A stretch of DNA of 64,000 bases, taken from the NCBI RefSeq assembly GCF_900115095.1, contig NZ_FOVH01000001.1, positions 62,001 through 126,000 on the forward strand. The letters are read 5' to 3'. This stretch comes from Actinomadura madurae (GTDB lineage Bacteria; Actinomycetota; Actinomycetes; Streptosporangiales; Streptosporangiaceae). A model generated the notes under the pieces. It was not told where the DNA came from, did no database searches, and saw nothing but the letters and a program-made list of their open reading frames with translations. Numbering within the stretch: the stretch's first letter is position 1; each line of letters begins with the position of its first letter. Made by a program: the position numbers and the translations under genes. Shown piece by piece: positions 1 to 64,000 of the stretch.

Positions 1-1
1 G

Positions 2-631
2 CACATCGACCCGGCCGCCGTCGGCAACGACATGCGGATGCTGGTGTCGAGCATGGCCGGGCGGGCGTCCGTCGAGCTGAAGGGCCGCGAGCTCGGCTAC
101 GACCTGTCCGGCGAGAAGGCCAAGGCGGTCGTCGGCAAGGTGAAGGAGCTGGAGTCCACCGGCTACACCTTCGAGGCCGCGGACGCCTCCTTCGAGCTGC
201 TCCTGCGCGAGGAGCTGACCGGCGTCCGGCAGCGGCACTTCGAGGTCGAGTCGTGGCGGTCGATCGTGGAGCGCCGTCCCGACGGCTCCATGGTCAGCGA
301 GGCCACCGTCAAGCTGCACGCCAAGGGCGAGCGGATCATCGCGACCGGCGAGGGCAACGGCCCCGTCAACGCGCTCGACAACGCGCTGCGGATCGCGCTC
401 GGCCGCCTCTACCCGGAGCTGGCGCGGCTGGAGCTGGTCGACTACAAGGTCCGCATCCTGGAGGGGGCGCACGGCACCGACGCCCGGACGAGGGTGCTGG
501 TCGAGTCCAGCGACGGCGAGCGCGAATGGGGGACGGTCGGCGTCGAGGACAACGTCATCGCCGCGTCCTGGCAGGCCCTGGAGGAGGCCGTCACCTACTG
601 CCTGCTGCGCGCCGGATACGAGGCGGGCTGA
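2..631 (+). CDS. cimA: Citramalate / 2-isopropylmalate synthase family, C-terminal part
   Basis: The reading frame enters from the left edge and ends at 631, leaving 209 residues. It contains the end of the catalytic/linker part (AGRASVEL, KVKELE) and the C-terminal regulatory LeuA dimer domain (VNALDNALR, DYKVRILE, EDNVIAASWQALEEAV). In this family the enzyme condenses acetyl-CoA with pyruvate (citramalate) or a 2-oxoacid; the C-terminal domain gives feedback control by the branched-chain product. The actinobacterial cimA subtype is chosen on overall resemblance; leuA cannot be excluded because the catalytic TIM barrel is outside the window. It stands alone, with the GNAT gene 58 bases downstream. 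Confidence 0.85.
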   Translation, partial: HIDPAAVGNDMRMLVSSMAGRASVELKGRELGYDLSGEKAKAVVGKVKELESTGYTFEAADASFELLLREELTGVRQRHFEVESWRSIVERRPDGSMVSEATVKLHAKGERIIATGEGNGPVNALDNALRIALGRLYPELARLELVDYKVRILEGAHGTDARTRVLVESSDGEREWGTVGVEDNVIAASWQALEEAVTYCLLRAGYEAG

Positions 632-689
632 CCGGCGGGCCCGTCCCCCGCATCGGGAATCTCCCGGGGCCGCCGGGCATTATCGGGGC

Positions 690-971
690 ATGAGCACCGA
701 GATCACCGACAATGCCGGGAAGAGCCGCTACGAGATCAGGCTCGACGGGGAACTCGCCGGGTTCGCCGAGTACGAGCGGGGCGAGGGCGCCGTCGTCTTC
801 ACCCACACCGAGGTCGACCCCGCGTTCGAGGGCAAGGGCGTGGGCGGCTCCCTGGCCCGGGGCGCGCTGGACGACGTCCGCGCGAAGGGGCTGTCGGCCG
901 TCCCGCTGTGCCCCTTCATCAAGAAGTGGATCGGCAGGCACCCCGACTACCAGGACCTCGTCCGGTCCTGA
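690..971 (+). CDS. Small GNAT-family N-acetyltransferase (YjdJ type)
   Basis: This 93-residue protein matches the short single-domain GNAT class. After an N-terminal strand (RYEIRLDGELAGFAEY) come HTEVDPAFEGKGVGGSL, where the G-K-G-V-G loop is the pyrophosphate-binding motif for acetyl-CoA, and the typical ending CPFIKKWIGRHPDYQDLV. Members acetylate small amines or protein N-termini; the substrate is unknown. It overlaps nothing upstream and its stop lies 3 bases from the convergent stop of the cyclase-like gene. Family assignment is firm, function is not. Confidence 0.85.
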   Translation: MSTEITDNAGKSRYEIRLDGELAGFAEYERGEGAVVFTHTEVDPAFEGKGVGGSLARGALDDVRAKGLSAVPLCPFIKKWIGRHPDYQDLVRS

Positions 972-974
972 CGG

Positions 975-2286
975 CTACACCGCCCTGAGCCGCGACTTGC
1001 CGCCCTCCAGCATCAGCCACGCCCACGCCGAGGTCTCCTTCACCCGCACCCGGACCCGCGTGTAGCGGGCCGGGTCGACCAGGCCCGGCGCGGGCGTGAT
1101 CACCGTGTCGAACACGAAGTCGGACGCGACGAAGGCCAGGTCGGCGCCCGTCTCGGCGACCCGCCGCTTCACCGCGGGCGCGTCCACCATCCGGCGCGTG
1201 GTGATGATGGCGCCGCCGGCCACGCCCTTCGGGCCGCGCCGCACGGGACCGACGTGCAGCGCGGCCCGCAGCTGCAGCCGGGTGGCCTCGGCGGCGCGCC
1301 GGTTGTGCCGCCGCAGCGCCGCCGCCAGGTGCGCCACCATCGGGTCCACGACCGCCTCCGTCGGCGTCGTCGCCGGCACGATCACCAGCGCCCCGTCGCC
1401 GCGGTCCTCCTGGTACAGGTGCGACAGGTCGAGCGCGGACGGCCCCGAACGCCTCGCCCATCAGGTCGTACATGGCGTCCAGCACGTACCCGCGGTCGGC
1501 GTCGGTGCGCACCGGCGAGCTGAACCCGGTGATGTCGGTGATGAGGATCGAGCAGTTTCCGAGCGCTCCCTGCGGCAGCTCGGGCGGGCCGAGCCGCTCG
1601 ACCTGCCGCCGGTAGACCTGCTGTTCGAGGACGGCCCGGACCCGGGGGCTGCCGTCCAGGAAGGCCGCGAAGTCCTGCGCGCCGATCCGCAGCGCCTGGA
1701 CGTCGCTCTCCGCCGTCACGGTCGCGGACCGGTCCCGCACGGTCAGCGCCGCCCGCTCGCCGACCAGCTCCCCGGCGCCCCGGAACGCGACGATCCGCTG
1801 CTCGGCGCCCTCCCGCACCCAGACCCGCGTCCAGCCGGACAGGATCACGACGACCTCGCCCGCCCGGCCGCCCTCCCGGCACAGCACCTCCTCCTTCCGG
1901 TACACGTGCCCGCGCGCCCGCGCGATGAGGGCGTGCCGCTCGCCGGCGGTCAGCGCGTCCCAGAACGTCTCCGCGCCGTCCGGTACGACTTCCCTGGCGA
2001 ACGGCACCGCCGGCAGTGCGGCCCCCGCCCCCGGCGGGGGACCGGACGTCTCGTGCAACGTCCCGGACCGCAGGTACTGGACGAGGGCGTTCGTCACGCT
2101 CACGGCGAGGCAGGACAGGAACGTCAGGAAGCCGGTGATCGCGGCGCTCACCGAGCCGCCCAGCGCGTACCCCAGGGTCACCGACAGGAGCGTCACGGGG
2201 ACGGTGACGCGGGCGTCCATGGCGCCGGTGCCGGCGTTCGAGGCGACCCGCCTCCGCGCCCGCGCCACCCAGCGGTTCGTGCTCAC
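975..2286 (-). pseudogene. cNMP-binding / adenylate-cyclase-like membrane protein, frameshifted
   Basis: Read from GTG at 2286 (GGAAGG upstream), the product has two hydrophobic helices (roughly residues 22-75), a cyclic-nucleotide-binding-like domain (about 105-225: GEVVVILSGWTRVW, FRGAGELVGERAAL) and the start of a class III nucleotide-cyclase homology domain (SILITDITGFSS). At about position 1440 the frame breaks after AFGA; the next frame supplies the conserved remainder (YQEDRGDGALVIVP, LQLRAALHVGPV, stop at 975). Removing one base there would give a continuous protein of about 436 residues. The TDITGF and DRGDG motifs are typical of actinomycete proteins of this architecture. A sequencing error is as likely as real inactivation. 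Confidence 0.75.
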
Positions 2287-2627
2287 GGAGTCGTCCTTCC
2301 CCCGGGAAGGCACGGCGATCTGCCGCCGTCCCGCTCCCGGCGTTGGTCATGCCCCACGTCTCCCCACGACCAAGGTAGGACGATATGCATATAAAAGCCA
2401 TACGAAGGCTGTACAAAACACGGTGACGATTACGTATCCTGATGGCGAGAGTGATGCGATGCTGAGCATCGGAGGTTTCCGGAGCACGAACCGAGGGAAC
2501 CTCCCCCGTACCCCCTGTATGCGGGGCATGGGTTTGCTGACGAAGGACCGCACGATCGCCTGACCGGCGGATCCCGGCCCGCACGGCGGACCGGGCTTCA
2601 CGCCCCCCGGGATGGGAGAAAGCGCTC
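2287..2627. promoter_or_regulatory. Intergenic promoter region between divergent genes
   Basis: This 341-base gap separates the minus-strand cyclase-like gene from the plus-strand RHH-like gene. It contains the most AT-rich stretch of the first 10 kb (about 2375-2470), as expected of a divergent promoter region. An inverted repeat CGATGC-TGA-GCATCG lies at 2457-2471. Short reading frames cross it on both strands but none has a convincing ribosome-binding site. I cannot assign exact -35/-10 elements. Confidence 0.4.
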
Positions 2628-2918
2628 ATGACGAACAACCGAGCAGCCTCCGACGCGCCGGGCACCGGCCGGGACCCGGCCGCCCCGAGCCACCGCGCCG
2701 AGGCCGTTCCGCAGAACGAGCGCGTGACCATCAACCTGACCGGCAAGGCCGTCCAGGCCCTCCAGCGCCTCCAGGAGCAGACCGGCTACAACAAGACCGA
2801 CTGCATCAACCGCGCCCTGATCATCGCAGGCGAGATCGAGAACATGTCCCGCGAACCCGGCGCCGTCTACTGGCGCAAGACCCCCGACTCCGACCTCATG
2901 CTCGTCCGCTTCGTCTGA
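2628..2918 (+). CDS. Ribbon-helix-helix-like small protein
   Basis: This 96-residue protein has a disordered, Pro/Ala-rich N-terminus of about 30 residues. A compact part follows (ERVTINLTGKAVQALQRLQE, TGYNKTDCINRALIIAGEIE) that fits the beta-strand plus two-helix pattern of ribbon-helix-helix DNA-binding proteins such as CopG/Arc. The tail has aromatic and charged residues (VYWRKTPDSDLMLVRF). The start is supported by GGGAGAAAG just upstream. No toxin gene follows, so an antitoxin role is not supported. It faces the convergent GntR gene 41 bases away. Function unknown. Confidence 0.7.
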   Translation: MTNNRAASDAPGTGRDPAAPSHRAEAVPQNERVTINLTGKAVQALQRLQEQTGYNKTDCINRALIIAGEIENMSREPGAVYWRKTPDSDLMLVRFV

Positions 2919-2959
2919 CCCTCACCGAGACCGGGCACGTGGGTGCTGGTGAGACGAGG

Positions 2960-3793
2960 TCAGGAATCGTGTTGCCAGACCGTGTCGGGGACGTCTCCGG
3001 CTATGAATCGGATCTTGTTGGTGCCGGGCTTGTAGACGGTGATGGTGAGGCGGAAGGGCTCACCGTTCTGGTCGTATGCGGTGCGTTTGTGTTCGATGAC
3101 GGCGAGGCTGCCTCGGGAGAGTCCGAAGAACCTCAGCTCCTCGTCCCTCGGAGGGCGCGCGTCGAACTCGTCCTCGTAGCCGGTCTGCTCATGGCCGCGG
3201 CTCTGCAGATAGGCCACGGTCCCCTCTTCGATGTCGACGGACTTGAGGAGCGCCTGAGCCTGGATCGCGAGTTCGAGCTTGAAGTAGGAGTGCTGGAGCG
3301 AGTTCGGCTTGCCGTCCACGAACCGCTCCTGGGAGCGGCGTACCACCTGCGGCTTCTGCGGTGAGTCCGGCGGGACGGGGTTGATCCCGAGCGCCTCCAT
3401 CTGCGCGCTGTCGGCGTCCTCGACCTGGACTTCGGGCTTCGACGAATGCGTCCGATGGCCCTGGCGCTGCGCCTCGGCCACGAACGCCTCGCCCTCGCCG
3501 CCGCCGAATCCGCGTCCGAGCGCGTTCCCCTCGCCCAGGTCCGTGTGGTTCAGGGTGATGACGAAGGGCGCGGCGGGCTCGGCGACGAAGCTGCCCTTCT
3601 GCGGGACGGTCTCGACGAGGCCTTCCTGGCGGAGCTCGTTGACGGCCTTCTTGATCGTGTTGGGTGACACCCCCCAGCTGTCCGCCAGTTCTTTCTCCGT
3701 CGGCAGCTGGACGCCAGGGCCGAGCGTCCCGTTGTCGATCTTGGCTCTGAGGTCGGAGGCGATCTCGGAGTACTTGGAGACCCTGCCTGCCAT
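2960..3793 (-). CDS. GntR/HutC-family transcriptional regulator (UTRA domain)
   Basis: This 277-residue protein starts at ATG 3793, with GAAGGGA upstream. The N-terminal winged helix (about residues 5-70: YSEIASDLRAKI, LPTEKELADSWGVSPNTIKK, LVETVPQKGSFV) is the GntR DNA-binding domain. The C-terminal part (ERFVDGKPNSLQHSYF, GTVAYLQSRG, RTAYDQNGEPFRLTITVY) is a UTRA-type ligand-binding domain. A charged linker (about 85-125) joins them. It is the last gene of a run of three minus-strand genes, 32 bases after a GNAT acetyltransferase, and resembles the GntR protein encoded at 4576-5463. The ligand is unknown. Confidence 0.9.
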   Translation of the reverse strand: MAGRVSKYSEIASDLRAKIDNGTLGPGVQLPTEKELADSWGVSPNTIKKAVNELRQEGLVETVPQKGSFVAEPAAPFVITLNHTDLGEGNALGRGFGGGEGEAFVAEAQRQGHRTHSSKPEVQVEDADSAQMEALGINPVPPDSPQKPQVVRRSQERFVDGKPNSLQHSYFKLELAIQAQALLKSVDIEEGTVAYLQSRGHEQTGYEDEFDARPPRDEELRFFGLSRGSLAVIEHKRTAYDQNGEPFRLTITVYKPGTNKIRFIAGDVPDTVWQHDS

Positions 3794-3825
3794 GACGTTC
3801 CCTTCTCGGCGGCGGGGGGCGGGGG

Positions 3826-4446
3826 TCAGCGGAGGTGGATCTGTTCGATGATGTGATGGTGCCTTGTGGGTGTCCGGGATGGTAGGGGTTTCTGGAAGAG
3901 GGCGCCTGACGGGGTGTTGTCGCTGGTCTTGCGGATCGCGACGTCCTGGAAGCCCTGGCGGCGGTAGTAGGCGTGGAGCTCGGTGTTGTCGGTCCAGACG
4001 TCGATCCTGATCAGTTCCGCGTTCTTCTGCCGGGACGCGCCCTTGCGTCCCGCCCAGTCGATCAGTTCGGCGCCGAGGCCGCGGCCGGCGTAGTCGCGGT
4101 GGATGACCAGGCGGTGGAGGTAGACGGCCTCGGTCCGGCGTTCCTCCGGCGTCCAGAGCTCCTCGTGGCCGATCAGCCGGATGGAGACGGTGCCGATCGC
4201 GAGCTCGCCGTCGAACAGGAGCCAGGTCTCCTTGTTGAGGAGGGCCTCGTACACGCGTTTGGTGCGGTCGTCCTCGCTCGGCCATGGGCGGGCCCACTGC
4301 GTGGTGTTCTTCTCCTCCCGCAGCCAGCGGGCGGCGTGGTCGATGAGGTCGAGGACGTCCCGCAGTTCGTCCGGACGAGCGAGGCGGATGTGGTGACCGG
4401 CGTGGCGGGCCCGGCTGCGCTGGCGGGCCATGGTGGGTGTGTCCAC
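3826..4446 (-). CDS. GNAT-family N-acetyltransferase
   Basis: This 206-residue protein starts at GTG 4446 (CAGGAG close upstream); ATG 4431 is an alternative. It shows the GNAT fold order: an N-terminal helix region (DELRDVLDLIDHAARWL), beta strands (WLLFDGELAIGTVSIRL), the acetyl-CoA loop (LHRLVIHRDYAGRGLGAEL) with R-G-L-G, and the C-terminal part (RIDVWTDNTELHAYYRRQGF). The pattern is typical of acetyltransferases acting on small molecules. It lies between two related GntR regulators on the same strand, suggesting a small stress or resistance operon, although no substrate can be named. Confidence 0.88.
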   Translation of the reverse strand: MDTPTMARQRSRARHAGHHIRLARPDELRDVLDLIDHAARWLREEKNTTQWARPWPSEDDRTKRVYEALLNKETWLLFDGELAIGTVSIRLIGHEELWTPEERRTEAVYLHRLVIHRDYAGRGLGAELIDWAGRKGASRQKNAELIRIDVWTDNTELHAYYRRQGFQDVAIRKTSDNTPSGALFQKPLPSRTPTRHHHIIEQIHLR

Positions 4447-4575
4447 GTGCTCCTGACTCCGAGAAAAAACCGAGCCCCCGCCTCCTGGCCGCCGGGAGCC
4501 GAGGCTCCGAGCCGGTCGGGAAGGGGGGCGTGTGGATAGGTGTGAGACTGCCGCCGTGGTCGGGGCGGCGGCGAT

Positions 4576-5463
4576 CTATCCGCTTCCGGCGCCGTCGTCC
4601 GGTGGGGATTCGTGCGGAGTGTCCTCGGCCGGCGCCAGACCGGGCGCCCTGAGGACGTCTTCGGGTACCTTTCCGTCGTTGTAGTGGAGCCGTGTCCGGT
4701 CGGCGGGCCAGACCGTCACGGTGAGGCGGAACGCCTTGCCGTCAGGGGAGTAGGCGGTCCGGACCGTCTCGAAGACGACGTCGGCCGCGGAGTCGCCGAG
4801 GCCGAAGAACCGCTTCTCGTTCTCGTCCGGGACGCGGACCTTGATCTCGTCGTGGAAGCCGACCTCACTGTAGCCGAGCGTCTCGCCCAGGTAGGCGACC
4901 GCGCCCTCGGGGATGTCGCGCGGCGAGAGGAGCCGCGACGCGCCGCCGGTGGCGAAGTCGAGCGGGTAGAACGAGGTCTGCAGCGCCCACGGGCGGTCGT
5001 CGAGGAAGATCTCCTGGTGCCGGGAGATGAGCTCGGCGCCGGGGTCGGACTGCAGGTACCGGGCGATGACCTTGGTGCCCTCCTGGACCTCCACCTTGAC
5101 CTGCGACACCGTGACGTCGCGGTGCACGGGGATGAAGGCGTCCCGGTTGTACCACTCGCCCGAACCGCTGCCCGGTGCGAGGCCCAGCGCCACCGCGGAG
5201 AGCGTCACGTGGACGATGTTGGGCCGGCCGACGACGAAGGTCCCCTTGCCCTGCTGGGACACGACGTATCCCTGCTGCTGCAGCCAGGACAGCGCGTCGC
5301 GGACGGTGTTGCGGGACGCCTTGTAGTGCGCTTCGAGCTCCTTCTCGGCGGGGAGGCGCCGCCGGCCGGCCGTCCCCTCGCCGGGGGCGAGGTCGCCCGA
5401 CTCGATGCGGCGGAGCAGGTCATCGGCTATGTCGCGCCACCGGGCGGGCGTCGTGCGAGCCAT
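4576..5463 (-). CDS. GntR-family transcriptional regulator (UTRA domain)
   Basis: This 295-residue protein starts at ATG 5463, with GGGAGGGGAG 9 bases upstream. The winged helix (ARWRDIADDLLRRIES, LPAEKELEAHYKASRNTVRD, YVVSQQGKGTFVV) is followed by a UTRA-like sensor domain (QEIFLDDRPWALQTSFYPLD, GAVAYLGETLGY, RTAYSPDGKAFRLTVTVWP). It is a paralogue-like relative of the GntR protein encoded at 2960-3793. Its upstream region carries nested inverted repeats that are good operator candidates, so autoregulation and control of the divergent small membrane-protein genes at 5709 are plausible. Confidence 0.9.
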   Translation of the reverse strand: MARTTPARWRDIADDLLRRIESGDLAPGEGTAGRRRLPAEKELEAHYKASRNTVRDALSWLQQQGYVVSQQGKGTFVVGRPNIVHVTLSAVALGLAPGSGSGEWYNRDAFIPVHRDVTVSQVKVEVQEGTKVIARYLQSDPGAELISRHQEIFLDDRPWALQTSFYPLDFATGGASRLLSPRDIPEGAVAYLGETLGYSEVGFHDEIKVRVPDENEKRFFGLGDSAADVVFETVRTAYSPDGKAFRLTVTVWPADRTRLHYNDGKVPEDVLRAPGLAPAEDTPHESPPDDGAGSG

Positions 5464-5541
5464 CCGAACCGCTCCCCTCCCTGTCCGCTCGACTGGTACC
5501 GCTGAGCCGGACAAGCAACGTACATCGAACCGGACTTAACT

Positions 5542-5624
5542 CTTGAACAAGTAGTTCCCGCTCAACGTGTTTGCAATCTCTAGGAATGGTAACAAGTTGA
5601 GTGAGGGAACTTGTTGGTACAAGT
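5542..5624. promoter_or_regulatory. Candidate GntR operator cluster
   Basis: Three inverted repeats lie in the AT-richer divergent region between 5463 and 5709: CTTG-AA-CAAG at 5542-5551; AACAAGTT (5591-5598) with AACTTGTT (5608-5615), a perfect 8-base repeat spaced by 9; and ACTTG-TTGGTA-CAAGT at 5609-5624, sharing its left arm with the previous one. The common half-site CTTG/CAAG suggests binding by one dimeric regulator, most simply the adjacent GntR protein. Confidence 0.5.
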
Positions 5625-5708
5625 CGACCGGTTGAGAACTCGGACAACTCTACCAGCAGGATGTTCGGGATGTAAGGGATACCGCGAACACTCGGAGGAG
5701 GGTTCACC

Positions 5709-5921
5709 ATGATGGTCGCTCTGTGGATCTTCGGTCCCGCGGCACTGTTCCTGACCCTGGCGCTCTACGTCGCCCTGATGGGCTACCGCACGAGGGACCT
5801 GCAGTTCCGCAGCCGGATGGCGGCGCCGTCGCCGGCGGTCGGCCGGCGGGGCCCGCTGGTCAACGTCTCGGTGCCGGCGGACAGGACGCCGCCGGTCCGG
5901 CCCGTGCGGACGGGCGCATGA
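5709..5921 (+). CDS. Small single-pass membrane protein
   Basis: This 70-residue protein starts at ATG 5709, with GGAGGAGG 8 bases upstream. One hydrophobic helix (about residues 3-25: ALWIFGPAALFLTLALYVAL) is followed by a basic, Pro-rich tail (RTRDLQFRSRM...). I recognise no family. It is transcribed away from the GntR gene and its start is 84 bases from the candidate operator cluster. The next small gene follows after 44 bases. Confidence 0.6.
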   Translation: MMVALWIFGPAALFLTLALYVALMGYRTRDLQFRSRMAAPSPAVGRRGPLVNVSVPADRTPPVRPVRTGA

Positions 5922-5965
5922 TCTCCGGTCGCCGCCGAGCGCGCCGCTGACCCAAGGAGTTCGAC

Positions 5966-6319
5966 GTGGAAGACAGCCTGATGGACCCGGCGCCGGACGT
6001 CCCGTACCCGACGGCCGCCGACGGCCGGGAGCGCACCGCCGCGGTCGAGGAGCCGACCGAGCGTGCCCATCCGCGTCTCGTGCTCACCCCGGCCGCCGAG
6101 CCCCGTGCGGAGCGCGAGCCGCGGGCCGGCGCTGTGGTCAGCGGGATCGTGGTCCTGCTGCTCACCGCCGAGCTGGGCCGCCGGGCCGGCGCGCCGGCCC
6201 GGCTGACCGCGATCTTCTGCGCGGGCGCCTGCGCCGCGGTGATCGTGCCCCGGTACGCGCCGGCCGCGCCGCTTCCACGTCTCCGGCTCCGGCCGGCCGC
6301 CGCGAGCGCGGCACCCTGA
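5966..6319 (+). CDS. Small hypothetical membrane protein
   Basis: The start is GTG 5966, preceded by AAGGAG at 5954. The 117-residue product has an acidic, disordered N-terminus (about 50 residues) and one or two hydrophobic stretches (AGAVVSGIVVLLLTAEL, LTAIFCAGACAAVIVP). The C-terminus is basic and Ala/Pro-rich. No family recognised. Its spacing suggests co-transcription with the small membrane-protein gene at 5709. The good ribosome site argues that the frame is translated. Confidence 0.5.
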   Translation: MEDSLMDPAPDVPYPTAADGRERTAAVEEPTERAHPRLVLTPAAEPRAEREPRAGAVVSGIVVLLLTAELGRRAGAPARLTAIFCAGACAAVIVPRYAPAAPLPRLRLRPAAASAAP

Positions 6320-6472
6320 CGACCGTAGGACGGGGGAGTCCGGGGAGACTGAAGGGAGGTATGTGGCCAAAGGGGGAGTTTGGCCTGCCTTCAGGCGGAT
6401 TTCTCCGCCCAGAAACGGGACATAACGGATCTTTTCCCTCATACTTCTAGTGACCGAAGAGAGGGATGACCA

Positions 6473-6874
6473 GTGATCGGCCGTATGCGACCCCTGCCTC
6501 ACCCGGACCCCTTCGTCGACGTCACCCGCGGGTACGTCACCCGCGTCGGCGACGCGCTGCAGGCGCGCGGGGTGCCGCTCTCGAACGTCTGGCTCGATCC
6601 GTCCGATCCGCGGGACGCCACCTTCGTCCTCGGGCTGCGGGCCCTGGTGTGGAACGAGTCCGAGGGCTTCGTGCTCGGCGAGTTCGTCTCCGGGGAACCC
6701 GGCGTCCGCACCGTACTGCGCGACCCCGTCCGGCTCGGGGACTCCGTCCTGCCCGACCCGAGGTCCGTTCCCGGGCTGCTGGAGCGGGGCGGCGAGGGCG
6801 CGCCGGCTTCTCTGCGGTCCTTCGCCGCGGGTCATGACGGGTTCGAGGACGAGCTCGTCCGGTACACGGTCTGA
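6473..6874 (+). CDS. DUF6292-like small protein
   Basis: This 133-residue protein starts at GTG 6473, with GAGAGGGA 7 bases upstream. Features are an N-terminal motif (HPDPFVDVTRGYVTRVGDAL), a central strand region (ALVWNESEGFVLGEFV) and a C-terminal (LGDSVLPDPRSVPGLL). The pattern resembles a small actinomycete-specific domain (DUF6292) that I recall mostly from accessory regulatory loci; the assignment is from memory of the pattern. No catalytic residues stand out. The upstream 150 bases hold no other gene. Confidence 0.6.
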   Translation: MIGRMRPLPHPDPFVDVTRGYVTRVGDALQARGVPLSNVWLDPSDPRDATFVLGLRALVWNESEGFVLGEFVSGEPGVRTVLRDPVRLGDSVLPDPRSVPGLLERGGEGAPASLRSFAAGHDGFEDELVRYTV

Positions 6875-7057
6875 GGTCGTTCGTTCGAAAGAACGAGGAC
6901 CTTTCCGTGCGTAGCGGCGCTGCTACGGAGAAAATCCGCCAAAAGTGGCGAAACGGGTGGCGGATTTCTGGTGGAGGATCCACTATGAGGATCTGCACGG
7001 CACGTGCGAGGTTTCCGCGTGCCGCGTTCCGACGAACCGACCTGCCGGAGTGATCCT

Positions 7058-7426
7058 ATGCCTGTCCGCCCCTGGAGCCCCGAGGACCTCGGGCGTCCGA
7101 CGGACGGGACCTGGGCGGACATCGCCTTCGGCCTCGGCGAGATGTACGAGCGCGAGGACGATCTGGAGCAGGCCGCCGGCTGGTACCGGCGGGCCGCCGA
7201 GGCCGGCCGCGCCGACGCCGCGCTCCGCCTCGGCGCCGTGCTCGGCCGGCTGGCCGACGCGGGCGCCGCCGACTCCGCCGACGACCTGCTGGCCGAGGCC
7301 GCCCGCTGGCTCAGCGGCGCCCAGGCCGCCACCACCCCGGACGCCATCGAGCTGATCACCGACATGCTCAACCGGCAGCTGCGGCAGGCCGCGCGCCGCG
7401 GGTTCGAACCGTCCCCGGCGGGATGA
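7058..7426 (+). CDS. Small TPR/Sel1-like repeat protein
   Basis: The start at ATG 7058 is chosen because GGAG lies 7 bases upstream. The 122-residue product contains a clear TPR/Sel1-type helical pair (WADIAFGLGEMYEREDDLEQ, AAGWYRRAAEAGRADAALRL) followed by a second pair (DDLLAEAARWLSGAQA). Such repeats mediate protein contacts. It lies 72-82 bases before the CBM2-like membrane protein on the same strand. A similar short repeat (RQYRQAAQAGDPAAMRNLAAL) occurs in the kinase encoded at 46536. Confidence 0.65.
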   Translation: MPVRPWSPEDLGRPTDGTWADIAFGLGEMYEREDDLEQAAGWYRRAAEAGRADAALRLGAVLGRLADAGAADSADDLLAEAARWLSGAQAATTPDAIELITDMLNRQLRQAARRGFEPSPAG

Positions 7427-7507
7427 CGCCTTCCGGCCGGGCGTGAACCGAACCGCCGCGCCCGTCGTCGGACTCCATGAGATCGACGACAGTGGAAGGT
7501 GGCCGAG

Positions 7508-9046
7508 TTGAGCGGCGAGGAGCCCGGGTACGTTCCCCCGGACCACAAGACGACCGCCGAGTTCCGCGTTCCCGGCAAATCCGGTGCGCCCGAGGACACG
7601 GCCCCGGGAGCCGACGCGACCGTCGTGGACGGGCCCGTGGACGACCTCGCCGGCGTGACCTTCCGGGAACTTCCGTCCGACGACCCCGAGGACGACCCGG
7701 AGACGACCTACGTGGACGATCCGGAGACGACCTACGTGGACGGCCCGGAGGCGGCCTACCTGGGCGACCCGGGGGCGACCTACCAGGACGATCCGGTCGA
7801 CGATCCCGAAGAGACCTTCCAGGACGCCGTCGAGGACGCGACCTACCAGGACCTCCCGTCCGGTGGCGCGGAGGTCACGTTCGTCGAGGTGACGCCGGAC
7901 GAGCCCGAGGCGCCCGAGGAGGAGGCCCCCGTCACCGTGGCCGATGTCCCGGTGGAGCAGCCCGCCGTGCCGGCTCCTGACGTCCCGCTTCACGGCGAGG
8001 CGGTGGCGTTCGAGTTCAGCTCCATCCCGGTGCCGGAGTACGCGCAGGCGCCCGTCCCCGAGCAGGCGCAGGCGCCGGCACCCGAGCAGGCGCCCGCCCC
8101 CGAGGAGGCGACCGCCCCCGACCAGGCGTTCGCGCACGGGCATGCGCCCGCGCCCGAGCAGCCGCCGGTCGGGCAGCCGGTGGCGCACGAGCAGCCGGCG
8201 CCCGCCGAGGCGCCCTGGACCGAGCAGTTCTCCTCGGAGGGAGAGCGCACGAACCCCGGCGAGCAGGGCCCGGCGTTCGCCTACGCCATGCCCGGGACCC
8301 CGCCGTCCGCGCAGGGGACGCCTCCGCCGCCCCAGCCGCCCGTCCCGCCGCTGCCGACGCCCGCCGTCTCGCCGTCCGGCGGACTGCCCGGCGGGTCGTC
8401 CCCGTCACGCTCCGGCCGCACGCTGATCGTGATCGCGCTGGTCGCCACGGTGGTGGTCCTCGCCATCGCCGCGGTCGCGATGCTGCTGGTCAACCGGGGC
8501 TCGGAGACCGAGGGGAAGGCCGGCGGGAAGACCTCCCCGGCGGCGAGCACCCCGGCGTCCGAAGGTGGCGGCGCGGGTCCGGCGTCGCCCGGCGGGCCCG
8601 CGCCCAGCGGGTCGCCCGCGGCGCCGCCGAGCGGCGGACCGTCCGCGCAGCCGCCCGGCGGGCAGCAGCCCGGCCAGCCCGGGTCCCCGCAGCCCGGTTC
8701 GCCCCCGGTGACCACCGCGCCGATCGGCCCGCTGGTCAAGGGCAAGGGCATCACCTACCAGCTCGTCCAGCAGGACGAGGGGTACTTCGAGGGCAAGATG
8801 GTCATCACGAACCGCACGAGCAAGCCCATGAAGACGTGGAAGCTGACGTTCCAGGCGCCGCGGGCGGACGTGAAGAACATCTGGGGCGCGCGGCTGGTGC
8901 ACGGCGGCTCGACCGTCGAGATCAGGAACCTGGAGGGCGCGCCCGCGATCCCGCCGGGCGCCACGTGGGACGTCCAGTTCGGCGCGGCCGGTCCCGCGTC
9001 CACCCCGAAGAGCTGCAAGCTGAACGGCAAGGCGTGCGGCTTCTGA
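7508..9046 (+). CDS. Membrane-anchored protein: Thr-motif cytosolic region, TM helix, CBM2-like domain
   Basis: TTG 7508 is favoured because GGAAGG lies 8 bases upstream; GTG 7499 in the same frame overlaps that site. About 512 residues. Region 1 (to about residue 130) is acidic and repeats T-[YF]-x-[DE] seven times. Region 2 is a Pro/Ala/Glu linker (EQAQAPAPEQAPAPEEAT). A single transmembrane helix follows near residue 307 (LIVIALVATVVVLAIAAVAM), then a Ser/Gly/Pro linker, then a C-terminal domain of about 105 residues (EGKMVITNRTSKPMKTWKLT, IPPGATWDVQFG, one Cys pair) with the strand pattern of family 2 carbohydrate-binding modules. Predicted topology is N-inside, C-outside. No catalytic domain is seen. 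Confidence 0.7.
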   Translation: MSGEEPGYVPPDHKTTAEFRVPGKSGAPEDTAPGADATVVDGPVDDLAGVTFRELPSDDPEDDPETTYVDDPETTYVDGPEAAYLGDPGATYQDDPVDDPEETFQDAVEDATYQDLPSGGAEVTFVEVTPDEPEAPEEEAPVTVADVPVEQPAVPAPDVPLHGEAVAFEFSSIPVPEYAQAPVPEQAQAPAPEQAPAPEEATAPDQAFAHGHAPAPEQPPVGQPVAHEQPAPAEAPWTEQFSSEGERTNPGEQGPAFAYAMPGTPPSAQGTPPPPQPPVPPLPTPAVSPSGGLPGGSSPSRSGRTLIVIALVATVVVLAIAAVAMLLVNRGSETEGKAGGKTSPAASTPASEGGGAGPASPGGPAPSGSPAAPPSGGPSAQPPGGQQPGQPGSPQPGSPPVTTAPIGPLVKGKGITYQLVQQDEGYFEGKMVITNRTSKPMKTWKLTFQAPRADVKNIWGARLVHGGSTVEIRNLEGAPAIPPGATWDVQFGAAGPASTPKSCKLNGKACGF

Positions 9047-9068
9047 GCGCCGTACTAGGCTCTCGACC

Positions 9069-9836
9069 ATGCGTATCGCCAGGTTCTCCACCGACGAGGG
9101 CATGTCCTTCGGAGTGGTGGAGGAGAACACCATCGCCGTCATCGCGGCGCACCCGTTCGGTGAGCTGACCTTCACCGGGCAGCGCCTCCCGCTCGCCGAC
9201 GTCCGGCTGCTCGCCCCGATCCTGCCCAGCAAGATCATCGCGATCGGGAAGAACTACGCCGACCACGTCCGCGAGATGGGCGGGGACGAGCCGCCCGCGG
9301 AGCCGGTGCTGTTCTCCAAGCCGTCCACCGCCGTGATCGGCCCGGGAGAGGCGATCACCTACCCGCGCAAGCTCACCGAGCGCGTCGATCACGAGGGCGA
9401 GCTCGCCGTGGTCATCGGCCGGATGTGCCGCGAGGTGCCGGCGTCCCGCGCCGCCGAGGTCATCCTCGGCTACACCTGCGCCAACGACGTCACCGCCCGC
9501 GACCTGCAGAAGAAGGACGGGCAGTGGACGCGGGCCAAGGGCTTCGACACGTTCTGCCCGATCGGCCCGTGGATCGAGACCGAGGCCGACCCCGGCGACC
9601 TGGCGATCTCCACGACCGTCAACGGGGAGGTCCGGCAGGAGGCCCGCACGTCCCTGCTGCTGCACGACGTCCCGGCGCTGGTCGAGTACGTCAGCCAGGT
9701 CATGACGCTGCTGCCCGGCGACGTCATCCTCACCGGCACCCCGGCCGGCGTCGGCCCGCTGGAGATCGGCGACGAGGTGACGGTCACCGTCGAGGGCATC
9801 GGCGGCCTCACCAACCGGGTCATCGCCCGCGACTGA
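9069..9836 (+). CDS. Fumarylacetoacetate hydrolase family protein
   Basis: This 255-residue single-domain member has the FAH signatures: KIIAIGKNYADHVREMG, LFSKPSTAVIGPGE, the acidic metal site (DHEGELAVVIG) and TGTPAGVGPLEIGDEV. These enzymes act on 2-oxo-4-ene dioic acids or oxaloacetate (hydrolysis, decarboxylation or tautomerisation) with a divalent metal. The exact substrate cannot be told. It precedes the DUF2461 gene by 8 bases, so they form an operon. In many actinomycetes this gene sits near gltX and tRNA-Gln/Glu; the tRNAs are here, but no gltX is. Confidence 0.9.
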   Translation: MRIARFSTDEGMSFGVVEENTIAVIAAHPFGELTFTGQRLPLADVRLLAPILPSKIIAIGKNYADHVREMGGDEPPAEPVLFSKPSTAVIGPGEAITYPRKLTERVDHEGELAVVIGRMCREVPASRAAEVILGYTCANDVTARDLQKKDGQWTRAKGFDTFCPIGPWIETEADPGDLAISTTVNGEVRQEARTSLLLHDVPALVEYVSQVMTLLPGDVILTGTPAGVGPLEIGDEVTVTVEGIGGLTNRVIARD

Positions 9837-9844
9837 GGAGGCCA

Positions 9845-10483
9845 GTGGTGTCCGCCGGCTTCACCGACGAGGCGTTCTCGTTCTACGAGGGCCTCCAGGC
9901 CGACAACAGCAAGTCTTACTGGACGTCCCACAAGGACGTCTACGAGCGGCACGTGCGCGAACCGCTGATCGAGCTGTGCGCCGTGCTGGAGGACGAGTTC
10001 GGCGCGGTCAAGCTCTTCCGCCCGTACCGGGACGTGCGGTTCAGCAAGGACAAGTCGCCGTACAAGACCCATCAGGGCGGCCACACGAGTGAGGGCTTCT
10101 ACCTCCAGGTCGACGCGGACGGCCTCATGGTCGCCGGGGGCATGTACGCGCCGACCCCGGACCAGCTACGCCGCTACCGCGAAGCCGCCGGCTCCGACAC
10201 CGACGGGGCCGAGCTCCAGGCCATCGTGGACGACCTCCGCGACGCCGGCATGGAGATCGCGGGCGACCGGCTCAAGACCCGGCCCCGCGGCACGCCTCCG
10301 GACCATCCGCGGCTCGACCTGCTCCGGCACCGCTCCCTCTACGCCCACGAGGGCTGGCCCGCCGACCCCTGGATGGCCGACGCCGAGGAGGTGGCCGCCC
10401 GGGTGCGAACGTCCTGGCGGCGCCTGCGCCCCCTCGTCGACTGGGGCCGCGAGCACATCGGGCCGCCCGACTTCACCCGGTGA
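9845..10483 (+). CDS. DUF2461 family protein
   Basis: The start is GTG 9845 (GAGGAGG ends 4 bases before it; GTG 9848 is the alternative). The 212-residue product fits the DUF2461 family (TIGR02453): FTDEAFSFYEGLQADNSKSY, DVRFSKDKSPYKTH, GFYLQVDADGLMVAGGMY, and the C-terminal PWMADAEEVAARV. The family is widespread and without a proven biochemical role. It is translationally close to the FAH gene and is the last protein gene before the tRNA-Gln gene. Confidence 0.88.
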   Translation: MVSAGFTDEAFSFYEGLQADNSKSYWTSHKDVYERHVREPLIELCAVLEDEFGAVKLFRPYRDVRFSKDKSPYKTHQGGHTSEGFYLQVDADGLMVAGGMYAPTPDQLRRYREAAGSDTDGAELQAIVDDLRDAGMEIAGDRLKTRPRGTPPDHPRLDLLRHRSLYAHEGWPADPWMADAEEVAARVRTSWRRLRPLVDWGREHIGPPDFTR

Positions 10484-10586
10484 CCACGCCGCGCCACCAA
10501 TCGTTTTGGCCCTTCTCCCAAGGTCCTGTATTCTCATCGAGGCGCGAGCGACCAGGCCGGAGACGGCCCGGGAGCCCGTACCTCAC

Positions 10587-10658
10587 TGGGGTATGGTGTA
10601 ATCGGCAGCACGAGTGATTCTGGTTCACTTAGTCTAGGTTCGAGTCCTGGTACCCCAG
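10587..10658 (+). tRNA. tRNA-Gln (CUG anticodon)
   Basis: The 72-base cloverleaf has acceptor TGGGGTA/TACCCCA and anticodon stem AGTGA/TCACT with loop TTCTGGT (CTG at 10620-10622). The T-loop is TTCGAGT and the discriminator is G at 10658. No CCA is encoded. This is a standard glutamine tRNA. Confidence 0.95.
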
Positions 10659-10682
10659 CTGCGTCCGCCTCACGCGGACCAC

Positions 10683-10755
10683 GCCCCCGTCGTCTAGTGG
10701 CCTAGGACGCCGCCCTCTCAAGGCGGTAACGGCGGTTCGAATCCGCTCGGGGGTA
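10683..10755 (+). tRNA. tRNA-Glu (CUC anticodon), copy 1
   Basis: The 73-base tRNA has acceptor GCCCCCG/CGGGGGT, discriminator A, a typical Glu D-arm (GTCTAGTGGCCTAGGAC) and anticodon loop CTCTCAA with CTC. It lies 24 bases after tRNA-Gln, probably in one transcript. An identical copy lies 350 bases downstream. Confidence 0.95.
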
Positions 10756-10814
10756 CGGGGCGGGTCGGTGTGCTCATCGAGCTTTGCTCGATTTCGCCGG
10801 GCCCGCAGTGTCTT

Positions 10815-10866
10815 CCCAGGGGGCGACCCCCTGGAACCCCCGGCTGTTCGGGCTTCGCCCGAACGT
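10815..10866 (-). repeat. G/C-rich palindromic repeat, divergent copy
   Basis: The stretch contains CCAGGGGGCGACCCCCTGG followed by a CCCCCGG block and a second hairpin, GTTCGGG-CTTCG-CCCGAAC. On the minus strand it reads CCGGGGG...CAGGGGGTCGCCCCCTGG, a five-G version of the repeat seen at 17904, 32561, 42722, 54161 and 61813. It fills part of the gap between the two tRNA-Glu genes; I see no gene there. Confidence 0.6.
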
Positions 10867-11032
10867 GGGTTGAGGCGTACGCATAGAGGGTTTCTCTGCG
10901 ACGTCCGAGTTTCGTTTTTTCCTTTCCGGTTTTGGGGTTTTGTGTGCCTTCCGAAAATCGGGTCGAGGTGGGGGTCGGGGTCCGGTAAGGTGGGGGGCGC
11001 CCGGGCGGGAGATCGCTGGGGTTCATAGTCCG

Positions 11033-11105
11033 GCCCCCGTCGTCTAGTGGCCTAGGACGCCGCCCTCTCAAGGCGGTAACGGCGGTTCGAATCCGCTCGG
11101 GGGTA
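11033..11105 (+). tRNA. tRNA-Glu (CUC anticodon), copy 2
   Basis: This copy is identical over all 73 bases to the tRNA-Glu at 10683-10755, so it is a recent or conversion-maintained duplicate. The surrounding sequence is unrelated. A stem-loop terminator follows 7 bases downstream. Confidence 0.95.
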
Positions 11106-11112
11106 CCACGCA

Positions 11113-11148
11113 CCGCAGACGCCGTCATCGGCGATCTGCGGTTCTTTT
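11113..11148 (+). terminator. Rho-independent terminator after the tRNA genes
   Basis: The outer stem CCGCAGA (11113-11119) / TCTGCGG (11135-11141) encloses an inner stem CGCCG-TCAT-CGGCG and is followed directly by TTCTTTT. It ends the tRNA transcript and lies just before the stop of the convergent lipoprotein gene at 11154. Confidence 0.8.
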
Positions 11149-11153
11149 GTCGC

Positions 11154-11612
11154 TCAGCTGCCGGGGGACAGGGAGATGACGGCCTTGGAGCCGTCGCTGG
11201 CGACCACGCGGAGGCTCAGGCCCTGCTTGGCGGTCGGGCCCGCCACCGAACCGGTGTAGGGCGGCTCCAGGAACTTCATGCTTCCGCTTCCACCGTTCGG
11301 ATAGGTGTACCGCCAGGTCAGATCGGTGGGGGCGAAGGAGAGGGTGGCGAGGCCGAAACGGCGGTCGATGGGGATCTTCGTCCGCTTGGTGACCAGGATC
11401 TCGCACCGCCCATCGCGGCAGGCGCTCGCCTTCGTCCCGTCCGCGGCCTTCGGGAAGGTCGGGGACGGTGCCGGGCTCTGTGCGGCGTCGGTGGTGCCGG
11501 CGGGCGGTGACGTCGCCTCCGCGGAGTCGCCGGAGCCGCCGCAGCCGGCGCAGGCCAGTGCCAGCGCGAGGCCGGCGACGGCGGCCCGGGTTCGTGTGGG
11601 GTTGTGGGTCAT
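11154..11612 (-). CDS. Putative small lipoprotein
   Basis: This 152-residue protein has a signal peptide (RTRAAVAGLALALA) ending in a CAGC lipobox-like site, a Ser/Pro/Thr-rich linker and a C-terminal soluble domain. Two Cys residues (SACRDGRCEI) are near the start of that domain. I recognise no family. Its ATG overlaps the stop codon of the upstream MMPL transporter gene (ATGA), so the two are translationally coupled; it may be an accessory surface partner of that exporter. Confidence 0.65.
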   Translation of the reverse strand: MTHNPTRTRAAVAGLALALACAGCGGSGDSAEATSPPAGTTDAAQSPAPSPTFPKAADGTKASACRDGRCEILVTKRTKIPIDRRFGLATLSFAPTDLTWRYTYPNGGSGSMKFLEPPYTGSVAGPTAKQGLSLRVVASDGSKAVISLSPGS

Positions 11613-13645
11613 GGGACGTCAGTGTCCCAGCTTCGCGCGGGACCGGTCCCGCGGCGGGCGGGCCACCAGAAGCGGGTGCCCGTGTCCAGGGCGAGGGCCG
11701 GGACGATGACCGAGCGGACGAAGAAGGTGTCCAGCAGGACGCCCAGGGAGACCAGGACGCCGATCTGCACCATCATCGTGACCGGCATGAGGCCGAGGAC
11801 GCCGAACGTCGCGGCGAGGACGAGGCCGGCGCTGGAGATCACGCCGCCGGTGAGGCCCAGGCCGCGCAGGACGCCGGCGTGGTGGCCCGCACCGGCGACC
11901 TCCTCGCGGATGCGTGAGACGAGGAACAGGTTGTAGTCGACCCCGAGCGCCACCATGAACAGGAAGCCCATGAGGGCGACCTGGATGTCGACCGCGGGGA
12001 ACCCGAAGGCGTGCTCGAACAGCAGCCAGGCGGTGCCGAGCGCGGCGAAATAGGACGCGACGACCGTGCCGATCACCAGCAGGGGCGCGACGAGTGCGCG
12101 GAGCAGCGCGACCAGGATGAGCAGGACGACTCCCAGGATCAGCGGGATCACCACGCGGCGGTCATGTGACTGCGCGTCGGCGAGGTCGATCGCGCTGGCG
12201 GTGCCCGCCCCGATCACCGCGTCCGGGATGGTGCGCCGGAGGTCGCGGACGGTGTCCTTCGCCGCGTCGCTGTCGGGTGGCGAGGTCAGGACGACGTCGA
12301 GCCTGGCCAGCCGGCCGTCGGTCGAGGGCTGCGGCTCTCCCACGCGGGCGACGCCGGGGTGCTGCCGGAGGGCGGCGGCCACGGGTGCCGGGTCCTCCGC
12401 GATGACCTGGAGCGGGCGGCCCTGCCCGCCCGGGTAGTGCTCGGCGAGAACGCGTTCGCCGATCGTCGAGCTGGGCGTCGTGGTGAGGAAGTGGGCGCGG
12501 TCCAGGCCCGTGTTGATGCCGAGGCAGCCCGCGGCGAGGGCGGCGAGGACGGCCAGGCCGCCGACCCAGACCAGGCGGGGGCGGGCGGCGACGCGGTGGC
12601 CGATCCGGTCCCACAGGCCGCGGGTGGGGGCCGGGTCGCCGTGGCGGGGGATGCGGGGCCAGAAGACCCAGCGGCCGAGGATGACGAGCAGGGCGGGGAG
12701 CAGGGACATCACGACGACCAGGCCGCCGATGACGCCCAGGGCGCCGATCGGGCCGAGCGCGTAGTTGAAGCCCATGCGGGCCGCGAGCAGGCACAGCAGG
12801 CCGAGCGACACCGTCGCGGCGGACGCGGTGATCGGTGCGGCCGCGCGGCGGAGGGCGGCCGCCATCGCCCGGTGCCGGTCCTCGTGGCGGCGGAGCTCCT
12901 CCCGGTAGCGGGCGAGCAGGAGCAGCGCGTAGTCGGTGGAGATCCCGAAGACGAGCGCGTTGAGGATGGTGGACGTCCCGTCCGCGACGTAGAGCCCGGC
13001 GTTCTCGCCGAGGAGGTAGACGGCGGCGCCGCTGACCTGGAGCGCGATCGCCGCGTTCACGATGGGCAGCAGCCACAGGACGGGGCTGCGGTAGGTGACC
13101 AGCAGGACGGCGGTGACCAGGACGATCGTGGCGAGCAGGACGCGCTTGTCGACCTTCTCGAACGCGTCCCCGACGTCCAGCGCGGCACCGGCCCGGCCGG
13201 TCAGGTGGATGTCGAGGCCCGGCGGCGCGTCCACGCGCGACCGGTCGCGGAGCTTGCCGGCCTGGTCGGACAGCGTGTCGCCGTCCCGCAGCGGGACGGT
13301 CAGCATGAGCGCCCTGCCGTCGCGGGACGGGGCCGCCGGCGCGATCGTCCCGGCGGCGACCGGCGCGAGGGCCCGCCGGTCGGCCTCGGCCTTGGCGCGG
13401 TCGGCCGGGGTGATGCCGGACGGGCGGACGTAGGCGATGATGCCCGGCGCCAGCTCGCCGTCCGGGAACCGGGACGCCAGCTTGTCGGCCTGGGTCGACT
13501 GGGCGCCGCGCGGCAGCTCCGCGGAGGAGTTCGCCTGGACGACGTCCGGCAGCCGGCTCGCGAGCGGGACGGCCACGGCCGTGACCGCGACCCAGAACAG
13601 CAGCACCGCCCATTTCTGCAGGTGCCGTTTGCGTGAGAGCAGCAT
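11609..13645 (-). CDS. MMPL-family RND exporter
   Basis: The start is ATG 13645, with AAAGGAG about 9 bases upstream. The 678-residue protein has the MMPL layout twice: one TM helix (LQKWAVLLFWVAVTAVAVPL), a periplasmic domain, five to six TM helices with the signature GISTDYALLLLARYREEL, a second periplasmic domain, and a second TM bundle with ALGVDYNLFLVSRIREEV. The two Asp-Tyr motifs carry the proton-relay Asp. The family exports lipids or hydrophobic drugs. It is preceded by an ArsR-type regulator gene and coupled to a lipoprotein gene. Confidence 0.92.
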   Translation of the reverse strand: MLLSRKRHLQKWAVLLFWVAVTAVAVPLASRLPDVVQANSSAELPRGAQSTQADKLASRFPDGELAPGIIAYVRPSGITPADRAKAEADRRALAPVAAGTIAPAAPSRDGRALMLTVPLRDGDTLSDQAGKLRDRSRVDAPPGLDIHLTGRAGAALDVGDAFEKVDKRVLLATIVLVTAVLLVTYRSPVLWLLPIVNAAIALQVSGAAVYLLGENAGLYVADGTSTILNALVFGISTDYALLLLARYREELRRHEDRHRAMAAALRRAAAPITASAATVSLGLLCLLAARMGFNYALGPIGALGVIGGLVVVMSLLPALLVILGRWVFWPRIPRHGDPAPTRGLWDRIGHRVAARPRLVWVGGLAVLAALAAGCLGINTGLDRAHFLTTTPSSTIGERVLAEHYPGGQGRPLQVIAEDPAPVAAALRQHPGVARVGEPQPSTDGRLARLDVVLTSPPDSDAAKDTVRDLRRTIPDAVIGAGTASAIDLADAQSHDRRVVIPLILGVVLLILVALLRALVAPLLVIGTVVASYFAALGTAWLLFEHAFGFPAVDIQVALMGFLFMVALGVDYNLFLVSRIREEVAGAGHHAGVLRGLGLTGGVISSAGLVLAATFGVLGLMPVTMMVQIGVLVSLGVLLDTFFVRSVIVPALALDTGTRFWWPARRGTGPARSWDTDVP

Positions 13646-13722
13646 GAGGTGCTCTCCTTTCCGTGGGGGTTCGCGTTGCGTGAGAACACGCCGTTCGGCG
13701 TGGTGATGCGGGCTTCCGCCCG

Positions 13723-13756
13723 CCCGGGCCGCCGAGGGGCAACTCGGCGGTCCGGG
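13723..13756 (-). terminator. Strong hairpin between regulator and exporter genes
   Basis: CCCGGGCCGCCGAG (13723-13736) pairs with CTCGGCGGTCCGGG (13743-13756), 14 pairs including one G-T, with a 6-base loop. It begins 2 bases after the regulator stop codon and has no T-run. It could end the regulator mRNA or damp read-through into the exporter gene. Confidence 0.5.
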
Positions 13757-13758
13757 CT

Positions 13759-14319
13759 TCAGACCTCCGGGAACGCCAGGAATCTGGCGTGCAGGGTCCG
13801 CGCGTCCGGCGGCGGGTCGCCGTCGGCGCGCTTGTAGCGGTAGAGGAGCGCGATGTACTCCTCGAAGAAGGGGCGCACCTGCTCCGGCGTGAGCGTGATG
13901 GTGGAGAACGAGAAGAGCAGGGCGTCCGCCCAGGGGCCCATCCCGTCGCGTTCCCGCATGTAGCGCGTGAGCATCTCCAGCTCGTTCGCGAACTCCAGCC
14001 GGGTCAGCTCCTCCACCGCCTCGCGCATGCCCGGTGACTGCTCGCCGTACGGGGGCAGCCGCCGGTCGCCGGGCACCGCCCGCCACCAGCGCTCCCGTCC
14101 GCGCGCGAGCTCCGGGACCTCCTCGACGAACCCGTACTTGGCGAGCTGCCGCAGGTGGTAGCTCGTCGAGCCGGTGCTCTCGCCCAGCTCGCGGGCGAGC
14201 GTGGTGGACGAGACGGGCCCGCGCCTCATGATCTCGGCGATCCGCTGCCGCAGCGGGTGCGCGAGCAGCCGCACCTGCCGCGGATCGGTGATCACCTCCG
14301 GGACCGGTTGCTCCTTCAT
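13759..14319 (-). CDS. ArsR-type winged-helix transcriptional regulator
   Basis: Starting at ATG 14319, the 186-residue protein has an N-terminal winged helix (LLAHPLRQRIAEIMRRG, STTLARELGESTGSTSYHLR, QLAKYGFVEEV) and a longer C-terminal helical region (EEYIALLYRYKRADGD). This matches the HTH_20/ArsR-like class common in actinomycetes. No Shine-Dalgarno sequence is obvious, so the mRNA may be leaderless or nearly so. A perfect inverted repeat just upstream suggests autorepression, and the exporter gene downstream is the natural target. Confidence 0.85.
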   Translation of the reverse strand: MKEQPVPEVITDPRQVRLLAHPLRQRIAEIMRRGPVSSTTLARELGESTGSTSYHLRQLAKYGFVEEVPELARGRERWWRAVPGDRRLPPYGEQSPGMREAVEELTRLEFANELEMLTRYMRERDGMGPWADALLFSFSTITLTPEQVRPFFEEYIALLYRYKRADGDPPPDARTLHARFLAFPEV

Positions 14320-14336
14320 GGGAGGGACGCTAAGAG

Positions 14337-14370
14337 TTGCAAAGCCTCTTTGCAATGCCTCATGGCAAAG
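14337..14370. promoter_or_regulatory. Candidate operator of the ArsR-type regulator
   Basis: TTGCAAAG (14337-14344) - CCT - CTTTGCAA (14348-14355) is a perfect 8-base inverted repeat 18 bases upstream of the regulator start. A third related half-site, TGGCAAAG, lies at 14363-14370. Position and symmetry fit a dimeric winged-helix repressor. Confidence 0.6.
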
Positions 14371-14511
14371 TTCACCGCAGGGGATGAGGGGCCTGCGACC
14401 TGAGAGCCGGACCCGGACTACCCCTGTGGTCCCGGCGCCACGGTTCATGTCCTTGGCTGACGAACGCGAATGTGGTCAACTTAAATCACTGGTGACGGGG
14501 GAGGGAGCCGA

Positions 14512-14958
14512 ATGCAGCGCCGAGCCGAGGAAGTGCCGCCCGGGGCGTCGCTCGCCGAGAAGGTCGAGTGGCTGATCCAGAACCTGTGGCCGGCGGAGGA
14601 CCGGCCGCCGCGCAACAACGTCGAGACGGCCGCCGCCATCGCGCGGGCCACCGGCGAGGACATCTCGTCCACCACCGTGTGGAAGCTGCGCACCGGCCGG
14701 CAGGAGAACCCGCAGCTGAAGACGCTGACGGCACTCGCCACGTTCTTCGGCGTGCCGATCGGCTACTTCGGCTTCTCCAGCGAGTCCGACCCGATCGGCG
14801 ACGATCTGACGCTGAAGGCGCTGCGCCGGGACGTCGAGCACGGCATCATCCGGCCCGAGGTGCTGCGCGCCCTCGTGGACCTGTCCCCGGAGGCACGCTG
14901 GGTCGTGGACGAGATGATCCTCGCCGCCGCCGAGGCGGACCGCGAGCGGCACGCCTGA
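14512..14958 (+). CDS. EspR-like helix-turn-helix regulator
   Basis: This 148-residue protein has an N-terminal HTH (LAEKVEWLIQNLWP, NNVETAAAIARATGEDISST, VWKLRTGRQENPQLKTLTAL) and a C-terminal dimerisation region (LRALVDLSPEARWVVDEMIL). The layout and the NPQLKTLTALATFFGVP stretch resemble EspR of mycobacteria, a nucleoid-associated regulator. It starts at ATG 14512 behind GGGAGGGA. It lies 80 bases before the nuo-like operon, but no link between them is shown. Confidence 0.8.
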   Translation: MQRRAEEVPPGASLAEKVEWLIQNLWPAEDRPPRNNVETAAAIARATGEDISSTTVWKLRTGRQENPQLKTLTALATFFGVPIGYFGFSSESDPIGDDLTLKALRRDVEHGIIRPEVLRALVDLSPEARWVVDEMILAAAEADRERHA

Positions 14959-15038
14959 CCGCGCCGGCGATGTTTCGATCACGGGCTGATCAGGTAGAGG
15001 CGGACTAGCGCCCGGTCCACCCGTACCCCGGAGGGGCA

Positions 15039-15383
15039 ATGCCTCCGTACGCCGTCGTCCTCTCGGTCCTCGGGCTGGTGGGGGCCGTCGTGGCGGGGGT
15101 CTACGCCGTTTCGTTCGTGACGGCGCCCAAGGAGTTCGAGAGCGGGCCGTTCCTGTCGGGGGCGCGGCCGGCGGAGCACGCGCTGTCGCGGTACCACGTG
15201 CGCTGGTACACGGTCGCGATGATCTTCCTCGCCTTCGACATGGAGATGGTCTTCATGTACCCGTGGGCGCTCGTCGTCGCGTCGATCGGCGTCAAGGCGG
15301 TCGTGGAGATGTTCGTCTTCCTAGCGCTGCTGCTGGTCGGCGTCCTGTACGCCTGGCGGGAGGGGGCGCTGCGGTGGGCCTGA
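15039..15383 (+). CDS. nuoA: NADH-quinone oxidoreductase subunit A-like
   Basis: This 114-residue protein has three TM helices, as NuoA/NdhC does. The acidic loop AFDMEMVFMYPWA is the family signature; its Asp/Glu residues are present. It starts at ATG 15039 after CGGAGGGG. It opens an operon of eight genes in the order A, B/D-like, H, J, K, L, M, N. NuoA normally sits at the junction of membrane arm and quinone site. Here it overlaps the next gene by 10 bases. Confidence 0.9.
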   Translation: MPPYAVVLSVLGLVGAVVAGVYAVSFVTAPKEFESGPFLSGARPAEHALSRYHVRWYTVAMIFLAFDMEMVFMYPWALVVASIGVKAVVEMFVFLALLLVGVLYAWREGALRWA

Positions 15384-16240
15384 GCCGGTTCATGGCCCCG
15401 CGCCCCCTCGTCGTGCAGGCGGCGGACGGGACGCGGGACCGGCTCGCGGCCGAGGGCGCGCTCCGGTCGCGGGGGTGGCGCCCCGCGCTGTCGCCGGGGG
15501 AGACGGGGATGCTCGTGGTGTGCGGGAATCCCGGCCCCGCGCTGGCCGCCGCCATCGATGTCGTGTGGCGGGACATGCCCGAGCCGCGGGTCCTCGCCTC
15601 GCCGTCCGACCTGGAGGGGGTCGCCGGCGGTTCTCGGGAGGCGTTGGACCTGGACGCCGGCATGGCCGATCGGGCGGACGACCGGGACGGGTTACGGCTG
15701 GACGTCCTGCACGTCCCGCTCGGTCCCGTCCTGCCGTACTGGCCCGCGGGGCTGCGGGTCGACCTGGTGTTGCAGGGGGACGTCGTCCAGGCCGCCGAGG
15801 TCACCGCCGTCGACACGGGCGGCGGGACGTTCTGGACGGAGGAGCGGGAGGCGGCCGGGCGTCTCGACAGCGTGTCGCGGCTGTTGCGCGTCGCGGGATG
15901 GGAGGCGGCCGCGGACCGCGCGGCCGTCCTGCGGGACGAGGCGTTGAGGGGCGCGCCCGGCGATGCGCTGGCGAGGCGGTTCGCCGCGTTCGCGTGGAAG
16001 GTCCGGCGCTCGTGGGCCCTGCGGTGGATGACGCGGGGCGTCGGCGACGTGCAGCGCCGGCTGGACGGGTGGCTGCGGGAGATCGGCGCGTCCCTGGAAG
16101 GGCGCCCCTGCCCGCCTCGCGCTCCCTGGGGCGAGGTGCTGGAGGCCATGCCGTCGCTGCTGGAAGGGGCCGAGCTGGCTCAGGCACGGCTGATCGTCGC
16201 GAGCCTCGATCCGGATCTCGGGGCGGGCGCCGATGGCTGA
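15374..16240 (+). CDS. Degenerate NuoB/NuoD-like fusion protein of the complex I-like operon
   Basis: The start is GTG 15374 inside the nuoA end, behind GGGAGG. The 288-residue product has no TM helix. Residues about 45-75 (GMLVVCGNPGPALAAAIDVV, WRDMPEPRV) resemble the NuoB segment around 'MIVAG...QMPEP' but lack the Cys cluster ligands of the N2 centre. Residues about 115-150 (VPLGPVLPYWPAGLRVDLVL, QGDVVQAAEV) resemble the start of NuoD/49-kDa ('GPQHP...LRLVLELDGE') without its His. The rest is helical. I infer a structural connector that has lost redox and quinone chemistry. Resemblance is weak and by eye. Confidence 0.55.
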   Translation: MGLSRFMAPRPLVVQAADGTRDRLAAEGALRSRGWRPALSPGETGMLVVCGNPGPALAAAIDVVWRDMPEPRVLASPSDLEGVAGGSREALDLDAGMADRADDRDGLRLDVLHVPLGPVLPYWPAGLRVDLVLQGDVVQAAEVTAVDTGGGTFWTEEREAAGRLDSVSRLLRVAGWEAAADRAAVLRDEALRGAPGDALARRFAAFAWKVRRSWALRWMTRGVGDVQRRLDGWLREIGASLEGRPCPPRAPWGEVLEAMPSLLEGAELAQARLIVASLDPDLGAGADG

Positions 16241-17096
16241 GGTCCTCGTGCTCGGGGTGCTCGCGCTCGCGGCGGCCTCGCTGAACGGCGCGCTCGCGGG
16301 ACGTCCTGCCGAGCCGTTCCGCGAGGCGGCGCGCCTGCTGACCTCGCAGCGGCGTGTCACCGCCGAGTCCGATGTGCTGCTGACCAGGATCGGGGTGATC
16401 TCGCTGCCGGTGGCGGCGGCGCTCGCGGCCCTCGTCGTGCCCCTCGGCGGGAGCGCGGCGGTCGGGACGAGCGTCGGCGTCGTCTGGTTCAACGCGATGG
16501 AGGTCGTGGCCTGGGCGTCGGTGTGGCTGGCGGGGTGGGGCGTCAACGCGGCGTTCGGGCTGGTCGGCGGGTACCGGTTCCTCGCGCAGGGGCTCGCGTA
16601 CGAGCTGCCGCACATGTTCGCGCTCATCACCGCGGCGCTCGGCGCCCACTCGCTGGACCTGCGGGTGATCGGCGACGCGCAGGACGGGCTGTGGTTCGCG
16701 GTGTGGATGCCGGTCGCGTTCGCCGTCTACCTGGTGTCGGCGGCGGCGATGGCGTTCTGGGGGCCGTTCGGCCACCCCGCCGGCGGCGACGTGGCCGGGG
16801 GCGTCCTGGCCGAGCTGTCCGGACCCGACCGGCTCGTCTTCCTGGCGGGACGGTACGGGCTGCTGACGGTGGCCGCGGCCGTCGCCGTGCCGCTGTTCCT
16901 CGGCGGCGGGTCCGGTCCGCTGCTGCCGGCGTGGCTGTGGTCGCTGCTGAAGGCGTGCGCCGTCCTCGCCCTCCTGGTGTGGACGCGCAGGCACCTGCCC
17001 GTACTGCGCATGGACCGCGCGATGACCGCGGCCTGGACGGTCCTGATCCCCGCCGCCGTGCTGCAGATGCTCGTCGTCGCGATCGTCGTCGTGTGA
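16233..17096 (+). CDS. nuoH: NADH-quinone oxidoreductase subunit H-like
   Basis: This 287-residue protein has about eight TM helices. The stretch GYRFLAQGLAYELPHMFALI corresponds to the NuoH 'R...Q..SYE.P' region and keeps the Glu. The N-terminal quinone-chamber motif of classical NuoH (RRGPNRVGP) is not seen; instead there is RPAEPFREAARLLTSQRR. It starts at ATG 16233, overlapping the previous gene by 8 bases. The missing motif fits the idea that quinone is not bound in the usual way. Confidence 0.85.
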   Translation: MAEVLVLGVLALAAASLNGALAGRPAEPFREAARLLTSQRRVTAESDVLLTRIGVISLPVAAALAALVVPLGGSAAVGTSVGVVWFNAMEVVAWASVWLAGWGVNAAFGLVGGYRFLAQGLAYELPHMFALITAALGAHSLDLRVIGDAQDGLWFAVWMPVAFAVYLVSAAAMAFWGPFGHPAGGDVAGGVLAELSGPDRLVFLAGRYGLLTVAAAVAVPLFLGGGSGPLLPAWLWSLLKACAVLALLVWTRRHLPVLRMDRAMTAAWTVLIPAAVLQMLVVAIVVV

Positions 17097-17105
17097 GGAG
17101 GGGCC

Positions 17106-17612
17106 GTGGAGGCCGTCGCGTTCTGGGTGCTCGCCGTCGCCGCCGTGGGATCCGGCGTCGCCGTGTTCGTCGTGGACTCGATGGCCCGCGCGACGTTCGC
17201 GCTGCTGGCGTCGTTCCTGTGCGCCGGGGGCGAGCTGCTGCTAATCGGCCTGCGCTATCTCGGCGTGCTGGTCGTGCTCATGATGATCATGGAAATGCTG
17301 GTAATGGCCGTCTTCATGATCATGTACATGATGAACCCGGCCGGGCTCATGCCGATGGCGATGCGGCACAACACGCGCGGAGCGCTCGCCATCGCCGGGA
17401 CCGCGTTCGCGGCGCTGGCGGCCGGGGTTTTCACGGTGCCGTGGCCGCAGCGGGAGGGACGGCCGCCGCCCGATCCGGCCGTCGCGCTCGGCGAGGCGAT
17501 CATGGGGCCGGCGATGCTCGTCATGATGGTGATCGGCGTCGCCATCCTGGCCACCATGATCGCGACCGTGGTGCTGGCCGCGCACCGGGGACGGTACGGC
17601 GATGACGCTTGA
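17106..17612 (+). CDS. nuoJ: NADH-quinone oxidoreductase subunit J-like
   Basis: This 168-residue protein starts at GTG 17106 (GAGGAGG upstream). It has five hydrophobic segments in the NuoJ pattern: an N-terminal helix (AFWVLAVAAVGSGVAVFVVD), FALLASFLCAGGELLLIGL, the Met-rich helix RYLGVLVVLMMIMEMLVMAV, and a C-terminal pair. The NuoJ hallmark 'G.l.ylV.....a' is modified, with unusual Met repeats (MMIMEMLVMAVFMIMYMM). It overlaps nuoK by 11 bases. Confidence 0.85.
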   Translation: MEAVAFWVLAVAAVGSGVAVFVVDSMARATFALLASFLCAGGELLLIGLRYLGVLVVLMMIMEMLVMAVFMIMYMMNPAGLMPMAMRHNTRGALAIAGTAFAALAAGVFTVPWPQREGRPPPDPAVALGEAIMGPAMLVMMVIGVAILATMIATVVLAAHRGRYGDDA

Positions 17613-17907
17613 GACGTTCCTGCTGCTCGCCGCCGCGCTGTTCTGCGTCGGGCTGTTCGGGGCGCTGTCCCAGCAGTCGATCGTGATGCTGATGATGGGC
17701 ATCGAACTCATGGTCAACGGCGTGGTGGTCGCGGCGGCCGGGTTCTGGTACTGGGTGTCGCCCGGCAGGGCGGACGGGCAGGTCCTGGTGCTCGTCGCGA
17801 TCACGGTGATGGCCCTGGAGATGGCGATGGGCTTCGCCGTCGTCACCGCCCTGTTCCGGGCGCGTGACGTCGATATGACGGATGACGCCGGGGATCTCCA
17901 GGGATGA
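17602..17907 (+). CDS. nuoK: NADH-quinone oxidoreductase subunit K-like
   Basis: This 101-residue protein has three TM helices, the normal NuoK size. Both membrane-embedded glutamates used in proton transfer are present: MLMMGIELMVNGVVV (helix 2) and VMALEMAMGFAVV (helix 3). ATG 17602 lies inside the nuoJ end. The stop at 17905-17907 overlaps the start of a palindromic repeat that separates this gene from nuoL. Confidence 0.9.
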   Translation: MTLETFLLLAAALFCVGLFGALSQQSIVMLMMGIELMVNGVVVAAAGFWYWVSPGRADGQVLVLVAITVMALEMAMGFAVVTALFRARDVDMTDDAGDLQG

Positions 17908-17950
17908 GCGGAGCGAACCGGGGGGTGTGGGGGGTCGTCCCCCCACAGGG
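17904..17950 (+). repeat. G/C-rich palindromic repeat, copy between nuoK and nuoL
   Basis: It starts GAGCGGAGCGAACC, continues GGGGGG-TGT and ends with the near-perfect hairpin GGGGGGTCGTCCCCCC followed by ACA. It fills the only real gap inside the nuo-like operon. The same left flank (GAGCGAAGCGAACC) occurs, inverted, at 42722-42768. Confidence 0.8.
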
Positions 17951-17959
17951 AGATTCGAG

Positions 17960-19546
17960 GTGACTGTGCTTCCGGGGTGGCCGGGTGGCTTGGCGGTGGA
18001 CGGGCTCTCCGCCGTGCTGCTGGTGACCCTGGCCGTCGTCCTGGCGGCGGTGCTCGTCCACGCGGCGGGGGAGGGGTTCGGGGCCCGGTTCCACCTGCTG
18101 ATGCTGCTGTTCGCGGCGGCGATGGCGGTGACGGTCACCGCGACCGATCTGCTCCTGTTGCTGATGGGCTGGGAGGTCATGGGCGCGACGTCGTACGCGC
18201 TCATCGGCCACGCGTGGCCGGAGGCGGACCGGGTGCGGTCCGCGAACGTCGCCTTCCTGACCACGCGGGCCGCCGACCTCGGCCTCTACGCGGCGGCGGG
18301 TTTCGCCGTGGCCGGAGCGCGTTCGCTGCGGTTCGGCGACCTCGCCGGCGCCGGGGATCCCTGGCGGGACCTCGTCGCGGCCGGTGTCGTCGTCGCCGCG
18401 CTGGGGAAGTCGGCGCAGCTGCCCTTCTCGTTCTGGCTGTCCCGGGCGATGGCGGGCCCGAGCCAGGTGTCGGCGCTGCTGCACTCGGCCACGATGGTCG
18501 CCGCCGGCGCGTACCTGCTGATGCGGCTGCATCCGCTGCTGGCCGCGACCGGCTGGGCCGCCGGCCTGGTGAGCTGGGCGGGCGCGCTGACCGCGCTGGT
18601 CCTGGGGGCCGTCGCGGTGGCGCAGCGCGACCTCAAGCAGCTCCTCGCGGCGTCCACGTGCGCGCAGATCGGCTTCATGGTGCTGGCGGCCGGTGCCGGG
18701 GCGGTGGGGGCCGGCGCGGCCCAGCTCGTCGCGCACGCGGCCGTGAAGAGCCTGCTCTTTCTCTGCGCCGGTATGTGGGCCCGGCGCGATCGGGTGGTCG
18801 ATGTCGCGTTCGGCGTGGGGGCGCTCGCGCTGGCCGGCGTCCCGCCCCTGTCGTTGTGGGTGACGAAGGACGAGGTGCTGGGCGGCGCCGTGGAGCGGTC
18901 GGGTGGACTGCTCGCGGCCGGCCTCGCGGCGTCCGTGCTGTCGGCCGTGTACGCGGGCAAGGCCCTGGTGATGCTGCTGCGTCCGTCCGAGGGGCCGCGG
19001 GTGCGGACCGTGGAACGGGTGCCGCTGGTGGCGCTGGCGGTCGCGGCGGCCTCCCTGGGCGTCCTCGGTGTTCCGGCCGTGGCGGACGGCTGGCGGCGCA
19101 TGCTGGGGGCGGCGGGCGAGGCCGGGCCCGAACCGTGGGTCGTCGCCCTCTCCGGTGCGCTCGCGGTGGTGACGGTCGCCGGGGTGGTGGCGGCCCGGCG
19201 GGTTCCTGAACCTGCATGGGCGCTGGACTGGCTGTATCTGGAGCGGGCCGTCACGGCGGGCGTGGTCCGTCCCGCTTTCGCGGCGGCGCGGGCGCTGGCC
19301 CGGTTCGACGACCGCGTCGTGGACGGCGCGGTGCGCGGGACCGCGCGGGGCGGGCGAGTCCTGGCCGGGCTCGCCGGGCGTCGCGTCGAGTTCCGCGTGG
19401 ACGGGCTGGTCGGCGCGGTCGGGTCCGCGGCCCGGGTCCTGGCCGCGCTGGCACGGCGGCCTCAGACCGGGCAGGTCCACCTGTACTACGCCCAGGCCGC
19501 GGTGGTGCTCGCGGTGCTCGTCGTCGTCGCGCTGCTGGCCGGGTGA
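17960..19546 (+). CDS. nuoL: NADH-quinone oxidoreductase subunit L-like, N-terminally short
   Basis: GTG 17960 is chosen for its position after AGGGAG and because upstream sequence is the repeat. The 528-residue protein starts almost at the 'VDGLSA' motif, so the first one or two TM helices of a usual NuoL (over 600 residues) are missing. Antiporter motifs remain: LLMGWEVMGATSYALIGHAW with the key Glu, LGKSAQLPFSFWLSRAMAGP with Lys, SALLHSATMVAAGAYL. The C-terminal lateral helix and last TM (QTGQVHLYYAQAAVVLAVL) are present. Its end overlaps nuoM by 4 bases. Confidence 0.88.
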   Translation: MTVLPGWPGGLAVDGLSAVLLVTLAVVLAAVLVHAAGEGFGARFHLLMLLFAAAMAVTVTATDLLLLLMGWEVMGATSYALIGHAWPEADRVRSANVAFLTTRAADLGLYAAAGFAVAGARSLRFGDLAGAGDPWRDLVAAGVVVAALGKSAQLPFSFWLSRAMAGPSQVSALLHSATMVAAGAYLLMRLHPLLAATGWAAGLVSWAGALTALVLGAVAVAQRDLKQLLAASTCAQIGFMVLAAGAGAVGAGAAQLVAHAAVKSLLFLCAGMWARRDRVVDVAFGVGALALAGVPPLSLWVTKDEVLGGAVERSGGLLAAGLAASVLSAVYAGKALVMLLRPSEGPRVRTVERVPLVALAVAAASLGVLGVPAVADGWRRMLGAAGEAGPEPWVVALSGALAVVTVAGVVAARRVPEPAWALDWLYLERAVTAGVVRPAFAAARALARFDDRVVDGAVRGTARGGRVLAGLAGRRVEFRVDGLVGAVGSAARVLAALARRPQTGQVHLYYAQAAVVLAVLVVVALLAG

Positions 19547-21039
19547 GCGGGATGCTGACGCTGGTCATCTTCCTGCCGCTGGCGGTCGCGTGCGCGCTCC
19601 CCGCCGTCCCGCGACGCGCGGTGCCCTTGGTATGGATCGGCGCCTGCGTCGTCGAGGTCGCGCTCGTCGCCGGCCTGTGGGCGGTGCACGGGACCCGCGC
19701 CGGGGTCTCGTCCGAGACGGACGTGCGGTGGATCCCGTCCGTCCGGGCCGGCTACCACGTCGGCGTGGACGGCCTGTCGCTGCCGCTGCTGGCGCTCACC
19801 GCCGTCCTGTTCGCGGCCTGCGCGGTGTACTCGCTGCGGCAGGAGCACCGGGTGCGGGCGTTCGCGATCCTTTTCCTGTTCCTGGAAACGGTGTGCCTGG
19901 GGTTGTTCGCGGCGCTCGACCTCCTGCTGTTCTTCGTCTTCTTCGACCTGTCGATCGCCGGCATGTACTTCGTGATCCTGCTGTGGGGGCACGGCGACCG
20001 GTCACGGTCGGCGCTGAAGTTCTTCCTGTACACGTTTCTGGGCTCACTGGTCCTCCTGCTGGGTTTCATCGGCCTCTACCTGGGTGCCGACCCGAACACG
20101 TTCGACATGGTCGAGCTGGCCCGCACGCCTCCCCTGGAGGGGTCGCCGGGCCTGGCCGGCCTGACGCTCCTCGCCATCGGCATCGGGCTCGGGATCAAGA
20201 CGCCGGTCGTCCCGTTCCACACCTGGCTGCCTCCCGCGCACACCGACGCGCCCGCCGCCGGGTCGGCGATCCTCGCGGGGGTCATGCTGAAGATGGGCAC
20301 GTACGGGCTCGTCCGGATCGCCATGCCGATGCTCCCCGACGCGTGGCGGCGCTACGCCCTCGTGGCGCTGGTCGTCGGCCTGGTGAGCGTCCTGTACGGG
20401 GCGCTGGTGGCGCTCGCGCAGGAGAACGTGAAGCGGCTCGTCGCGTACACGTCCGTGAACCACATGGGGTACATCGTCCTGGCCCTGGGCGCGGCGGGGT
20501 ACGCGTCCGGCGGCGCGGACGCCCGGCGGCTCGCCGTGACCGGCGCGGTCACGCAGATGGTCAGCCACGGCCTCGTCACCGGCGCGCTGTTCCTGCTGTG
20601 CGGGGTGCTGTACGACCGCGCCGGAAGCTACGACCTCGGCCGGTTCGGCGGCATCGCCGGAGGTGCCCCCGTGCTCGCCTGGCTGACCGGGCTGGCCGCG
20701 TTCGCCTCGCTCGGGCTGCCGGGCCTGTCCGGGTTCATCGCCGAGTTCCAGATCTTCGCCGGGACGATCGGCGGCGGCGCGGCGGCGACGGCGGTCACCG
20801 GCGCCCTCGCCGTGCTCGGCATCCTGATCACGGCCGCGCTGTTCCTGCGCGTCCTGCACCGGGCCGTCCTCGGGCCGCCCGGCGAGCTGACCCCGCTGGT
20901 CGGCGACGTGCGGTGGCCCGAGCTGGCGGCGCTCGCCCCGCTGCTGGCCCTCTCGGTGCTGATCGGCGTCGCGCCGCGCGTGCTGCTCGACACGATCGAG
21001 CCGCTGTCGGCGGCCGTCGTCGCGCTGGTGGGACGGTGA
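19543..21039 (+). CDS. nuoM: NADH-quinone oxidoreductase subunit M-like
   Basis: It starts at GTG 19543 in a GTGA overlap with nuoL; ATG 19552 is in the same frame. The 498-residue protein has about 14 TM helices and the signatures GIKTPVVPFHTWLPPAHTDA and AQENVKRLVAYTSVNHMGYI. The helix that normally carries FFE..LIPMY reads FFDLSIAGMY, so the conserved TM5 Glu is Asp and the Pro is Gly. This may tune or impair proton transfer. Its stop overlaps the nuoN start. Confidence 0.92.
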   Translation: MSGMLTLVIFLPLAVACALPAVPRRAVPLVWIGACVVEVALVAGLWAVHGTRAGVSSETDVRWIPSVRAGYHVGVDGLSLPLLALTAVLFAACAVYSLRQEHRVRAFAILFLFLETVCLGLFAALDLLLFFVFFDLSIAGMYFVILLWGHGDRSRSALKFFLYTFLGSLVLLLGFIGLYLGADPNTFDMVELARTPPLEGSPGLAGLTLLAIGIGLGIKTPVVPFHTWLPPAHTDAPAAGSAILAGVMLKMGTYGLVRIAMPMLPDAWRRYALVALVVGLVSVLYGALVALAQENVKRLVAYTSVNHMGYIVLALGAAGYASGGADARRLAVTGAVTQMVSHGLVTGALFLLCGVLYDRAGSYDLGRFGGIAGGAPVLAWLTGLAAFASLGLPGLSGFIAEFQIFAGTIGGGAAATAVTGALAVLGILITAALFLRVLHRAVLGPPGELTPLVGDVRWPELAALAPLLALSVLIGVAPRVLLDTIEPLSAAVVALVGR

Positions 21040-22403
21040 TGAACGAGAACCCCGCCGACCTCGCCCCCGAGCTGTGCGTGCTCGCCGCCGCCGTCCTCGG
21101 GCTGGTCTACGGGATGTTCCTGCCCCGCGCCCGGCAGCGGCGCGTCGCGGTCGTCTGCGCGGCGGGGCTCGCCGCGGGCCTGGCCGCCTCCGCGGTCGCG
21201 GTGGCCGGCGCCGACCTGATGGCCTTCGGCTCCTTCGCCGTCGACCCGATCACGCACGTCACCCGGATCGCCGTGCTCGGCTCGACGCTGCCGGTCGTGG
21301 TGCTCGCCGCCGGGCGGGTGCGCGGGCATCCGAGGGAGAGCGAGCACTACGTCCTGATCCTGCTGTCGGCGCTCGGGACGATGGTGCTGGGCGCCTCGGC
21401 CGACCTGCTCGTGGTGGTCGCCGCGTACCTGCTGGCGAGCCTGCCCGCCTACGCGCTCGCCGGGTTCGGCAAGGACGCGGCCGGGACCGAGGCCGCGCTC
21501 AAGTACTACCTGATGGGCGCGCTGCTCGGCGTGCTCATGCTCGGCGGGGTGACGCTGCTGTCCGGGGTGGGGCGCGGCACGGCGTATCCGGTGCTGCGGG
21601 CCGGGCTGGCGGAGGCGCCCCCGGCGGCGGTCGCGGCGGGTCTCGTCGCGCTGCTCGCGGGGCTGCTGTTCAAGGCGGGCGCCGTCCCCGGCCACTTCTG
21701 GGTGCCGGACGTCACCGAGGGCGCCCCGCCGGCCGTCGCCGCCTACGTCACGACCGTCCCGAAGATCGGCGCGCTGGCCGCCCTCTACCGGTTCGGAGCC
21801 GAGACCCTGCCGGACGGCCGGCCCGTGCTCCTCGCGGTCGTCGCGGCGGCCACGATGACGCTCGGCAACCTCGCCGCCTTCGCGCAGGACAACGTCCGGC
21901 GGCTGCTGGCGTACTCGACCGTCGCCCAGGCGGGCTACCTCCTCGTCCCGGTCGCCATGGCGGACCGCAGCGACCTGGCCCAGCCCGCGCTGCTCTACTA
22001 CCTCGGCGCCTACGCGGTGACGAACGTGGGCGCCTTCGCGGTCGTCCTGGCCACCGGCCGGGACGACCTGGGCGGCTACGCCGGGCTGATGCGCGGCTCC
22101 CCCCTCCTCGGCCTGTCCCTCGTCGTCTGCCTCCTCGGGTTCGTCGGCACGCCGCCGACCGCCGTGTTCGTCGGGAAGGTCCTGATGTTCGGCGCGGCCG
22201 TCGACGGCGGCCACGTCTGGCTCGCCGCGGTCGCGGCCGTGAACACGGTCGCGAGCGTCTTCTACTACCTGCGCTGGATCGTCCCGCTGTTCCGGCGGCC
22301 GGCGCGCCGGGCGCGCCCGGCGCGCGGGGCGTCCGCGGTCGCCGTGACCGCCGCCCTGGCCTCGGTGGCCCTCGGCATCGGCAGCGGCCTTGTTCTGCCC
22401 TGA
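21039..22403 (+). CDS. nuoN: NADH-quinone oxidoreductase subunit N-like
   Basis: It starts at ATG 21039, sharing one base with the nuoM stop. The 454-residue protein has about 13-14 TM helices. The lysine helix is intact (LFKAGAVPGHFWVPDVTEGA), as is NVRRLLAYSTVAQAGYLLVP. The position of the usual TM5 Glu (E-L-x-S-L-P-x-Y) reads YLLASLPAYAL, so the Glu appears replaced by a neutral residue. It ends the operon, which has no E, F, G or I genes. Confidence 0.9.
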   Translation: MNENPADLAPELCVLAAAVLGLVYGMFLPRARQRRVAVVCAAGLAAGLAASAVAVAGADLMAFGSFAVDPITHVTRIAVLGSTLPVVVLAAGRVRGHPRESEHYVLILLSALGTMVLGASADLLVVVAAYLLASLPAYALAGFGKDAAGTEAALKYYLMGALLGVLMLGGVTLLSGVGRGTAYPVLRAGLAEAPPAAVAAGLVALLAGLLFKAGAVPGHFWVPDVTEGAPPAVAAYVTTVPKIGALAALYRFGAETLPDGRPVLLAVVAAATMTLGNLAAFAQDNVRRLLAYSTVAQAGYLLVPVAMADRSDLAQPALLYYLGAYAVTNVGAFAVVLATGRDDLGGYAGLMRGSPLLGLSLVVCLLGFVGTPPTAVFVGKVLMFGAAVDGGHVWLAAVAAVNTVASVFYYLRWIVPLFRRPARRARPARGASAVAVTAALASVALGIGSGLVLP

Positions 22404-22449
22404 TCGGGAATGGTGACCCCGGGGAGCCGGACGACCTGGAGGATTCGGC

Positions 22450-22860
22450 ATGGACGACCTGGTGAGGCTGCTGGCCCGGGCGGACAAGCTGCTGCGGGCC
22501 GCCTCGGACGCGGCGATGAGCGAGCACGGGGTGCGCGTCGGGCAGAACCTCGTCCTGGAGGCCCTGTGGGAGCGGGACGGCCTCACGCCCGGCGAGGTCG
22601 CCGCGCGGCTCGGCCTGACCACCCCGACGATCGTCAACACCGCCACCCGGATGGAGGCCGCCGGCCTCGTGGTGCGGCGGCGCGACCCGGCCGACGCCCG
22701 GCTGGTCCGGCTGTACCTCACCGGCAAGGCCCTGCGGGCGCGGGAACCCGTCGAAGAGGCGCGGCGGCGGCTCGAGGAGCGAGTCGCCGCCGCGCTGTCG
22801 GAGGAGGAGCGGCGCCACGTCCGCACCGCCCTGGAGAAGATCATCGAGGAGCTGGCGTAG
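22450..22860 (+). CDS. MarR-family transcriptional regulator
   Basis: This 136-residue protein starts at ATG 22450 (CTGGAGGA upstream). Its winged helix includes LTPGEVAARLGLTTPTIVNT, ATRMEAAGLVVRRRDPADAR and VRLYLTGKALRA, with dimer helices at both ends. It follows nuoN by 46 bases on the same strand and overlaps the 3' end of the convergent alternative oxidase gene by 20 bases. The ligand is unknown; respiratory or redox control is inference from position only. Confidence 0.9.
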   Translation: MDDLVRLLARADKLLRAASDAAMSEHGVRVGQNLVLEALWERDGLTPGEVAARLGLTTPTIVNTATRMEAAGLVVRRRDPADARLVRLYLTGKALRAREPVEEARRRLEERVAAALSEEERRHVRTALEKIIEELA

Positions 22861-23575
22861 GCGCGTCCTGGAAGCGGGGCGCCCGCATGTTCACCAGGCT
22901 GTCGAGCTTGTGGATCCGCTCGTCGTGGCCGATCTGGCGGAGCAGGTCCGCCACGGTGTCGTACCGGCCGTACTCCCCGGCGTACGTCGTGGGGGCGGCC
23001 ACGTGCTCCAGCTCGGGATGCTCCGCCACGTAGGACATGTACTCGTGCTCGGCGTGGTCCTCGAAGTCGGCGTTGAGCCGGTAGCTCAGCTCGGGCCGCA
23101 CCAGGAACAGCAGCCACGACACGTGGTAGTAGAAGAACGCCACGAGCCACGGTGCCAGCCGGTGCAGCAGGAACGACTGCTTCACGCCGTCCCGCTGGAC
23201 GAGGTCCTGCAGGATCAGCAGGTGCCACTGCTCGTTGTCCTGCTCCTCGCGCGTCTCGACGATCCGCTCGTACACGCGCTTGGCGAGCGCCGAGCGGCGG
23301 CGGTGCCGCGACAGCGAGAGGTAGCCCATGCGCTCCCACGCCTGGTACGGGACGCGGGCGATGAACTCCAGCATCGTGAACTTCACGAGCGTGCGCTCGC
23401 GGCCGTAGACCAGGTCCATCTGCTTGAACAGCATCCGGGCGAGCAGCCCGTACTTCAGCCGCGGGCTTTCGAGGGTCTCGATCTGGGCGGCGCGCAGCTC
23501 CAGCGGCGTGAGCTTCGGCGGGCCGGCGTGGACGGGGGCGTCGGGGCGGGTGAGGGTCTGCGTCGTGTTCGTCAT
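22841..23575 (-). CDS. aox: Alternative oxidase-family protein (di-iron quinol oxidase)
   Basis: This 244-residue protein carries the four-helix di-iron ligand set of alternative oxidases in order: LEFIARVP, NEQWHLL (E-x-x-H), FEDHAEHEYMSY (E...E-H-x-x-Y) and IGHDERIHK (D-E-x-x-H). Two amphipathic or hydrophobic helices (TMLEFIARVPYQAWERM, LVAFFYYHVSWLLFLV) fit the monotopic membrane surface. Such enzymes oxidise quinol with O2 without pumping protons. ATG 23575 has no strong ribosome site. It lies tail-to-tail with MarR after the nuo-like operon. Confidence 0.8.
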   Translation of the reverse strand: MTNTTQTLTRPDAPVHAGPPKLTPLELRAAQIETLESPRLKYGLLARMLFKQMDLVYGRERTLVKFTMLEFIARVPYQAWERMGYLSLSRHRRRSALAKRVYERIVETREEQDNEQWHLLILQDLVQRDGVKQSFLLHRLAPWLVAFFYYHVSWLLFLVRPELSYRLNADFEDHAEHEYMSYVAEHPELEHVAAPTTYAGEYGRYDTVADLLRQIGHDERIHKLDSLVNMRAPRFQDAPTPAPR

Positions 23576-23703
23576 GGGGAAGATGCTGCGTGCACGGTCC
23601 GTGCCCGGGCATCCGCCGCCGAGCGACACCTCCCCTACAGCGCCCCGATCATCGGCCGGCGCCTCCGGTACCGCCCGGGGAGTAAGGGCGACCCTGAGAC
23701 CGT

Positions 23704-24792
23704 CTAAGGGGCGTACCGGCGGGCGAGCGTGCGGAACGCGAGTTTCGGCGCGAAGTGCCCGGTCTGCTCGTAGCCGAGGCCCGAGTCCGGCGGAAGCACC
23801 TTGACCAGGGAGAACCCCGCCATGTCGAGGTCCTGGCCCGGGTCGGGCGAGTACGGGGCACCGGGGTCGATGAAGTTGTAGGCGAACGCGCCGTGCAGCC
23901 TTTCGGCCTCGTAGAGGTCCAGCAGCTCGGAGATGTAGCGGGCCTGCTCCTGTTCGTCCCGGACGTACCCCGGCGGGACGACGGGCGGGTTCCGCGTCCA
24001 GTCCACGATGTCGAACCCCATGCCGCCGCGGTCGCCCGCGCCCCGGTAGGTGCAGCAGCCGAACTCGGTGATGACGACGGGCTTGCCGAACCGGTGCAGG
24101 GCGCGGACGTTCCGGGCGTAGGTCGCCTCGTTCGACTCGTCCCGGTAGAGGTCGACGCCGACCACGTCGAAGCCGCGCCAGTCCACCTCCTCCCACTCGC
24201 CGGACGTGTAGGTCAGGCGTCCGCCGAACAGCGGCCGGACGGTCGTGAGCGCCCGCCGGAGGAATGCGTTCAGCCGCTCGTTGTAGCCGGCGGCCGCCGG
24301 AGTGCCGAGGTTCGCGCCCCGCTCCATCCAGTCCTCGCCGGGCACGAGCCCCGCCATGAAGATGGTCAGCTCGCAGCCGACCGAGATGCCGACGCCGGGA
24401 TGCGCGCGGCGGAGCCGTTCGGCCTCGCGGGCGACGGACGCGAGGAACCGCAGCGTCGTCCGGGCGTCCCGGTCGAACTGGCGCGCCTCCAGCCACACGA
24501 ACATCCCCTCGTCCGCCGCGCAGCGCGCCGCGAGCATGAGGCGCCGCAGGTCGGAGCCGAGGATGATGACCGCGTTGCAGTGCAGGTCGCGGCGGATCGC
24601 CCGCATCTCGCGCCGGACGTACGCGGGCTTCCACACCTCGCGCTCGGTGTCGTAGTTGACGCCGCGCTGCGGCAGCGGCCGGCCCCGGGCGGGCGCGGCG
24701 GGCGCGGCATGCGCGGGCCCGGCGGCGAGGCCCGCGGCGGCCGCCGCCGTCCCGGCGAGCATCGTCCTGCGGCTGATCGGTTGGTGTGGCAT
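23704..24792 (-). CDS. Tat-exported TIM-barrel glycoside hydrolase-like protein
   Basis: This 362-residue protein begins with a twin-arginine signal (SRRTMLAGTAAAAAGLAAGP) cut near AHA-AP. The mature part looks like a (beta/alpha)8 glycosidase: GVNYDTEREVWKP, GMFVWLEARQFDRD, a possible acid/base Glu in SVGCELTIF, and a possible nucleophile Glu in PVVITEFGCCTYRG. It ends in an aromatic region (GAFAYNFIDPGAPYS). I recall similar proteins mis-annotated as 'abortive infection' proteins; nothing here supports phage defence. Substrate unknown. Confidence 0.65.
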   Translation of the reverse strand: MPHQPISRRTMLAGTAAAAAGLAAGPAHAAPAAPARGRPLPQRGVNYDTEREVWKPAYVRREMRAIRRDLHCNAVIILGSDLRRLMLAARCAADEGMFVWLEARQFDRDARTTLRFLASVAREAERLRRAHPGVGISVGCELTIFMAGLVPGEDWMERGANLGTPAAAGYNERLNAFLRRALTTVRPLFGGRLTYTSGEWEEVDWRGFDVVGVDLYRDESNEATYARNVRALHRFGKPVVITEFGCCTYRGAGDRGGMGFDIVDWTRNPPVVPPGYVRDEQEQARYISELLDLYEAERLHGAFAYNFIDPGAPYSPDPGQDLDMAGFSLVKVLPPDSGLGYEQTGHFAPKLAFRTLARRYAP

Positions 24793-24916
24793 GGCCTGCT
24801 CCTCGGTGGTCGTACCGCCCGCCGACGAGTCTTGCCGGGGCCGCTCTCGGGGGCAGCGGCCACCGGGACACCTCCGCGGCGACCAAGGTCGCCGGGCGCC
24901 GCGCCGAAGGTCGGTG

Positions 24917-25345
24917 TCAGGCGAGCAGGCCGTGCCGCGCGGCGAGGTCCAGCGCGGCCCGCGCCGCCGGGGCGAGCAGGTGCCGCTCCCCCCGGCTCAC
25001 GTAGACGTACTCGTCCACCTCGCCGGTCGCCGCCATCGCGCCCCGGAAAGCGGCCGTGAAGCACGCCATGCGCACGTGGACGAAGTCGGGCTGGTCGTGC
25101 GCCGGGGCCCGGACCACGCCGAGCTCCCGGAAGGACGTCCGGTCGAGTTCGAGATCCAGCTCCTCGCGGATCTCCCGGGACAGTGCCGACCAGTCGTCCT
25201 CGCCCGGTTCGCGCTTACCGCCGGGGAGGTAGAGCAGGTCGCGTCCCCGCGCGCGGACCGCGAGCATCCGGCCGTCCGACACCTGGATCCACGCGACGAC
25301 ATCGAGATCTTCCACGGTGATCAGTGTCCCCCACGCGGGCGTCAT
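24917..25345 (-). CDS. NUDIX hydrolase
   Basis: This 142-residue protein has a Nudix box (GGKREPGEDDWSALSREIREE, read as G-x5-E-x7-REIREEL) that binds Mg2+ and hydrolyses nucleoside diphosphates linked to another group. The substrate is not predictable. Its ATG at 25345 overlaps the stop codon of the upstream SAM-hydrolase-like gene (ATGA), so they are co-translated. That pairing suggests clearing of adenosyl or nucleotide by-products, as inference. Confidence 0.88.
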   Translation of the reverse strand: MTPAWGTLITVEDLDVVAWIQVSDGRMLAVRARGRDLLYLPGGKREPGEDDWSALSREIREELDLELDRTSFRELGVVRAPAHDQPDFVHVRMACFTAAFRGAMAATGEVDEYVYVSRGERHLLAPAARAALDLAARHGLLA

Positions 25346-26163
25346 GGGGAGATCGCGCGCAGGGTGAGGGTCCGCACACCGCCGAGACCGAGGGCGGTGG
25401 CGGCCGAGCCCTGGTTCACGGCCAGGCCCACCCAGCCGGACGAGTCGATCCACACCAGCGGGTCGCCCGGCGCGACGCCGCCGAAGGTCTCCTCGAACGT
25501 GACCCGGACGCCTCCGGGGGCGGGGTCGTCCCAGGCGACGTCCAGCGGGGTTCCCGGCGGCAGCTCGCCGAACGCCGCCGCCAGGTCGCCGCGCTCGGCG
25601 CCGAGGACGAGGCTGCCGAAGCGGTCGGTGTAGAGCACCGGGACGGTCAGCTCCCCGTCGCCCACCGCCGGCGGCGGGACGTCCAGCGGCAGCGGCTCCG
25701 CCCGCGCGCCGAGCTCGGCGACGTCGGCCCCGGCGGCGATGTGCGCGGCGGCGGGGGAGAAGATATCGCGGCCGTGGAACGAGGCCGACACCTCCGGCAG
25801 CCGGTAGGCGGGGTTCTCCAGGACGTGCGCGCGCACGACGCCGCCGAGCCTCCCGGCGGCCGGGACGAGCAGGCCGTTGTCGGGCCCGACCAGGACGTCC
25901 CCGCGCCCGGTCTCGATCGCGAGGGGCAGCCGCGGCGTGCCGACGCCCGGGTCGACGATGCCGACGTGCACGCCCACCGGGAAGTACGGCAGCGCCTGCC
26001 GCAGCAGCATCGCGCCCTCGCGGACGTCGAACGGCGTGATCTCGTCGCTGAGCACGAGCACCGTCGCCGCCGGGGCGATGGTGTGGACGACGCCCGCGCA
26101 GATCGCGGTGTACGCCGCGCCGAAGTCGGTGGCGAGGCTGACGAAGGGCCGGCTCCCGGGCAT
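25342..26163 (-). CDS. SAM hydrolase / hydroxide adenosyltransferase family (DUF62)
   Basis: This 273-residue protein has the family motifs: LATDFGAAYTAI (Asp for ribose), VGIVDPGVGT, LVGPDNGLLVPAA, and FHGRDIFSPAAAHIA containing the Asp-Arg-His triad that activates water. Such enzymes split S-adenosylmethionine to adenosine and methionine; halogenase relatives use a Gly/Ser-rich halide loop not evident here. It is divergent from a LysR gene with 25 bases between starts, so one promoter region serves both and LysR control is likely. Confidence 0.88.
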   Translation of the reverse strand: MPGSRPFVSLATDFGAAYTAICAGVVHTIAPAATVLVLSDEITPFDVREGAMLLRQALPYFPVGVHVGIVDPGVGTPRLPLAIETGRGDVLVGPDNGLLVPAAGRLGGVVRAHVLENPAYRLPEVSASFHGRDIFSPAAAHIAAGADVAELGARAEPLPLDVPPPAVGDGELTVPVLYTDRFGSLVLGAERGDLAAAFGELPPGTPLDVAWDDPAPGGVRVTFEETFGGVAPGDPLVWIDSSGWVGLAVNQGSAATALGLGGVRTLTLRAISP

Positions 26164-26188
26164 GCGGCGATGCTATCGACGTGCCCGT

Positions 26189-27112
26189 ATGCTCCGGAGC
26201 GTGCGCGCCGAAGCCCTCGATCCCGTCCTGCTGCGGACGTTCGTCGCCGTCGCCGACCTCGGCTCGTTCACCGCCGCCGCTGCCGCCGAGGGGTACACGC
26301 AGTCGGCCGTCTCCCGGCAGATCGCGGCGCTGGAGGACGTGTGCGGGGTGGAGCTGTTCGCGCGCGGGGCCCGGGGCGTCCGCCCGACCCCGGCCGCGGA
26401 GTACCTGCTGCCGCACGCGCGCGGCCTCCTCGACCGGCTCGCCGACACCGCCCGCGCGCTCGACGGGCTGCGCCGCCTCGACACCGGGACGCTGCGGCTC
26501 GGCGCGTTCCCCACCGCGAACGCCGTGCTCGTCCCGCGCGCCCTCGCCCGGTTCCGGGCCCGCCATCCGGGCGTCCGGCCGCTGCTGCGCGAGGGCACGA
26601 CGGAGCGGCTGCTGCCGATGCTGGAGGCCGGCGACCTCGACGTCGCGCTGGTCAGCACGCACAAGATCCCCTCGATCGCCGCCGACGACCTGGTGACCCT
26701 GCTGGAGGACGTCCTGCTCGTCGCGCTGCCGGACGGCCACCGGCTCGCCGCGCGGGAGCGGATCCGGCTGGCCGACCTGGCCGGCGAGCCGTGGATCGTG
26801 GCCGACGACCCGGCGGCGATCGCCGCGCTGCGCGCCCGCTGCGAGACCGCCGGGTTCGTCCCGCAGACGCCGCTGCGGGTCGCCGAGTGGGTCTCCAAGC
26901 TGGGCCTGGTCGCGGAGGGGTTCGGCGTCACGCTCGTCCCGGCGCTGGCCGCCACCGCGATGGCGCGGGACGGGGTGGTGCTGCGCGCCGTCTCGGCCGG
27001 GCGGCCGCGACGGACGGTCTACGCGGCGGTGGGACGGCACGCGCGCAGGTCCCCGGCCGTCACCGCGTTCCTGGCGGACCTGCGGGACGTCGCGGGCGAT
27101 CTGCGGCCGTAG
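26189..27112 (+). CDS. LysR-family transcriptional regulator
   Basis: The 307-residue protein starts at ATG 26189 (GTG 26201 is an in-frame alternative). The N-terminal HTH (LLRTFVAVADLGSFTAAAAA, GYTQSAVSRQIAALE) is followed by a periplasmic-binding-like effector domain (LRLGAFPTANAVLVPRAL, GTTERLLPMLEAGDLDVALV, WIVADDPAAIAALRARC). It is divergently paired with the SAM-hydrolase/NUDIX operon, the usual arrangement for a LysR regulator and its target. Confidence 0.9.
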   Translation: MLRSVRAEALDPVLLRTFVAVADLGSFTAAAAAEGYTQSAVSRQIAALEDVCGVELFARGARGVRPTPAAEYLLPHARGLLDRLADTARALDGLRRLDTGTLRLGAFPTANAVLVPRALARFRARHPGVRPLLREGTTERLLPMLEAGDLDVALVSTHKIPSIAADDLVTLLEDVLLVALPDGHRLAARERIRLADLAGEPWIVADDPAAIAALRARCETAGFVPQTPLRVAEWVSKLGLVAEGFGVTLVPALAATAMARDGVVLRAVSAGRPRRTVYAAVGRHARRSPAVTAFLADLRDVAGDLRP

Positions 27113-27146
27113 GGGGCGCGGGCGGCACCCGGCGGGGGCGGCGGCC

Positions 27147-27446
27147 TCAGAGGGTGAAGAGGACGGCGACCGCGGCCAGCAGGATCGTCAGCCCCGTCGC
27201 GATCAGGACCGAGACCGGGTCGGCCGCGCCGCCCTCCGGAAGGCCGCGGCGGGCGCGGAAACCGGTCCGGTTGCGGCGGAGCATCAGCGCGGCACTGCCG
27301 CAGACGACGGCCGCCGCGCCGGCCGCCGCCGCCGTAGAGGGGGCGAGCCGGACGCACAGCAGGCCCGCGGCGATCAGCGAGAGCGTCGTGCGGGACCAGG
27401 CCAGCGAGGTCCGCTCGGGCTGCGCTCCCGGGTCCCGCAGTCTCAC
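27147..27446 (-). CDS. DUF202 membrane protein
   Basis: Starting at GTG 27446, this 99-residue protein has the DUF202 signature (PERTSLAWSRTTLSLIAAGL) and three TM helices. The start overlaps nothing but lies 7 bases after the stop of the other DUF202/YidH gene; ATG 27476 would give 10 more residues overlapping that gene. Two-gene DUF202 pairs are common; function unknown. Confidence 0.8.
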   Translation of the reverse strand: MRLRDPGAQPERTSLAWSRTTLSLIAAGLLCVRLAPSTAAAAGAAAVVCGSAALMLRRNRTGFRARRGLPEGGAADPVSVLIATGLTILLAAVAVLFTL

Positions 27447-27453
27447 CGGCCGG

Positions 27454-27843
27454 TCACCGGGTGGCCAGCAGGGCACCGAGCAGGACGACCGCGGCGACCG
27501 CCAGGCCGTAGGAGATGACCGGGGCCAGGACCGGCGGCGGGAGGGTCTCGGACCGGCGCAGGGCGCGTTCGGTGCGCAGCCAGCGGCGGAACGCCAGGGC
27601 CGCCACGGCGGCGCCCGCCGCGGCGAAGCCGGCGGCGACGCCGACGCGCAGCGGCGCGTCGATCAGGTCACCGGCGAGGGAGAGGCCGACCCCCGCCGCG
27701 ATCAGCGCCAGGGCCGTCCGGATCCACGCCAGGAACGTGCGCTCGTTGGCGAGGGTGAAGCGCGGATCGGGGTCGCTGCCTTCGGCGAGCAGGCGGTCGG
27801 TCCACCTGCCGCCGGCGGGGTCCGGGGGCTGGGTCGCGGTCAT
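27454..27843 (-). CDS. YidH/DUF202 family membrane protein
   Basis: This 129-residue protein has a soluble N-terminus (about 35 residues), the core LANERTFLAWIRTALALIAA and three TM helices, ending VAAVVLLGALLATR. It belongs to the YidH branch of DUF202. It is first of the pair with the downstream DUF202 gene. Role unknown. Confidence 0.88.
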   Translation of the reverse strand: MTATQPPDPAGGRWTDRLLAEGSDPDPRFTLANERTFLAWIRTALALIAAGVGLSLAGDLIDAPLRVGVAAGFAAAGAAVAALAFRRWLRTERALRRSETLPPPVLAPVISYGLAVAAVVLLGALLATR

Positions 27844-27905
27844 CGCCGTCCATCATAGGCGACGAAAACACACCCAATTCCTCGGAAATGCCTGGTAGGA
27901 AGGGG

Positions 27906-28535
27906 TCAGGGGCGGCCGAAGCGGCGGGCCGAGGCGTCCTCCAGGGCGAGCCGGTGCAGGGCGGTGAAGACCTGCTCGTACAGGACGGTGGAGACGATCA
28001 GCGTGTGGACGGTCCGGGCCCGGGGCGTGCCCTCGGTGACCCGGCCGGCCTCGTGCTCGGAGATCTCCCGTGCGGCGCTCACGTAGGGGCGCAGGTCCTT
28101 GAGCGTGATCGGGAAGCCGAGGCGGCGCAGCGCCACGAACGTGTGCGCGAGCAGGTCGCGGGCCGGGGCGTGCTCGCCGACCGTCCAGCCGAGCTCGCGG
28201 ACGAGCGCGTCCACGTCCTCGCGGGCGGCGCGCCAGTGCGGGTCGTGCGGGGCGGTGGCGTGCGGGCCGATCGCGTGCTGGGCGGTGGCGACGAGGTCGT
28301 GCAGGCCGGCGCGGTCGTCCTCGACGGCCTCGATGATCTGCTGGATCGCCGCCACCGGGAGGTCGCCGACCTCGCGCAGCGCGCTGATCAGCCGGAGCCG
28401 CTCCAGGTGGCGGCCGTCGTACTCGGCGCGGGTCGCGCTCACCGCCGAGCCCTTCGGCAGCAGTCCCTCCCGGATGTAGAACTTGATCGTCTGGACCGTG
28501 AGCCCGCTTCGATCGCTGAGCTCGGAGATCTGCAC
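27906..28535 (-). CDS. MerR-family transcriptional regulator
   Basis: The start is GTG 28535 with AGGGGG upstream. The 209-residue protein begins with the MerR winged helix (MQISELSDRSGLTVQTIKFY, IREGLLPKG, RLRLISALREVGDLPVAAIQ). A longer C-terminal helical region without a Cys metal site follows (WTVGEHAPARDLLAHTFVAL). The 'TIKFYIREGLLP' variant is frequent in actinomycetes. A TTGAC-N5-GTCAA repeat lies just upstream. Confidence 0.88.
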   Translation of the reverse strand: MQISELSDRSGLTVQTIKFYIREGLLPKGSAVSATRAEYDGRHLERLRLISALREVGDLPVAAIQQIIEAVEDDRAGLHDLVATAQHAIGPHATAPHDPHWRAAREDVDALVRELGWTVGEHAPARDLLAHTFVALRRLGFPITLKDLRPYVSAAREISEHEAGRVTEGTPRARTVHTLIVSTVLYEQVFTALHRLALEDASARRFGRP

Positions 28536-28547
28536 CGTGGCACCCCC

Positions 28548-28562
28548 TTGACGCGGGGTCAA
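28548..28562. promoter_or_regulatory. Inverted repeat upstream of the MerR gene
   Basis: TTGAC (28548-28552) - GCGGG - GTCAA (28558-28562) lies 12 bases before the MerR start codon. On the minus strand it reads TTGACCCCGCGTCAA. It could be an operator or part of the MerR-type promoter spacer. Confidence 0.45.
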
Positions 28563-28594
28563 AGGTAGCGAGGTCAGAGCGCCTGCGACCGGCG

Positions 28595-30937
28595 TTATCC
28601 CAGGTCTGTCCAAGTTGTGCTGGTTTGGAGGTCCGCCGCCGAACGGCCCGCCCGGAAGGCGCGCGGGGCGGGCAGCCGCTCGTCCGGCGTGATCGCGACC
28701 GTGACCGAGGCGCCGGGCGCGGCCTCGGCGACGGCGAAGCCCGCGAGCCGCACCGCCCCGCCGTACAGCGCGTAGAGCTGGACGACCTCCCGGCCGGCCC
28801 TGCTCCCGGTGTTGCGGACCGTCACCTCCGCGACATCGCCCGAGAACGCGAGCGACTCGTAGTCCCACGTCGTGTAGCCCAGCCCATGCCCGAACGGGTA
28901 GGCGACCTGCGCGGGCGTGTAGTGCCGGTAGCCGATCACGGTGCCCTCCGCGTAGTCGAGAGTGCCGTCCTCGGACGGGACCGGGGACAGGACGCCGTCC
29001 TCGGACGCGGGGAGCGTCGTCGGCAGCCGCCCGCCGGGCTCGGCGGCGCCGGTGAGGACGTCGGCGATCGCGTCGCCGCCCTCCTGCCCTGGCAGCCATG
29101 CCCACAGGACGGCCGCGACCTCGTCCCGCCACGGCATCAGCACCGGCGCGCCCGCGTTGACGACGACGATCGTGCGGGGGTTGGCGGCGGCGACGGCGGA
29201 GACCAGCTCGTCCTGGCGGCCGGGGAGGGCGAGGGACGTCCGGTCGAAGCCCTCGCTCTCCACCTCGTCGTTCGTCCCGACGACCACGACCGCGGCGTCG
29301 GCGTCCCGGGCGGCGGCCACGGCCGCGGCGAGTTCCTCGTCCTCGGACGGGTGCGGCTCGTGGTAGCCGAGGCCGAACGACGCCCCGAACCGGCTGGGGG
29401 CGCGGGAATGGCGCAGCTCCACCGGCACGGGCACTCCCGCAGGCAGGTCCGCCTCCACGCGGTGCTCCGGCGGGCGCAGCATCCCCTCCACGGGATCGCC
29501 GCCGTCGAGGGACAGCGTGACCGCCGTGGTCGCCTCGCCCACCCGCAGCTCGTACTCGCCGGTCCCGGTGACCGCGAACGTCTGGACGCCGTCCGCGGCC
29601 GGCGTCACCCGCGCGCGGAGGACGATCCGCGCCGTGCCCTCGGGCACACCGCCGAGGAGCACGAAGCGCGTGGCCATGCGGTGCTCGGAGACGAGCAGCA
29701 CGTCGTCGCCGTCGAGGAAGTCCAGGCGGACGCCGGGTTCGCCCGTCTCCGGATCGGCCGTCAGGCCGAGCGGCAGGGGAGCCAGGCGCGTATGCGAGTG
29801 GACGCCCGCCCGGACCACCAGCTCCGTGCCGTCCCCGAGCGCCCGCCGGAGGCCCTCGACCGGGGTCACGACGCGGGCGGGTTCGACGTGCGCGCTGCCG
29901 CCGCCCTGGGCGCTGAACCGGACGGCGTTCGGGCCGAGGACGGCGATCCTGCGCGGCGGGTTCAGAGGCAGCGCCCCGTCTTCGTTCCGAAGCAGCACGG
30001 CCGCCCTGACAGCCACCTCACGCAGCCGGTCGCGGGCATCGGGAGGCGTCGTCACCGGGGGCGGCTCGGGGAACCCGTCGAGCGCGCCGACCCGCGCGGC
30101 CAGCCGCAGGACCCGCAGGACCTTGTCGTCGATCAGGGCTTCGGCGACCTCGCCGTCCCGGACGGCGGCGACGAGCCTGGCCCGCCACGGGCTCCGCGGC
30201 AGGCCCGGCATCTCCAGGTCCATGCCCGCGTTCGCGCTCGGCGCGGTCGAGCGGATCGCCGTCCAGTCCGAGACGACCACGCCGTCGAACCCCCAGCGCT
30301 CCTTCAGCACGCCGGTCAGCAGCGGCCGGTTCTCGGTCATGGACGCGCCGTTGACCCCGTTGTACGCGGCCATCACCGCCCAGGCGCCGGCCCGCACCGC
30401 CTCCTCGAACGGGCGCAGGTACAGCTCATCGAGCGCGTCGTCGCCGATGCGCGCGTCGTAGGACCTCCGGGCGGTCTCGGAGTCGTTGCCGACGAAATGC
30501 TTGACCGTCGCCGCGACGCCCGCCGACTGGACGCCCCGGACGAACGCTGCGCCGATGCGGGCGGTGAGCAGCGGGTCCTCGGAGTAGTTCTCGAAGTGCC
30601 GCCCGCCGAGCGGCGTCCGGTGCAGGTTGACCGTCGGCGCGAGCTGGACGTGCACGCCCTTGTCGCGCGCCTGGGCGCCGTTGAGCCGCCCGACGCGCTC
30701 CGCGAGCGCCGGGTCCCACGTCGCCGCGAGCGCGGACGGGTTCGGGAACAGCAGGCTCGGCGCGCGCTCGTCCCAGGCGGTGCCGCGGACGCCGCTCGGA
30801 CCGTCCGACATCACGATCCGCCGCAGCCCGATCTTCGGCAGCGGGCGCAGCGTCCAGAATCCGTCGCCGGTGAGGAGGTGGACCTTCTCCTCAAGGCTGA
30901 GGTCCGCGAGACGGGCGCGCAGGCGGGGGTCGTCCAT
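28595..30937 (-). CDS. GH3 beta-glucosidase with PA14-type insert
   Basis: This 780-residue protein has the GH3 order: TIM barrel (LSLEEKVHLLTGDGFW, RIVMSDGPSGVRG, HFVGNDSE), catalytic Asp in FDGVVVSDWTA, an alpha/beta sandwich (AAVLLRNEDGALPL, VVVGTNDEVESEGFD), an inserted PA14-like beta region at about 400-510 (LDGGDPVEGMLRPPEHRVEA) and a C-terminal FnIII-like domain (YPFGHGLGYTTW, VRNTGSRAGREVVQLY). No signal peptide, so it acts inside the cell on imported oligosaccharides. It stands alone; 25 bases separate its start from the ndgR stop. Confidence 0.93.
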   Translation of the reverse strand: MDDPRLRARLADLSLEEKVHLLTGDGFWTLRPLPKIGLRRIVMSDGPSGVRGTAWDERAPSLLFPNPSALAATWDPALAERVGRLNGAQARDKGVHVQLAPTVNLHRTPLGGRHFENYSEDPLLTARIGAAFVRGVQSAGVAATVKHFVGNDSETARRSYDARIGDDALDELYLRPFEEAVRAGAWAVMAAYNGVNGASMTENRPLLTGVLKERWGFDGVVVSDWTAIRSTAPSANAGMDLEMPGLPRSPWRARLVAAVRDGEVAEALIDDKVLRVLRLAARVGALDGFPEPPPVTTPPDARDRLREVAVRAAVLLRNEDGALPLNPPRRIAVLGPNAVRFSAQGGGSAHVEPARVVTPVEGLRRALGDGTELVVRAGVHSHTRLAPLPLGLTADPETGEPGVRLDFLDGDDVLLVSEHRMATRFVLLGGVPEGTARIVLRARVTPAADGVQTFAVTGTGEYELRVGEATTAVTLSLDGGDPVEGMLRPPEHRVEADLPAGVPVPVELRHSRAPSRFGASFGLGYHEPHPSEDEELAAAVAAARDADAAVVVVGTNDEVESEGFDRTSLALPGRQDELVSAVAAANPRTIVVVNAGAPVLMPWRDEVAAVLWAWLPGQEGGDAIADVLTGAAEPGGRLPTTLPASEDGVLSPVPSEDGTLDYAEGTVIGYRHYTPAQVAYPFGHGLGYTTWDYESLAFSGDVAEVTVRNTGSRAGREVVQLYALYGGAVRLAGFAVAEAAPGASVTVAITPDERLPAPRAFRAGRSAADLQTSTTWTDLG

Positions 30938-30962
30938 CCGCCGAGCCTATGCCGGGGGGCGG

Positions 30963-31682
30963 TCAGGACGCCGTGCGGCGCATCCCCTCGGAGATCTTCT
31001 CCGCCGCGGCGGCGACGGGCCCGGCGTGCAGGCGGCCGGGGGAGCGGGTCAGGCGTTCGAGGGGGCCCGACACCGAGACGGCGGCGATCACCCGCCCGCC
31101 GGCGCCGCGGACCGGCGCCGAGACCGAGCCGACGCCCTGCTCGCGCTCCCCGACGCTCTGCGCCCAGCCCCGGCGCCGGACGGAGGCGAGCGTCGTGGCC
31201 TCGAACTTGGCGCCGCGCAGCCCGCGGTGCAGCCGGTCGGGCTCCTCCCAGGCCAGCAGGACCTGCGCGGCCGAGCCGGCCGTCATCGGGAGCGCGGCGC
31301 CCACCGGGATCGTGTCGCGCAGGCCGCTGGTGCGCTCGGCGGCGGCCACGCAGACCCGGACGTCCCCCTGGCGGCGGAACAGCGACGCGCTCTCGCCGGT
31401 CAGGTCGCGCAGCTGGGCCAGGATGGGCTGCGCGATGGCGAGCAGCCGGTCCTCGCCCGCCGCGACCGCCAGCTCGGCGAGCCGGGGCCCGAGGATGAAC
31501 CGCCCCTGCGTGTCGCGGTGCACGAGGCGGTGGTGCTCCAGCGCGACGGCCAGCCGGTGGGCGGTGGGGCGGGCCAGCCCGGTCGTCTGGACGAGCTGGG
31601 CGAGCGAGGCCGGGCCGGCCTCCAGCGCGTTCAGGACGAGAACCGCTTTGTCAAGTACGCCGACTCCGCTAGAGTTGTCCAT
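30963..31682 (-). CDS. ndgR: IclR-family regulator NdgR
   Basis: This 239-residue IclR protein has an N-terminal HTH (GVLDKAVLVLNALEAG, LVQTTGLARPTAHRLAVALE) and an effector domain (GPRLAELAVAAGEDRLLAIA, LRDTIPVGAALPMTAGSAAQ, RERE-type VGEREQGVGSVSAPV). Its position, divergent from leuCD, is that of Streptomyces ndgR, which controls leucine and related amino-acid genes. Both length and the TTGLARPTAHRL helix fit. It likely binds in the 115-base gap to leuC. Confidence 0.92.
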   Translation of the reverse strand: MDNSSGVGVLDKAVLVLNALEAGPASLAQLVQTTGLARPTAHRLAVALEHHRLVHRDTQGRFILGPRLAELAVAAGEDRLLAIAQPILAQLRDLTGESASLFRRQGDVRVCVAAAERTSGLRDTIPVGAALPMTAGSAAQVLLAWEEPDRLHRGLRGAKFEATTLASVRRRGWAQSVGEREQGVGSVSAPVRGAGGRVIAAVSVSGPLERLTRSPGRLHAGPVAAAAEKISEGMRRTAS

Positions 31683-31797
31683 GTCTTGATATTGCCGTCT
31701 CGTAATTTGAGATGCAAGTCGAGGTCACAGGGACCACGGGTGCGCCGCCCGGACCGCGGGCGGCGCGCCGACGATCATTACAGGTGAGGTGAAGGTG
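31683..31797. promoter_or_regulatory. ndgR-leuC divergent regulatory region
   Basis: This gap contains an AT-rich stretch next to ndgR (about 31683-31716) with an inverted repeat TCTC-N7-GAGA at 31698-31712. It then becomes GC-rich, with CCGCCCG/CGGGCGG pairing at about 31745-31764 that could form a hairpin in the leuC leader. In Streptomyces NdgR binds this intergenic region; the exact site here is inferred. Confidence 0.5.
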
Positions 31798-33243
31798 ATG
31801 GGCCGAACACTGGCCGAGAAGGTGTACGACGCGCACGTCGTACGGCGAGCCGAGGGTGAGCCGGACCTCCTCTACATCGACCTGCACCTGGTCCACGAGG
31901 TCACCAGCCCGCAGGCGTTCGACGGGCTGCGGATGGCCGGCCGCCAGGTCCGCCGCCCCGACCTCACGATCGCCACCGAGGACCACAACGTCCCGACCAC
32001 GGACCTGCTCAAGCCGATCGCCGACCCGGTGTCGCGCACCCAGGTCGAGACGCTCCGCAAGAACTGCTCCGACTTCGGGATCCGGCTGCACCCGATGGGC
32101 GACGACGGCCAGGGCATCGTGCACGTCATCGGCCCGCAGCTCGGCCTCACCCAGCCCGGCATGACCGTCGTGTGCGGCGACTCGCACACCTCCACGCACG
32201 GCGCGTTCGGCGCGCTCGCCTTCGGCATCGGCACCAGCGAGGTCGAGCACGTCCTCGCCACCCAGACGCTGCCGCAGATCCGGCCGAAGACGATGGCCGT
32301 GACCGTGAACGGCGCGCTGCCCGAGGGCGTCACCGCCAAGGACCTCATCCTGGCGATCATCGCGCGGATCGGCACCGGCGGCGGCCAGGGCCACATCATC
32401 GAGTACCGCGGCGAGGCCGTGCGGTCGCTGTCGATGGAAGGCCGCATGACGGTCTGCAACATGTCCATCGAGGCCGGCGCCCGCGCCGGGATGATCGCTC
32501 CGGACGAGACCACGTTCGAGTACCTCAAGGGCCGTCCGCACGCGCCCTCACACGCTGTTGCCGGGGGGTCTGGGGGGTCGTCCCCCCAGAATGAGAACGC
32601 CGAGGAGTGGGACAAGGCCGTCGAGTACTGGACGTCCCTGCGCACCGACGACGACGCGGTCTTCGACAAGGAGGTCGTGATCGACGCGTCCGAGCTGACG
32701 CCGTTCGTCACGTGGGGCACCAACCCGGGCCAGGGGCTGCCGCTCGCCGAGTCCGTCCCGGACCCGGCGTCCATCGACGACCCGGTCAAGCGGCAGAACG
32801 CCGAGCGGGCGCTGGAGTACATGGGCCTCACCGCCGGGACGCGGCTGCGCGACATCGAGGTCGACACCGTCTTCGTCGGCTCCTGCACCAACGGCCGCAT
32901 CGAGGACCTGCGCGCCGTCGCGGGCGTCCTCAAGGGCCGCAGGGTCGCCGACGGCGTCCGGATGCTCGTCGTCCCCGGCTCGATGAAGGTCAAGAAGCAG
33001 GCCGAGGAGGAGGGCCTCGACGCGGTCATCTCCGCGTCCGGCGCCGAGTGGCGCGAGGCGGGCTGCTCGATGTGCCTGGCGATGAACCCCGACAAGCTCA
33101 CGCCCGGCGAGCGCAGCGCCTCCACGTCCAACCGCAACTTCGAGGGCCGGCAGGGACCCGGCGGCCGCACCCACCTGGTGTCGCCCGCCGTCGCCGCCGC
33201 CACCGCGGTCACCGGCCGCCTGACTGCCCCCGCCGACCTGTAA
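31798..33243 (+). CDS. leuC: 3-isopropylmalate dehydratase large subunit, with in-frame repeat insertion
   Basis: The start is ATG 31798 (GGTGAAGG upstream). The 481-residue product isomerises 2- to 3-isopropylmalate with LeuD. Aconitase-type features are present: [31 protein letters not shown], and the [4Fe-4S] Cys residues in [11 protein letters not shown] and [11 protein letters not shown]. Between KGRPHAP and [10 protein letters not shown] there is an extra segment ([17 protein letters not shown]) not in the usual actinobacterial LeuC; it is encoded by the palindromic repeat. It sits in a variable surface region, so activity is probably kept. Confidence 0.95.
32561..32590 (+). repeat. Palindromic repeat copy inside leuC
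   Basis: CCGGGGGGTC followed by TGGGGGGTCGTCCCCCCAGA matches the core at 17919-17946. Its 30 bases keep the leuC frame and encode [10 protein letters not shown]. The frame used here gives the same GGSGGSSP as the copy in the acyl-CoA ligase tail at 61813-61851. Confidence 0.85.
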
Positions 33244-33253
33244 GGACATCGCG

Positions 33254-33841
33254 ATGGAAGCGTTCACCACCTACACCGGGCGCGCGGTGCCGCTGCGCCG
33301 CAGCAACGTCGACACCGACCAGATCATCCCCGCCGTGTGGCTGAAGCAGGTCAGCCGCACCGGGTTCGACAAGGGCCTGTTCTCCGCCTGGCGGGAGGAC
33401 CCGGACTTCGTCCTCAACCGGCCCCAGTACGAGGGTGCCGGGATCCTCGTGGCCGGACCCGACTTCGGCACCGGATCGTCCCGCGAGCACGCCGTCTGGG
33501 CGCTGCAGCAGTACGGCTTCCGCGTCGTGATCGCCTCGCGCTTCGGCGACATCTTCCGCAACAACTCCACCAAGATGGGGCTGCTGCCGGTCGTCCTCAC
33601 CGACGAGCAGGTCGAGGCGCTGCAGGACGCGGCCGAGAAGGACCCCGCCCTGGAGATCACCGTCGACCTGGAGAAGCGCGAGGTCCGCTGGGGCGCCGAC
33701 GTCGCCTCCTTCGAGATCGACGACTACACCCGCTGGCGGCTCATGGAGGGCCTGGACGACATCGGCCTGACCCTCCGCCACGCCGACGCCATCACCGAGT
33801 TCGAGTCCGCCCGCAACCCGCTCCTCCCCACCACCGCGTAA
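33254..33841 (+). CDS. leuD: 3-isopropylmalate dehydratase small subunit
   Basis: This 195-residue protein has the swivel-domain signatures: [38 protein letters not shown] (substrate loop G-S-S-R-E-H) and [20 protein letters not shown]. It follows leuC by 10 bases. A perfect 10-base hairpin lies 8 bases after its stop. Partner of LeuC in leucine biosynthesis. Confidence 0.97.
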
Positions 33842-33849
33842 GCTGTGCT

Positions 33850-33875
33850 GGGCCAGGGGGCAGGACCCCTGGCCC
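33850..33875 (+). terminator. Hairpin terminator after leuD
   Basis: GGGCCAGGGG (33850-33859) pairs perfectly with CCCCTGGCCC (33866-33875) around a 6-base loop. There is no T-run, as is common for actinomycete terminators. It ends the leuCD transcript. Confidence 0.65.
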
Positions 33876-33951
33876 GCTGGCTACGGACGCACCCACATCG
33901 CCGGTGCCGTGACCACGCGACGACCTCGACGGTTGCGATCGCGTCCGAAGG

Positions 33952-33976
33952 CGGTTTCGAGCGAAGCGAGAAACCG
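33952..33976. repeat. Inverted repeat in the leuD-hup gap
   Basis: CGGTTTC (33952-33958) pairs with GAAACCG (33970-33976); the 11-base interior is GAGCGAAGCGA. The interior resembles the left flank of the G/C-rich repeat family (GAGCGAAGCGAA). The rest of 33876-34076 holds no gene I can support. Confidence 0.45.
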
Positions 33977-34076
33977 ATCGCGCAGCGAGCCGCAAGGCGA
34001 GTCGGAGCGATGCCAGCGATCGCCCGCGGTGCCCGACGATGGAGGGCCGCCAGGCCCGAAGGAGGAGGGCACTGCC

Positions 34077-34298
34077 ATGAACACAGAGCCGGAGTGGGAC
34101 GATCCGGCTCTGACTCGGCTCGCGCGGCAGTTGCGTGACGCTCACCGGGCCGTGGCGCCGCTCCCTCCGCAGGACCGGCAGCGGCTCATCCGGCACCTGC
34201 TGGCGATCACCGATCTGGCGAAACGGGACGCCGAACTGGCCGCCCGCAGGCTGGACGCGTTCCTCGCCGATTTTCAAGACGGCCCCGACGTCGGTTAG
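34077..34298 (+). CDS. Small conserved helical protein between leuD and hup
   Basis: The start is ATG 34077 because AAGGAGGAGG lies about 9 bases upstream. The 73-residue product is all-helical and charged (DDPALTRLARQLRDAHRAVA, LIRHLLAITDLAKRDAELAA). No known domain. A small gene at this place between leuD and hup is, as I recall, also found in other actinomycetes, which supports it being real. Cytoplasmic; function unknown. Confidence 0.6.
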   Translation: MNTEPEWDDPALTRLARQLRDAHRAVAPLPPQDRQRLIRHLLAITDLAKRDAELAARRLDAFLADFQDGPDVG

Positions 34299-34456
34299 CG
34301 TGCGCAGTGACCGGATCCGGTCCGGTCGCCCGGCGAGACGGGGGCGAGGCCGACAAAAACGCCAGCGACACGCCAACTCGTGCGTGCAGGTGATTGTGTC
34401 CTTGCTGAGGGTCCCTTAGTTTCGTTCGGGCAAGGGGGGAACTAGAGGAGTAACCC

Positions 34457-34735
34457 ATGAACAAGCGTGAGCTGGTCGACGCCATCTCTGACCGGCTGGG
34501 CAGCAAGAAGGCCGCAGCCGAGGCCGTCGACGCCATCCTGGAGGCGATCCAGAACGCCGTCGCCAAGGGCGACAAGGTCGCCATCACCGGGTTCGGTTCG
34601 TTCGAGAAGGCCGACCGGCCTGCCCGTACGGCCCGCAACCCCGCAACGGGCAAGACCATCGAGGTTCCCGCGACGTCCGTGCCGAAGTTCAAGGCGGGCG
34701 CCGACTTCAAGAACCTGGTGGCCGGCAAGAAGTAG
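34457..34735 (+). CDS. hup: HU-family DNA-binding protein
   Basis: This 92-residue protein is a classic short HU: MNKRELVDAISDRLG, AITGFGSFEKADRPARTARN (the beta-arm region, with RNPATGKTIEVPATSVPKFK) and ADFKNLVAGKK. It bends and compacts DNA as a dimer. The start is strongly supported by GAGGAG 8 bases upstream. A possible promoter is TTGTGT-N16-TTAGTT at about 34394-34421. A 14-base hairpin terminator follows. Confidence 0.97.
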   Translation: MNKRELVDAISDRLGSKKAAAEAVDAILEAIQNAVAKGDKVAITGFGSFEKADRPARTARNPATGKTIEVPATSVPKFKAGADFKNLVAGKK

Positions 34736-34747
34736 CCGCACCGCGCC

Positions 34748-34785
34748 AGCGCTCGGGACCGTGCCAAAAGCCGGTCCCGGGCGCT
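34748..34785 (+). terminator. Terminator after hup
   Basis: AGCGCTCGGGACCG (34748-34761) pairs with CGGTCCCGGGCGCT (34772-34785), 14 pairs with one G-T, around TGCCAAAAGC. A weak T-rich stretch (CTTTGTT) follows within 6 bases. It also serves the convergent gene ending at 34805. Confidence 0.75.
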
Positions 34786-34804
34786 GCCGCTTTGTTCGGG
34801 CCGG

Positions 34805-35008
34805 TCAGGACGGGAGCGGGAAGGTCGACAGGGTCACCACCGTGACCCGGTCCCCGTCCGTCGCGAGGTTCACCCGCTGGCCGAACCGCAGCAGCCGCAG
34901 CCCGCCCGCGGCGAACGCGTCCGCGTCGAACGGCAGCTCCGTCCCGTCGTCGAGCAGCACGCTCCCGGTCCGCGTCTCCGCGTCGAACGCCTTCACCGTC
35001 CCCTGCAT
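34805..35008 (-). CDS. Cold-shock-like small protein
   Basis: Starting at ATG 35008, this 67-residue protein has the CspA-like beginning MQGTVKAFDAETRTGSVLLD and a beta-rich remainder (RFGQRVNLATDGDRVTVVTL). The RNP motifs (KGFGFI, VFVH) of true cold-shock proteins are not present, so nucleic-acid binding is uncertain. It lies 10 bases after cofC on the same strand, probably co-transcribed. Confidence 0.7.
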   Translation of the reverse strand: MQGTVKAFDAETRTGSVLLDDGTELPFDADAFAAGGLRLLRFGQRVNLATDGDRVTVVTLSTFPLPS

Positions 35009-35018
35009 GACCGGAACT

Positions 35019-35696
35019 CTAGGCCAACGACGGCAGCCGGGACGCGACCTCGGTGGTGCGGGGGCCGGCGCCGAGGGCCAGGGCGGCGCGGAGGTCGCCG
35101 GGGGTGTCGACGTCGCGGCGGACGCTGTCGGTCCCGGGCAGCGCGATCTCGCGGGCGCCGCGGGCGCGGTGCGCGGCCCGCGACTCGCCGCCGAACGCGG
35201 GGGAGAACGGGACGCCCGGCCGGGCCGTGTACAGCGTCGTGCCGACACCGGCCGCGTCCGGGACGAACGCCTCCGGCACGGCCCCGGCGGCGTCGAGGAC
35301 GCGGCCGAGCTCGCCCGGCCGCAGCGCGGGCAGGTCGGCCGACAGCGCCCCGACCCCCGCGTCGGGGGCCAGCTCGCGGCCCCGGCCCGCGCCGTGGACC
35401 AGGGCCGGGTTCAGGCCCGCGTCCGGGACGTCCGGCACGATCGTGGCGCCGAGCGCGGCCAGCTCGGCGGCGGGAAGGGGGTCGTCGGTGACGACGATCA
35501 CGCCGCGGACCCGGTCGCAGCGCAGCGCCGCGGCGACCGTGTCGGCCGCCACCGCGAGCGCGAGCGCCTCCCGGTGCGGGCCCGCGGCCGCGGACATGCG
35601 GGTCTTGGCCTTGGCGAGGACCTTCACGGGGACGATGAGCGACCACCGGAGGGAGGGCGTGCCGGGCGCCGGCATGGACGGTGCTGGTGTAGACAT
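35019..35696 (-). CDS. cofC: 2-phospho-L-lactate / phosphoenolpyruvate guanylyltransferase
   Basis: This 225-residue protein belongs to the CofC/FbiD family of coenzyme F420 synthesis, activating phospholactate or phosphoenolpyruvate with GTP. Motifs: SLIVPVKVLAKAKTRM, GVIVVTDDPLPAAEL, GVGALSADLPALRPGEL (metal-binding Asp) and GVGTTLYTARPGVPFSP. The Rossmann-like fold and length are normal. Its presence shows the host makes F420. Same position (next to hup, before plsC-gpsA-ddl) as in other actinomycetes. Confidence 0.93.
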   Translation of the reverse strand: MSTPAPSMPAPGTPSLRWSLIVPVKVLAKAKTRMSAAAGPHREALALAVAADTVAAALRCDRVRGVIVVTDDPLPAAELAALGATIVPDVPDAGLNPALVHGAGRGRELAPDAGVGALSADLPALRPGELGRVLDAAGAVPEAFVPDAAGVGTTLYTARPGVPFSPAFGGESRAAHRARGAREIALPGTDSVRRDVDTPGDLRAALALGAGPRTTEVASRLPSLA

Positions 35697-35782
35697 GGCA
35701 ACTCGACACTATGCGCACGCAACCGCGACACTTGAGGACACCCCACGTTCACCCGGGGGACGGATAGAGGAGGGGGCGTCTT

Positions 35783-36685
35783 ATGAGCGAAGGGAAGCGG
35801 GGCGCGCGGGGGGCCGTCACCTCGCAGGGAGCGCGGATGGGCCACGCGTATTCGCCGGCATGGCGCAGGCTCACGATCGTCATCCTGCGCCCGCTGCTGT
35901 TCGGGCTGCTCAAGCGGGACTGGCGCGGGCGCGGCAACGTGCCCGGGAAGGGCGGCGTCATCATCGCCGCCAACCACATCTCCGAATCCGACCCTCTCGC
36001 GCTCGCGCACTTCGTCTACGAGGCGGGCCGCTACCCGGTCTACCTGGCCAAGTCCACGCTGTTCGACGTGAGGTTCATCGGCGGCGTGCTGCGCGGCACC
36101 GGCCAGATCCCCGTCTACCGCGACCGCGCCGACGCGGCCCTCGCCCTCGAGGACGCCGAGAAGGCGCTGCTGGACGGCGAGTGCCTGATGTTCTACCCGG
36201 AGGGCAGCTGCACCCGTGACCCCGAGCTGTGGCCGATGACCGGGCAGACCGGGGTCGCGCGGATGGCGCTGACGACCGGCGCCAAGGTCGTCCCCGTGGC
36301 GAGCTGGGGCGCGCACGAGCTCATGCCGTACAAGAAGGGCGAGCAGAAGGGGCTGGCGGGCAGCCTGAAGAAGGGCTTCCATCCGCTGCCCCGCAAGACG
36401 ATGAAGGTGATCGCCGGGCCGCCGGTCGACCTGTCGGAGTACGAGGGGCGCCCGCTCGACCGGGAGACGCTGCGGGCCGCCACCGACGACATCATGACCG
36501 CGATCACCGGGCTGCTCGGCGAGCTGCGCGGCGAGGAGCCGCCCGCGGAGCGCTACGACCACCACAGGGTGCTCGAAGAGCGCCGCGGCGCCGCCGCCGG
36601 GCCCGCGGTCCCCGAGCCCGCGCCGCCGGCCGAGGCGGAGTCCGGCGGGCGGCGGGCCGCGGAGCCGAAGGCGGCCGACTCGTGA
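35783..36685 (+). CDS. plsC: 1-acylglycerol-3-phosphate O-acyltransferase
   Basis: This 300-residue protein has the PlsC motifs NHISESDPLAL (N-H-x4-D) and FYPEGSCTRD (P-E-G-S/T), plus a hydrophobic N-terminal region (LTIVILRPLLFGLL). It makes phosphatidic acid at the membrane. The last 45 residues are a Pro/Ala/Glu-rich tail. Its stop overlaps the gpsA start (GTGA), linking two steps of phospholipid synthesis in one operon. Confidence 0.93.
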   Translation: MSEGKRGARGAVTSQGARMGHAYSPAWRRLTIVILRPLLFGLLKRDWRGRGNVPGKGGVIIAANHISESDPLALAHFVYEAGRYPVYLAKSTLFDVRFIGGVLRGTGQIPVYRDRADAALALEDAEKALLDGECLMFYPEGSCTRDPELWPMTGQTGVARMALTTGAKVVPVASWGAHELMPYKKGEQKGLAGSLKKGFHPLPRKTMKVIAGPPVDLSEYEGRPLDRETLRAATDDIMTAITGLLGELRGEEPPAERYDHHRVLEERRGAAAGPAVPEPAPPAEAESGGRRAAEPKAADS

Positions 36686-37692
36686 CCTTCCGTACCGCGG
36701 TGATGGGCGCCGGATCCTGGGGGACGACGGTCACCCGCCTGCTGCACGACGCGGGCGGCGACGTCGTCCTGTGGGGCCGCCGCCCCGAGGTCGTCGAGTC
36801 GATCAACGAGCGGCACGAGAACCCCGACTACCTGCCCGGGGTCCCGATCCCGGAGGCCGTCCGCGCCACGCTGGACCCGGCCGAGGCCCTCAAGGGCGCC
36901 GACTTCGTCGCGCTGGCCGTCCCGGCGCAGACGCTCCGGCAGAACCTCGCCGGCTGGGTGCCGCTGCTCCCCGCGGAGGCCGTGCTCGTCAGCCTGATGA
37001 AGGGCGTCGAGATCGGGACGTCCAAGCGGATGTCGGAGGTGATCTGCGAGGTCGCCGACGTCCCGGAGGAGCGCGTCGCCGTCTTCGGCGGCCCCAACCT
37101 CGCCCGGGAGATCGCCGGCGGGGAGCCCGGCGCGGCCGTCGCCGCCTGCGTGGACGAGGACGCCGCGGTGCGCCTGCAGGCCGCGACCATGACCCCGTAC
37201 TTCCGCGTCTACACCTCCACCGACGTGGTCGGCTGCGAGCTGGGCGGCGCGGTGAAGAACATCGTCGCGCTGTGCGTGGGCATGTCGGTCGGGCTCGGGT
37301 TCGGCGCGAGCACCCAGGCGGTGCTGATGACGCGCGGGCTCGCCGAGATCGCCCGGCTGGGCGCCGCGCTCGGCGCGGACGAGCACACCTTCGCCGGGCT
37401 CGCCGGGATGGGCGACCTCGTCGGGACGTGCATGTCGCCGCTGTCGCGGAACCGGACGTTCGGCGAGAACCTCGGCCGCGGGATGACCCTCGACGAGGTC
37501 ATCGCCGCCACCAAGCAGACCGCGGAGGGCGTCAAGTCGTCCGAGGCGGTGCTGGAGCTGGCCCGCAAGCACAACGTCGAGATGCCGATCACCGAGGCGG
37601 TCACCGCGGTCCTGCACCACGGCATGCCGATCAAGGAGGCGGCGATCTCGCTGATCTCGCGGTCCCCGAAGCCGGAGCGGTACGGAGTGTGA
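36682..37692 (+). CDS. gpsA: NAD(P)-dependent glycerol-3-phosphate dehydrogenase
   Basis: GTG 36682 overlaps the plsC stop. The 336-residue protein has the dinucleotide fold (AVMGAGSWGTTVTRLL), the substrate site (VFGGPNLAREIAGGEPGAAV), the catalytic Lys in LGGAVKNIVALCVGM and the C-terminal GMGDLVGTCMSPLSRNRTFG. It reduces dihydroxyacetone phosphate to sn-glycerol-3-phosphate, the acceptor for PlsC-type acyl transfer. Normal length. Confidence 0.97.
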   Translation: MTFRTAVMGAGSWGTTVTRLLHDAGGDVVLWGRRPEVVESINERHENPDYLPGVPIPEAVRATLDPAEALKGADFVALAVPAQTLRQNLAGWVPLLPAEAVLVSLMKGVEIGTSKRMSEVICEVADVPEERVAVFGGPNLAREIAGGEPGAAVAACVDEDAAVRLQAATMTPYFRVYTSTDVVGCELGGAVKNIVALCVGMSVGLGFGASTQAVLMTRGLAEIARLGAALGADEHTFAGLAGMGDLVGTCMSPLSRNRTFGENLGRGMTLDEVIAATKQTAEGVKSSEAVLELARKHNVEMPITEAVTAVLHHGMPIKEAAISLISRSPKPERYGV

Positions 37693-37748
37693 CCATGATC
37701 GCCGCGCTCGTGGCCCGCGCGGGCTGATCACCGGTAGGGTCGGGCCTC

Positions 37749-38870
37749 ATGTCCCAGGTTTCTAGGATCCGCGTGGCCGTGGTCTTCGGCGGGCGCAGCT
37801 CCGAGCACGCGATCTCCTGCGTCACCGCGGGCGCCGTCATGGCCGCCATCGACCGGGACCGGTACGAGGTGGTGCCGGTCGGCATCGCCCGCGACGGGCG
37901 CTGGGTGCTCCCGCCCGCGGACCTGCGGCTCGCGATCGAGGACGGCCGGCTCCCGGAGGTGACCGGCGAGGGCGGCGTCCTGGCGCTGCCGTTCGACCCC
38001 GAGAGCCGCGGCCTGATGGTGGTCGAGCCGGGCAAGGTGCCCTCGACCCTCGGCGACGTCGACGTCGTCCTGCCGCTCCTGCACGGCCCCTACGGCGAGG
38101 ACGGCACGATCCAGGGCCTGCTCGACCTCGCCGGGATCCGCTACGTCGGCGCCGGGGTGCTGGCCAGCGCGGTCGGCATGGACAAGGGGTTCATGAAGCT
38201 CGTCTGGCAGGCGCGCGGCCTGCCCGTCGGCCCGTACGTCCTGGTCGGCGACCGGGAGTGGCGGCGCGAGCGCAAGCGCAAGATCGACGAGATCAAGGAG
38301 CTGGGCCTGGCCGCCGGGACCCCGGTGTTCGTCAAGCCGGCCCGCGCCGGGTCCAGCATGGGCATCACCCGCGTGACCGACGAGGCCGGGCTGGAGGCCG
38401 CGGTCGAGGCGGCCCGCGAGCACGACCCCAAGGTCATCGTGGAGGCGGCGGTCGAGGGCCGCGAGATCGAGTGCGGCGTCCTGCAGGGCGTGGACGACGG
38501 CCCCGCCGAGGCGAGCCTGCCCGCCGAGGTGCTGATGGCGGGCGGCCACGACTTCTACGACTTCGAGACCAAGTACCTCGACGGCTCCACCACCATGGCG
38601 ATCCCGCCGGACCTGCCGCCCGCCGCGATCGAGGAGGTCCGCCGCATCGCGGTGCAGGCGTTCGACGCGCTCGACTGCGAGGGCCTCGCCCGGGTCGACT
38701 TCTTCCACACGCCCGACGGCCGGTGGATCCTCAACGAGATCAACACGATGCCCGGCTTCACCCCGGCGTCGGCGTTCCCGCAGATGTGGGCGGCGACCGG
38801 GCTGGACTACCCGGCGCTGGTCGACCGGCTGATCCAGACGGCGCTGCGGCGGTCCACCGGGCTGCGCTGA
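37749..38870 (+). CDS. ddl: D-alanine--D-alanine ligase
   Basis: This 373-residue ATP-grasp enzyme has the family motifs: VVFGGRSSEHAISCVTAG, LHGPYGEDGTIQGLLDLAGI, PVFVKPARAGSSMGITRV, and NEINTMPGFTPASAFPQMW (Mg/ADP site). It makes the D-Ala-D-Ala end of peptidoglycan precursors. It follows gpsA by 56 bases, as in Streptomyces. Residues around the second subsite look like D-Ala-D-Ala rather than vancomycin-resistance D-Ala-D-Lac ligases, but I cannot settle this by eye. Confidence 0.96.
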   Translation: MSQVSRIRVAVVFGGRSSEHAISCVTAGAVMAAIDRDRYEVVPVGIARDGRWVLPPADLRLAIEDGRLPEVTGEGGVLALPFDPESRGLMVVEPGKVPSTLGDVDVVLPLLHGPYGEDGTIQGLLDLAGIRYVGAGVLASAVGMDKGFMKLVWQARGLPVGPYVLVGDREWRRERKRKIDEIKELGLAAGTPVFVKPARAGSSMGITRVTDEAGLEAAVEAAREHDPKVIVEAAVEGREIECGVLQGVDDGPAEASLPAEVLMAGGHDFYDFETKYLDGSTTMAIPPDLPPAAIEEVRRIAVQAFDALDCEGLARVDFFHTPDGRWILNEINTMPGFTPASAFPQMWAATGLDYPALVDRLIQTALRRSTGLR

Positions 38871-38898
38871 ACGTCGGGCTGAAAGTGCAGGCTGAACG

Positions 38899-40749
38899 TC
38901 AGCCGTACGGCAGCCAGTCGCCGCCCTTGAGGGTGGACGCGTCGGTGGCGTGCGCTCCGCCGTCGGAGAACGTCCAGAGGGTTCCGCCCACGAGCAGGGA
39001 GCGGTCGACGCCGTTGCGGCCGGTCTTCCCGGGATGGCGGACCGTGCCGGTCTCGGTGATGCGGGTTCCGGCGACCTTGAGGACGAGGGCCTCGGCCGCC
39101 CCGCGGCCGGGCCGCAGCACGGGGACGACCGTCAGCCCGGTCTCCGGCCAGTACAGGAAGGCGTGCGGGTCGAACTCCGCCCGGGAGCTCGTGCCGGGGA
39201 GCTTGTGGGCTCCGACCCGCCGCGGTTCGCCGGAGACGTCGAACAGGGAGATCTGGAGGCCGCTCGTCCGGCCGGAGGTGTCCGCGTCCTGCCCGACGCC
39301 GAGGAGTCTCCCGTCCGCCGTGGGGTGCAGGTAGGCCGAGTAGCCGGTGATCTTGAGTTCGCCGGTGAGGCGCGGGCGCCGCGGGTCCTTCAGATCGAGC
39401 GTGTACAGCGGGTCGGTCTGCCGGAACGTGACGACGTAGGCCCCGGCGCCGATGAACCGGACCGAGTGGATTCGCTCTCCCTTGCCGAGCCCGTCGACGC
39501 GCCCGATCTCGGTGAGCGACGCGTTCCGCTGTGCGAGGACGTACACCGAACTCTGGGACGACCTGTCGCCTGGCACCGGCCGGCTGGTCGTCGTGGCGAT
39601 CCGCAGGTTCCCCTCGTGCTCCGACATCGAGTACTGGTTGAGCAGGGAGCCCTTCACCGAGCCTGACGCCACGTAGCGGGGACGGCCCGCGCCACTGACG
39701 TCGAACTTGTAGATGTCCGTGCGCGGCTGCACTCTCTTCTGCGGCGACCGCGTGAACGGCTGCGGGGGAGTGCCGGTGACGTACAGGCTCTTGCCGTTGC
39801 CGTAGACCGTCGATCCCTCCGCGGTCACCGCGATCGGCTGCGGATCGCCCAGGCCCTTCGACAGATCGAACGTCAGCATGGTCAGCATCGAGGAACCGGC
39901 ATACGCGGACGGGCGGCTGACCTGGTCGCACGGCGCCCGGTAGGTCTGGCCGGCGTCCGTTTCGAAGGCGGGCAGCCAGGCTTCCAGCGGGGCGGCCCAG
40001 ACGGCGTTCCGGTTCTCCGAGGTGGCCTTGTCCGCGTCGCCCCTGCCGGGGAAGTCGATGCGCGGGCGCGACTGCACCACGACCCGGACCGTCGAGCCGC
40101 TCTGGCGGGCGTCCAGGTAGTCGGCGGTGGACGTCATCGAACCGATGATCTTCGGCGCGCCCGCCACGTCGACCAGGGTCAGCCGCATCAGCTGCTCCGG
40201 CACGGGCAGCGGGCCGGCGCCCGGCCCCGGCCGGTCGAGCGGGATGGCCCGCTGCTGCCGGCTCGTCACCAGCACGCGATCGCCGCTGAGGAGCAGTTGC
40301 CCGTTGCCGTACCGGGTCTCGCCCGGCAGTTCCAGCGAGTGCGCCACCTTGCGGGTCGCCGGGTCGATGACCCTGAGCCGTCCGTCCGCGAGCGCGATGA
40401 TCCGGCGGCCGTCCGTCTTCACGAGGTCGGGCTCGTCCGCGCCCGCCTCGTGGGAGTTGGTGGTGGAATGGGGTGGAGCCTGGCCCTGGGCCCGCGACTC
40501 GGCGCCGCCCGGGACCTTCCCCAGCGCCCAGGTCCCGTCGGCGGGGAGGACGGGCATGCCGTCCAGCCCGGTCGGGCCCACCCTGTCGACCGTGGCCTTG
40601 CGCAACTCGTCGAGGAGCTTGCCGCAGCCGTCATAGGCGACGAGGCGTACCGGCGATGCGGGGGCCGGCCGTCCGGGGGGCTCCGGAGAACCCGAGCACC
40701 CGGCCAGCAGGAGCATCGTCGCGGCCGGTACGAGGATGCGACCACGCAT
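38899..40749 (-). CDS. Secreted beta-propeller lipoprotein
   Basis: This 616-residue protein has a lipoprotein signal (ILVPAATMLLLAGC) and the hallmark HSTTNSHEAGADEPDLVKTD of the 'C-terminal beta-propeller domain' family (PF09826). Repeated strands follow (IIALADGRLRVIDPATRKVA, LYTLDLKDPRRPRLTGELK). It should sit on the outer face of the membrane; role unknown. It is convergent with ddl and has no operon partners. Confidence 0.9.
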   Translation of the reverse strand: MRGRILVPAATMLLLAGCSGSPEPPGRPAPASPVRLVAYDGCGKLLDELRKATVDRVGPTGLDGMPVLPADGTWALGKVPGGAESRAQGQAPPHSTTNSHEAGADEPDLVKTDGRRIIALADGRLRVIDPATRKVAHSLELPGETRYGNGQLLLSGDRVLVTSRQQRAIPLDRPGPGAGPLPVPEQLMRLTLVDVAGAPKIIGSMTSTADYLDARQSGSTVRVVVQSRPRIDFPGRGDADKATSENRNAVWAAPLEAWLPAFETDAGQTYRAPCDQVSRPSAYAGSSMLTMLTFDLSKGLGDPQPIAVTAEGSTVYGNGKSLYVTGTPPQPFTRSPQKRVQPRTDIYKFDVSGAGRPRYVASGSVKGSLLNQYSMSEHEGNLRIATTTSRPVPGDRSSQSSVYVLAQRNASLTEIGRVDGLGKGERIHSVRFIGAGAYVVTFRQTDPLYTLDLKDPRRPRLTGELKITGYSAYLHPTADGRLLGVGQDADTSGRTSGLQISLFDVSGEPRRVGAHKLPGTSSRAEFDPHAFLYWPETGLTVVPVLRPGRGAAEALVLKVAGTRITETGTVRHPGKTGRNGVDRSLLVGGTLWTFSDGGAHATDASTLKGGDWLPYG

Positions 40750-40911
40750 GGGCCTTAGACGCTCGCATCACCGTCCTGGTTCCCGCGGATTCCCTCCGAT
40801 TTTCCGGTGATCTCTGGCTAACGCGGCCGTCAGAGCGCTGAAATCGTCCGGAAACAGCCGACCGGCACGATCGGACCACGGACCGAACCCGACCGGAAGG
40901 AACGCCCTCCC

Positions 40912-41484
40912 ATGCCCTCACCCGCCATGTTCGACCTCCACGACCCCGGCAGCCGGGACGTGCCCGGCCACGACCACTGGCACCCCGACCTGCCGGGCGT
41001 CGCGGAGGTCATCACCGGCGGCTCCGTCCGGATGGAGTGCCCCGGCCGCGGTCCCGGCGACGGCGTCCTGCTGTGCGGCCCGCTCGTGGTCGTCGGCGCC
41101 GAGCCCGGCGACGTGATCGTCGTGGACGTGCTCGGCGTCGGCCGGACCGGCGGCGCGCACGACACCGGCGGCCACCCGGGCATCATCGGCTGCGCGCCGT
41201 CCGACCCCGTCGCGCTGCCCGCCGGCGCCCGGGGACGCGACGTCGGCGGCTGCCGCATCGCGCCGCTGTCCGCCGGCTCGCGCGTCCTGCTGCCGGTGCG
41301 CGTGCGCGGCGCCAAGCTGTCCGCCGGCGACCTGCACTTCCCCGCGCGCGGCGGCGACGGCTGCGACGGCGCGGCGGCGCCCGGCTGGATCGACCTGCGC
41401 GTCAACCTCACCCGCCGCGGCGTCGAGCGGTTCCGCGTGACCGGGCCGATGCTGATGCCCGACCCGTCCCCGCGCGTCGCCTAA
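40912..41484 (+). CDS. Shortened acetamidase/formamidase-like protein
   Basis: This 190-residue protein keeps scattered formamidase (FmdA/AmdA) motifs: HDHWHPDLPGVAEV, GPLVVVGAEPGDVIVVDVLG, GGHPGIIGCAPSD, SRVLLPVRVRGAKLSAGDLH and GWIDLRVNLTRRG. Full enzymes have about 400 residues, so the segments between and after these are missing. The reading frame is intact with a good ribosome site (GGAAGGA). It may be a compact paralogue or a deletion product. Some conserved acidic residues expected after GDLHF are absent, so activity is doubtful. Confidence 0.7.
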   Translation: MPSPAMFDLHDPGSRDVPGHDHWHPDLPGVAEVITGGSVRMECPGRGPGDGVLLCGPLVVVGAEPGDVIVVDVLGVGRTGGAHDTGGHPGIIGCAPSDPVALPAGARGRDVGGCRIAPLSAGSRVLLPVRVRGAKLSAGDLHFPARGGDGCDGAAAPGWIDLRVNLTRRGVERFRVTGPMLMPDPSPRVA

Positions 41485-41882
41485 CCCTCCTTCCGCGCGC
41501 GCCTCTCGTGCTTGGCGATCAGCGTGTCGATCTGGACGCTCAGCCGGGAACCGAGGGGCCAGCCGATGTAGTGGGTCAGGAAGATGCCGATCTCGCGCAG
41601 CTCGTCCGGTGCCAGCTCCCCGTTGGCCAGCGCCGCCGGGATCTGGATGTCGAGGACGTCGTTCAGCCCCTGACCGGCCAGGACGCCGAGCAGGAGGAGC
41701 CGCCGGTCGCGCATGGTCAGGCCGGGACGCGTCCAGATGTCGCCGAAGAGGTGGTCGACGGTGATGCCGAAGAACTCGCCGGGCGCGTCCCCGATCTCCC
41801 AGCCGTAGACCTGCCGCATCATCTCCAGCCCGCGTTCGCGACGCTCGTCCCTGCCCTCCGCGGGGAGATCACCCTCACTCAT
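41481..41882 (-). CDS. Carboxymuconolactone decarboxylase family protein (Rv0771-like)
   Basis: The start is ATG 41882, overlapping the stop of the upstream dehydrogenase gene. The 133-residue protein has the CMD pattern: RERGLEMMRQVYGWEIG, LTMRDRRLLLLGVLAGQG, LREIGIFLTHYIGWP. The AhpD-type CxxC is absent, so it is of the decarboxylase-like class. Last of a four-gene minus-strand operon (ALDH, SDR, dehydrogenase, CMD) that matches mycobacterial Rv0768-Rv0771. Its stop touches that of the convergent formamidase-like gene. Confidence 0.88.
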   Translation of the reverse strand: MSEGDLPAEGRDERRERGLEMMRQVYGWEIGDAPGEFFGITVDHLFGDIWTRPGLTMRDRRLLLLGVLAGQGLNDVLDIQIPAALANGELAPDELREIGIFLTHYIGWPLGSRLSVQIDTLIAKHERRARKEG

Positions 41883-42714
41883 CGCCCTCACCCTCCAGCC
41901 CGAGCCCGGCGCCGAACCGTTCGAGGGCGATGCGCGCCAGCGGAACGTCCACCCCCAGCTCCTCGGCCAGTTCCAGGGCGAGCGACAGGTCCTTCTCGCC
42001 GAGGTCCCGGGTGTGGCTGAGGATCTCGTACAGGTCGTCGTCCGGCTTCAGGGGCGCGGTCGTCGGACGCAGCATGATCGAGCCCGCCCCGCCGGTGATC
42101 GCGTCGGTGTGCCGGACGACCCGGCCGAGCTTGCGCAGCGACACCCCGGACGCCTCCGCCAGCCGCTGCGCCTCGGCGGCGGCCGTGAACGAGATGAAGT
42201 GCAGCATGTTGCGGGCCAGCTTCGTCCGGGTGCCCGCGCCGACCGGGCCCATGTGCAGGACGAGGTCCGCCCACGCGCCGAACGGTCCGCGGCAGCGCTC
42301 GAACGCCTCGTCCGTGCCGCCGGCCATCACCGCGAGGCTGCCCGCGCTCGCGCCCATGAACCCGCCGCTGACCGGCGCGTCCACCACCTCGATCCCGTAC
42401 CGCCGGGCCCGCGCGGCGAGATCCTCGGCGGTCCCCGCGCGGATCGTCGAGTGGATCGCGAGGACCGTGCCCGGACGGGCGGTCGCGATCGCCTCCTCGC
42501 CGACCTCGGTCACCTGGGCGTCGTCCCGGACCATGATCGAGACCAGGTCCGCGTGCGCGGCCACGTCGGCGACGCCCTTCGCCGCCCGCGCCCCCGCCTT
42601 CACCAGCGGCGCCACCGCCTCGGCCCGCGCGTCGTACACGACCAGCTCCCCGCCGGCCAGGTGACCGGCCATCGGCGCGCCCATCCGGCCGAGCCCGATG
42701 AACCCCACCCTCAT
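41875..42714 (-). CDS. 3-hydroxyisobutyrate dehydrogenase-like NAD(P) oxidoreductase (Rv0770-like)
   Basis: This 279-residue beta-hydroxyacid dehydrogenase starts at ATG 42714. It has the N-terminal Rossmann motif MRVGFIGLGRMGAPMAGHL, the substrate loop VDAPVSGGFMGASAGSLAVM and the catalytic Lys region GAGTRTKLARNMLHFISFTA. It probably oxidises a branched or hydroxy-acid intermediate. It is third in the operon; a palindromic repeat occupies the 50-base gap to the SDR gene upstream. Confidence 0.9.
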   Translation of the reverse strand: MRVGFIGLGRMGAPMAGHLAGGELVVYDARAEAVAPLVKAGARAAKGVADVAAHADLVSIMVRDDAQVTEVGEEAIATARPGTVLAIHSTIRAGTAEDLAARARRYGIEVVDAPVSGGFMGASAGSLAVMAGGTDEAFERCRGPFGAWADLVLHMGPVGAGTRTKLARNMLHFISFTAAAEAQRLAEASGVSLRKLGRVVRHTDAITGGAGSIMLRPTTAPLKPDDDLYEILSHTRDLGEKDLSLALELAEELGVDVPLARIALERFGAGLGLEGEGDE

Positions 42715-42721
42715 GCGTGTC

Positions 42722-42768
42722 TCTTGCGGGGGGACGACCCCCCGCGCCCCCCGGTTCGCTTCGCTCAT
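42722..42768 (-). repeat. Palindromic repeat copy between two operon genes
   Basis: Read on the minus strand: ATGAGCGAAGCGAACC, then GGGGGGCGC, then GGGGGGTCGTCCCCCC-GCAAG. Left flank and core match the copy at 17904-17950. It sits exactly between the SDR stop and the dehydrogenase start, where it could act as an mRNA stem-loop. Confidence 0.8.
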
Positions 42769-43495
42769 GCCCTGAACACCTCGCCGCCGTCCACGTTCAC
42801 GATCTGGCCCGTTATCCATGCGGCCTCGTCCGACAGGAGGAACAGGCACGCGCCGACCAGGTCTTCGGGGGAGCCCATCCGCTTGAGCGCCATCTTGTCC
42901 TGGACGATCTTCTGCGACATGTCGCCCGGGACGACGGCGCGGTTCGCCTCGGTGTCGATCGGTCCGGGCGCGATCGCGTTCACGCGGATGTTCATGCCGC
43001 CCAGCTCGTGCGCGAGCTGCTGGGTGAGCCCGTTGACCCCGACCTTCGCCAGCCCGTAAAAGCCGGAGTACTGCCACGCAGCCGTGGACGACTGGTTGAC
43101 GATGGAGCCGCCCCCGCGCTCCTGCATGTGCGGGTAGCAGGCGCGCGCGCACAGCAGCGCGCCGTCCATGTTCACCGACATGAACTTCTTGTAGTAGCCC
43201 CAGTCGACGGTGAAGAGGAAGTCCAGTTTCATCGTGCCGAAGATGGCGGCGTTGTTGACGAGGTGGTCGATCCCGCCGAACCGCTCCTTGGCCGCCGCCG
43301 CCATGGCCTCCACGGACGCGGGGTCGGAGACGTCCGTCCGCACGAACAGGCCCTTGATGTCGTCGGCGACGCCCTGGCCGCGCTCGTCCACGTCCGCGAC
43401 GACCACGCGCGCGCCCTCGGACGCCAGCGCCCGCGCGTACGCCTCGCCGATCCCCTGCGCGGCCCCGGTGACGACCGCGACCCTTCCCTCGAACC

Positions 43496-43499
<4 letters not shown>
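42765..43499 (-). CDS. SDR-family oxidoreductase (Rv0769-like)
   Basis: The start is GTG 43499, overlapping the ALDH stop (GTGA). The 244-residue classical SDR has TGAAQGIGEAYARAL (NAD site), NNAAIFGTM, the catalytic Ser (SIVNQSSTAAWQ), YGLAKVGVNG (Y-x3-K) and PGPIDTEANR. It ends VNVDGGEVFRA. It is second in the aldA-type operon; substrate unknown, probably the alcohol/ketone step linked to the aldehyde dehydrogenase. Confidence 0.92.
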
Positions 43500-44948
<1,449 letters not shown>

Positions 44949-44956
<8 letters not shown>

Positions 44957-44993
44957 GTGTCCAGACTACAGTTCAGGCCCGGGTGGAGCGCAA
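44949..44993 (-). promoter_or_regulatory. aldA promoter with operator over the start codon
   Basis: Minus strand: -35 TTGCGC (44988-44993), 17-base spacer, -10 TGTAGT (44965-44970), 8 bases, then GTG 44956. The palindrome CTGGACACGTGTCCAG (44949-44964) covers the start point and start codon. The stretch from GAACT through GTCTGGACACGTGTCC is nearly identical to the TetR promoter at 50180-50224. Confidence 0.75.
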
Positions 44994-45041
44994 GGACCGA
45001 TCAGGCGAATTCGTACGTCGGGGGCGAGCTCGCCGGGCGAC

Positions 45042-45755
45042 TCAGGCGCGCTCGGCGGACGGGGGCGGCGACGTCAGGGCGAGGACCGCCTCGTTCATCA
45101 GGGCTTCGTGTTCGGGCAGCGGGGACTGGGTTCGCAGCGAGGTCCGGGCGGCCCGGAGGGCGGGCTGGGGGAGGGCCGCCACCCGTCCGGCCAGGGCCAG
45201 GGCCGTTCCCAGGGCGTCGCCGGGCGGGGTGAGGGTGGTGACCAGGCCCCAGTCGGCGGCTTCCCGGGCCGGGACGCGGCGGGCCGTCAGGAGGACGTCC
45301 AGGGCGCGGGACTGGCCGATCAGGCGGGGAAGGCGGACGGTGGCGCCGTCCAGGGACGGGAGTCCGTGCTCGAAGTTGAGCAGGCCGAACTCGGCGGTCT
45401 CGGAGGCGACGCGGAGGTCGCACCAGAGGGCCAGCTCGAACCCGCCGCCGAAGCAGTAGCCCTCGATCGCGGCGATCACCGGCTTGGACGGGCGGGTGCG
45501 CGTCACCGCCATCGGGGGCGGGCCGACAAGGCTGGGGGCGGGGAACTCGCCGGCGGCCATCGCCTTGAGGTCGTTGCCCGCGCAGAACGTACCGTCCGCG
45601 CCGGTCAGGACGGCGACCGCGGCGTCGCCCGACAGGAAGTCGCGGACGGCCCCGGCCAGCCGGCGCGCCGTGGGGGCGTCCACGGCGTTGCGGCGGGACG
45701 GGCGGTCGAGCGTGATGATCTCGACGGGGCCTCGGCGTTCGGTGCGCACGGTCAT
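45042..45755 (-). CDS. Enoyl-CoA hydratase/isomerase family protein
   Basis: This 237-residue crotonase-fold protein has the oxyanion-hole motif FCAGNDLKAMAAGEF and the second loop IEGYCFGGGFELALWCDLR. A Glu in LLNFEHGLPSLDG lies at the position of a catalytic acid; the second catalytic Glu is unclear. It probably hydrates or isomerises an acyl-CoA. It is divergent from a TetR gene (45833) with shared palindromic operators, so it is likely that TetR's target. Confidence 0.88.
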   Translation of the reverse strand: MTVRTERRGPVEIITLDRPSRRNAVDAPTARRLAGAVRDFLSGDAAVAVLTGADGTFCAGNDLKAMAAGEFPAPSLVGPPPMAVTRTRPSKPVIAAIEGYCFGGGFELALWCDLRVASETAEFGLLNFEHGLPSLDGATVRLPRLIGQSRALDVLLTARRVPAREAADWGLVTTLTPPGDALGTALALAGRVAALPQPALRAARTSLRTQSPLPEHEALMNEAVLALTSPPPSAERA

Positions 45756-45768
45756 GGGCGTCCTCGCT

Positions 45769-45808
45769 ATCTAGATCGGTCGTCATAGACTAGATAGATC
45801 GATCTAGT
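45769..45808. promoter_or_regulatory. Operator pair between enoyl-CoA hydratase and TetR genes
   Basis: ATCTAGAT (45769-45776) is an 8-base palindrome. ACTAGAT (45789-45795) - AGATCG - ATCTAGT (45802-45808) is a perfect 7-base inverted repeat. Both share the CTAGAT core and fill the 77-base divergent gap, fitting TetR binding to both promoters. Confidence 0.7.
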
Positions 45809-45832
45809 AAGGGCAATGGCTAGGGTGGCGGG

Positions 45833-46408
45833 ATGACGCGCGACACACGGACCCGGCTGCTGGAGGCCGGTGCGCAGCTGTTCCGGGAGCAGGGGTACGC
45901 CGGGACGGGGCTCAAGCAGATCACCGCGGCGGGCGAGGCGCCGTGGGGATCGCTGTACCACTTCTTCCCGGGCGGGAAGGAGCAGCTGGGGGCCGAGGCC
46001 GTCCGGCATTCGGGTGACCGGTACCTGCGCTTGTTCGACCTCGTCTTCGAGCGCACCGAGCAGGACGTCGTGCAGTCGGTGCGCGACTTCTTCCAGCTGA
46101 GCGTGGACGCGCTGCAGAAGTCGGACTGGGCGGACGGGTGCCCGATCGCGACGGTCGCGCTGGAGGCCGCCAGCACGAGCGAGCCGCTGCGGCACGCGTG
46201 CGCGGAGGTGTTCGCCTCGTGGGAGGCGTCGGTCGCGGGGCGGCTGCGCGGGGCCGGGATCGCCGAGCGGCGCGCCGGAGATCTGGCGACGTACGTGCTC
46301 AGCGCGTTCGAGGGCGCGCTCGTGCTCAGCCGGGCGGCGCACGACGTCCGTCCGCTGAAGGTCACCGCGGAGGTCGTGGCGGGGACGCTGCGGGCCGAGC
46401 TCTCCTGA
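45833..46408 (+). CDS. TetR-family regulator (LmrA/YxaF type)
   Basis: This 191-residue protein has an N-terminal HTH (TRLLEAGAQLFREQGYAGTG, LKQITAAGEAPWGSLYHFFP) and the C-terminal segment WADGCPIATVALEAASTSEP typical of the LmrA/YxaF-like group. It is divergent from the enoyl-CoA hydratase gene and probably binds the CTAGAT repeats. This is a different regulator, with a different operator, from the TetR encoded at 50217. Confidence 0.9.
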   Translation: MTRDTRTRLLEAGAQLFREQGYAGTGLKQITAAGEAPWGSLYHFFPGGKEQLGAEAVRHSGDRYLRLFDLVFERTEQDVVQSVRDFFQLSVDALQKSDWADGCPIATVALEAASTSEPLRHACAEVFASWEASVAGRLRGAGIAERRAGDLATYVLSAFEGALVLSRAAHDVRPLKVTAEVVAGTLRAELS

Positions 46409-46535
46409 CATGCCGTTCCAGCGGGTCAAGGTCGCCGCCGTCCACCGCGCCGGAATGATCGCCGCCGGTGGCCGCGCGAGGCGTCCGGATATGCCAGGCT
46501 TATGGAGCCTGTTTCCCGTCCCGAGGAGAGCGTCC

Positions 46536-47990
46536 GTGCCTCACCCCGACCTGCCGGAGCGCATCGGCCCCTACCGGGTCGTGGACCGCCTCGGCGAGGG
46601 CGGCATGGGCACCGTGTACGCGGGGCTGGACACCTCGGGGCGCAAGGTCGCCATCAAGGTGATCCGGCGGGAGTTCGCCGCCGACCGCCAGTACCGGGCG
46701 CGGTTCCAGGCGGAGGTCGCGGCGGCGCAGCGGGTCCGGCCGTTCTGCACGGCGCCCGTCCTGGACGCCGACCCCGCCGCCGAGCCGCCCTACCTGGTGA
46801 CCGAGTTCGTCAACGGGCCGAGCCTCGACGCCAACGTGGTCAAGGAGGGGCCGCTGCGCGGCGCGGATCTGGAGGCCGTCGCGGTCGGCATCGCGACCGC
46901 GCTGACCGCCATCCACGACGCGGGCGTCGTGCACCGCGACCTGAAGCCCGCCAACGTGCTGCTGTCCACGTTCGGCCCGCGCGTCATCGACTTCGGCATC
47001 GCCCGCTCCCTGGACGGGACGCGCCTCACCGCGACCGGCGGCATCGTCGGCACCCCCGCCTTCATGGCCCCCGAGCAGCTGGACGGGCGCGGCGCGACCC
47101 CGGCGTCCGACGTGTTCGCCTGGGGCGCGACCGTGGCGTTCGCCGCGAAGGGCGGGCCCTGCTTCGGGGGCAACTCGATCCCGGCGATCATCCACCAGAT
47201 CGTCAGCGGCGAGCCCGACCTGAGCGGCCTGGACGGGACGCTGCTCGGCGCCGTCCGGGCGGCGCTGGCCAAGGACCCGGCGCGCAGGCCGTCCGCCCAG
47301 TCGCTGCTGGACGGCCTCATCTCCAGTGGCGTCCGCCAGCAGCCCGACCGATCCCGGACGTCCGCGCGGGAGCCCGTCCGGGAGCGCGCGCAGGCGCCGT
47401 CCCAGCAGTCCCAGTCCGCCCAGCAGGCGCCCGCCCGGCCGTCCGCGCAGTCCCGCGGCCCGCAGACGTCCTCGATCGTCCCGCCTCCGGCCTCGCCGCT
47501 CGCCGCGGGGGAGGCGGAGGCGCTCGTCGAGCGGCAGTACCGGCAGGCCGCGCAGGCCGGCGACCCGGCCGCCATGCGCAACCTCGCCGCGCTGCTCAAC
47601 GGGCAGGGGCGGACCGCCGAGGCGGAGACCTGGAACCGCTACGCCGACGCGATCGCCGCCCGCCCGTCCACCTACCCGCAGCAGCAGGCGGCGGCATACC
47701 AGGGGCATCCGGCGGCGCACCACCAGTACGCGGGCGGGTACCACCCGCACGCCAAGCCGCCCGTGAACAGCCTGGCGATCTACGCGGTCTCCATGGGCGC
47801 GGTGGGGCTGATCACGTGCGGGCTGCCGTCCATCCCCGCGATCGTCGCCGGGCACATGGCGTGGGTCCGGCTGCGGCGGTCCGGCGAACGCGGGCTGGGG
47901 CTCGCGGTGACCGGCATCGCCCTCGGCTGGATCATGGTCGCGCTCTGGGCGCTGATCGCCTTCGGCGCGGCGCTGCCGGACGAGCCCTGA
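46536..47990 (+). CDS. Ser/Thr protein kinase with C-terminal DUF4190-like membrane domain
   Basis: The start is GTG 46536, with GAGGAGAG upstream. The 484-residue protein has a PknB-like kinase domain (about 10-275): glycine loop GEGGMGTVYAG, VAIKVIRREF, HRDLKPANVLL, DFGIARS, GTPAFMAPEQ. A Gln/Pro/Ser-rich linker contains a short Sel1-like repeat (RQYRQAAQAGDPAAMRNLAA). Near the C-terminus are two TM helices (AVSMGAVGLITCGLPSIPAI, LGLAVTGIALGWIMVALWAL) in the DUF4190 pattern. The first base after the kinase gene is within a 15-base tandem duplication. Confidence 0.92.
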   Translation: MPHPDLPERIGPYRVVDRLGEGGMGTVYAGLDTSGRKVAIKVIRREFAADRQYRARFQAEVAAAQRVRPFCTAPVLDADPAAEPPYLVTEFVNGPSLDANVVKEGPLRGADLEAVAVGIATALTAIHDAGVVHRDLKPANVLLSTFGPRVIDFGIARSLDGTRLTATGGIVGTPAFMAPEQLDGRGATPASDVFAWGATVAFAAKGGPCFGGNSIPAIIHQIVSGEPDLSGLDGTLLGAVRAALAKDPARRPSAQSLLDGLISSGVRQQPDRSRTSAREPVRERAQAPSQQSQSAQQAPARPSAQSRGPQTSSIVPPPASPLAAGEAEALVERQYRQAAQAGDPAAMRNLAALLNGQGRTAEAETWNRYADAIAARPSTYPQQQAAAYQGHPAAHHQYAGGYHPHAKPPVNSLAIYAVSMGAVGLITCGLPSIPAIVAGHMAWVRLRRSGERGLGLAVTGIALGWIMVALWALIAFGAALPDEP

Positions 47991-48015
47991 TCGGAAAACA
48001 CCTGATCGGAAAACA
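47986..48015 (+). repeat. 15-base perfect tandem duplication
   Basis: CCTGATCGGAAAACA occurs twice head-to-tail (47986-48000 and 48001-48015). The first copy contains the kinase stop codon. It marks the beginning of the 228-base gap before the tRNA array and may be a replication-slippage product. Confidence 0.8.
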
Positions 48016-48094
48016 CGTTGCGGCGCCCCATGATCGATGGCACCGTAGACGACGTCAGCCCGTCCAAGACGGAGCAGTGAGAGGAGGACCGGCC

Positions 48095-48169
48095 ATGGCT
48101 CTGGAGCAGTATCGACTTCGACTGCCCTCGGCGTCGCACGCCCGCCCCGGCCGGTATCCCGTCTCCTAG
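48095..48169 (+). CDS. Short reading frame upstream of the tRNA array
   Basis: ATG 48095 is preceded by GAGGAGGA with ideal spacing (about 8), among the best ribosome sites in the window. The 24-residue product begins MALEQYRLRLPSAS and ends RPGRYPVS. It contains four Leu codons or near neighbours (CTG, CTT, CTG) and two Tyr TAT codons, the amino acids read by the three tRNA anticodons that follow. It may be a leader peptide, a free microprotein or chance. No homologue recognised. Confidence 0.4.
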   Translation: MALEQYRLRLPSASHARPGRYPVS

Positions 48170-48218
48170 AGACCCTCGGCCGAGCCGCCGCGAGTGACGC
48201 CACCCTCGCGATCTTCTC

Positions 48219-48292
48219 GCGGCTCTACTCCAACCGGTAGAGAGGCCACTCTCAGGAAGTGGATGATCCGGGTTCGAATCCCGGGAGCCGCA
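48219..48292 (+). tRNA. Atypical tRNA with Leu (CAG) anticodon and short variable loop
   Basis: The 74-base gene has a perfect acceptor (GCGGCTC/GAGCCGC, discriminator A), T-arm CCGGG-TTCGAAT-CCCGG, and anticodon stem CCACT/AGTGG with loop CTCAGGA (CAG at 48253-48255). Bacterial tRNA-Leu is class II with a long variable arm; here only ATGAT (5 bases) lies between anticodon and T stems. The D-stem is only CTC/GAG. It is therefore a class I body with a leucine anticodon. Function unproven. Confidence 0.75.
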
Positions 48293-48297
48293 CGCCT

Positions 48298-48370
48298 GCC
48301 TCCGTAGTCCAACGGTAGAGACAGCGGCATGAGGTGCCGTGTGATGGGGGTTCGAATCCCTCCGGAGGTA
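48298..48370 (+). tRNA. Atypical tRNA with Leu (GAG) anticodon and short variable loop
   Basis: The 73-base gene has acceptor GCCTCCG/CGGAGGT (one G-T), discriminator A, T-loop TTCGAAT, and anticodon stem GCGGC/GCCGT with loop ATGAGGT (GAG at 48331-48333). The variable loop is GTGAT, 5 bases, again not a class II leucine tRNA. Its D-region (TAGTCCAACGGTAGAGA) is close to that of the preceding tRNA, pointing to common descent. It lies 5 bases after it. Confidence 0.75.
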
Positions 48371-48396
48371 CGACGCGGGCCGCCCGGCCCGCACGA

Positions 48397-48480
48397 GGGG
48401 CGGCGCCGACGCTCGGAGAGTCGGGCCTGGCTGTAACCCAGGTGTCTCGGACTGAGTGGGTTCGAATCCCACCCGCCCCA
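48397..48480 (+). tRNA. Atypical tRNA with Tyr (GTA) anticodon
   Basis: The 84-base gene has a perfect acceptor (GGGGCGG/CCGCCCC, discriminator A), anticodon arm CCTGG-CTGTAAC-CCAGG (GTA at 48433-48435), a class II variable arm (GTC-TCG-GAC inside 13 bases) and T-arm GTGGG-TTCGAAT-CCCAC. The D-arm is unusual: positions 8-9 are C-G rather than T-A/G, and the stem CCGAC/GTCGG has five pairs. It is third in the array, 26 bases after the second tRNA. Confidence 0.75.
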
Positions 48481-48488
48481 CCTCGCCG

Positions 48489-50132
48489 TCAGAGCGTCCG
48501 GACGGAGCCGAGCACCGCCTCCAGGTCGCCCTGCGCCGTGAACGCGTCCGGCAGGGACACCATCAGCACGCCCGGCTCCTCGCCGGCGCCGCGGTGGACG
48601 ACCAGGATCGCCAGGACGGCGGACGAGACCCGCCAGCCGTTCGCCCGTGCCTGCGGGAAGTCCAGCCGGATCTTCCGGAGCCAGGCCTCCCTCCCGTCGG
48701 CCGTCCGCCGCCGCCCCGACGGCAGCGCGGTGATCGAGTGCTGGACCGTGAACATCTCCCGGAGCATCCGCGCCTCGACGCGGTCGGCGACCGTCCGCGG
48801 TTCCACCGCCGCCGGATAGCCCTCGCTCTCGTCGGGGAGCGCCGGCCGGGAGAGGCTCGTGGCGTTGAAGCTCGCCCCGTTGACCGGCTCCTGCACGGGG
48901 GCGATCTGCCCCGCGGTGAACCCGCCGTCCCCGAGCCAGTTCGCGGGGGCCGCCACCCACGGCCGGCCGAGCCGGGCGTACGACAGCCCGGCCTCGGGGT
49001 CGTCGATCCGTCCCACCACCTGCGAGGACGCGCCGCCCGCCGGAGAGGAGGGCGTGCCGCCGGCGGATGCCGCCGCCGGGGACTTCGACGCGGCCTTCCC
49101 GCCCTGCCCGTCCAGGACGAGGGCCGCCGCCACCCCGGCGGCGAGGAGCACCAGGAGGGCCAGCGCGCTCGCGCCCGGGAGGAGCCATCCGCGTCCGGCC
49201 CGGCCCGCGGACTCCCGCGGAGCGGGCCGCCCCATGGGCGCGGCAGGGGCGAGGGCGGCGTCGAGGTCGGCCGCGGTCGCGGCCATGGCGGCGACCTCGC
49301 CGGGAAGCCAGCCGCCGCCGGGGTCCGGACCGCCGGCGGCGCAGCGGCTCAGCACCTCCGCCACGCCGGGACGGTCCGCCGGATCCTTGGCCAGGCATCC
49401 GGCGACCAGGTCGCGCAGCGGTGCGGGCACGGCCGCGAGGTCGGGCTCCTCGCCGACGATCCGGTACAGCAGCGCGGGGGCCGGACCCGTCCCGAACGGC
49501 GGGCGGCCCGCGGCGGCGTACGCCAGCACGGCGCCGAGCGAGAACACATCGCTCGCCGGGCCGATGCCGGAGGCGCCGCGGGCCTGCTCCGGCGACATGA
49601 ACGCCGGGGTGCCGGTGGTCGCGCCCGTCGCCGTCACGGGCGCCGACTCCAGGGCGCGCGCGATGCCGAAGTCGATGACGCGCGGTCCGTCCGGCGCGAG
49701 GATCACGTTGGCCGGCTTGAGATCGCGGTGCACGAGCCCGCACGCGTGCACGGCCGCGAGCCCCTCGGCCAGCCCGGCGCCGAGGACCCGCACCGCCGGG
49801 ACCGGCAGGGGGCCGTGGGCCTTGACCGCCGCCGCCAGCGACGGGCCGGGGACGTAGGCGGTGACGAGCCACGGCCGCTCGGCGTCCGGATCGGCGTCGA
49901 CGACCTGGGCGGTGTAGAAGCCGCCCACCCGGCGCGCGGCCTCAACCTCGATCTTGAACCGGCGCCGGAAGCCGGGGTCGGCGCCGAACTCGGGGCGCAC
50001 CATCTTCACGGCGACGGGACGGCCGCCCGCGGAGCGGCCGAGGAACACCTGCCCCATGCCGCCGCCGCCGAGCCGGCCCAGCAGCCGGTAGCCGCCGACC
50101 TGGTCCGGGTCGTCCGGTAGTAACGGATCCAT
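48489..50132 (-). CDS. Transmembrane Ser/Thr protein kinase
   Basis: The start is ATG 50132; ATG 50150 is an alternative. The 547-residue protein has a kinase domain (GGGGMGQVFLG, VAVKMVRPEF, HRDLKPANVILA, DFGIARA, TPAFMSPEQARG) over about residues 12-275. A TM helix follows (LLPGASALALLVLLAAGVAA) and an extracytoplasmic domain of about 180 residues (GRPWVAAPANWLGDGGFTAG, LREMFTVQHSITALPSGRRR). The outer domain is not PASTA. It is convergent with the tRNA array and divergent from the TetR gene. Confidence 0.92.
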   Translation of the reverse strand: MDPLLPDDPDQVGGYRLLGRLGGGGMGQVFLGRSAGGRPVAVKMVRPEFGADPGFRRRFKIEVEAARRVGGFYTAQVVDADPDAERPWLVTAYVPGPSLAAAVKAHGPLPVPAVRVLGAGLAEGLAAVHACGLVHRDLKPANVILAPDGPRVIDFGIARALESAPVTATGATTGTPAFMSPEQARGASGIGPASDVFSLGAVLAYAAAGRPPFGTGPAPALLYRIVGEEPDLAAVPAPLRDLVAGCLAKDPADRPGVAEVLSRCAAGGPDPGGGWLPGEVAAMAATAADLDAALAPAAPMGRPAPRESAGRAGRGWLLPGASALALLVLLAAGVAAALVLDGQGGKAASKSPAAASAGGTPSSPAGGASSQVVGRIDDPEAGLSYARLGRPWVAAPANWLGDGGFTAGQIAPVQEPVNGASFNATSLSRPALPDESEGYPAAVEPRTVADRVEARMLREMFTVQHSITALPSGRRRTADGREAWLRKIRLDFPQARANGWRVSSAVLAILVVHRGAGEEPGVLMVSLPDAFTAQGDLEAVLGSVRTL

Positions 50133-50179
50133 GCCGCACAGCCTTTCCATGCGCACAGCCTTGCCCAGCACCCCGGTTG

Positions 50180-50224
50180 TTGCCAACGGGTCGTTTCTGA
50201 ACTAATGTCTGGACACGTGTCCGG
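50180..50224 (+). promoter_or_regulatory. Promoter and operator of the TetR-P450 operon
   Basis: -35 TTGCCA (50180-50185), 17-base spacer, -10 TAATGT (50203-50208), 8 bases, then GTG 50217. The palindrome CTGGACACGTGTCCGG (50209-50224) covers the start codon exactly as in the aldA promoter. The layout predicts a leaderless mRNA and repression by blocking initiation. Confidence 0.75.
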
Positions 50225-50804
50225 GAAACAGCAGCTGACGACCGAGCCCACCCGCCGCCGCCTCACCGAGCGGCAGGCCGACACGGTGCGGCGGCTGACC
50301 GACGCCGCCGTGGTGGAGGTCGGCGAGGCCGGCTACGACGGGCTGACCGTCCGCAACGTGGCCCGGCGCGCCGGAGTGGCCCCGGCCACCGCCTACACCT
50401 ACTTCGCGTCCAAGAACCACCTGATCACCGAGGTGTTCTGGCGCCGGCTGAGCGCCCTGCCCCCGGTGGAGGCGGACGGGACGCTGCTCGAACGCGTGGT
50501 GGAGACGCTGCGCGAGATCGCGCTGCTGGTGTCGGACGAGCCGGAGCTGGCGGCGGCGTGCACCACCGCGCTGCTCGGCACCGACCCGGACGTCCGGGAG
50601 CTGCGGGAGCGGATCGGCGTCGCCATCCGCGAGCGGCTCCGCGCGGCGCTGCGCGACCACGACGACCCGAGGATCCTCGGCGCGCTGGAACTGGCCTACA
50701 CCGGCGCGCTGGTGCACGCGGGCATGGGCTACACGTCCTATGCCCGCATGGCCGACCGGCTCGCCGAGATGGCGGAGCTCATCCTGCCCGGACCCCCCGA
50801 GTGA
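50217..50804 (+). CDS. TetR-family regulator of the CYP51/aldA locus (Rv0767c-like)
   Basis: GTG 50217 is preferred over ATG 50205 because it aligns with the aldA start in the shared promoter; ATG 50205 would lie inside the -10 element. The 195-residue protein has the HTH GLTVRNVARRAGVAPATAYT-YF and a mixed helical ligand domain (ELALAYTGALVHAGMGY-like end). It is followed after 10 bases by the P450 genes. It probably represses both this operon and the aldA operon; the ligand may be a CYP51 pathway intermediate. Confidence 0.88.
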   Translation: MSGKQQLTTEPTRRRLTERQADTVRRLTDAAVVEVGEAGYDGLTVRNVARRAGVAPATAYTYFASKNHLITEVFWRRLSALPPVEADGTLLERVVETLREIALLVSDEPELAAACTTALLGTDPDVRELRERIGVAIRERLRAALRDHDDPRILGALELAYTGALVHAGMGYTSYARMADRLAEMAELILPGPPE

Positions 50805-50814
50805 GGTGACGGCC

Positions 50815-52011
50815 GTGGACCCTGCTGAGCAGGTCTCCTACAGCCCGTTCGACTACGCGGTCCACGAGGACCCCTACCCCCTCTACGCGCGTCTCCGCGA
50901 GGAGGCGCCCCTGTACCGCAACGACGAGATCGGCTTCTGGGCGCTGTCCCGGCACGCCGACGTCGCGGCGGCGTTCCGCGACCACGCCACGTTCTCCAAC
51001 TCCCACGGCGTCTCGGTCGAACCGAGCGCCTGGGGCCCGCACGCGAGCCGGACGATGTCGTTCCTGGCCCTCGACCCGCCGCGCCACACGCGCATGCGGG
51101 CGCTGGTGTCCAAGGGCTTCACCCCGCGGCGCGTGAAGGAGATGGGCGACGGCATCCTGGCGCTGACCCGGCGCCACCTGGAACCGGCTCTGGACAAGCG
51201 CGAGTTCGACTTCGTCGCCGACTTCGCCGGGCTGCTGCCCATGGACGTCATCTCCGAGATGATGGGCGTCCCCGAGGCGGACCGGGCGGAGGTGCGGCGG
51301 CTCGCCGACACCGTCGTCCACCGGGAGGAGGGGCTGAACGACGTCCCGCCCGCCGGGATGGACGCGGCGCTCACCCTCGCCGGCTACTACCAGGACATGG
51401 TGGCCGAACGCCGCCGCAGGCCGGCGGACGACCTGACGTCCGCGCTGCTGGAGGCCGAGGTCGACGGCGACCGGCTGGACGACACCGAGGTCATCGCGTT
51501 CCTGTTCCTGATGGTGGTCGCCGGGAACGAGACCACCACCAAGCTGCTGGCCAACGCGCTGTACTGGGGGTCGCTGAACCCGGACCAGGCCGCCAGGCCG
51601 CTCCGCGACCCGGCCCGCGTGGACGACTGGGTGGAGGAGACGCTCCGCTACGACACCTCCAGCCAGATGCTCGCCCGCAAGGTCGTCAAGGACGTCGAGC
51701 TGCACGGGAAGCGGGTGCCCGCGGGCGACCGGATGCTGCTGCTCGTCGGGTCGGCCAACCGCGACCCCCGCGCCTTCGAGGACGCCGACACCTACGACCT
51801 CGACCGCGACACCTCCCGGCTCGTCAGCTTCGGCGGCGGGCGGCACTTCTGCCTCGGCGCCAACCTGGCCCGGCTGGAGGCCCGCATCGCGCTGGCCGAG
51901 CTGGTGCGGCGCGTCTCGTCCTACGAGGTCGACCACGGCGGCGCCGAGCGGGTGCACTCGGTGAACGTCCGCGGTTTCGCCTCGCTGCCCGTCCGTGTGG
52001 AGGTGCGCTAG
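50815..52011 (+). CDS. cyp123: Cytochrome P450, CYP123-like
   Basis: The start is GTG 50815 (GAGGTGA upstream). The 398-residue P450 has the oxygen-binding helix (VVAGNETTTKLLANALYWG), E-x-x-R (VEETLRYDTSSQMLAR) and the haem loop FGGGRHFCLGANLARLE with the Cys ligand. Gene order and sequence style match Rv0766c (CYP123) of mycobacteria. It probably uses the ferredoxin encoded at 54229. Its stop overlaps the SDR start by one base. Confidence 0.85.
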   Translation: MDPAEQVSYSPFDYAVHEDPYPLYARLREEAPLYRNDEIGFWALSRHADVAAAFRDHATFSNSHGVSVEPSAWGPHASRTMSFLALDPPRHTRMRALVSKGFTPRRVKEMGDGILALTRRHLEPALDKREFDFVADFAGLLPMDVISEMMGVPEADRAEVRRLADTVVHREEGLNDVPPAGMDAALTLAGYYQDMVAERRRRPADDLTSALLEAEVDGDRLDDTEVIAFLFLMVVAGNETTTKLLANALYWGSLNPDQAARPLRDPARVDDWVEETLRYDTSSQMLARKVVKDVELHGKRVPAGDRMLLLVGSANRDPRAFEDADTYDLDRDTSRLVSFGGGRHFCLGANLARLEARIALAELVRRVSSYEVDHGGAERVHSVNVRGFASLPVRVEVR

Positions 52012-52786
52012 TGCCCCGGTTCGATCCCCATCCCGAGCGGCGGCCCGCCGTGGTGACCGGCGCGTCGTCCGGGATCGGCGCCGCGACCGCCACCGCCCTG
52101 GCGATGGCCGGGCATCCGGTCGCGCTCGGCGCGCGGCGCCTGGAGAAGTGCGAGGAGCTGGCCGCGACGATCCGGGCCGGCGGGGGAGAGGCGTTCGCCC
52201 ACCCGCTGGACGTCGGCGACTCCGACTCGGTCAAGGCGTTCGCCTCCGCCGCGCAGGACGCGCTCGGGCCGGTCGAGGTCGTCGTGTCCAGCGCCGGCGA
52301 CCTGGCCGCCGGACGCCTCCACGAGATCGACTCCGAAGACTTCCTCGCGCAGACGCAGGTCCACCTCGTCGGCGCGCACCGCCTCGTGTCGCACTTCGTC
52401 CCGCGGATGGTGGCGCGGCGCCGCGGCGACATCGTGTTCATCTCCTCCGACACCGTCCCCGCCCCGCGCTCCTGGACGGGCGCCTACGTCGCGGCCAAGA
52501 GCGGCGTGGAGGGCATGGCCCGCACCATGCAGATGGAGCTGGAGGGGACGGGGGTGCGGGCGTCCATCGTCCGGCCCGGACCCACCGCGACCGGCATGGG
52601 CATGACCTGGGACGCCGAGACGACCGGGGCCGTCCTGGAGGACTGGGTGAAGTGGGGCCACGCCCGGCACCCGTACTTCCTGCGCCCGTCCGACGTCGCC
52701 GCCGCCGTCGCCGCGGTCGTCGCGACCCCGCGCGGCGCCCATCTCCGGCTCGTCGAAGTACAGCCCGAAGCCCCCTTGGAGGAATC

Positions 52787-52790
<4 letters not shown>
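52011..52790 (+). CDS. SDR-family oxidoreductase (Rv0765c-like)
   Basis: This 259-residue classical SDR begins with GTG 52011. Motifs: VTGASSGIGAATATALAMAG, the Asn-Ala-Gly-like VSSAGDLAAGRL, IVFISSDTVPAPRSWTGAYV with Ser, and AYVAAKSGVEGMART (Y-x3-K), RPGPTATGMG. It overlaps the CYP51 start (ATGA). It probably oxidises or reduces the product of one of the P450s. Confidence 0.9.
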
Positions 52791-54974
<2,184 letters not shown>

Positions 54975-56076
54975 GCGGCATCCGCGGGGATCACCTCCGC
55001 GGTGTGCTGCCCGACCGCCGGTGCCGGGGCGGGGGCCGTGCGGGGATGGCGCGAGAAGCGCGGGGCCGGCATGGACTGCAGGACGCCGTCGACCTCGACC
55101 AGGCAGCGCCGCTCGGCGAGGTGCGGGTGACCGGCGGCCTCGCGCAGGGACAGCACCGGCGCCACGCAGGCATCGCTGCCCGCGAAGACCTCCGTCCACT
55201 CCCGCCGGGTGCGGGTGGCGAAGGCCGCGGCGAACGCCGCGCGCATGTCGCCCCAGCGGCCGCGGTCCGCCTGGTCGGCGGGGTCGACGTCGACGCCGAG
55301 CAGGTGGACGAAGGCGGCGAAGAACTGCGGCTCCAGCGCCCCGACGGCCATGTGCTCCCCGTCCAGCGTCCGGTAGACGGCGTAGAAGGGCGCGCCGCCG
55401 TCGAGCAGGTTCGTCCCGCGCTCGTCGCTCCACCGGCCGTCGGCCAGCAGGCCGTGCACGATCCCGAGCAGGTGGACCGTCCCGTCGACGATGGCCGCGT
55501 CCACCACCTGGCCGCGGCCGGTGGAGCGCGCTTCGAGCACGGCCGCGAGGACGCCCATCACCAGGTAGGCCGCGCCGCCGCCGAGATCGCCGACGAGGTT
55601 GAGGGGGATCGCGGGCGCGCCGCCCGCCGCGCCGATGGCGTGCAGCGCGCCCGTCGGGGCGATGTAGGCGATGTCGTGGCCCGCCGTCGCGGCGTCGGGG
55701 CCGTCCTGCCCCCAGCCGGTCATCCGGCCGTAGACGAGGCGGGCGTTGCGGGCGCGCAGCCGGTCCGGCCCGAGGCCGAGGCGCTCGGCCACCCCGGGGC
55801 GGAAGCCCTCCAGCAGCACGTCGGCCGTGTCGCAGAGGTCCAGCAGCGCCGCGACGGCCTCCGGGCGCTTCAGATCGAGCACGATCGACCGCTTGCCCCG
55901 GCCCGGCAGGTCGGCGGCCGGCTCGGCCGCGTCCAGGACGCCCCGGGCGGGACGGTCGACGCGGATAACGTCGGCGCCCATCTCGGCCAGGATCATCCCG
56001 GCGAACGGGCACGGCCCGATGCCGGCCAGCTCGACCACCCGGATCCCGGCCAGCGGGCCGCGCGGTCCGTCCCCTC

Positions 56077-56907
56077 TCACAGGGTCATCCCGCCGCCGCA
56101 GACGAGGGTCTGGCCGCTGACGTAGTCGGATTCGGGCGTGCAGAGCAGGTACACCGCGCCGGCGGCCTCCTCGGGCGTTCCGGTGCGGCCGAGGGGGATC
56201 ATCTGCTCCGCCGCCGCCAGCAGCCCGGGGTTGACGCCGACCTTGACGCTGCGGCCCTCGACCTCGATGGTGCCGCCCTCGCCGGCCGCCGCCTCGGTCA
56301 GCCGGGTGCGGATGAAGCCGAACGCCACCGTGTTGACCGTGACGTTGTACCGGCCCCACTCCTTGGCGAGCGTCCTGGTCATCCCGGTGACGCCGGCCTT
56401 GGCCGCCGCGTAGTTGAGCTGCCCGGCGTTGCCGCCGAGACCGGCGACCGACGAGACGTTGACGACCTTGCGGCAGGCGGCCGTCTCCCCGGCCTCCCGT
56501 TCCCGGCGCACCGCCGCGGCGATGACCGGCTGGGCCGCGCGCAGGATGCGGAAGGGCGCGGTCAGGTGCACGCCGAGCATGGCGTCCCACTGCTCGTCGG
56601 TCATCTTCTGGATGACCGAGTCCCACGTGTAGCCGGCGTTGTTGACGATGACGTCGACCCCGCCGAAGGCGTCGACGGCCGTGGTCACGAACCGCTGGGC
56701 GAAGCCGGTACCGGTGACGCTGCCGGGGCAGGCGACTGCGGCCCCGCCGCGCGCCTCCACCTCCTTGACGGTCTGCGCGGCCGGCTCGCCGTCCAGGTCG
56801 TTGACGACGACGCCGGCCCCGTCGGCGGCCAGCTTGAGCGCGATCTCCCGGCCGATCCCGCGTCCGGCGCCGGTCACGAGCGCGGTGCGCCCGTCGAGCT
56901 TTCCCAT
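56077..56907 (-). CDS. SDR-family (3R)-hydroxyacyl-CoA dehydrogenase-like
   Basis: This 276-residue protein starts MGKLDGRTALVTGAGRGIGR with the NAD site, then VVNDLDGEPAAQTVKEVEAR, IVNNAGYTWD, VVNVSSVAGLGGNAGQLNYA and NYAAAKAGVTGMTRTLAKEW (Y-x3-K), and ends GGGMTL. The VVNDL..E and overall pattern resemble the dehydrogenase part of peroxisomal multifunctional enzyme 2. It is likely to act after the MaoC hydratase encoded at 59793. Coupled to the CoA-transferase gene. Confidence 0.9.
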   Translation of the reverse strand: MGKLDGRTALVTGAGRGIGREIALKLAADGAGVVVNDLDGEPAAQTVKEVEARGGAAVACPGSVTGTGFAQRFVTTAVDAFGGVDVIVNNAGYTWDSVIQKMTDEQWDAMLGVHLTAPFRILRAAQPVIAAAVRREREAGETAACRKVVNVSSVAGLGGNAGQLNYAAAKAGVTGMTRTLAKEWGRYNVTVNTVAFGFIRTRLTEAAAGEGGTIEVEGRSVKVGVNPGLLAAAEQMIPLGRTGTPEEAAGAVYLLCTPESDYVSGQTLVCGGGMTL

Positions 56908-56944
56908 GGGGTCTCCTTCGTGTGGTGGTGTGGCGGGCCCGGCT

Positions 56945-58540
56945 TCAGCCGCGGGGGCGCGGGCGGCGGACGGCGAATCCGATGGCGGCGAGGGTCGCCG
57001 CCGCGCACAGCCAGGCGAAGACGTCGCCGATGAGGCGGTACGGAGTCGTCGCGCCGCGCGTGGGGACGTCCACGATCCAGGGGGCGTTGTCGCCGGGCGT
57101 GGTGTCCTGCTGCGCCAGGACGTTGCCCTGGTGGTCGAACGCCTGGGACGAGCCGTTGAAGTCCTGCCGGACCAGGGCGTAGCCGTTCTCGATCGCCCGC
57201 AGGCTCGCCATCTGGGTGTGGATGCGGCCCATCTCCGGCCAGTCGCCGCCGGGGACGAGCATGATGTCGGCGTCGACGTGCATCATGGCCGGGAAGTCCG
57301 CGTCGTAGCAGATGACGTTGGACAGGCGGCCGTACGGCGTCTCGACCACGGGAGCCGGCCCGGTGCCGGCCTTGTAGGGTTCCAGCCCGGGGATGGGGTG
57401 GCGCTTCTGGTACGTCCACAGTCTGGTGCCGTCGGGGCCGAAGAGCACCGTCTGGTCCCGGCCGTAGGGGGCGTCCGGCAGATAGACGTTCGCGGCGACG
57501 CTGAGGTAGATGTGCTCCTGCCCGGCCAGCTCGGCGGCCTTGGCGAGGAACGCCGGCTCGTCGGCGGACCGCAGCCGCTGCGCGTTCTCCGACCAGAAGA
57601 CGATCTTCGCGCCCGACCGGGCCGCGCTCCGCGTGTCGGCGAACAGCTGCGCGGTGAGCACGTCGGCCGCGGCGCGCACCTTCGCCGCGTCGACCCGGGA
57701 GACGGCCTCGTGGTCGCCGATGTCCGTGCCGATCCGCCGCTCGGCCTCCGCCAGCGTCGCCTTGCTCGGGTTGATCCCCGCGACGCGGACGGTGGGCGCG
57801 GTCGAGGCGGGGAAGAACGCGAGCCGCGCCTGCCCGCCCACGAGCACCAGGCCGAGCAGGGCGGCCACCGCGAAGGCGGGCCTCGCGGCGTGCCAGGACA
57901 CGCCGTGCTCCCACAGGTGGTTCGCGGCGGTGGCGGTGACGCCGATGAGGAACGAGATCGCGTACGGCCCGGCGGCGGACAGCACCTGGAGCAGCGCCAG
58001 GTTCGCGTGCTGCGTGACCGCGAGCAGCCCGTAGGCGGTGCCGAACGGGTTGTAGGTGCCGAGCAGGAAGGCGGTCGCGGTCAGCGCGGCCGGGAACGCG
58101 AGCAGCCGCCCGAGCGGTCCCAGCCTCGGCGACACGAAGCGGTCCACCGCGAAGGGAACGAGGCAGCCGGACGCGAGGCTGAGCACGCCGATGAACGTCA
58201 GGAAGGTCAGCGGCACGGCGAGCTGCACCACCCAGAACAGCCCTCCGGCGACGCCCACCAGCCAGATCAGCGGCAGGCCGGTCGCCGGGCGGCCGGTCCG
58301 CAGGAACCTGAGCAGGAAGATCTGGAAGACCCAGGCGGCCATGGCCAGATCCCAGCGGCCGCCGACGGCGAAGAGTTGCAGGAGCAGCCCGAGGGCCAGC
58401 CAGAGGTACCGGCGGCGCTCCCGGGGGAGACGGTGTCCGGAGCCTCGCCGTCCGGAGCCCTGGTCCTTGTGCTGACGCGATGGCGCCGGCTGCCCGGCGG
58501 CACCGGGTCCCGGCTCGGTGCCGGTCGTGCTGCTGCTCAT
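56945..58540 (-). CDS. lnt: Apolipoprotein N-acyltransferase-like membrane protein
   Basis: The start is ATG 58540 or 58543 (GGGAGGA adjacent). The protein of about 531 residues has six to seven N-terminal TM helices, then a nitrilase-type domain with the Glu-Lys-Cys set: IVFWSENAQRL (Glu), TYQKRHPIPGLEPYK (Lys), SNVICYDADFPAMM (Cys). One C-terminal TM helix follows. Lnt transfers the third acyl chain to lipoproteins using phospholipid. A place inside a CoA-thioester gene cluster is unusual; a specialised N-acyltransferase is possible. Confidence 0.85.
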   Translation of the reverse strand: MSSSTTGTEPGPGAAGQPAPSRQHKDQGSGRRGSGHRLPRERRRYLWLALGLLLQLFAVGGRWDLAMAAWVFQIFLLRFLRTGRPATGLPLIWLVGVAGGLFWVVQLAVPLTFLTFIGVLSLASGCLVPFAVDRFVSPRLGPLGRLLAFPAALTATAFLLGTYNPFGTAYGLLAVTQHANLALLQVLSAAGPYAISFLIGVTATAANHLWEHGVSWHAARPAFAVAALLGLVLVGGQARLAFFPASTAPTVRVAGINPSKATLAEAERRIGTDIGDHEAVSRVDAAKVRAAADVLTAQLFADTRSAARSGAKIVFWSENAQRLRSADEPAFLAKAAELAGQEHIYLSVAANVYLPDAPYGRDQTVLFGPDGTRLWTYQKRHPIPGLEPYKAGTGPAPVVETPYGRLSNVICYDADFPAMMHVDADIMLVPGGDWPEMGRIHTQMASLRAIENGYALVRQDFNGSSQAFDHQGNVLAQQDTTPGDNAPWIVDVPTRGATTPYRLIGDVFAWLCAAATLAAIGFAVRRPRPRG

Positions 58541-58563
58541 CATTCCTCCCGGGGGTGCGGAGC

Positions 58564-59766
58564 TCACCGCTCGGCGGGCCGGTACGCGGTGACGACGGCG
58601 GCGCCGCCGAGGCCGATGTTGTGCGCGAGCGCGACACCCGTCCGGGACGCGGCCGCGGGGACCTGGCGGAGGCCGGCCGTGCCGCGCAGCTGCCAGGTCA
58701 GCTCCGCGCACTGCGCGAGTCCCGTCGCGCCCAGCGGGTGGCCCTTGGAGATCAGGCCGCCGGACGGGTTGACCACCCAGGTGCCGCCGTGGGTCGTCTC
58801 CCCGGCGTCGACGAGCTTGCCGCCCTCGCCGGGCGCGCACAGCCCGAGGGCCTCGTAGGTGAGCAGCTCGTTGGTGGAGAAGCAGTCGTGCAGCTCGATG
58901 ACGTCCACATCGTCCGGGCCGATCCCCGCCTGCTCGTAGACCTGCCTGGCCGCGGCCCGGCTCATGTGCGCCCCGACGATCGCGGCGGCGGTGCCGTCGA
59001 AGGTGCTCTCCAGGTCGGTCACGACGGACTGCCCCACGATCTCGACCGCCCGGCCGGCGAGGCCGTGGCGGTCGACGAACTCCTCGTCGGCCAGCACCGC
59101 CGCCGCCGACCCGTCCGAGGTCGGGGAGCACTGAAGCCTGGTGAGCGGCTCGACGACGGCCGGCGCGCTCAAGATCTCGTCGAGGGTGAACTCGCGCCGG
59201 AACTGGGCGTAGGGGTTGTTCACCGAATGCTTGTGGTTCTTCTGCGCGATCCGCGCGAAGTGCTCGGCGGTCGTGCCGTACCGCTCCATGTGCTCCAGGC
59301 CGGCCGCGGCGAACATCCACGGCGCCATCGGAGCGCCCGGCCCGCGCAGCTCGGCCAGCGCGCCGACGTGCCGCTCCAGCGGGCGGGCCCGGTCCGTCCA
59401 GACCTCCGAGAGCGATCCCGGCGACATCCGCTCGAACCCGACCGCGAGCGCGCAGCCGGCGAGCCCGCCGGCGACGGCGCGGGCGGCCAGCCACAGCGCC
59501 GACGATCCGGTGGCGCAGTTGTTGTTCACGTTGACGACCGGCACACCGGTCATGCCCAGCTCGTAGACGGCCCGCTGGCCGCTGGTGGAGTCGCCGTAGA
59601 CGTATCCGGCGTACACCTCTCCGACGTCGGCGAACGTGACGCCGGCGTCCGCCAGCGCCGCCGACCCGGACTCGGCGACCATCGCCGGGTAGTCCCAGCC
59701 CTCGCGGCGGCCGGGCTTCTCGAACCTCGTCATTCCGACGCCGATGACGAAGACCTTGCGTGACAT
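58564..59766 (-). CDS. Thiolase / SCP2-type lipid-transfer protein
   Basis: This 400-residue thiolase-fold protein has the nucleophilic Cys in [20 protein letters not shown], the second half motifs [20 protein letters not shown] and [20 protein letters not shown] (His), and ends [15 protein letters not shown]. It belongs to the SCP2-thiolase/FadA5-like branch that cleaves branched or steroid side-chain 3-ketoacyl-CoA. It is next to MaoC and Lnt-like genes in one minus-strand run. Confidence 0.9.
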
Positions 59767-59792
59767 GGGAATCTCCTTCCGCGTGCGGTCCG

Positions 59793-60632
59793 TCAGGCGG
59801 TGAACTCGGCGTGGCCGTCGGTGATCACGGGCGTGCCGTCGTCGCCGGCCGTCTCGAAGGAGTACCGGTCGGTCCCGGACGTCCACACGGTCGTGGTGAT
59901 CGTCTGGCCGGGACGCGCCGGAGCGCTGAACCGCACGGCCAGCCGCCGCAGCCGGGCCGGGTCGCCGGGCGCGGCGTGCCCGATCAGGGCGTGGCACGTG
60001 AAGGCCATCGTGCAGAGGCCGTGGACGATGATCCCCGGCAGGCCCGCCCGGCGGGCGAAATCCTCGTCGAGGTGGACGGGCATGGTGTCCCCGGACGCCT
60101 CCGCGTAGCGGAAGGTCTGGTCGTCGTCGAACTTCTGGACCACGGTGGCGTCGGGCGTCCGGCCGCGCGCGTCGCCGGCCGGGCCGTGGTCGGGAGCCGT
60201 GCGCCCGGCGTCCCCGCCGGTGTGCCGCGCGCCGCGGAAGAAGCCGGTGAAGTGCTGCTCGTTGACCGGTTCCGCCGCCGCGTCCCGCGTCTCCACCAGC
60301 GTGGTCACCACGACACCGGAGCTCCGCGCGTGGACGCCGACGACCTGCGCGCGAGTGCTGAGCACGTCGCCGGGCACGATCGGACGGTGGATCCGCAGAT
60401 CGTGCCGGCCGTGCAGGATCCGGCCGGCCGCCGATTCCGGTGCCGCGGCCAGCGTCAGCCGCGCCATGACGGAGAAGCCCGGGACGACGGCGAACACGGG
60501 AGGCGCCAGAGTGCCGTCACGATGCGCGGCGATGGGGTCGTTGGTGGCCTCGGCGTAGGCGACCGTGCGCTCCGCCGTCACCGCGAACTCGACGGGGTCG
60601 CTCCAGACCCCGACCTTCTGCGTGTGGAACAT
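59793..60632 (-). CDS. MaoC-like double hot-dog hydratase
   Basis: This 279-residue protein has two hot-dog halves. The second holds the hydratase-2 motif [20 protein letters not shown] followed by [15 protein letters not shown], with Asp and His as catalytic dyad. The first half ([20 protein letters not shown]) lacks the full motif, as in eukaryote-like MFE-2 hydratases. It hydrates 2-enoyl-CoA to the (3R)-hydroxy form, suited to the SDR encoded at 56077. Confidence 0.9.
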
Positions 60633-60753
60633 ACCGGCGAAGCTACGGATCTCCGCCCGTCCGGCCGAGCACCGTGCCTCGCACGTTCCATGACCGCCGC
60701 GCGCACACGGCCCGCGGCTCGGCGGCCGCCGGTCCGGGCGCTAGGGTGCGTCC

Positions 60754-61779
60754 GTGAGCAGCAGGTCGGCGCCGGCGGGGGACATGGCCCGGCGGCTGGT
60801 GCGCGTCGGCGAGCGGCAGGGCCTGGACGCGGCGTCGCTGCTGCGGCGCGCGGGCCTGCCCGCGAGCGTCGCGGACCCGTCCGGCGGTGCCGCCGTGACG
60901 ATCTCCCAGGTCGGGGAGCTGACCCAGGAGCTGTGGATCCTGACCGGGGACGAGCTGTTCGGGCTGGGACCGCCCGTGCCCCTGGGCGCGTTCCAGCTCA
61001 TGATGCGCTCGGTGATCCACGTCCCGGACCTGCGGGCGGCGCTGCAGCGGCTGGCCGAGGCCGGCGAGGTGCTGGGCACGCCCCGGCTGCGGGTGACGGC
61101 CGGTGCCGCGCTCGTCGAGGTGGAGATCGACGTCGGCCGGCTGGACGATCCCGATCATCTGGGCGCCGAGCTCCTCGCCACGGTGGTGCACCGGGTCCTC
61201 GGCTGGCTCGTCGGGCGGCGGATCGCCCTGCGCGAGCTGCGCCTGCCCTGGCCGTCCCCCGCGTACGCCGCGGACTACGAGACCGTGTTCGGCCGGCACC
61301 CGCGGTTCGACGCCGGCGGGCTGGTGCTGGCCTTCGACCGCGAGCTGCTGACCGCGCCGCTGGTGCGGGACGAGCAGCAGCTCGCGGACTACCTCGCCGA
61401 CCAGCCGCACGTGTGGCTCGCGACCCGCGACTACGGATCGTCCACCGCGGACCAGGTGCGCGCAATCCTCGCCCGCGGGCTGAGCGGGCACTGGCCGGCG
61501 CCGGACGACATCGCCGCGCGGCTCAACGTGAGCACCCAGCACCTGCGCAGGCTGCTGCGCGCCGAGCACACCTCGATCGGCCAGCTCAAGGAGGACCTGC
61601 TGCGGGAGGCCGCCATCGCCAGCCTGACCCGCGGCGAGGAGTCCGTCGAGGATCTGGCGAGGCGGCTGGGGTTCTCGGAGGCGAGCGCGTTCCGCCGCGC
61701 GTTCCGCCGGTGGACCGGGCAGCCGCCCGGCGCGTACCGCCCCGGTGGCGGGCGCCCGCGGACGCCCGCCACGGAGTGA
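60754..61779 (+). CDS. AraC-family regulator (arabinose-binding-like N-domain)
   Basis: This 341-residue protein starts at GTG 60754. No ribosome site is clear, but a -10-like TAGGGT (60742-60747) 6 bases before the GTG suggests a leaderless mRNA. The N-terminal sensor domain (LGAFQLMMRSVIHVPDLRAA) is of the OruR/ToxT-like class. The C-terminal double HTH reads IAARLNVSTQHLRRLLRAEH and VEDLARRLGFSEASAFRRAF-RRW. It lies divergent from the MaoC-thiolase run, which it likely controls. Confidence 0.92.
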   Translation: MSSRSAPAGDMARRLVRVGERQGLDAASLLRRAGLPASVADPSGGAAVTISQVGELTQELWILTGDELFGLGPPVPLGAFQLMMRSVIHVPDLRAALQRLAEAGEVLGTPRLRVTAGAALVEVEIDVGRLDDPDHLGAELLATVVHRVLGWLVGRRIALRELRLPWPSPAYAADYETVFGRHPRFDAGGLVLAFDRELLTAPLVRDEQQLADYLADQPHVWLATRDYGSSTADQVRAILARGLSGHWPAPDDIAARLNVSTQHLRRLLRAEHTSIGQLKEDLLREAAIASLTRGEESVEDLARRLGFSEASAFRRAFRRWTGQPPGAYRPGGGRPRTPATE

Positions 61780-61795
61780 CGGCGGGCCGGCGTCG

Positions 61796-63706
61796 TCAGC
61801 GGGTCCGGTCCGGTTTCCTGTGGGGGGACGACCCCCCACTCCCCCCGGAAGAGCAGGCCGGTCCGGCTCCCTCCGCTCCGCTGGAGCTCCGCTCCGGGAA
61901 CCGGTCCGGCCGCCGCTCCCGCCGGTAGAGGGCCTCGATCTCCTCCGCGTACCGCTCGGCGATCGCCCGCCGCCGCAGCTTGTTCGTCGGAGTCAGTTCC
62001 GCGCCGCCCGGGGTCCACGTCTCCGGCAGGATCTGGAAGTCCTTGATCTGCTCGACCCGCGACAGCGTCGCGTTCGCGCGCGCGACCCCCGCCTCGACGG
62101 CCGCGCGCATCTCGGGGGCGCGGGCGAGCACCGCGACGTCCTCGCCGCCGGCGATGCCGCGCGCGTCGGCGAAGGCCCGCGCGGCGACGGGGTCGAGGGT
62201 GATCAGCGCGACCACGTAGGGGCGGCGGTCGCCGACCGCGATCACCGAGCCGACCGGCGGGCAGGAGGCCAGCACGGCGTTCTCGATGTTGGCCGGCGAC
62301 ATGTTCTTGCCCGAGGTGTTGACGATCAGGTCCTTCTTGCGGTCGACGATCGTGACGTACCCGTCGGCGTCGACCGTGCCCACGTCGCCGGTGTGCAGCC
62401 AGCCGTCCGCGTCGATCGCCTCGGCCGTCCGCTCCTCGTCCCCGCGGTAGCCCCGCATCAGCGTCGGCGCGCGGAGCAGCAGCTCCCCGTCGGCCGCCAC
62501 CCGCACCTCGACGTCCCGCATCGGCCGGCCGACCGTCCCGGGCCGTATTCCGCCCGGAAGGTTGATCGCCCCGGCCGCGGACGACTCCGACATCGCCCAC
62601 CCCTCGCACAGCTCGATGCCGAGCGACTGGAAGAACCGGACGGCGTCGGCGGCGATCGGGGCGGAACCGGTGATGACCGCGTCCGCCCCGTCCAGGCCGA
62701 TCCGGGCGCGGAGCCGCCGCAGCACCAGCCGGTCCGCGGCGGCCCGCCGGACCGCCAGGCGGGCCGGGAGCGCGCGGCCGGAGGCCCGCCGGTCCGCGGC
62801 CTCGCGGCCGACGCGGACGGCCCAGCCGGCGAGGCGCCGGCGCGGGCCGCCCTGCGCGTCGATCGCCTGGGTGAGCGCGGCCTGGATCCGGTACCAGAAG
62901 GCCGGGACGCCGAGGAAGACGGTCGGCCGAACCGCGGGCAGCACCTGGGCCACGCTCTTCAGGTCGGCCACGGTGGTGATCGAGGAGCCGCCGGCCATCG
63001 CCAGGTAGTGGCTGAAGTACCGGTTGGCCACGTGCGCGTCCGGAAGGTAGGAGACCAGGCGCCCGGCCCGTGCGCCCGCACCCACGTGGGGGAGCGCGAG
63101 GCCGCTGCGCAGGCACGCGAGGATCGCGCGGTGCTCCACCTCGACGCCCTTCGGCGGCCCCGTCGTCCCGGAGGTGTAGATCAGGGTGACCAGGTCCTCG
63201 GGGCCCACCGCCCGCCAGCGGGCCTCGAAGTCGAACGACTCCGGAGTCCGGTCTTCGAGGTCGGCCAGCGTCAGCGCGCCCTCGGCCGCGCCGTCGACGC
63301 AGACGACGTGCTCCACCGCCCCGCCCGCGGCGCGGACCGCCGGCACCCACTGCCGCTCGGTCACCACGACCCGGTTGCCGGCGTTGGAGAACAGGTGGGC
63401 GATCTGCGACGGCGGGCTCGTGTTGTAGACCGAGAAGGGCGTGGCGCCGAGGTGCAGCGCGGCCGTGTCCACGAGATGGAATTCGGGACGGTTGGTGAGC
63501 ATGAGCGCCACCGTGTCCCCATGGCGGACGCCGAGCGAGGCGAGGCCGCCGGCGATCCGCCGCACACGCTCGGCGTACTCCCGCCAGGTGAGCTCCACGG
63601 CGCCGTCCGAAGAGCGAAGGGCGACCTGCCCGGCCCGCGCTCCGGCCGTGCGCTGGAAGAGTTCGGCGAGGCTCCGCACCGACTCCGGGACGTCTCTGGA
63701 TTCCAT
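61796..63706 (-). CDS. AMP-forming long-chain acyl-CoA ligase (FadD15-like), extended tail
   Basis: This 636-residue protein has the ANL superfamily motifs: YTSGTTGPPKGVEVEHRAIL, the adenylate-binding SIGIELCEGWAMSESSA, HTGDVGTVDADGYVTIVDRK and VNTSGKNMSPANIE. The usual family ends near RRAIAERYAEEIEALY. Here about 42 more residues follow, including [16 protein letters not shown], encoded by the palindromic repeat at 61813-61851. It activates a fatty or branched acid for the neighbouring CoA-linked steps. It is convergent with the AraC gene. Confidence 0.93.
   Translation of the reverse strand: MESRDVPESVRSLAELFQRTAGARAGQVALRSSDGAVELTWREYAERVRRIAGGLASLGVRHGDTVALMLTNRPEFHLVDTAALHLGATPFSVYNTSPPSQIAHLFSNAGNRVVVTERQWVPAVRAAGGAVEHVVCVDGAAEGALTLADLEDRTPESFDFEARWRAVGPEDLVTLIYTSGTTGPPKGVEVEHRAILACLRSGLALPHVGAGARAGRLVSYLPDAHVANRYFSHYLAMAGGSSITTVADLKSVAQVLPAVRPTVFLGVPAFWYRIQAALTQAIDAQGGPRRRLAGWAVRVGREAADRRASGRALPARLAVRRAAADRLVLRRLRARIGLDGADAVITGSAPIAADAVRFFQSLGIELCEGWAMSESSAAGAINLPGGIRPGTVGRPMRDVEVRVAADGELLLRAPTLMRGYRGDEERTAEAIDADGWLHTGDVGTVDADGYVTIVDRKKDLIVNTSGKNMSPANIENAVLASCPPVGSVIAVGDRRPYVVALITLDPVAARAFADARGIAGGEDVAVLARAPEMRAAVEAGVARANATLSRVEQIKDFQILPETWTPGGAELTPTNKLRRRAIAERYAEEIEALYRRERRPDRFPERSSSGAEGAGPACSSGGSGGSSPHRKPDRTR
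61813..61851 (-). repeat. Palindromic repeat copy in the acyl-CoA ligase tail
   Basis: Minus strand: CTTCCGGGGGGAGT followed by GGGGGGTCGTCCCCCC-ACAGG. The frame used encodes GGSGGSSP, as in LeuC. Upstream of it (61860-61910) lie further GGAGCGGAGC units like the left flank of the copy at 17904. Confidence 0.85.
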
Positions 63707-63913
63707 GGGCGAGCTGGCTCCTCATCCCCGGGTTGTCCTGGCTCCCTGCCGGGGCCCGCCTCGACCGCCCGGACGCCCGCCATCGTGGATCGGCCGCCGC
63801 CGGCCTGCCGAGGACCGTGCCGCGCGGATCGCGGGACCCTCGCGCGCACGGCGGCCGGGCGGCGCGCCATCCACCGGGGCACGGGCAGGGCCGGAGGGCG
63901 GGCGGGGCCGTGA

Positions 63914-64000
63914 TCAGATCTGGCCCTCGGGCTTGGCCGGGATCGTCGATCTGATCGCCGGGCCCAGTTCGATGAGCACGTCGCCGGCCGGGTTGTACTT
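63914..64000 (-). CDS. C-terminal fragment of an unidentified protein
   Basis: A minus-strand frame enters from the right edge and stops at 63914-63916. It gives the last 28 residues, including YNPAGDVLIELGPAIRSTIP and ending KPEGQI. The fragment is too short to name. It would lie upstream of the acyl-CoA ligase gene on the same strand, 207 bases away; that gap holds no gene I can support. Confidence 0.45.
   Translation of the reverse strand, partial: KYNPAGDVLIELGPAIRSTIPAKPEGQI

Follow-up and report, generated by a model that had tools for sequence, protein, structure and literature searches.

A divergent Leu-Leu-Tyr tRNA operon of Actinomadura madurae that is probably controlled by ribosome-mediated attenuation

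The control of tRNA genes in bacteria is usually ascribed to growth rate and the stringent response, and bacterial T-box leaders are known to link tRNA charging to transcription. Attenuation by a leader is known in Actinobacteria for amino-acid genes and for the synthetase genes leuS, trpS, alaS and thrS (PMC8079986, PMC1262725); attenuators precede aminoacyl-tRNA synthetase genes in S. lividans (PMC8079986) and have been predicted before synthetase genes in Actinobacteria (PMC1262725). Mycobacteria, their phages and their plasmids also possess tRNA array units, which are clusters of extra tRNA genes (PMC5966550), and that paper's main text makes no mention of a leader, attenuation, a promoter or a terminator. 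No earlier description of tRNA genes controlled by leader attenuation was found in the literature searched, most subscription papers lying outside that search.

The window analyzed here is the whole stretch of 64,000 nucleotides from A. madurae (positions 62,001 to 126,000 of contig NZ_FOVH01000001.1). A first-pass annotation had described three tRNA genes with Leu, Leu and Tyr anticodons in this DNA, and all three are present where it placed them, as found by ARAGORN and, for the first two, by Rfam:

48219-48293, plus strand: tRNA-Leu (CAG), by ARAGORN and Rfam RF00005; class I body of 75 nt with a Leu-type D-arm and A73.
48298-48371, plus strand: tRNA-Leu (GAG), by ARAGORN and Rfam RF00005; class I body of 74 nt with a Leu-type D-arm and A73.
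48397-48482, plus strand: tRNA-Tyr (GUA), by ARAGORN; class II with an unusual D-arm.

The RF00005 scores are 54.8 bits (E 4.8e-9) for Leu-CAG and 51.5 bits (E 3.9e-8) for Leu-GAG. The Rfam tRNA model gave no report of the tRNA-Tyr (GUA) in the window, so that this gene rests on ARAGORN; its only Rfam showing is a sub-threshold tmRNA-like match of 24.9 bits (gathering score 47), which is in keeping with its odd D-arm. Read by eye, the gene has the class II arm and odd D-arm that had been claimed for it, namely a long arm together with a C at position 8 and a 5-bp D-stem CCGAC/GUCGG. The class I bodies of the Leu genes are likewise borne out: both lack the long variable arm of canonical bacterial tRNA-Leu and have a short variable loop and a length of 74-75 nt, compared with 84-90 nt (as printed by ARAGORN) for the class II Leu-CAG, Leu-GAG, Leu-UAG and Leu-CAA of the same genome (L042, L041, L036 and L037, respectively). 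By eye, both share their D-arm with the genome's class II Leu tRNAs (3-bp stem, mismatch 13-22, AA..GGYAGA loop), and A73 is common to them and the canonical Leu tRNAs. Because the genome has canonical copies for all three anticodons (CAG, GAG and GUA), the cassette tRNAs are second, divergent copies. The cassette comprises these three genes only and is not the dense many-gene cluster of a tRNA array unit. Elsewhere in the window, at 10587-11108, a tRNA-Gln (CUG) and two tRNA-Glu (CUC) are canonical in shape, as had been noted before, and the two tRNA-Glu copies are identical over their Rfam match.

Mitochondria have class I tRNA-Leu, and the cassette genes resemble these in being Leu tRNAs that lack the long variable arm; unlike mitochondria, the bacteria considered here keep class II Leu tRNAs too. 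Leu-UAA genes were found at only two places in the genome, L136 (C19:1209199-1209271) and L137 (C29:535066-535138), and these too are class I; a family-wide genome search revealed class I tRNA-Leu in many genera of the family. Thus, class I tRNA-Leu is a trait of the lineage at family level and is not specific to the trio. The genome-wide tRNA search gave 79 matches, and none of the 12 of class II length, all of which were fetched, is a Leu-UAA gene; the same search missed the tRNA-Tyr of the window, so a class II Leu-UAA gene could escape it. If L136 and L137 are the sole Leu-UAA genes, UUA codons would be read by class I tRNA-Leu only. Codon-specific mistranslation, one of the roles first proposed for the trio, is not favored, since the Leu-type D-arm and A73 are kept (by eye) and since the class I form of the only Leu-UAA genes found implies that this lineage seems to use class I tRNA-Leu.

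The first-pass annotation delimited the locus at 48095-48480, and while its tRNAs were right, the start of that span is the ATG of a conserved 24-codon ORF with a strong Shine-Dalgarno sequence that went unmentioned. The elements preceding the tRNA genes are as follows:

48018-48046, plus strand: putative promoter, read by eye, with -35 TTGCGG (48018-48023), a 17-nt spacer and -10 CACCGT (48041-48046) after TGG.
48080-48088, plus strand: Shine-Dalgarno sequence AGAGGAGGA preceding the leader ORF and kept in almost all of the 30 homologues compared.
48095-48169, plus strand: leader ORF of 24 aa, MALEQYRLRLPSASHARPGRYPVS followed by the stop, with Leu codons CTG, CTT and CTG and Tyr codons TAT and TAT.

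The leader ORF is present in all 68 fetched loci that have a Leu tRNA, 66 of them distinct after two duplicates were dropped (70 loci were examined, of which L114 and L115 lack a Leu tRNA). Among the 66 homologues the leader peptide is 17-29 aa long, and the stretch before a nearly invariant CGACTG switches between Leu and Tyr codons, position 10 being Y in 25 and L in 25, position 12 being L in 37 and Y in 21. Tyr is encoded by TAT 98 times and by TAC 10 times, and CGA encodes Arg 108 times; TAT and CGA would count as rare codons in such GC-rich DNA. Third codon positions in the leaders are no freer than other positions, because the same bases are constrained by RNA structure. The promoter-like GTTGC...GGCA(C/T) layout repeats upstream of other divergent tRNA genes in the genome. 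One spacing of this layout gave 6 genome matches at up to 2 mismatches, compared with 5 for a reversed control pattern, and the three matches with 0-1 mismatch all precede divergent tRNA genes (those of C30 and C18 and the Asn gene of C50); the putative promoter of the window has a different spacing and lies outside these 6.

A query of 401 bases spanning the small ORF and the tRNAs matched all 35 relatives of the same genus (best matches at 68-91% identity, a number of them partial), none of 4 genomes of the same order outside the genus, and 7 of 19 of the same class with short pieces only. A family search for the trio in related genomes, as the earlier annotation had advised, matched 157 of 341 genomes, among them 64 of the 65 genomes of the genus (own included), some of them partially, so that the cassette is not a chance feature. 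The sole genus miss, G290, showed no cassette by a second query either, and the partial matches include G032 (53 bases) and G306 (leader and Tyr only). In the latter (L341, G306:C1:2639200-2640100) the leader and tRNA-Tyr are kept, both Leu genes are gone and unrelated sequence stands in their place. Near-complete cassettes occur in the other genera g26, g27, g28 and g84, and a search of the named genome collection with a leader-start pattern gave 38 stretches, 37 in Actinomadura and 1 in Thermomonospora echinospora. A D-Ala-D-Ala ligase gene lies at 37749-38870 of the window, and relatives of it (77-96% identical) lie upstream of the cassette on the same strand, at 2.1-9.4 kb, in 17 of 19 other neighborhoods; it is the only neighboring ORF of the window with relatives in most of these 19. 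The cassette thus has a fixed chromosomal place. Within the window, Ser/Thr protein kinase genes at 46410-47990 (with a DUF4190 domain) and 48489-50186 face each other across the cassette, and 50740-54974 holds two adjoining cytochrome P450 genes together with a gene whose SnoaL-like match falls below threshold.

The codons of the leaders follow the tRNA content of the operon. Among the 66 distinct homologues, a Tyr codon is found in the leader of all 61 operons with a linked tRNA-Tyr and in none of the 5 without one (L029, L069, L070, L106 and L107; Fisher 1.1e-7), where linkage means lying within 150 nt of the preceding tRNA, a limit set after L106 had been seen to have a Tyr gene 333 nt downstream, such that a wider limit makes L106 the one exception. 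In L069, with the operon Leu-Leu-Phe-Arg-Gly-Lys-Leu-Ser-Val, the leader is MKRLLDRLSRSSLGLRGGVR, and 18 of the 19 residues after the start are cognate to tRNAs of the operon by hand count.

It was predicted beforehand that other divergent second-copy operons of the genome should carry matching leaders, and such leaders were found:

C18 of the same genome, operon Ser-Met-Arg-His: leader MRGHRVHSSPSGRGSRRRT.
C30 of the same genome, operon Asp-Cys-Arg: leader MSCLSCHRGDRPRTRTRATRRAAR.
C19 of the same genome, operon Gly-Gln: leader MTAINAQQAPQPLGAGPRRGFAVAGIASG.
C12, array of 18 tRNAs (L130, G000:C12:260635-262637): leader VIRLTAEPKLWNCAFQRRGGCVISGVASG, read by eye.

The leader of the C12 array holds every non-Met isotype of that array; the automatic choice for L130 was another, wrong ORF, and the leaders of L130 and L239 were both read by eye. 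The array itself runs from Trp to Arg and consists of 18 divergent tRNAs, one of them a further class I Leu-CAG; its own leader and a long perfect hairpin precede it. No small leader ORF was found by the same scan at nine other tRNA loci of the genome (L132-L140). At L128, positions 957-1030 encode a tRNA-Arg whose anticodon, GCG, is unusual for bacterial tRNA-Arg and would read CGC and CGU without inosine. The Glu-UUC tRNA-like gene of L134 has an abnormal T-loop, lies behind a similar promoter-like stretch and is perhaps decayed.

Across the genus, the Ser-Met-Arg-His query matched 62 of 65 genomes, Asp-Cys-Arg 65 of 65 (many via one tRNA only) and Gly-Gln 43 of 65, and the best 30 loci of each query were read; for Asp-Cys-Arg, the Rfam model served to check the tRNA counts at 20 of these 30. 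Within these best-30 sets, Lys is present in the leader at 4 of 4 loci with tRNA-Lys and 0 of 17 without, Asp at 10 of 10 with tRNA-Asp and 4 of 16 without, Cys at 22 of 22 with tRNA-Cys and 1 of 4 without, and Gln at 16 of 16 with tRNA-Gln and 3 of 5 without. The sole Cys leader without a named tRNA-Cys is that of L190, where a Cys-like tRNA whose loop has 8 bases received no name from ARAGORN. For Val, Phe, Arg and Ala, the residue is commoner where its own tRNA is present, yet it also occurs where the tRNA is absent. In g61, a second genus, matches came from 35 of 54 genomes, with the operon Ala-Gly-Leu-Glu-Arg(-Tyr-Cys) and variants of it, and in the 26 of 30 loci read none of 126 isotype slots is missing from the leader.

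In the 173 loci kept, the leaders represent 514 of 518 tRNA isotypes, leaving 4 misses, whereas 2000 shuffles of the leaders missed 173.6 on average and never fewer than 142. These shuffles overstate independence because the loci are related, yet the changes fall in separate operon families and genera. Shuffles within families never reached the observed misses in the Asp-Cys-Arg, g61, Gly-Gln and Leu-Tyr families. They were not informative for Ser-Met-Arg-His, where operon content scarcely varies, or for two sets of very small size. Three of the four misses are Met, for which the start codon was disregarded, and the fourth is Phe in L069. Most of the Met tRNA is lost in L174, while the leader has kept an internal Met codon.

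Leader ORFs were picked by Shine-Dalgarno score and position, with a C-terminal motif added for the Gly-Gln and g61 families; the rule took an unrelated upstream gene in several Gly-Gln loci, and at L281 accepted none automatically, though a leader is present. L294, L296 and L297 were excluded from the shuffle count for their single or unclear tRNAs, and their candidate ORFs would add no miss. Fourteen loci without an accepted leader were dropped before the counts (L165, L200, L203, L205, L207, L211, L220, L224, L225, L229, L231, L232, L234 and L236). Of these, L165 is a selection failure with a normal leader, which leaves 13 leaderless Gly-Gln or Asp-Cys-Arg loci. At the nine leaderless Gly-Gln loci the tRNAs follow a promoter-like stretch, and L200 and L203 show an apparent decayed tRNA. 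A terminator was found at none of the 13 by the strict scan and at 4 by the looser one (L200, L203, L224 and L236), while L205 and L207 keep a strong hairpin that lacks a U-tract; thus, leader and hairpin are not always lost together. No candidate leader ORF was seen at 5 of 13 loci of other genera (where L098, L102 and L127 are hand-picked examples), and no convincing one at most of the Leu-UAG and Tyr-only loci examined.

Searches of plasmid and phage DNA gave single-tRNA similarities only, and these led to an array (L339/L124) with a run of at least 24 tRNA genes on a contig of 198,862 bases that is taken as a plasmid. Its leader is MISKAAQMQPCRQPWHSALFGDAIAPRQASG, ending ASG, with a terminator-like hairpin by eye, suggesting that the control device also travels on plasmids. 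The Gly-Gln, C12-array and many g61 leaders end in SG directly before the stop (mostly ASG), and the C19 and C12 leaders share the DNA tail TCTGGATAG; these shared endings and this tail suggest a common antiterminator element.

The transcript between the leader codons and the tRNA genes of the window has the potential to form three helices:

48130-48137, plus strand: 5' arm of helix H1, GGCGUCGC, inside the ORF just after the Leu/Tyr codons.
48196-48201, plus strand: 3' arm of helix H1, GACGCC, from alignment and consensus fold.
48148-48182, plus strand: inner helix H2, CGGCCGG (48148-48154) with CGGCCG (48177-48182), across the stop codon; by eye and minimum-energy fold.
48189-48218, plus strand: helix H3, CGCGAG (48189-48194) with CUCGCG (48205-48210), then AUCUUCUC; terminator-like and overlapping H1.

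Six core pairs of H1 are each kept in 46-48 of 48 aligned sequences and a seventh is G-U, G-C or A-U in 45, the alignment having left out 18 of the 66 leaders; the consensus fold did not choose H2. Comparison of homologous sequences thereby establishes the leader, its match to tRNA content and a conserved H1, whereas the switch between H1 and H3 is a computed one. With the ribosome edge set 12 nt past the A site and residues counted after Met, folding of the window gave H1 probabilities of 0.98-0.99 and H3 probabilities of 0.00-0.01 for a ribosome at residues 1-7, and H1 of 0 and H3 of 0.81-0.97 for a ribosome from residue 12 to the stop, H3 being 0.96-0.97 from Ser13. The computed change falls between residues 8 and 12, at the end of YRLRL, such that in this model Leu2, Tyr5 and Leu7 can work the switch and Leu9 (H1 0.01) and Tyr20 (H1 0) cannot. 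Among the 56 of 66 leaders that were scored (the motif was not located in 10), the computed H1 exceeds 0.5 in 53 when the ribosome is stalled. When no ribosome is present, the computed H3 is 0.50 in the window, with H1 about equal, and H1 dominates in several homologues. Because H1 is often the default when no ribosome is present, and because a ribosome at the stop codon leaves the 5' arm of H1 unmasked, the switch must be kinetic. The tail of H3 is U-poor, making it a weak terminator candidate, and few U follow H3 in many homologues; termination at H3, the last step in the window cassette, is therefore uncertain.

Intrinsic terminators are present in several sister operons. Among Ser-Met-Arg-His loci, 28 of 29 have a hairpin and U-tract separating the leader from the tRNAs, as do 15 of 26 Asp-Cys-Arg loci and 13 of 21 Gly-Gln loci; in other genera a terminator occupies the same place at 4 of 13 loci (L088, L102, L126 and L127). 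Since the looser scan, with loops of up to 15 nt, missed L130 and L131, a stricter fold-based scan was added. In the own genome the stricter scan found a terminator in L128 and L131, not in L129 and L130, and none in 16 other tRNA loci (L132-L147); the looser scan flagged L128, L129 and the odd Glu locus L134. The hairpin of L130 is long and perfect with a short U-tail. In computed folds of truncated transcripts, the 5' arm of the terminator is pre-paired upstream upon an early stall with probabilities of 0.78 in L128, 0.85 in L130 and 0.65 in L131, falling to 0.33, 0.50 and 0.34, respectively, with the ribosome at the stop, although the trend in L131 is not monotonic and full-length folding of L128 and L130 always favored the terminator. 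For the Gly-Gln leader of L131, the computed terminator probability is 0.09-0.35 at the Gln codons and 1.00 at the stop, and Gly codons 13 and 15 barely or not at all lower it.

The locus is probably a tRNA operon under ribosome-mediated attenuation, having a short ORF with a ribosome-binding site upstream, codons that match the product and hairpins that exclude one another, the last as computed. RNA polymerase would start near 48053, a position derived from the putative -10, and a ribosome would translate the 24-codon leader. When Leu-tRNA or Tyr-tRNA is scarce, the ribosome would stall at the first Leu/Tyr codons, just upstream of GGCGUCGC, in which case H1 would form and exclude H3 and transcription would continue into the tRNA genes. 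When these tRNAs are plentiful, the ribosome would sweep through GGCGUCGC, H3 would form and the transcript would presumably end, or be mis-processed, before the tRNAs. Each spare tRNA operon would thus measure the shortage of exactly the tRNAs encoded there, and a spare tRNA is probably produced only under a shortage of its own kind. The scheme would entail termination at H3, induction, charging by LeuRS and TyrRS, and a purpose of restoring translation after tRNA loss or damage.

What the spare tRNAs are for is a further matter. Amino-acid starvation is disfavored as the purpose, since more uncharged tRNA would not relieve it, and loss of or damage to the canonical tRNA would for that reason be the most sensible trigger. 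This bears on the proposal that the genes are backups resistant to anticodon nucleases, as the first-pass annotation had already suggested, or to other tRNA-attacking toxins, and are switched on when a canonical tRNA is cut. That they are second, divergent copies beside canonical genes has held up, and the leader ORF makes expression on demand likely, so the idea of backup tRNAs pointed in the right direction. Resistant backups are a credible if tentative reading: tRNA loss is the trigger that would make the loop sensible, the tRNA bodies are divergent, and two papers report phage tRNAs that evade host tRNA cleavage (PMC10264068, PMC11555353). The class I body, however, also occurs in the genome's only Leu-UAA genes found, where no leader was seen, and body type alone therefore does not mark a resistant backup. 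Alternatively, the operons may fit tRNA supply to codon demand during growth or differentiation, stalling reporting high demand and damage playing no part. Such a role in ordinary supply is possible but rather doubtful; it would employ the same leader logic and sits well with the cassette being inherited vertically within the genus, with its conserved place on the chromosome and with the shared promoter layout, and damage as a trigger has no showing in the present analysis, but the spare tRNA bodies differ from the canonical set, which simple extra dosage would not need.

Two further explanations fit the comparative evidence poorly. That the genes are decaying mobile or phage tRNA genes devoid of function is very unlikely; related tRNAs do occur in arrays, one of them on a plasmid, and the Leu genes of G306 have been replaced by other sequence, but leader, helices and tRNA order are conserved genus-wide at a fixed chromosomal place and leader residues change along with tRNA content. 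Non-ribosomal chemistry, another role first suggested for the trio, is not favored, and it is extremely improbable that the tRNAs donate aminoacyl groups to peptide or natural-product chemistry, the small ORF supplying the peptide substrate. A short conserved peptide does adjoin dedicated tRNAs, but its sequence follows tRNA content with no fixed core, terminators lie between ORF and tRNAs in sister operons, and the only widely shared neighbor among the 20 neighborhoods is the gene for D-Ala-D-Ala ligase, which is not known to use tRNA.

The backup reading, extended to the whole family, is that a second, divergent set of tRNAs is kept in operons, each guarded by its leader, as a modular self-repair loop for the tRNA pool by which translation survives tRNA-destroying toxins, phages or defense systems; this is a possibility that falls somewhat short of probable. 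If each leader senses the tRNAs under its own control, the result is a direct feedback loop on tRNA supply, isotype by isotype. It would provide a testable reason for the extra, odd-looking tRNA genes and arrays in Actinobacteria and their plasmids, and the leaders would be natural sensors for single aminoacyl-tRNAs.

Several described systems share parts of this arrangement. T-box leaders likewise tie tRNA charging to transcription, while sensing here would be by a translating ribosome, and no T-box (stem I with a T-box sequence) was reported in the window at Rfam gathering scores. The C12 array of this genome resembles the tRNA array units, from which the window cassette differs in being three tRNAs and a leader. 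Replacement tRNAs of altered sequence are likewise reported from phages, where they evade host defenses directed at tRNA (PMC10264068, PMC11555353), although the spare tRNAs described here are chromosomal, conserved in a bacterial genus and, to judge from their leaders, apparently induced by shortage. The locus also resembles trpL, leuL and ilvL and the leuS, trpS, alaS and thrS attenuators of Streptomyces, with which it shares a short leader ORF rich in regulatory codons. Its predicted competing hairpins are likewise those of ribosome-mediated attenuators, in which an intrinsic terminator is often present, and relief by stalling would be a further common point. Unlike the known attenuators, the regulated genes here are tRNAs, and a single leader carries codons for several isotypes, its composition following the tRNAs of the operon.
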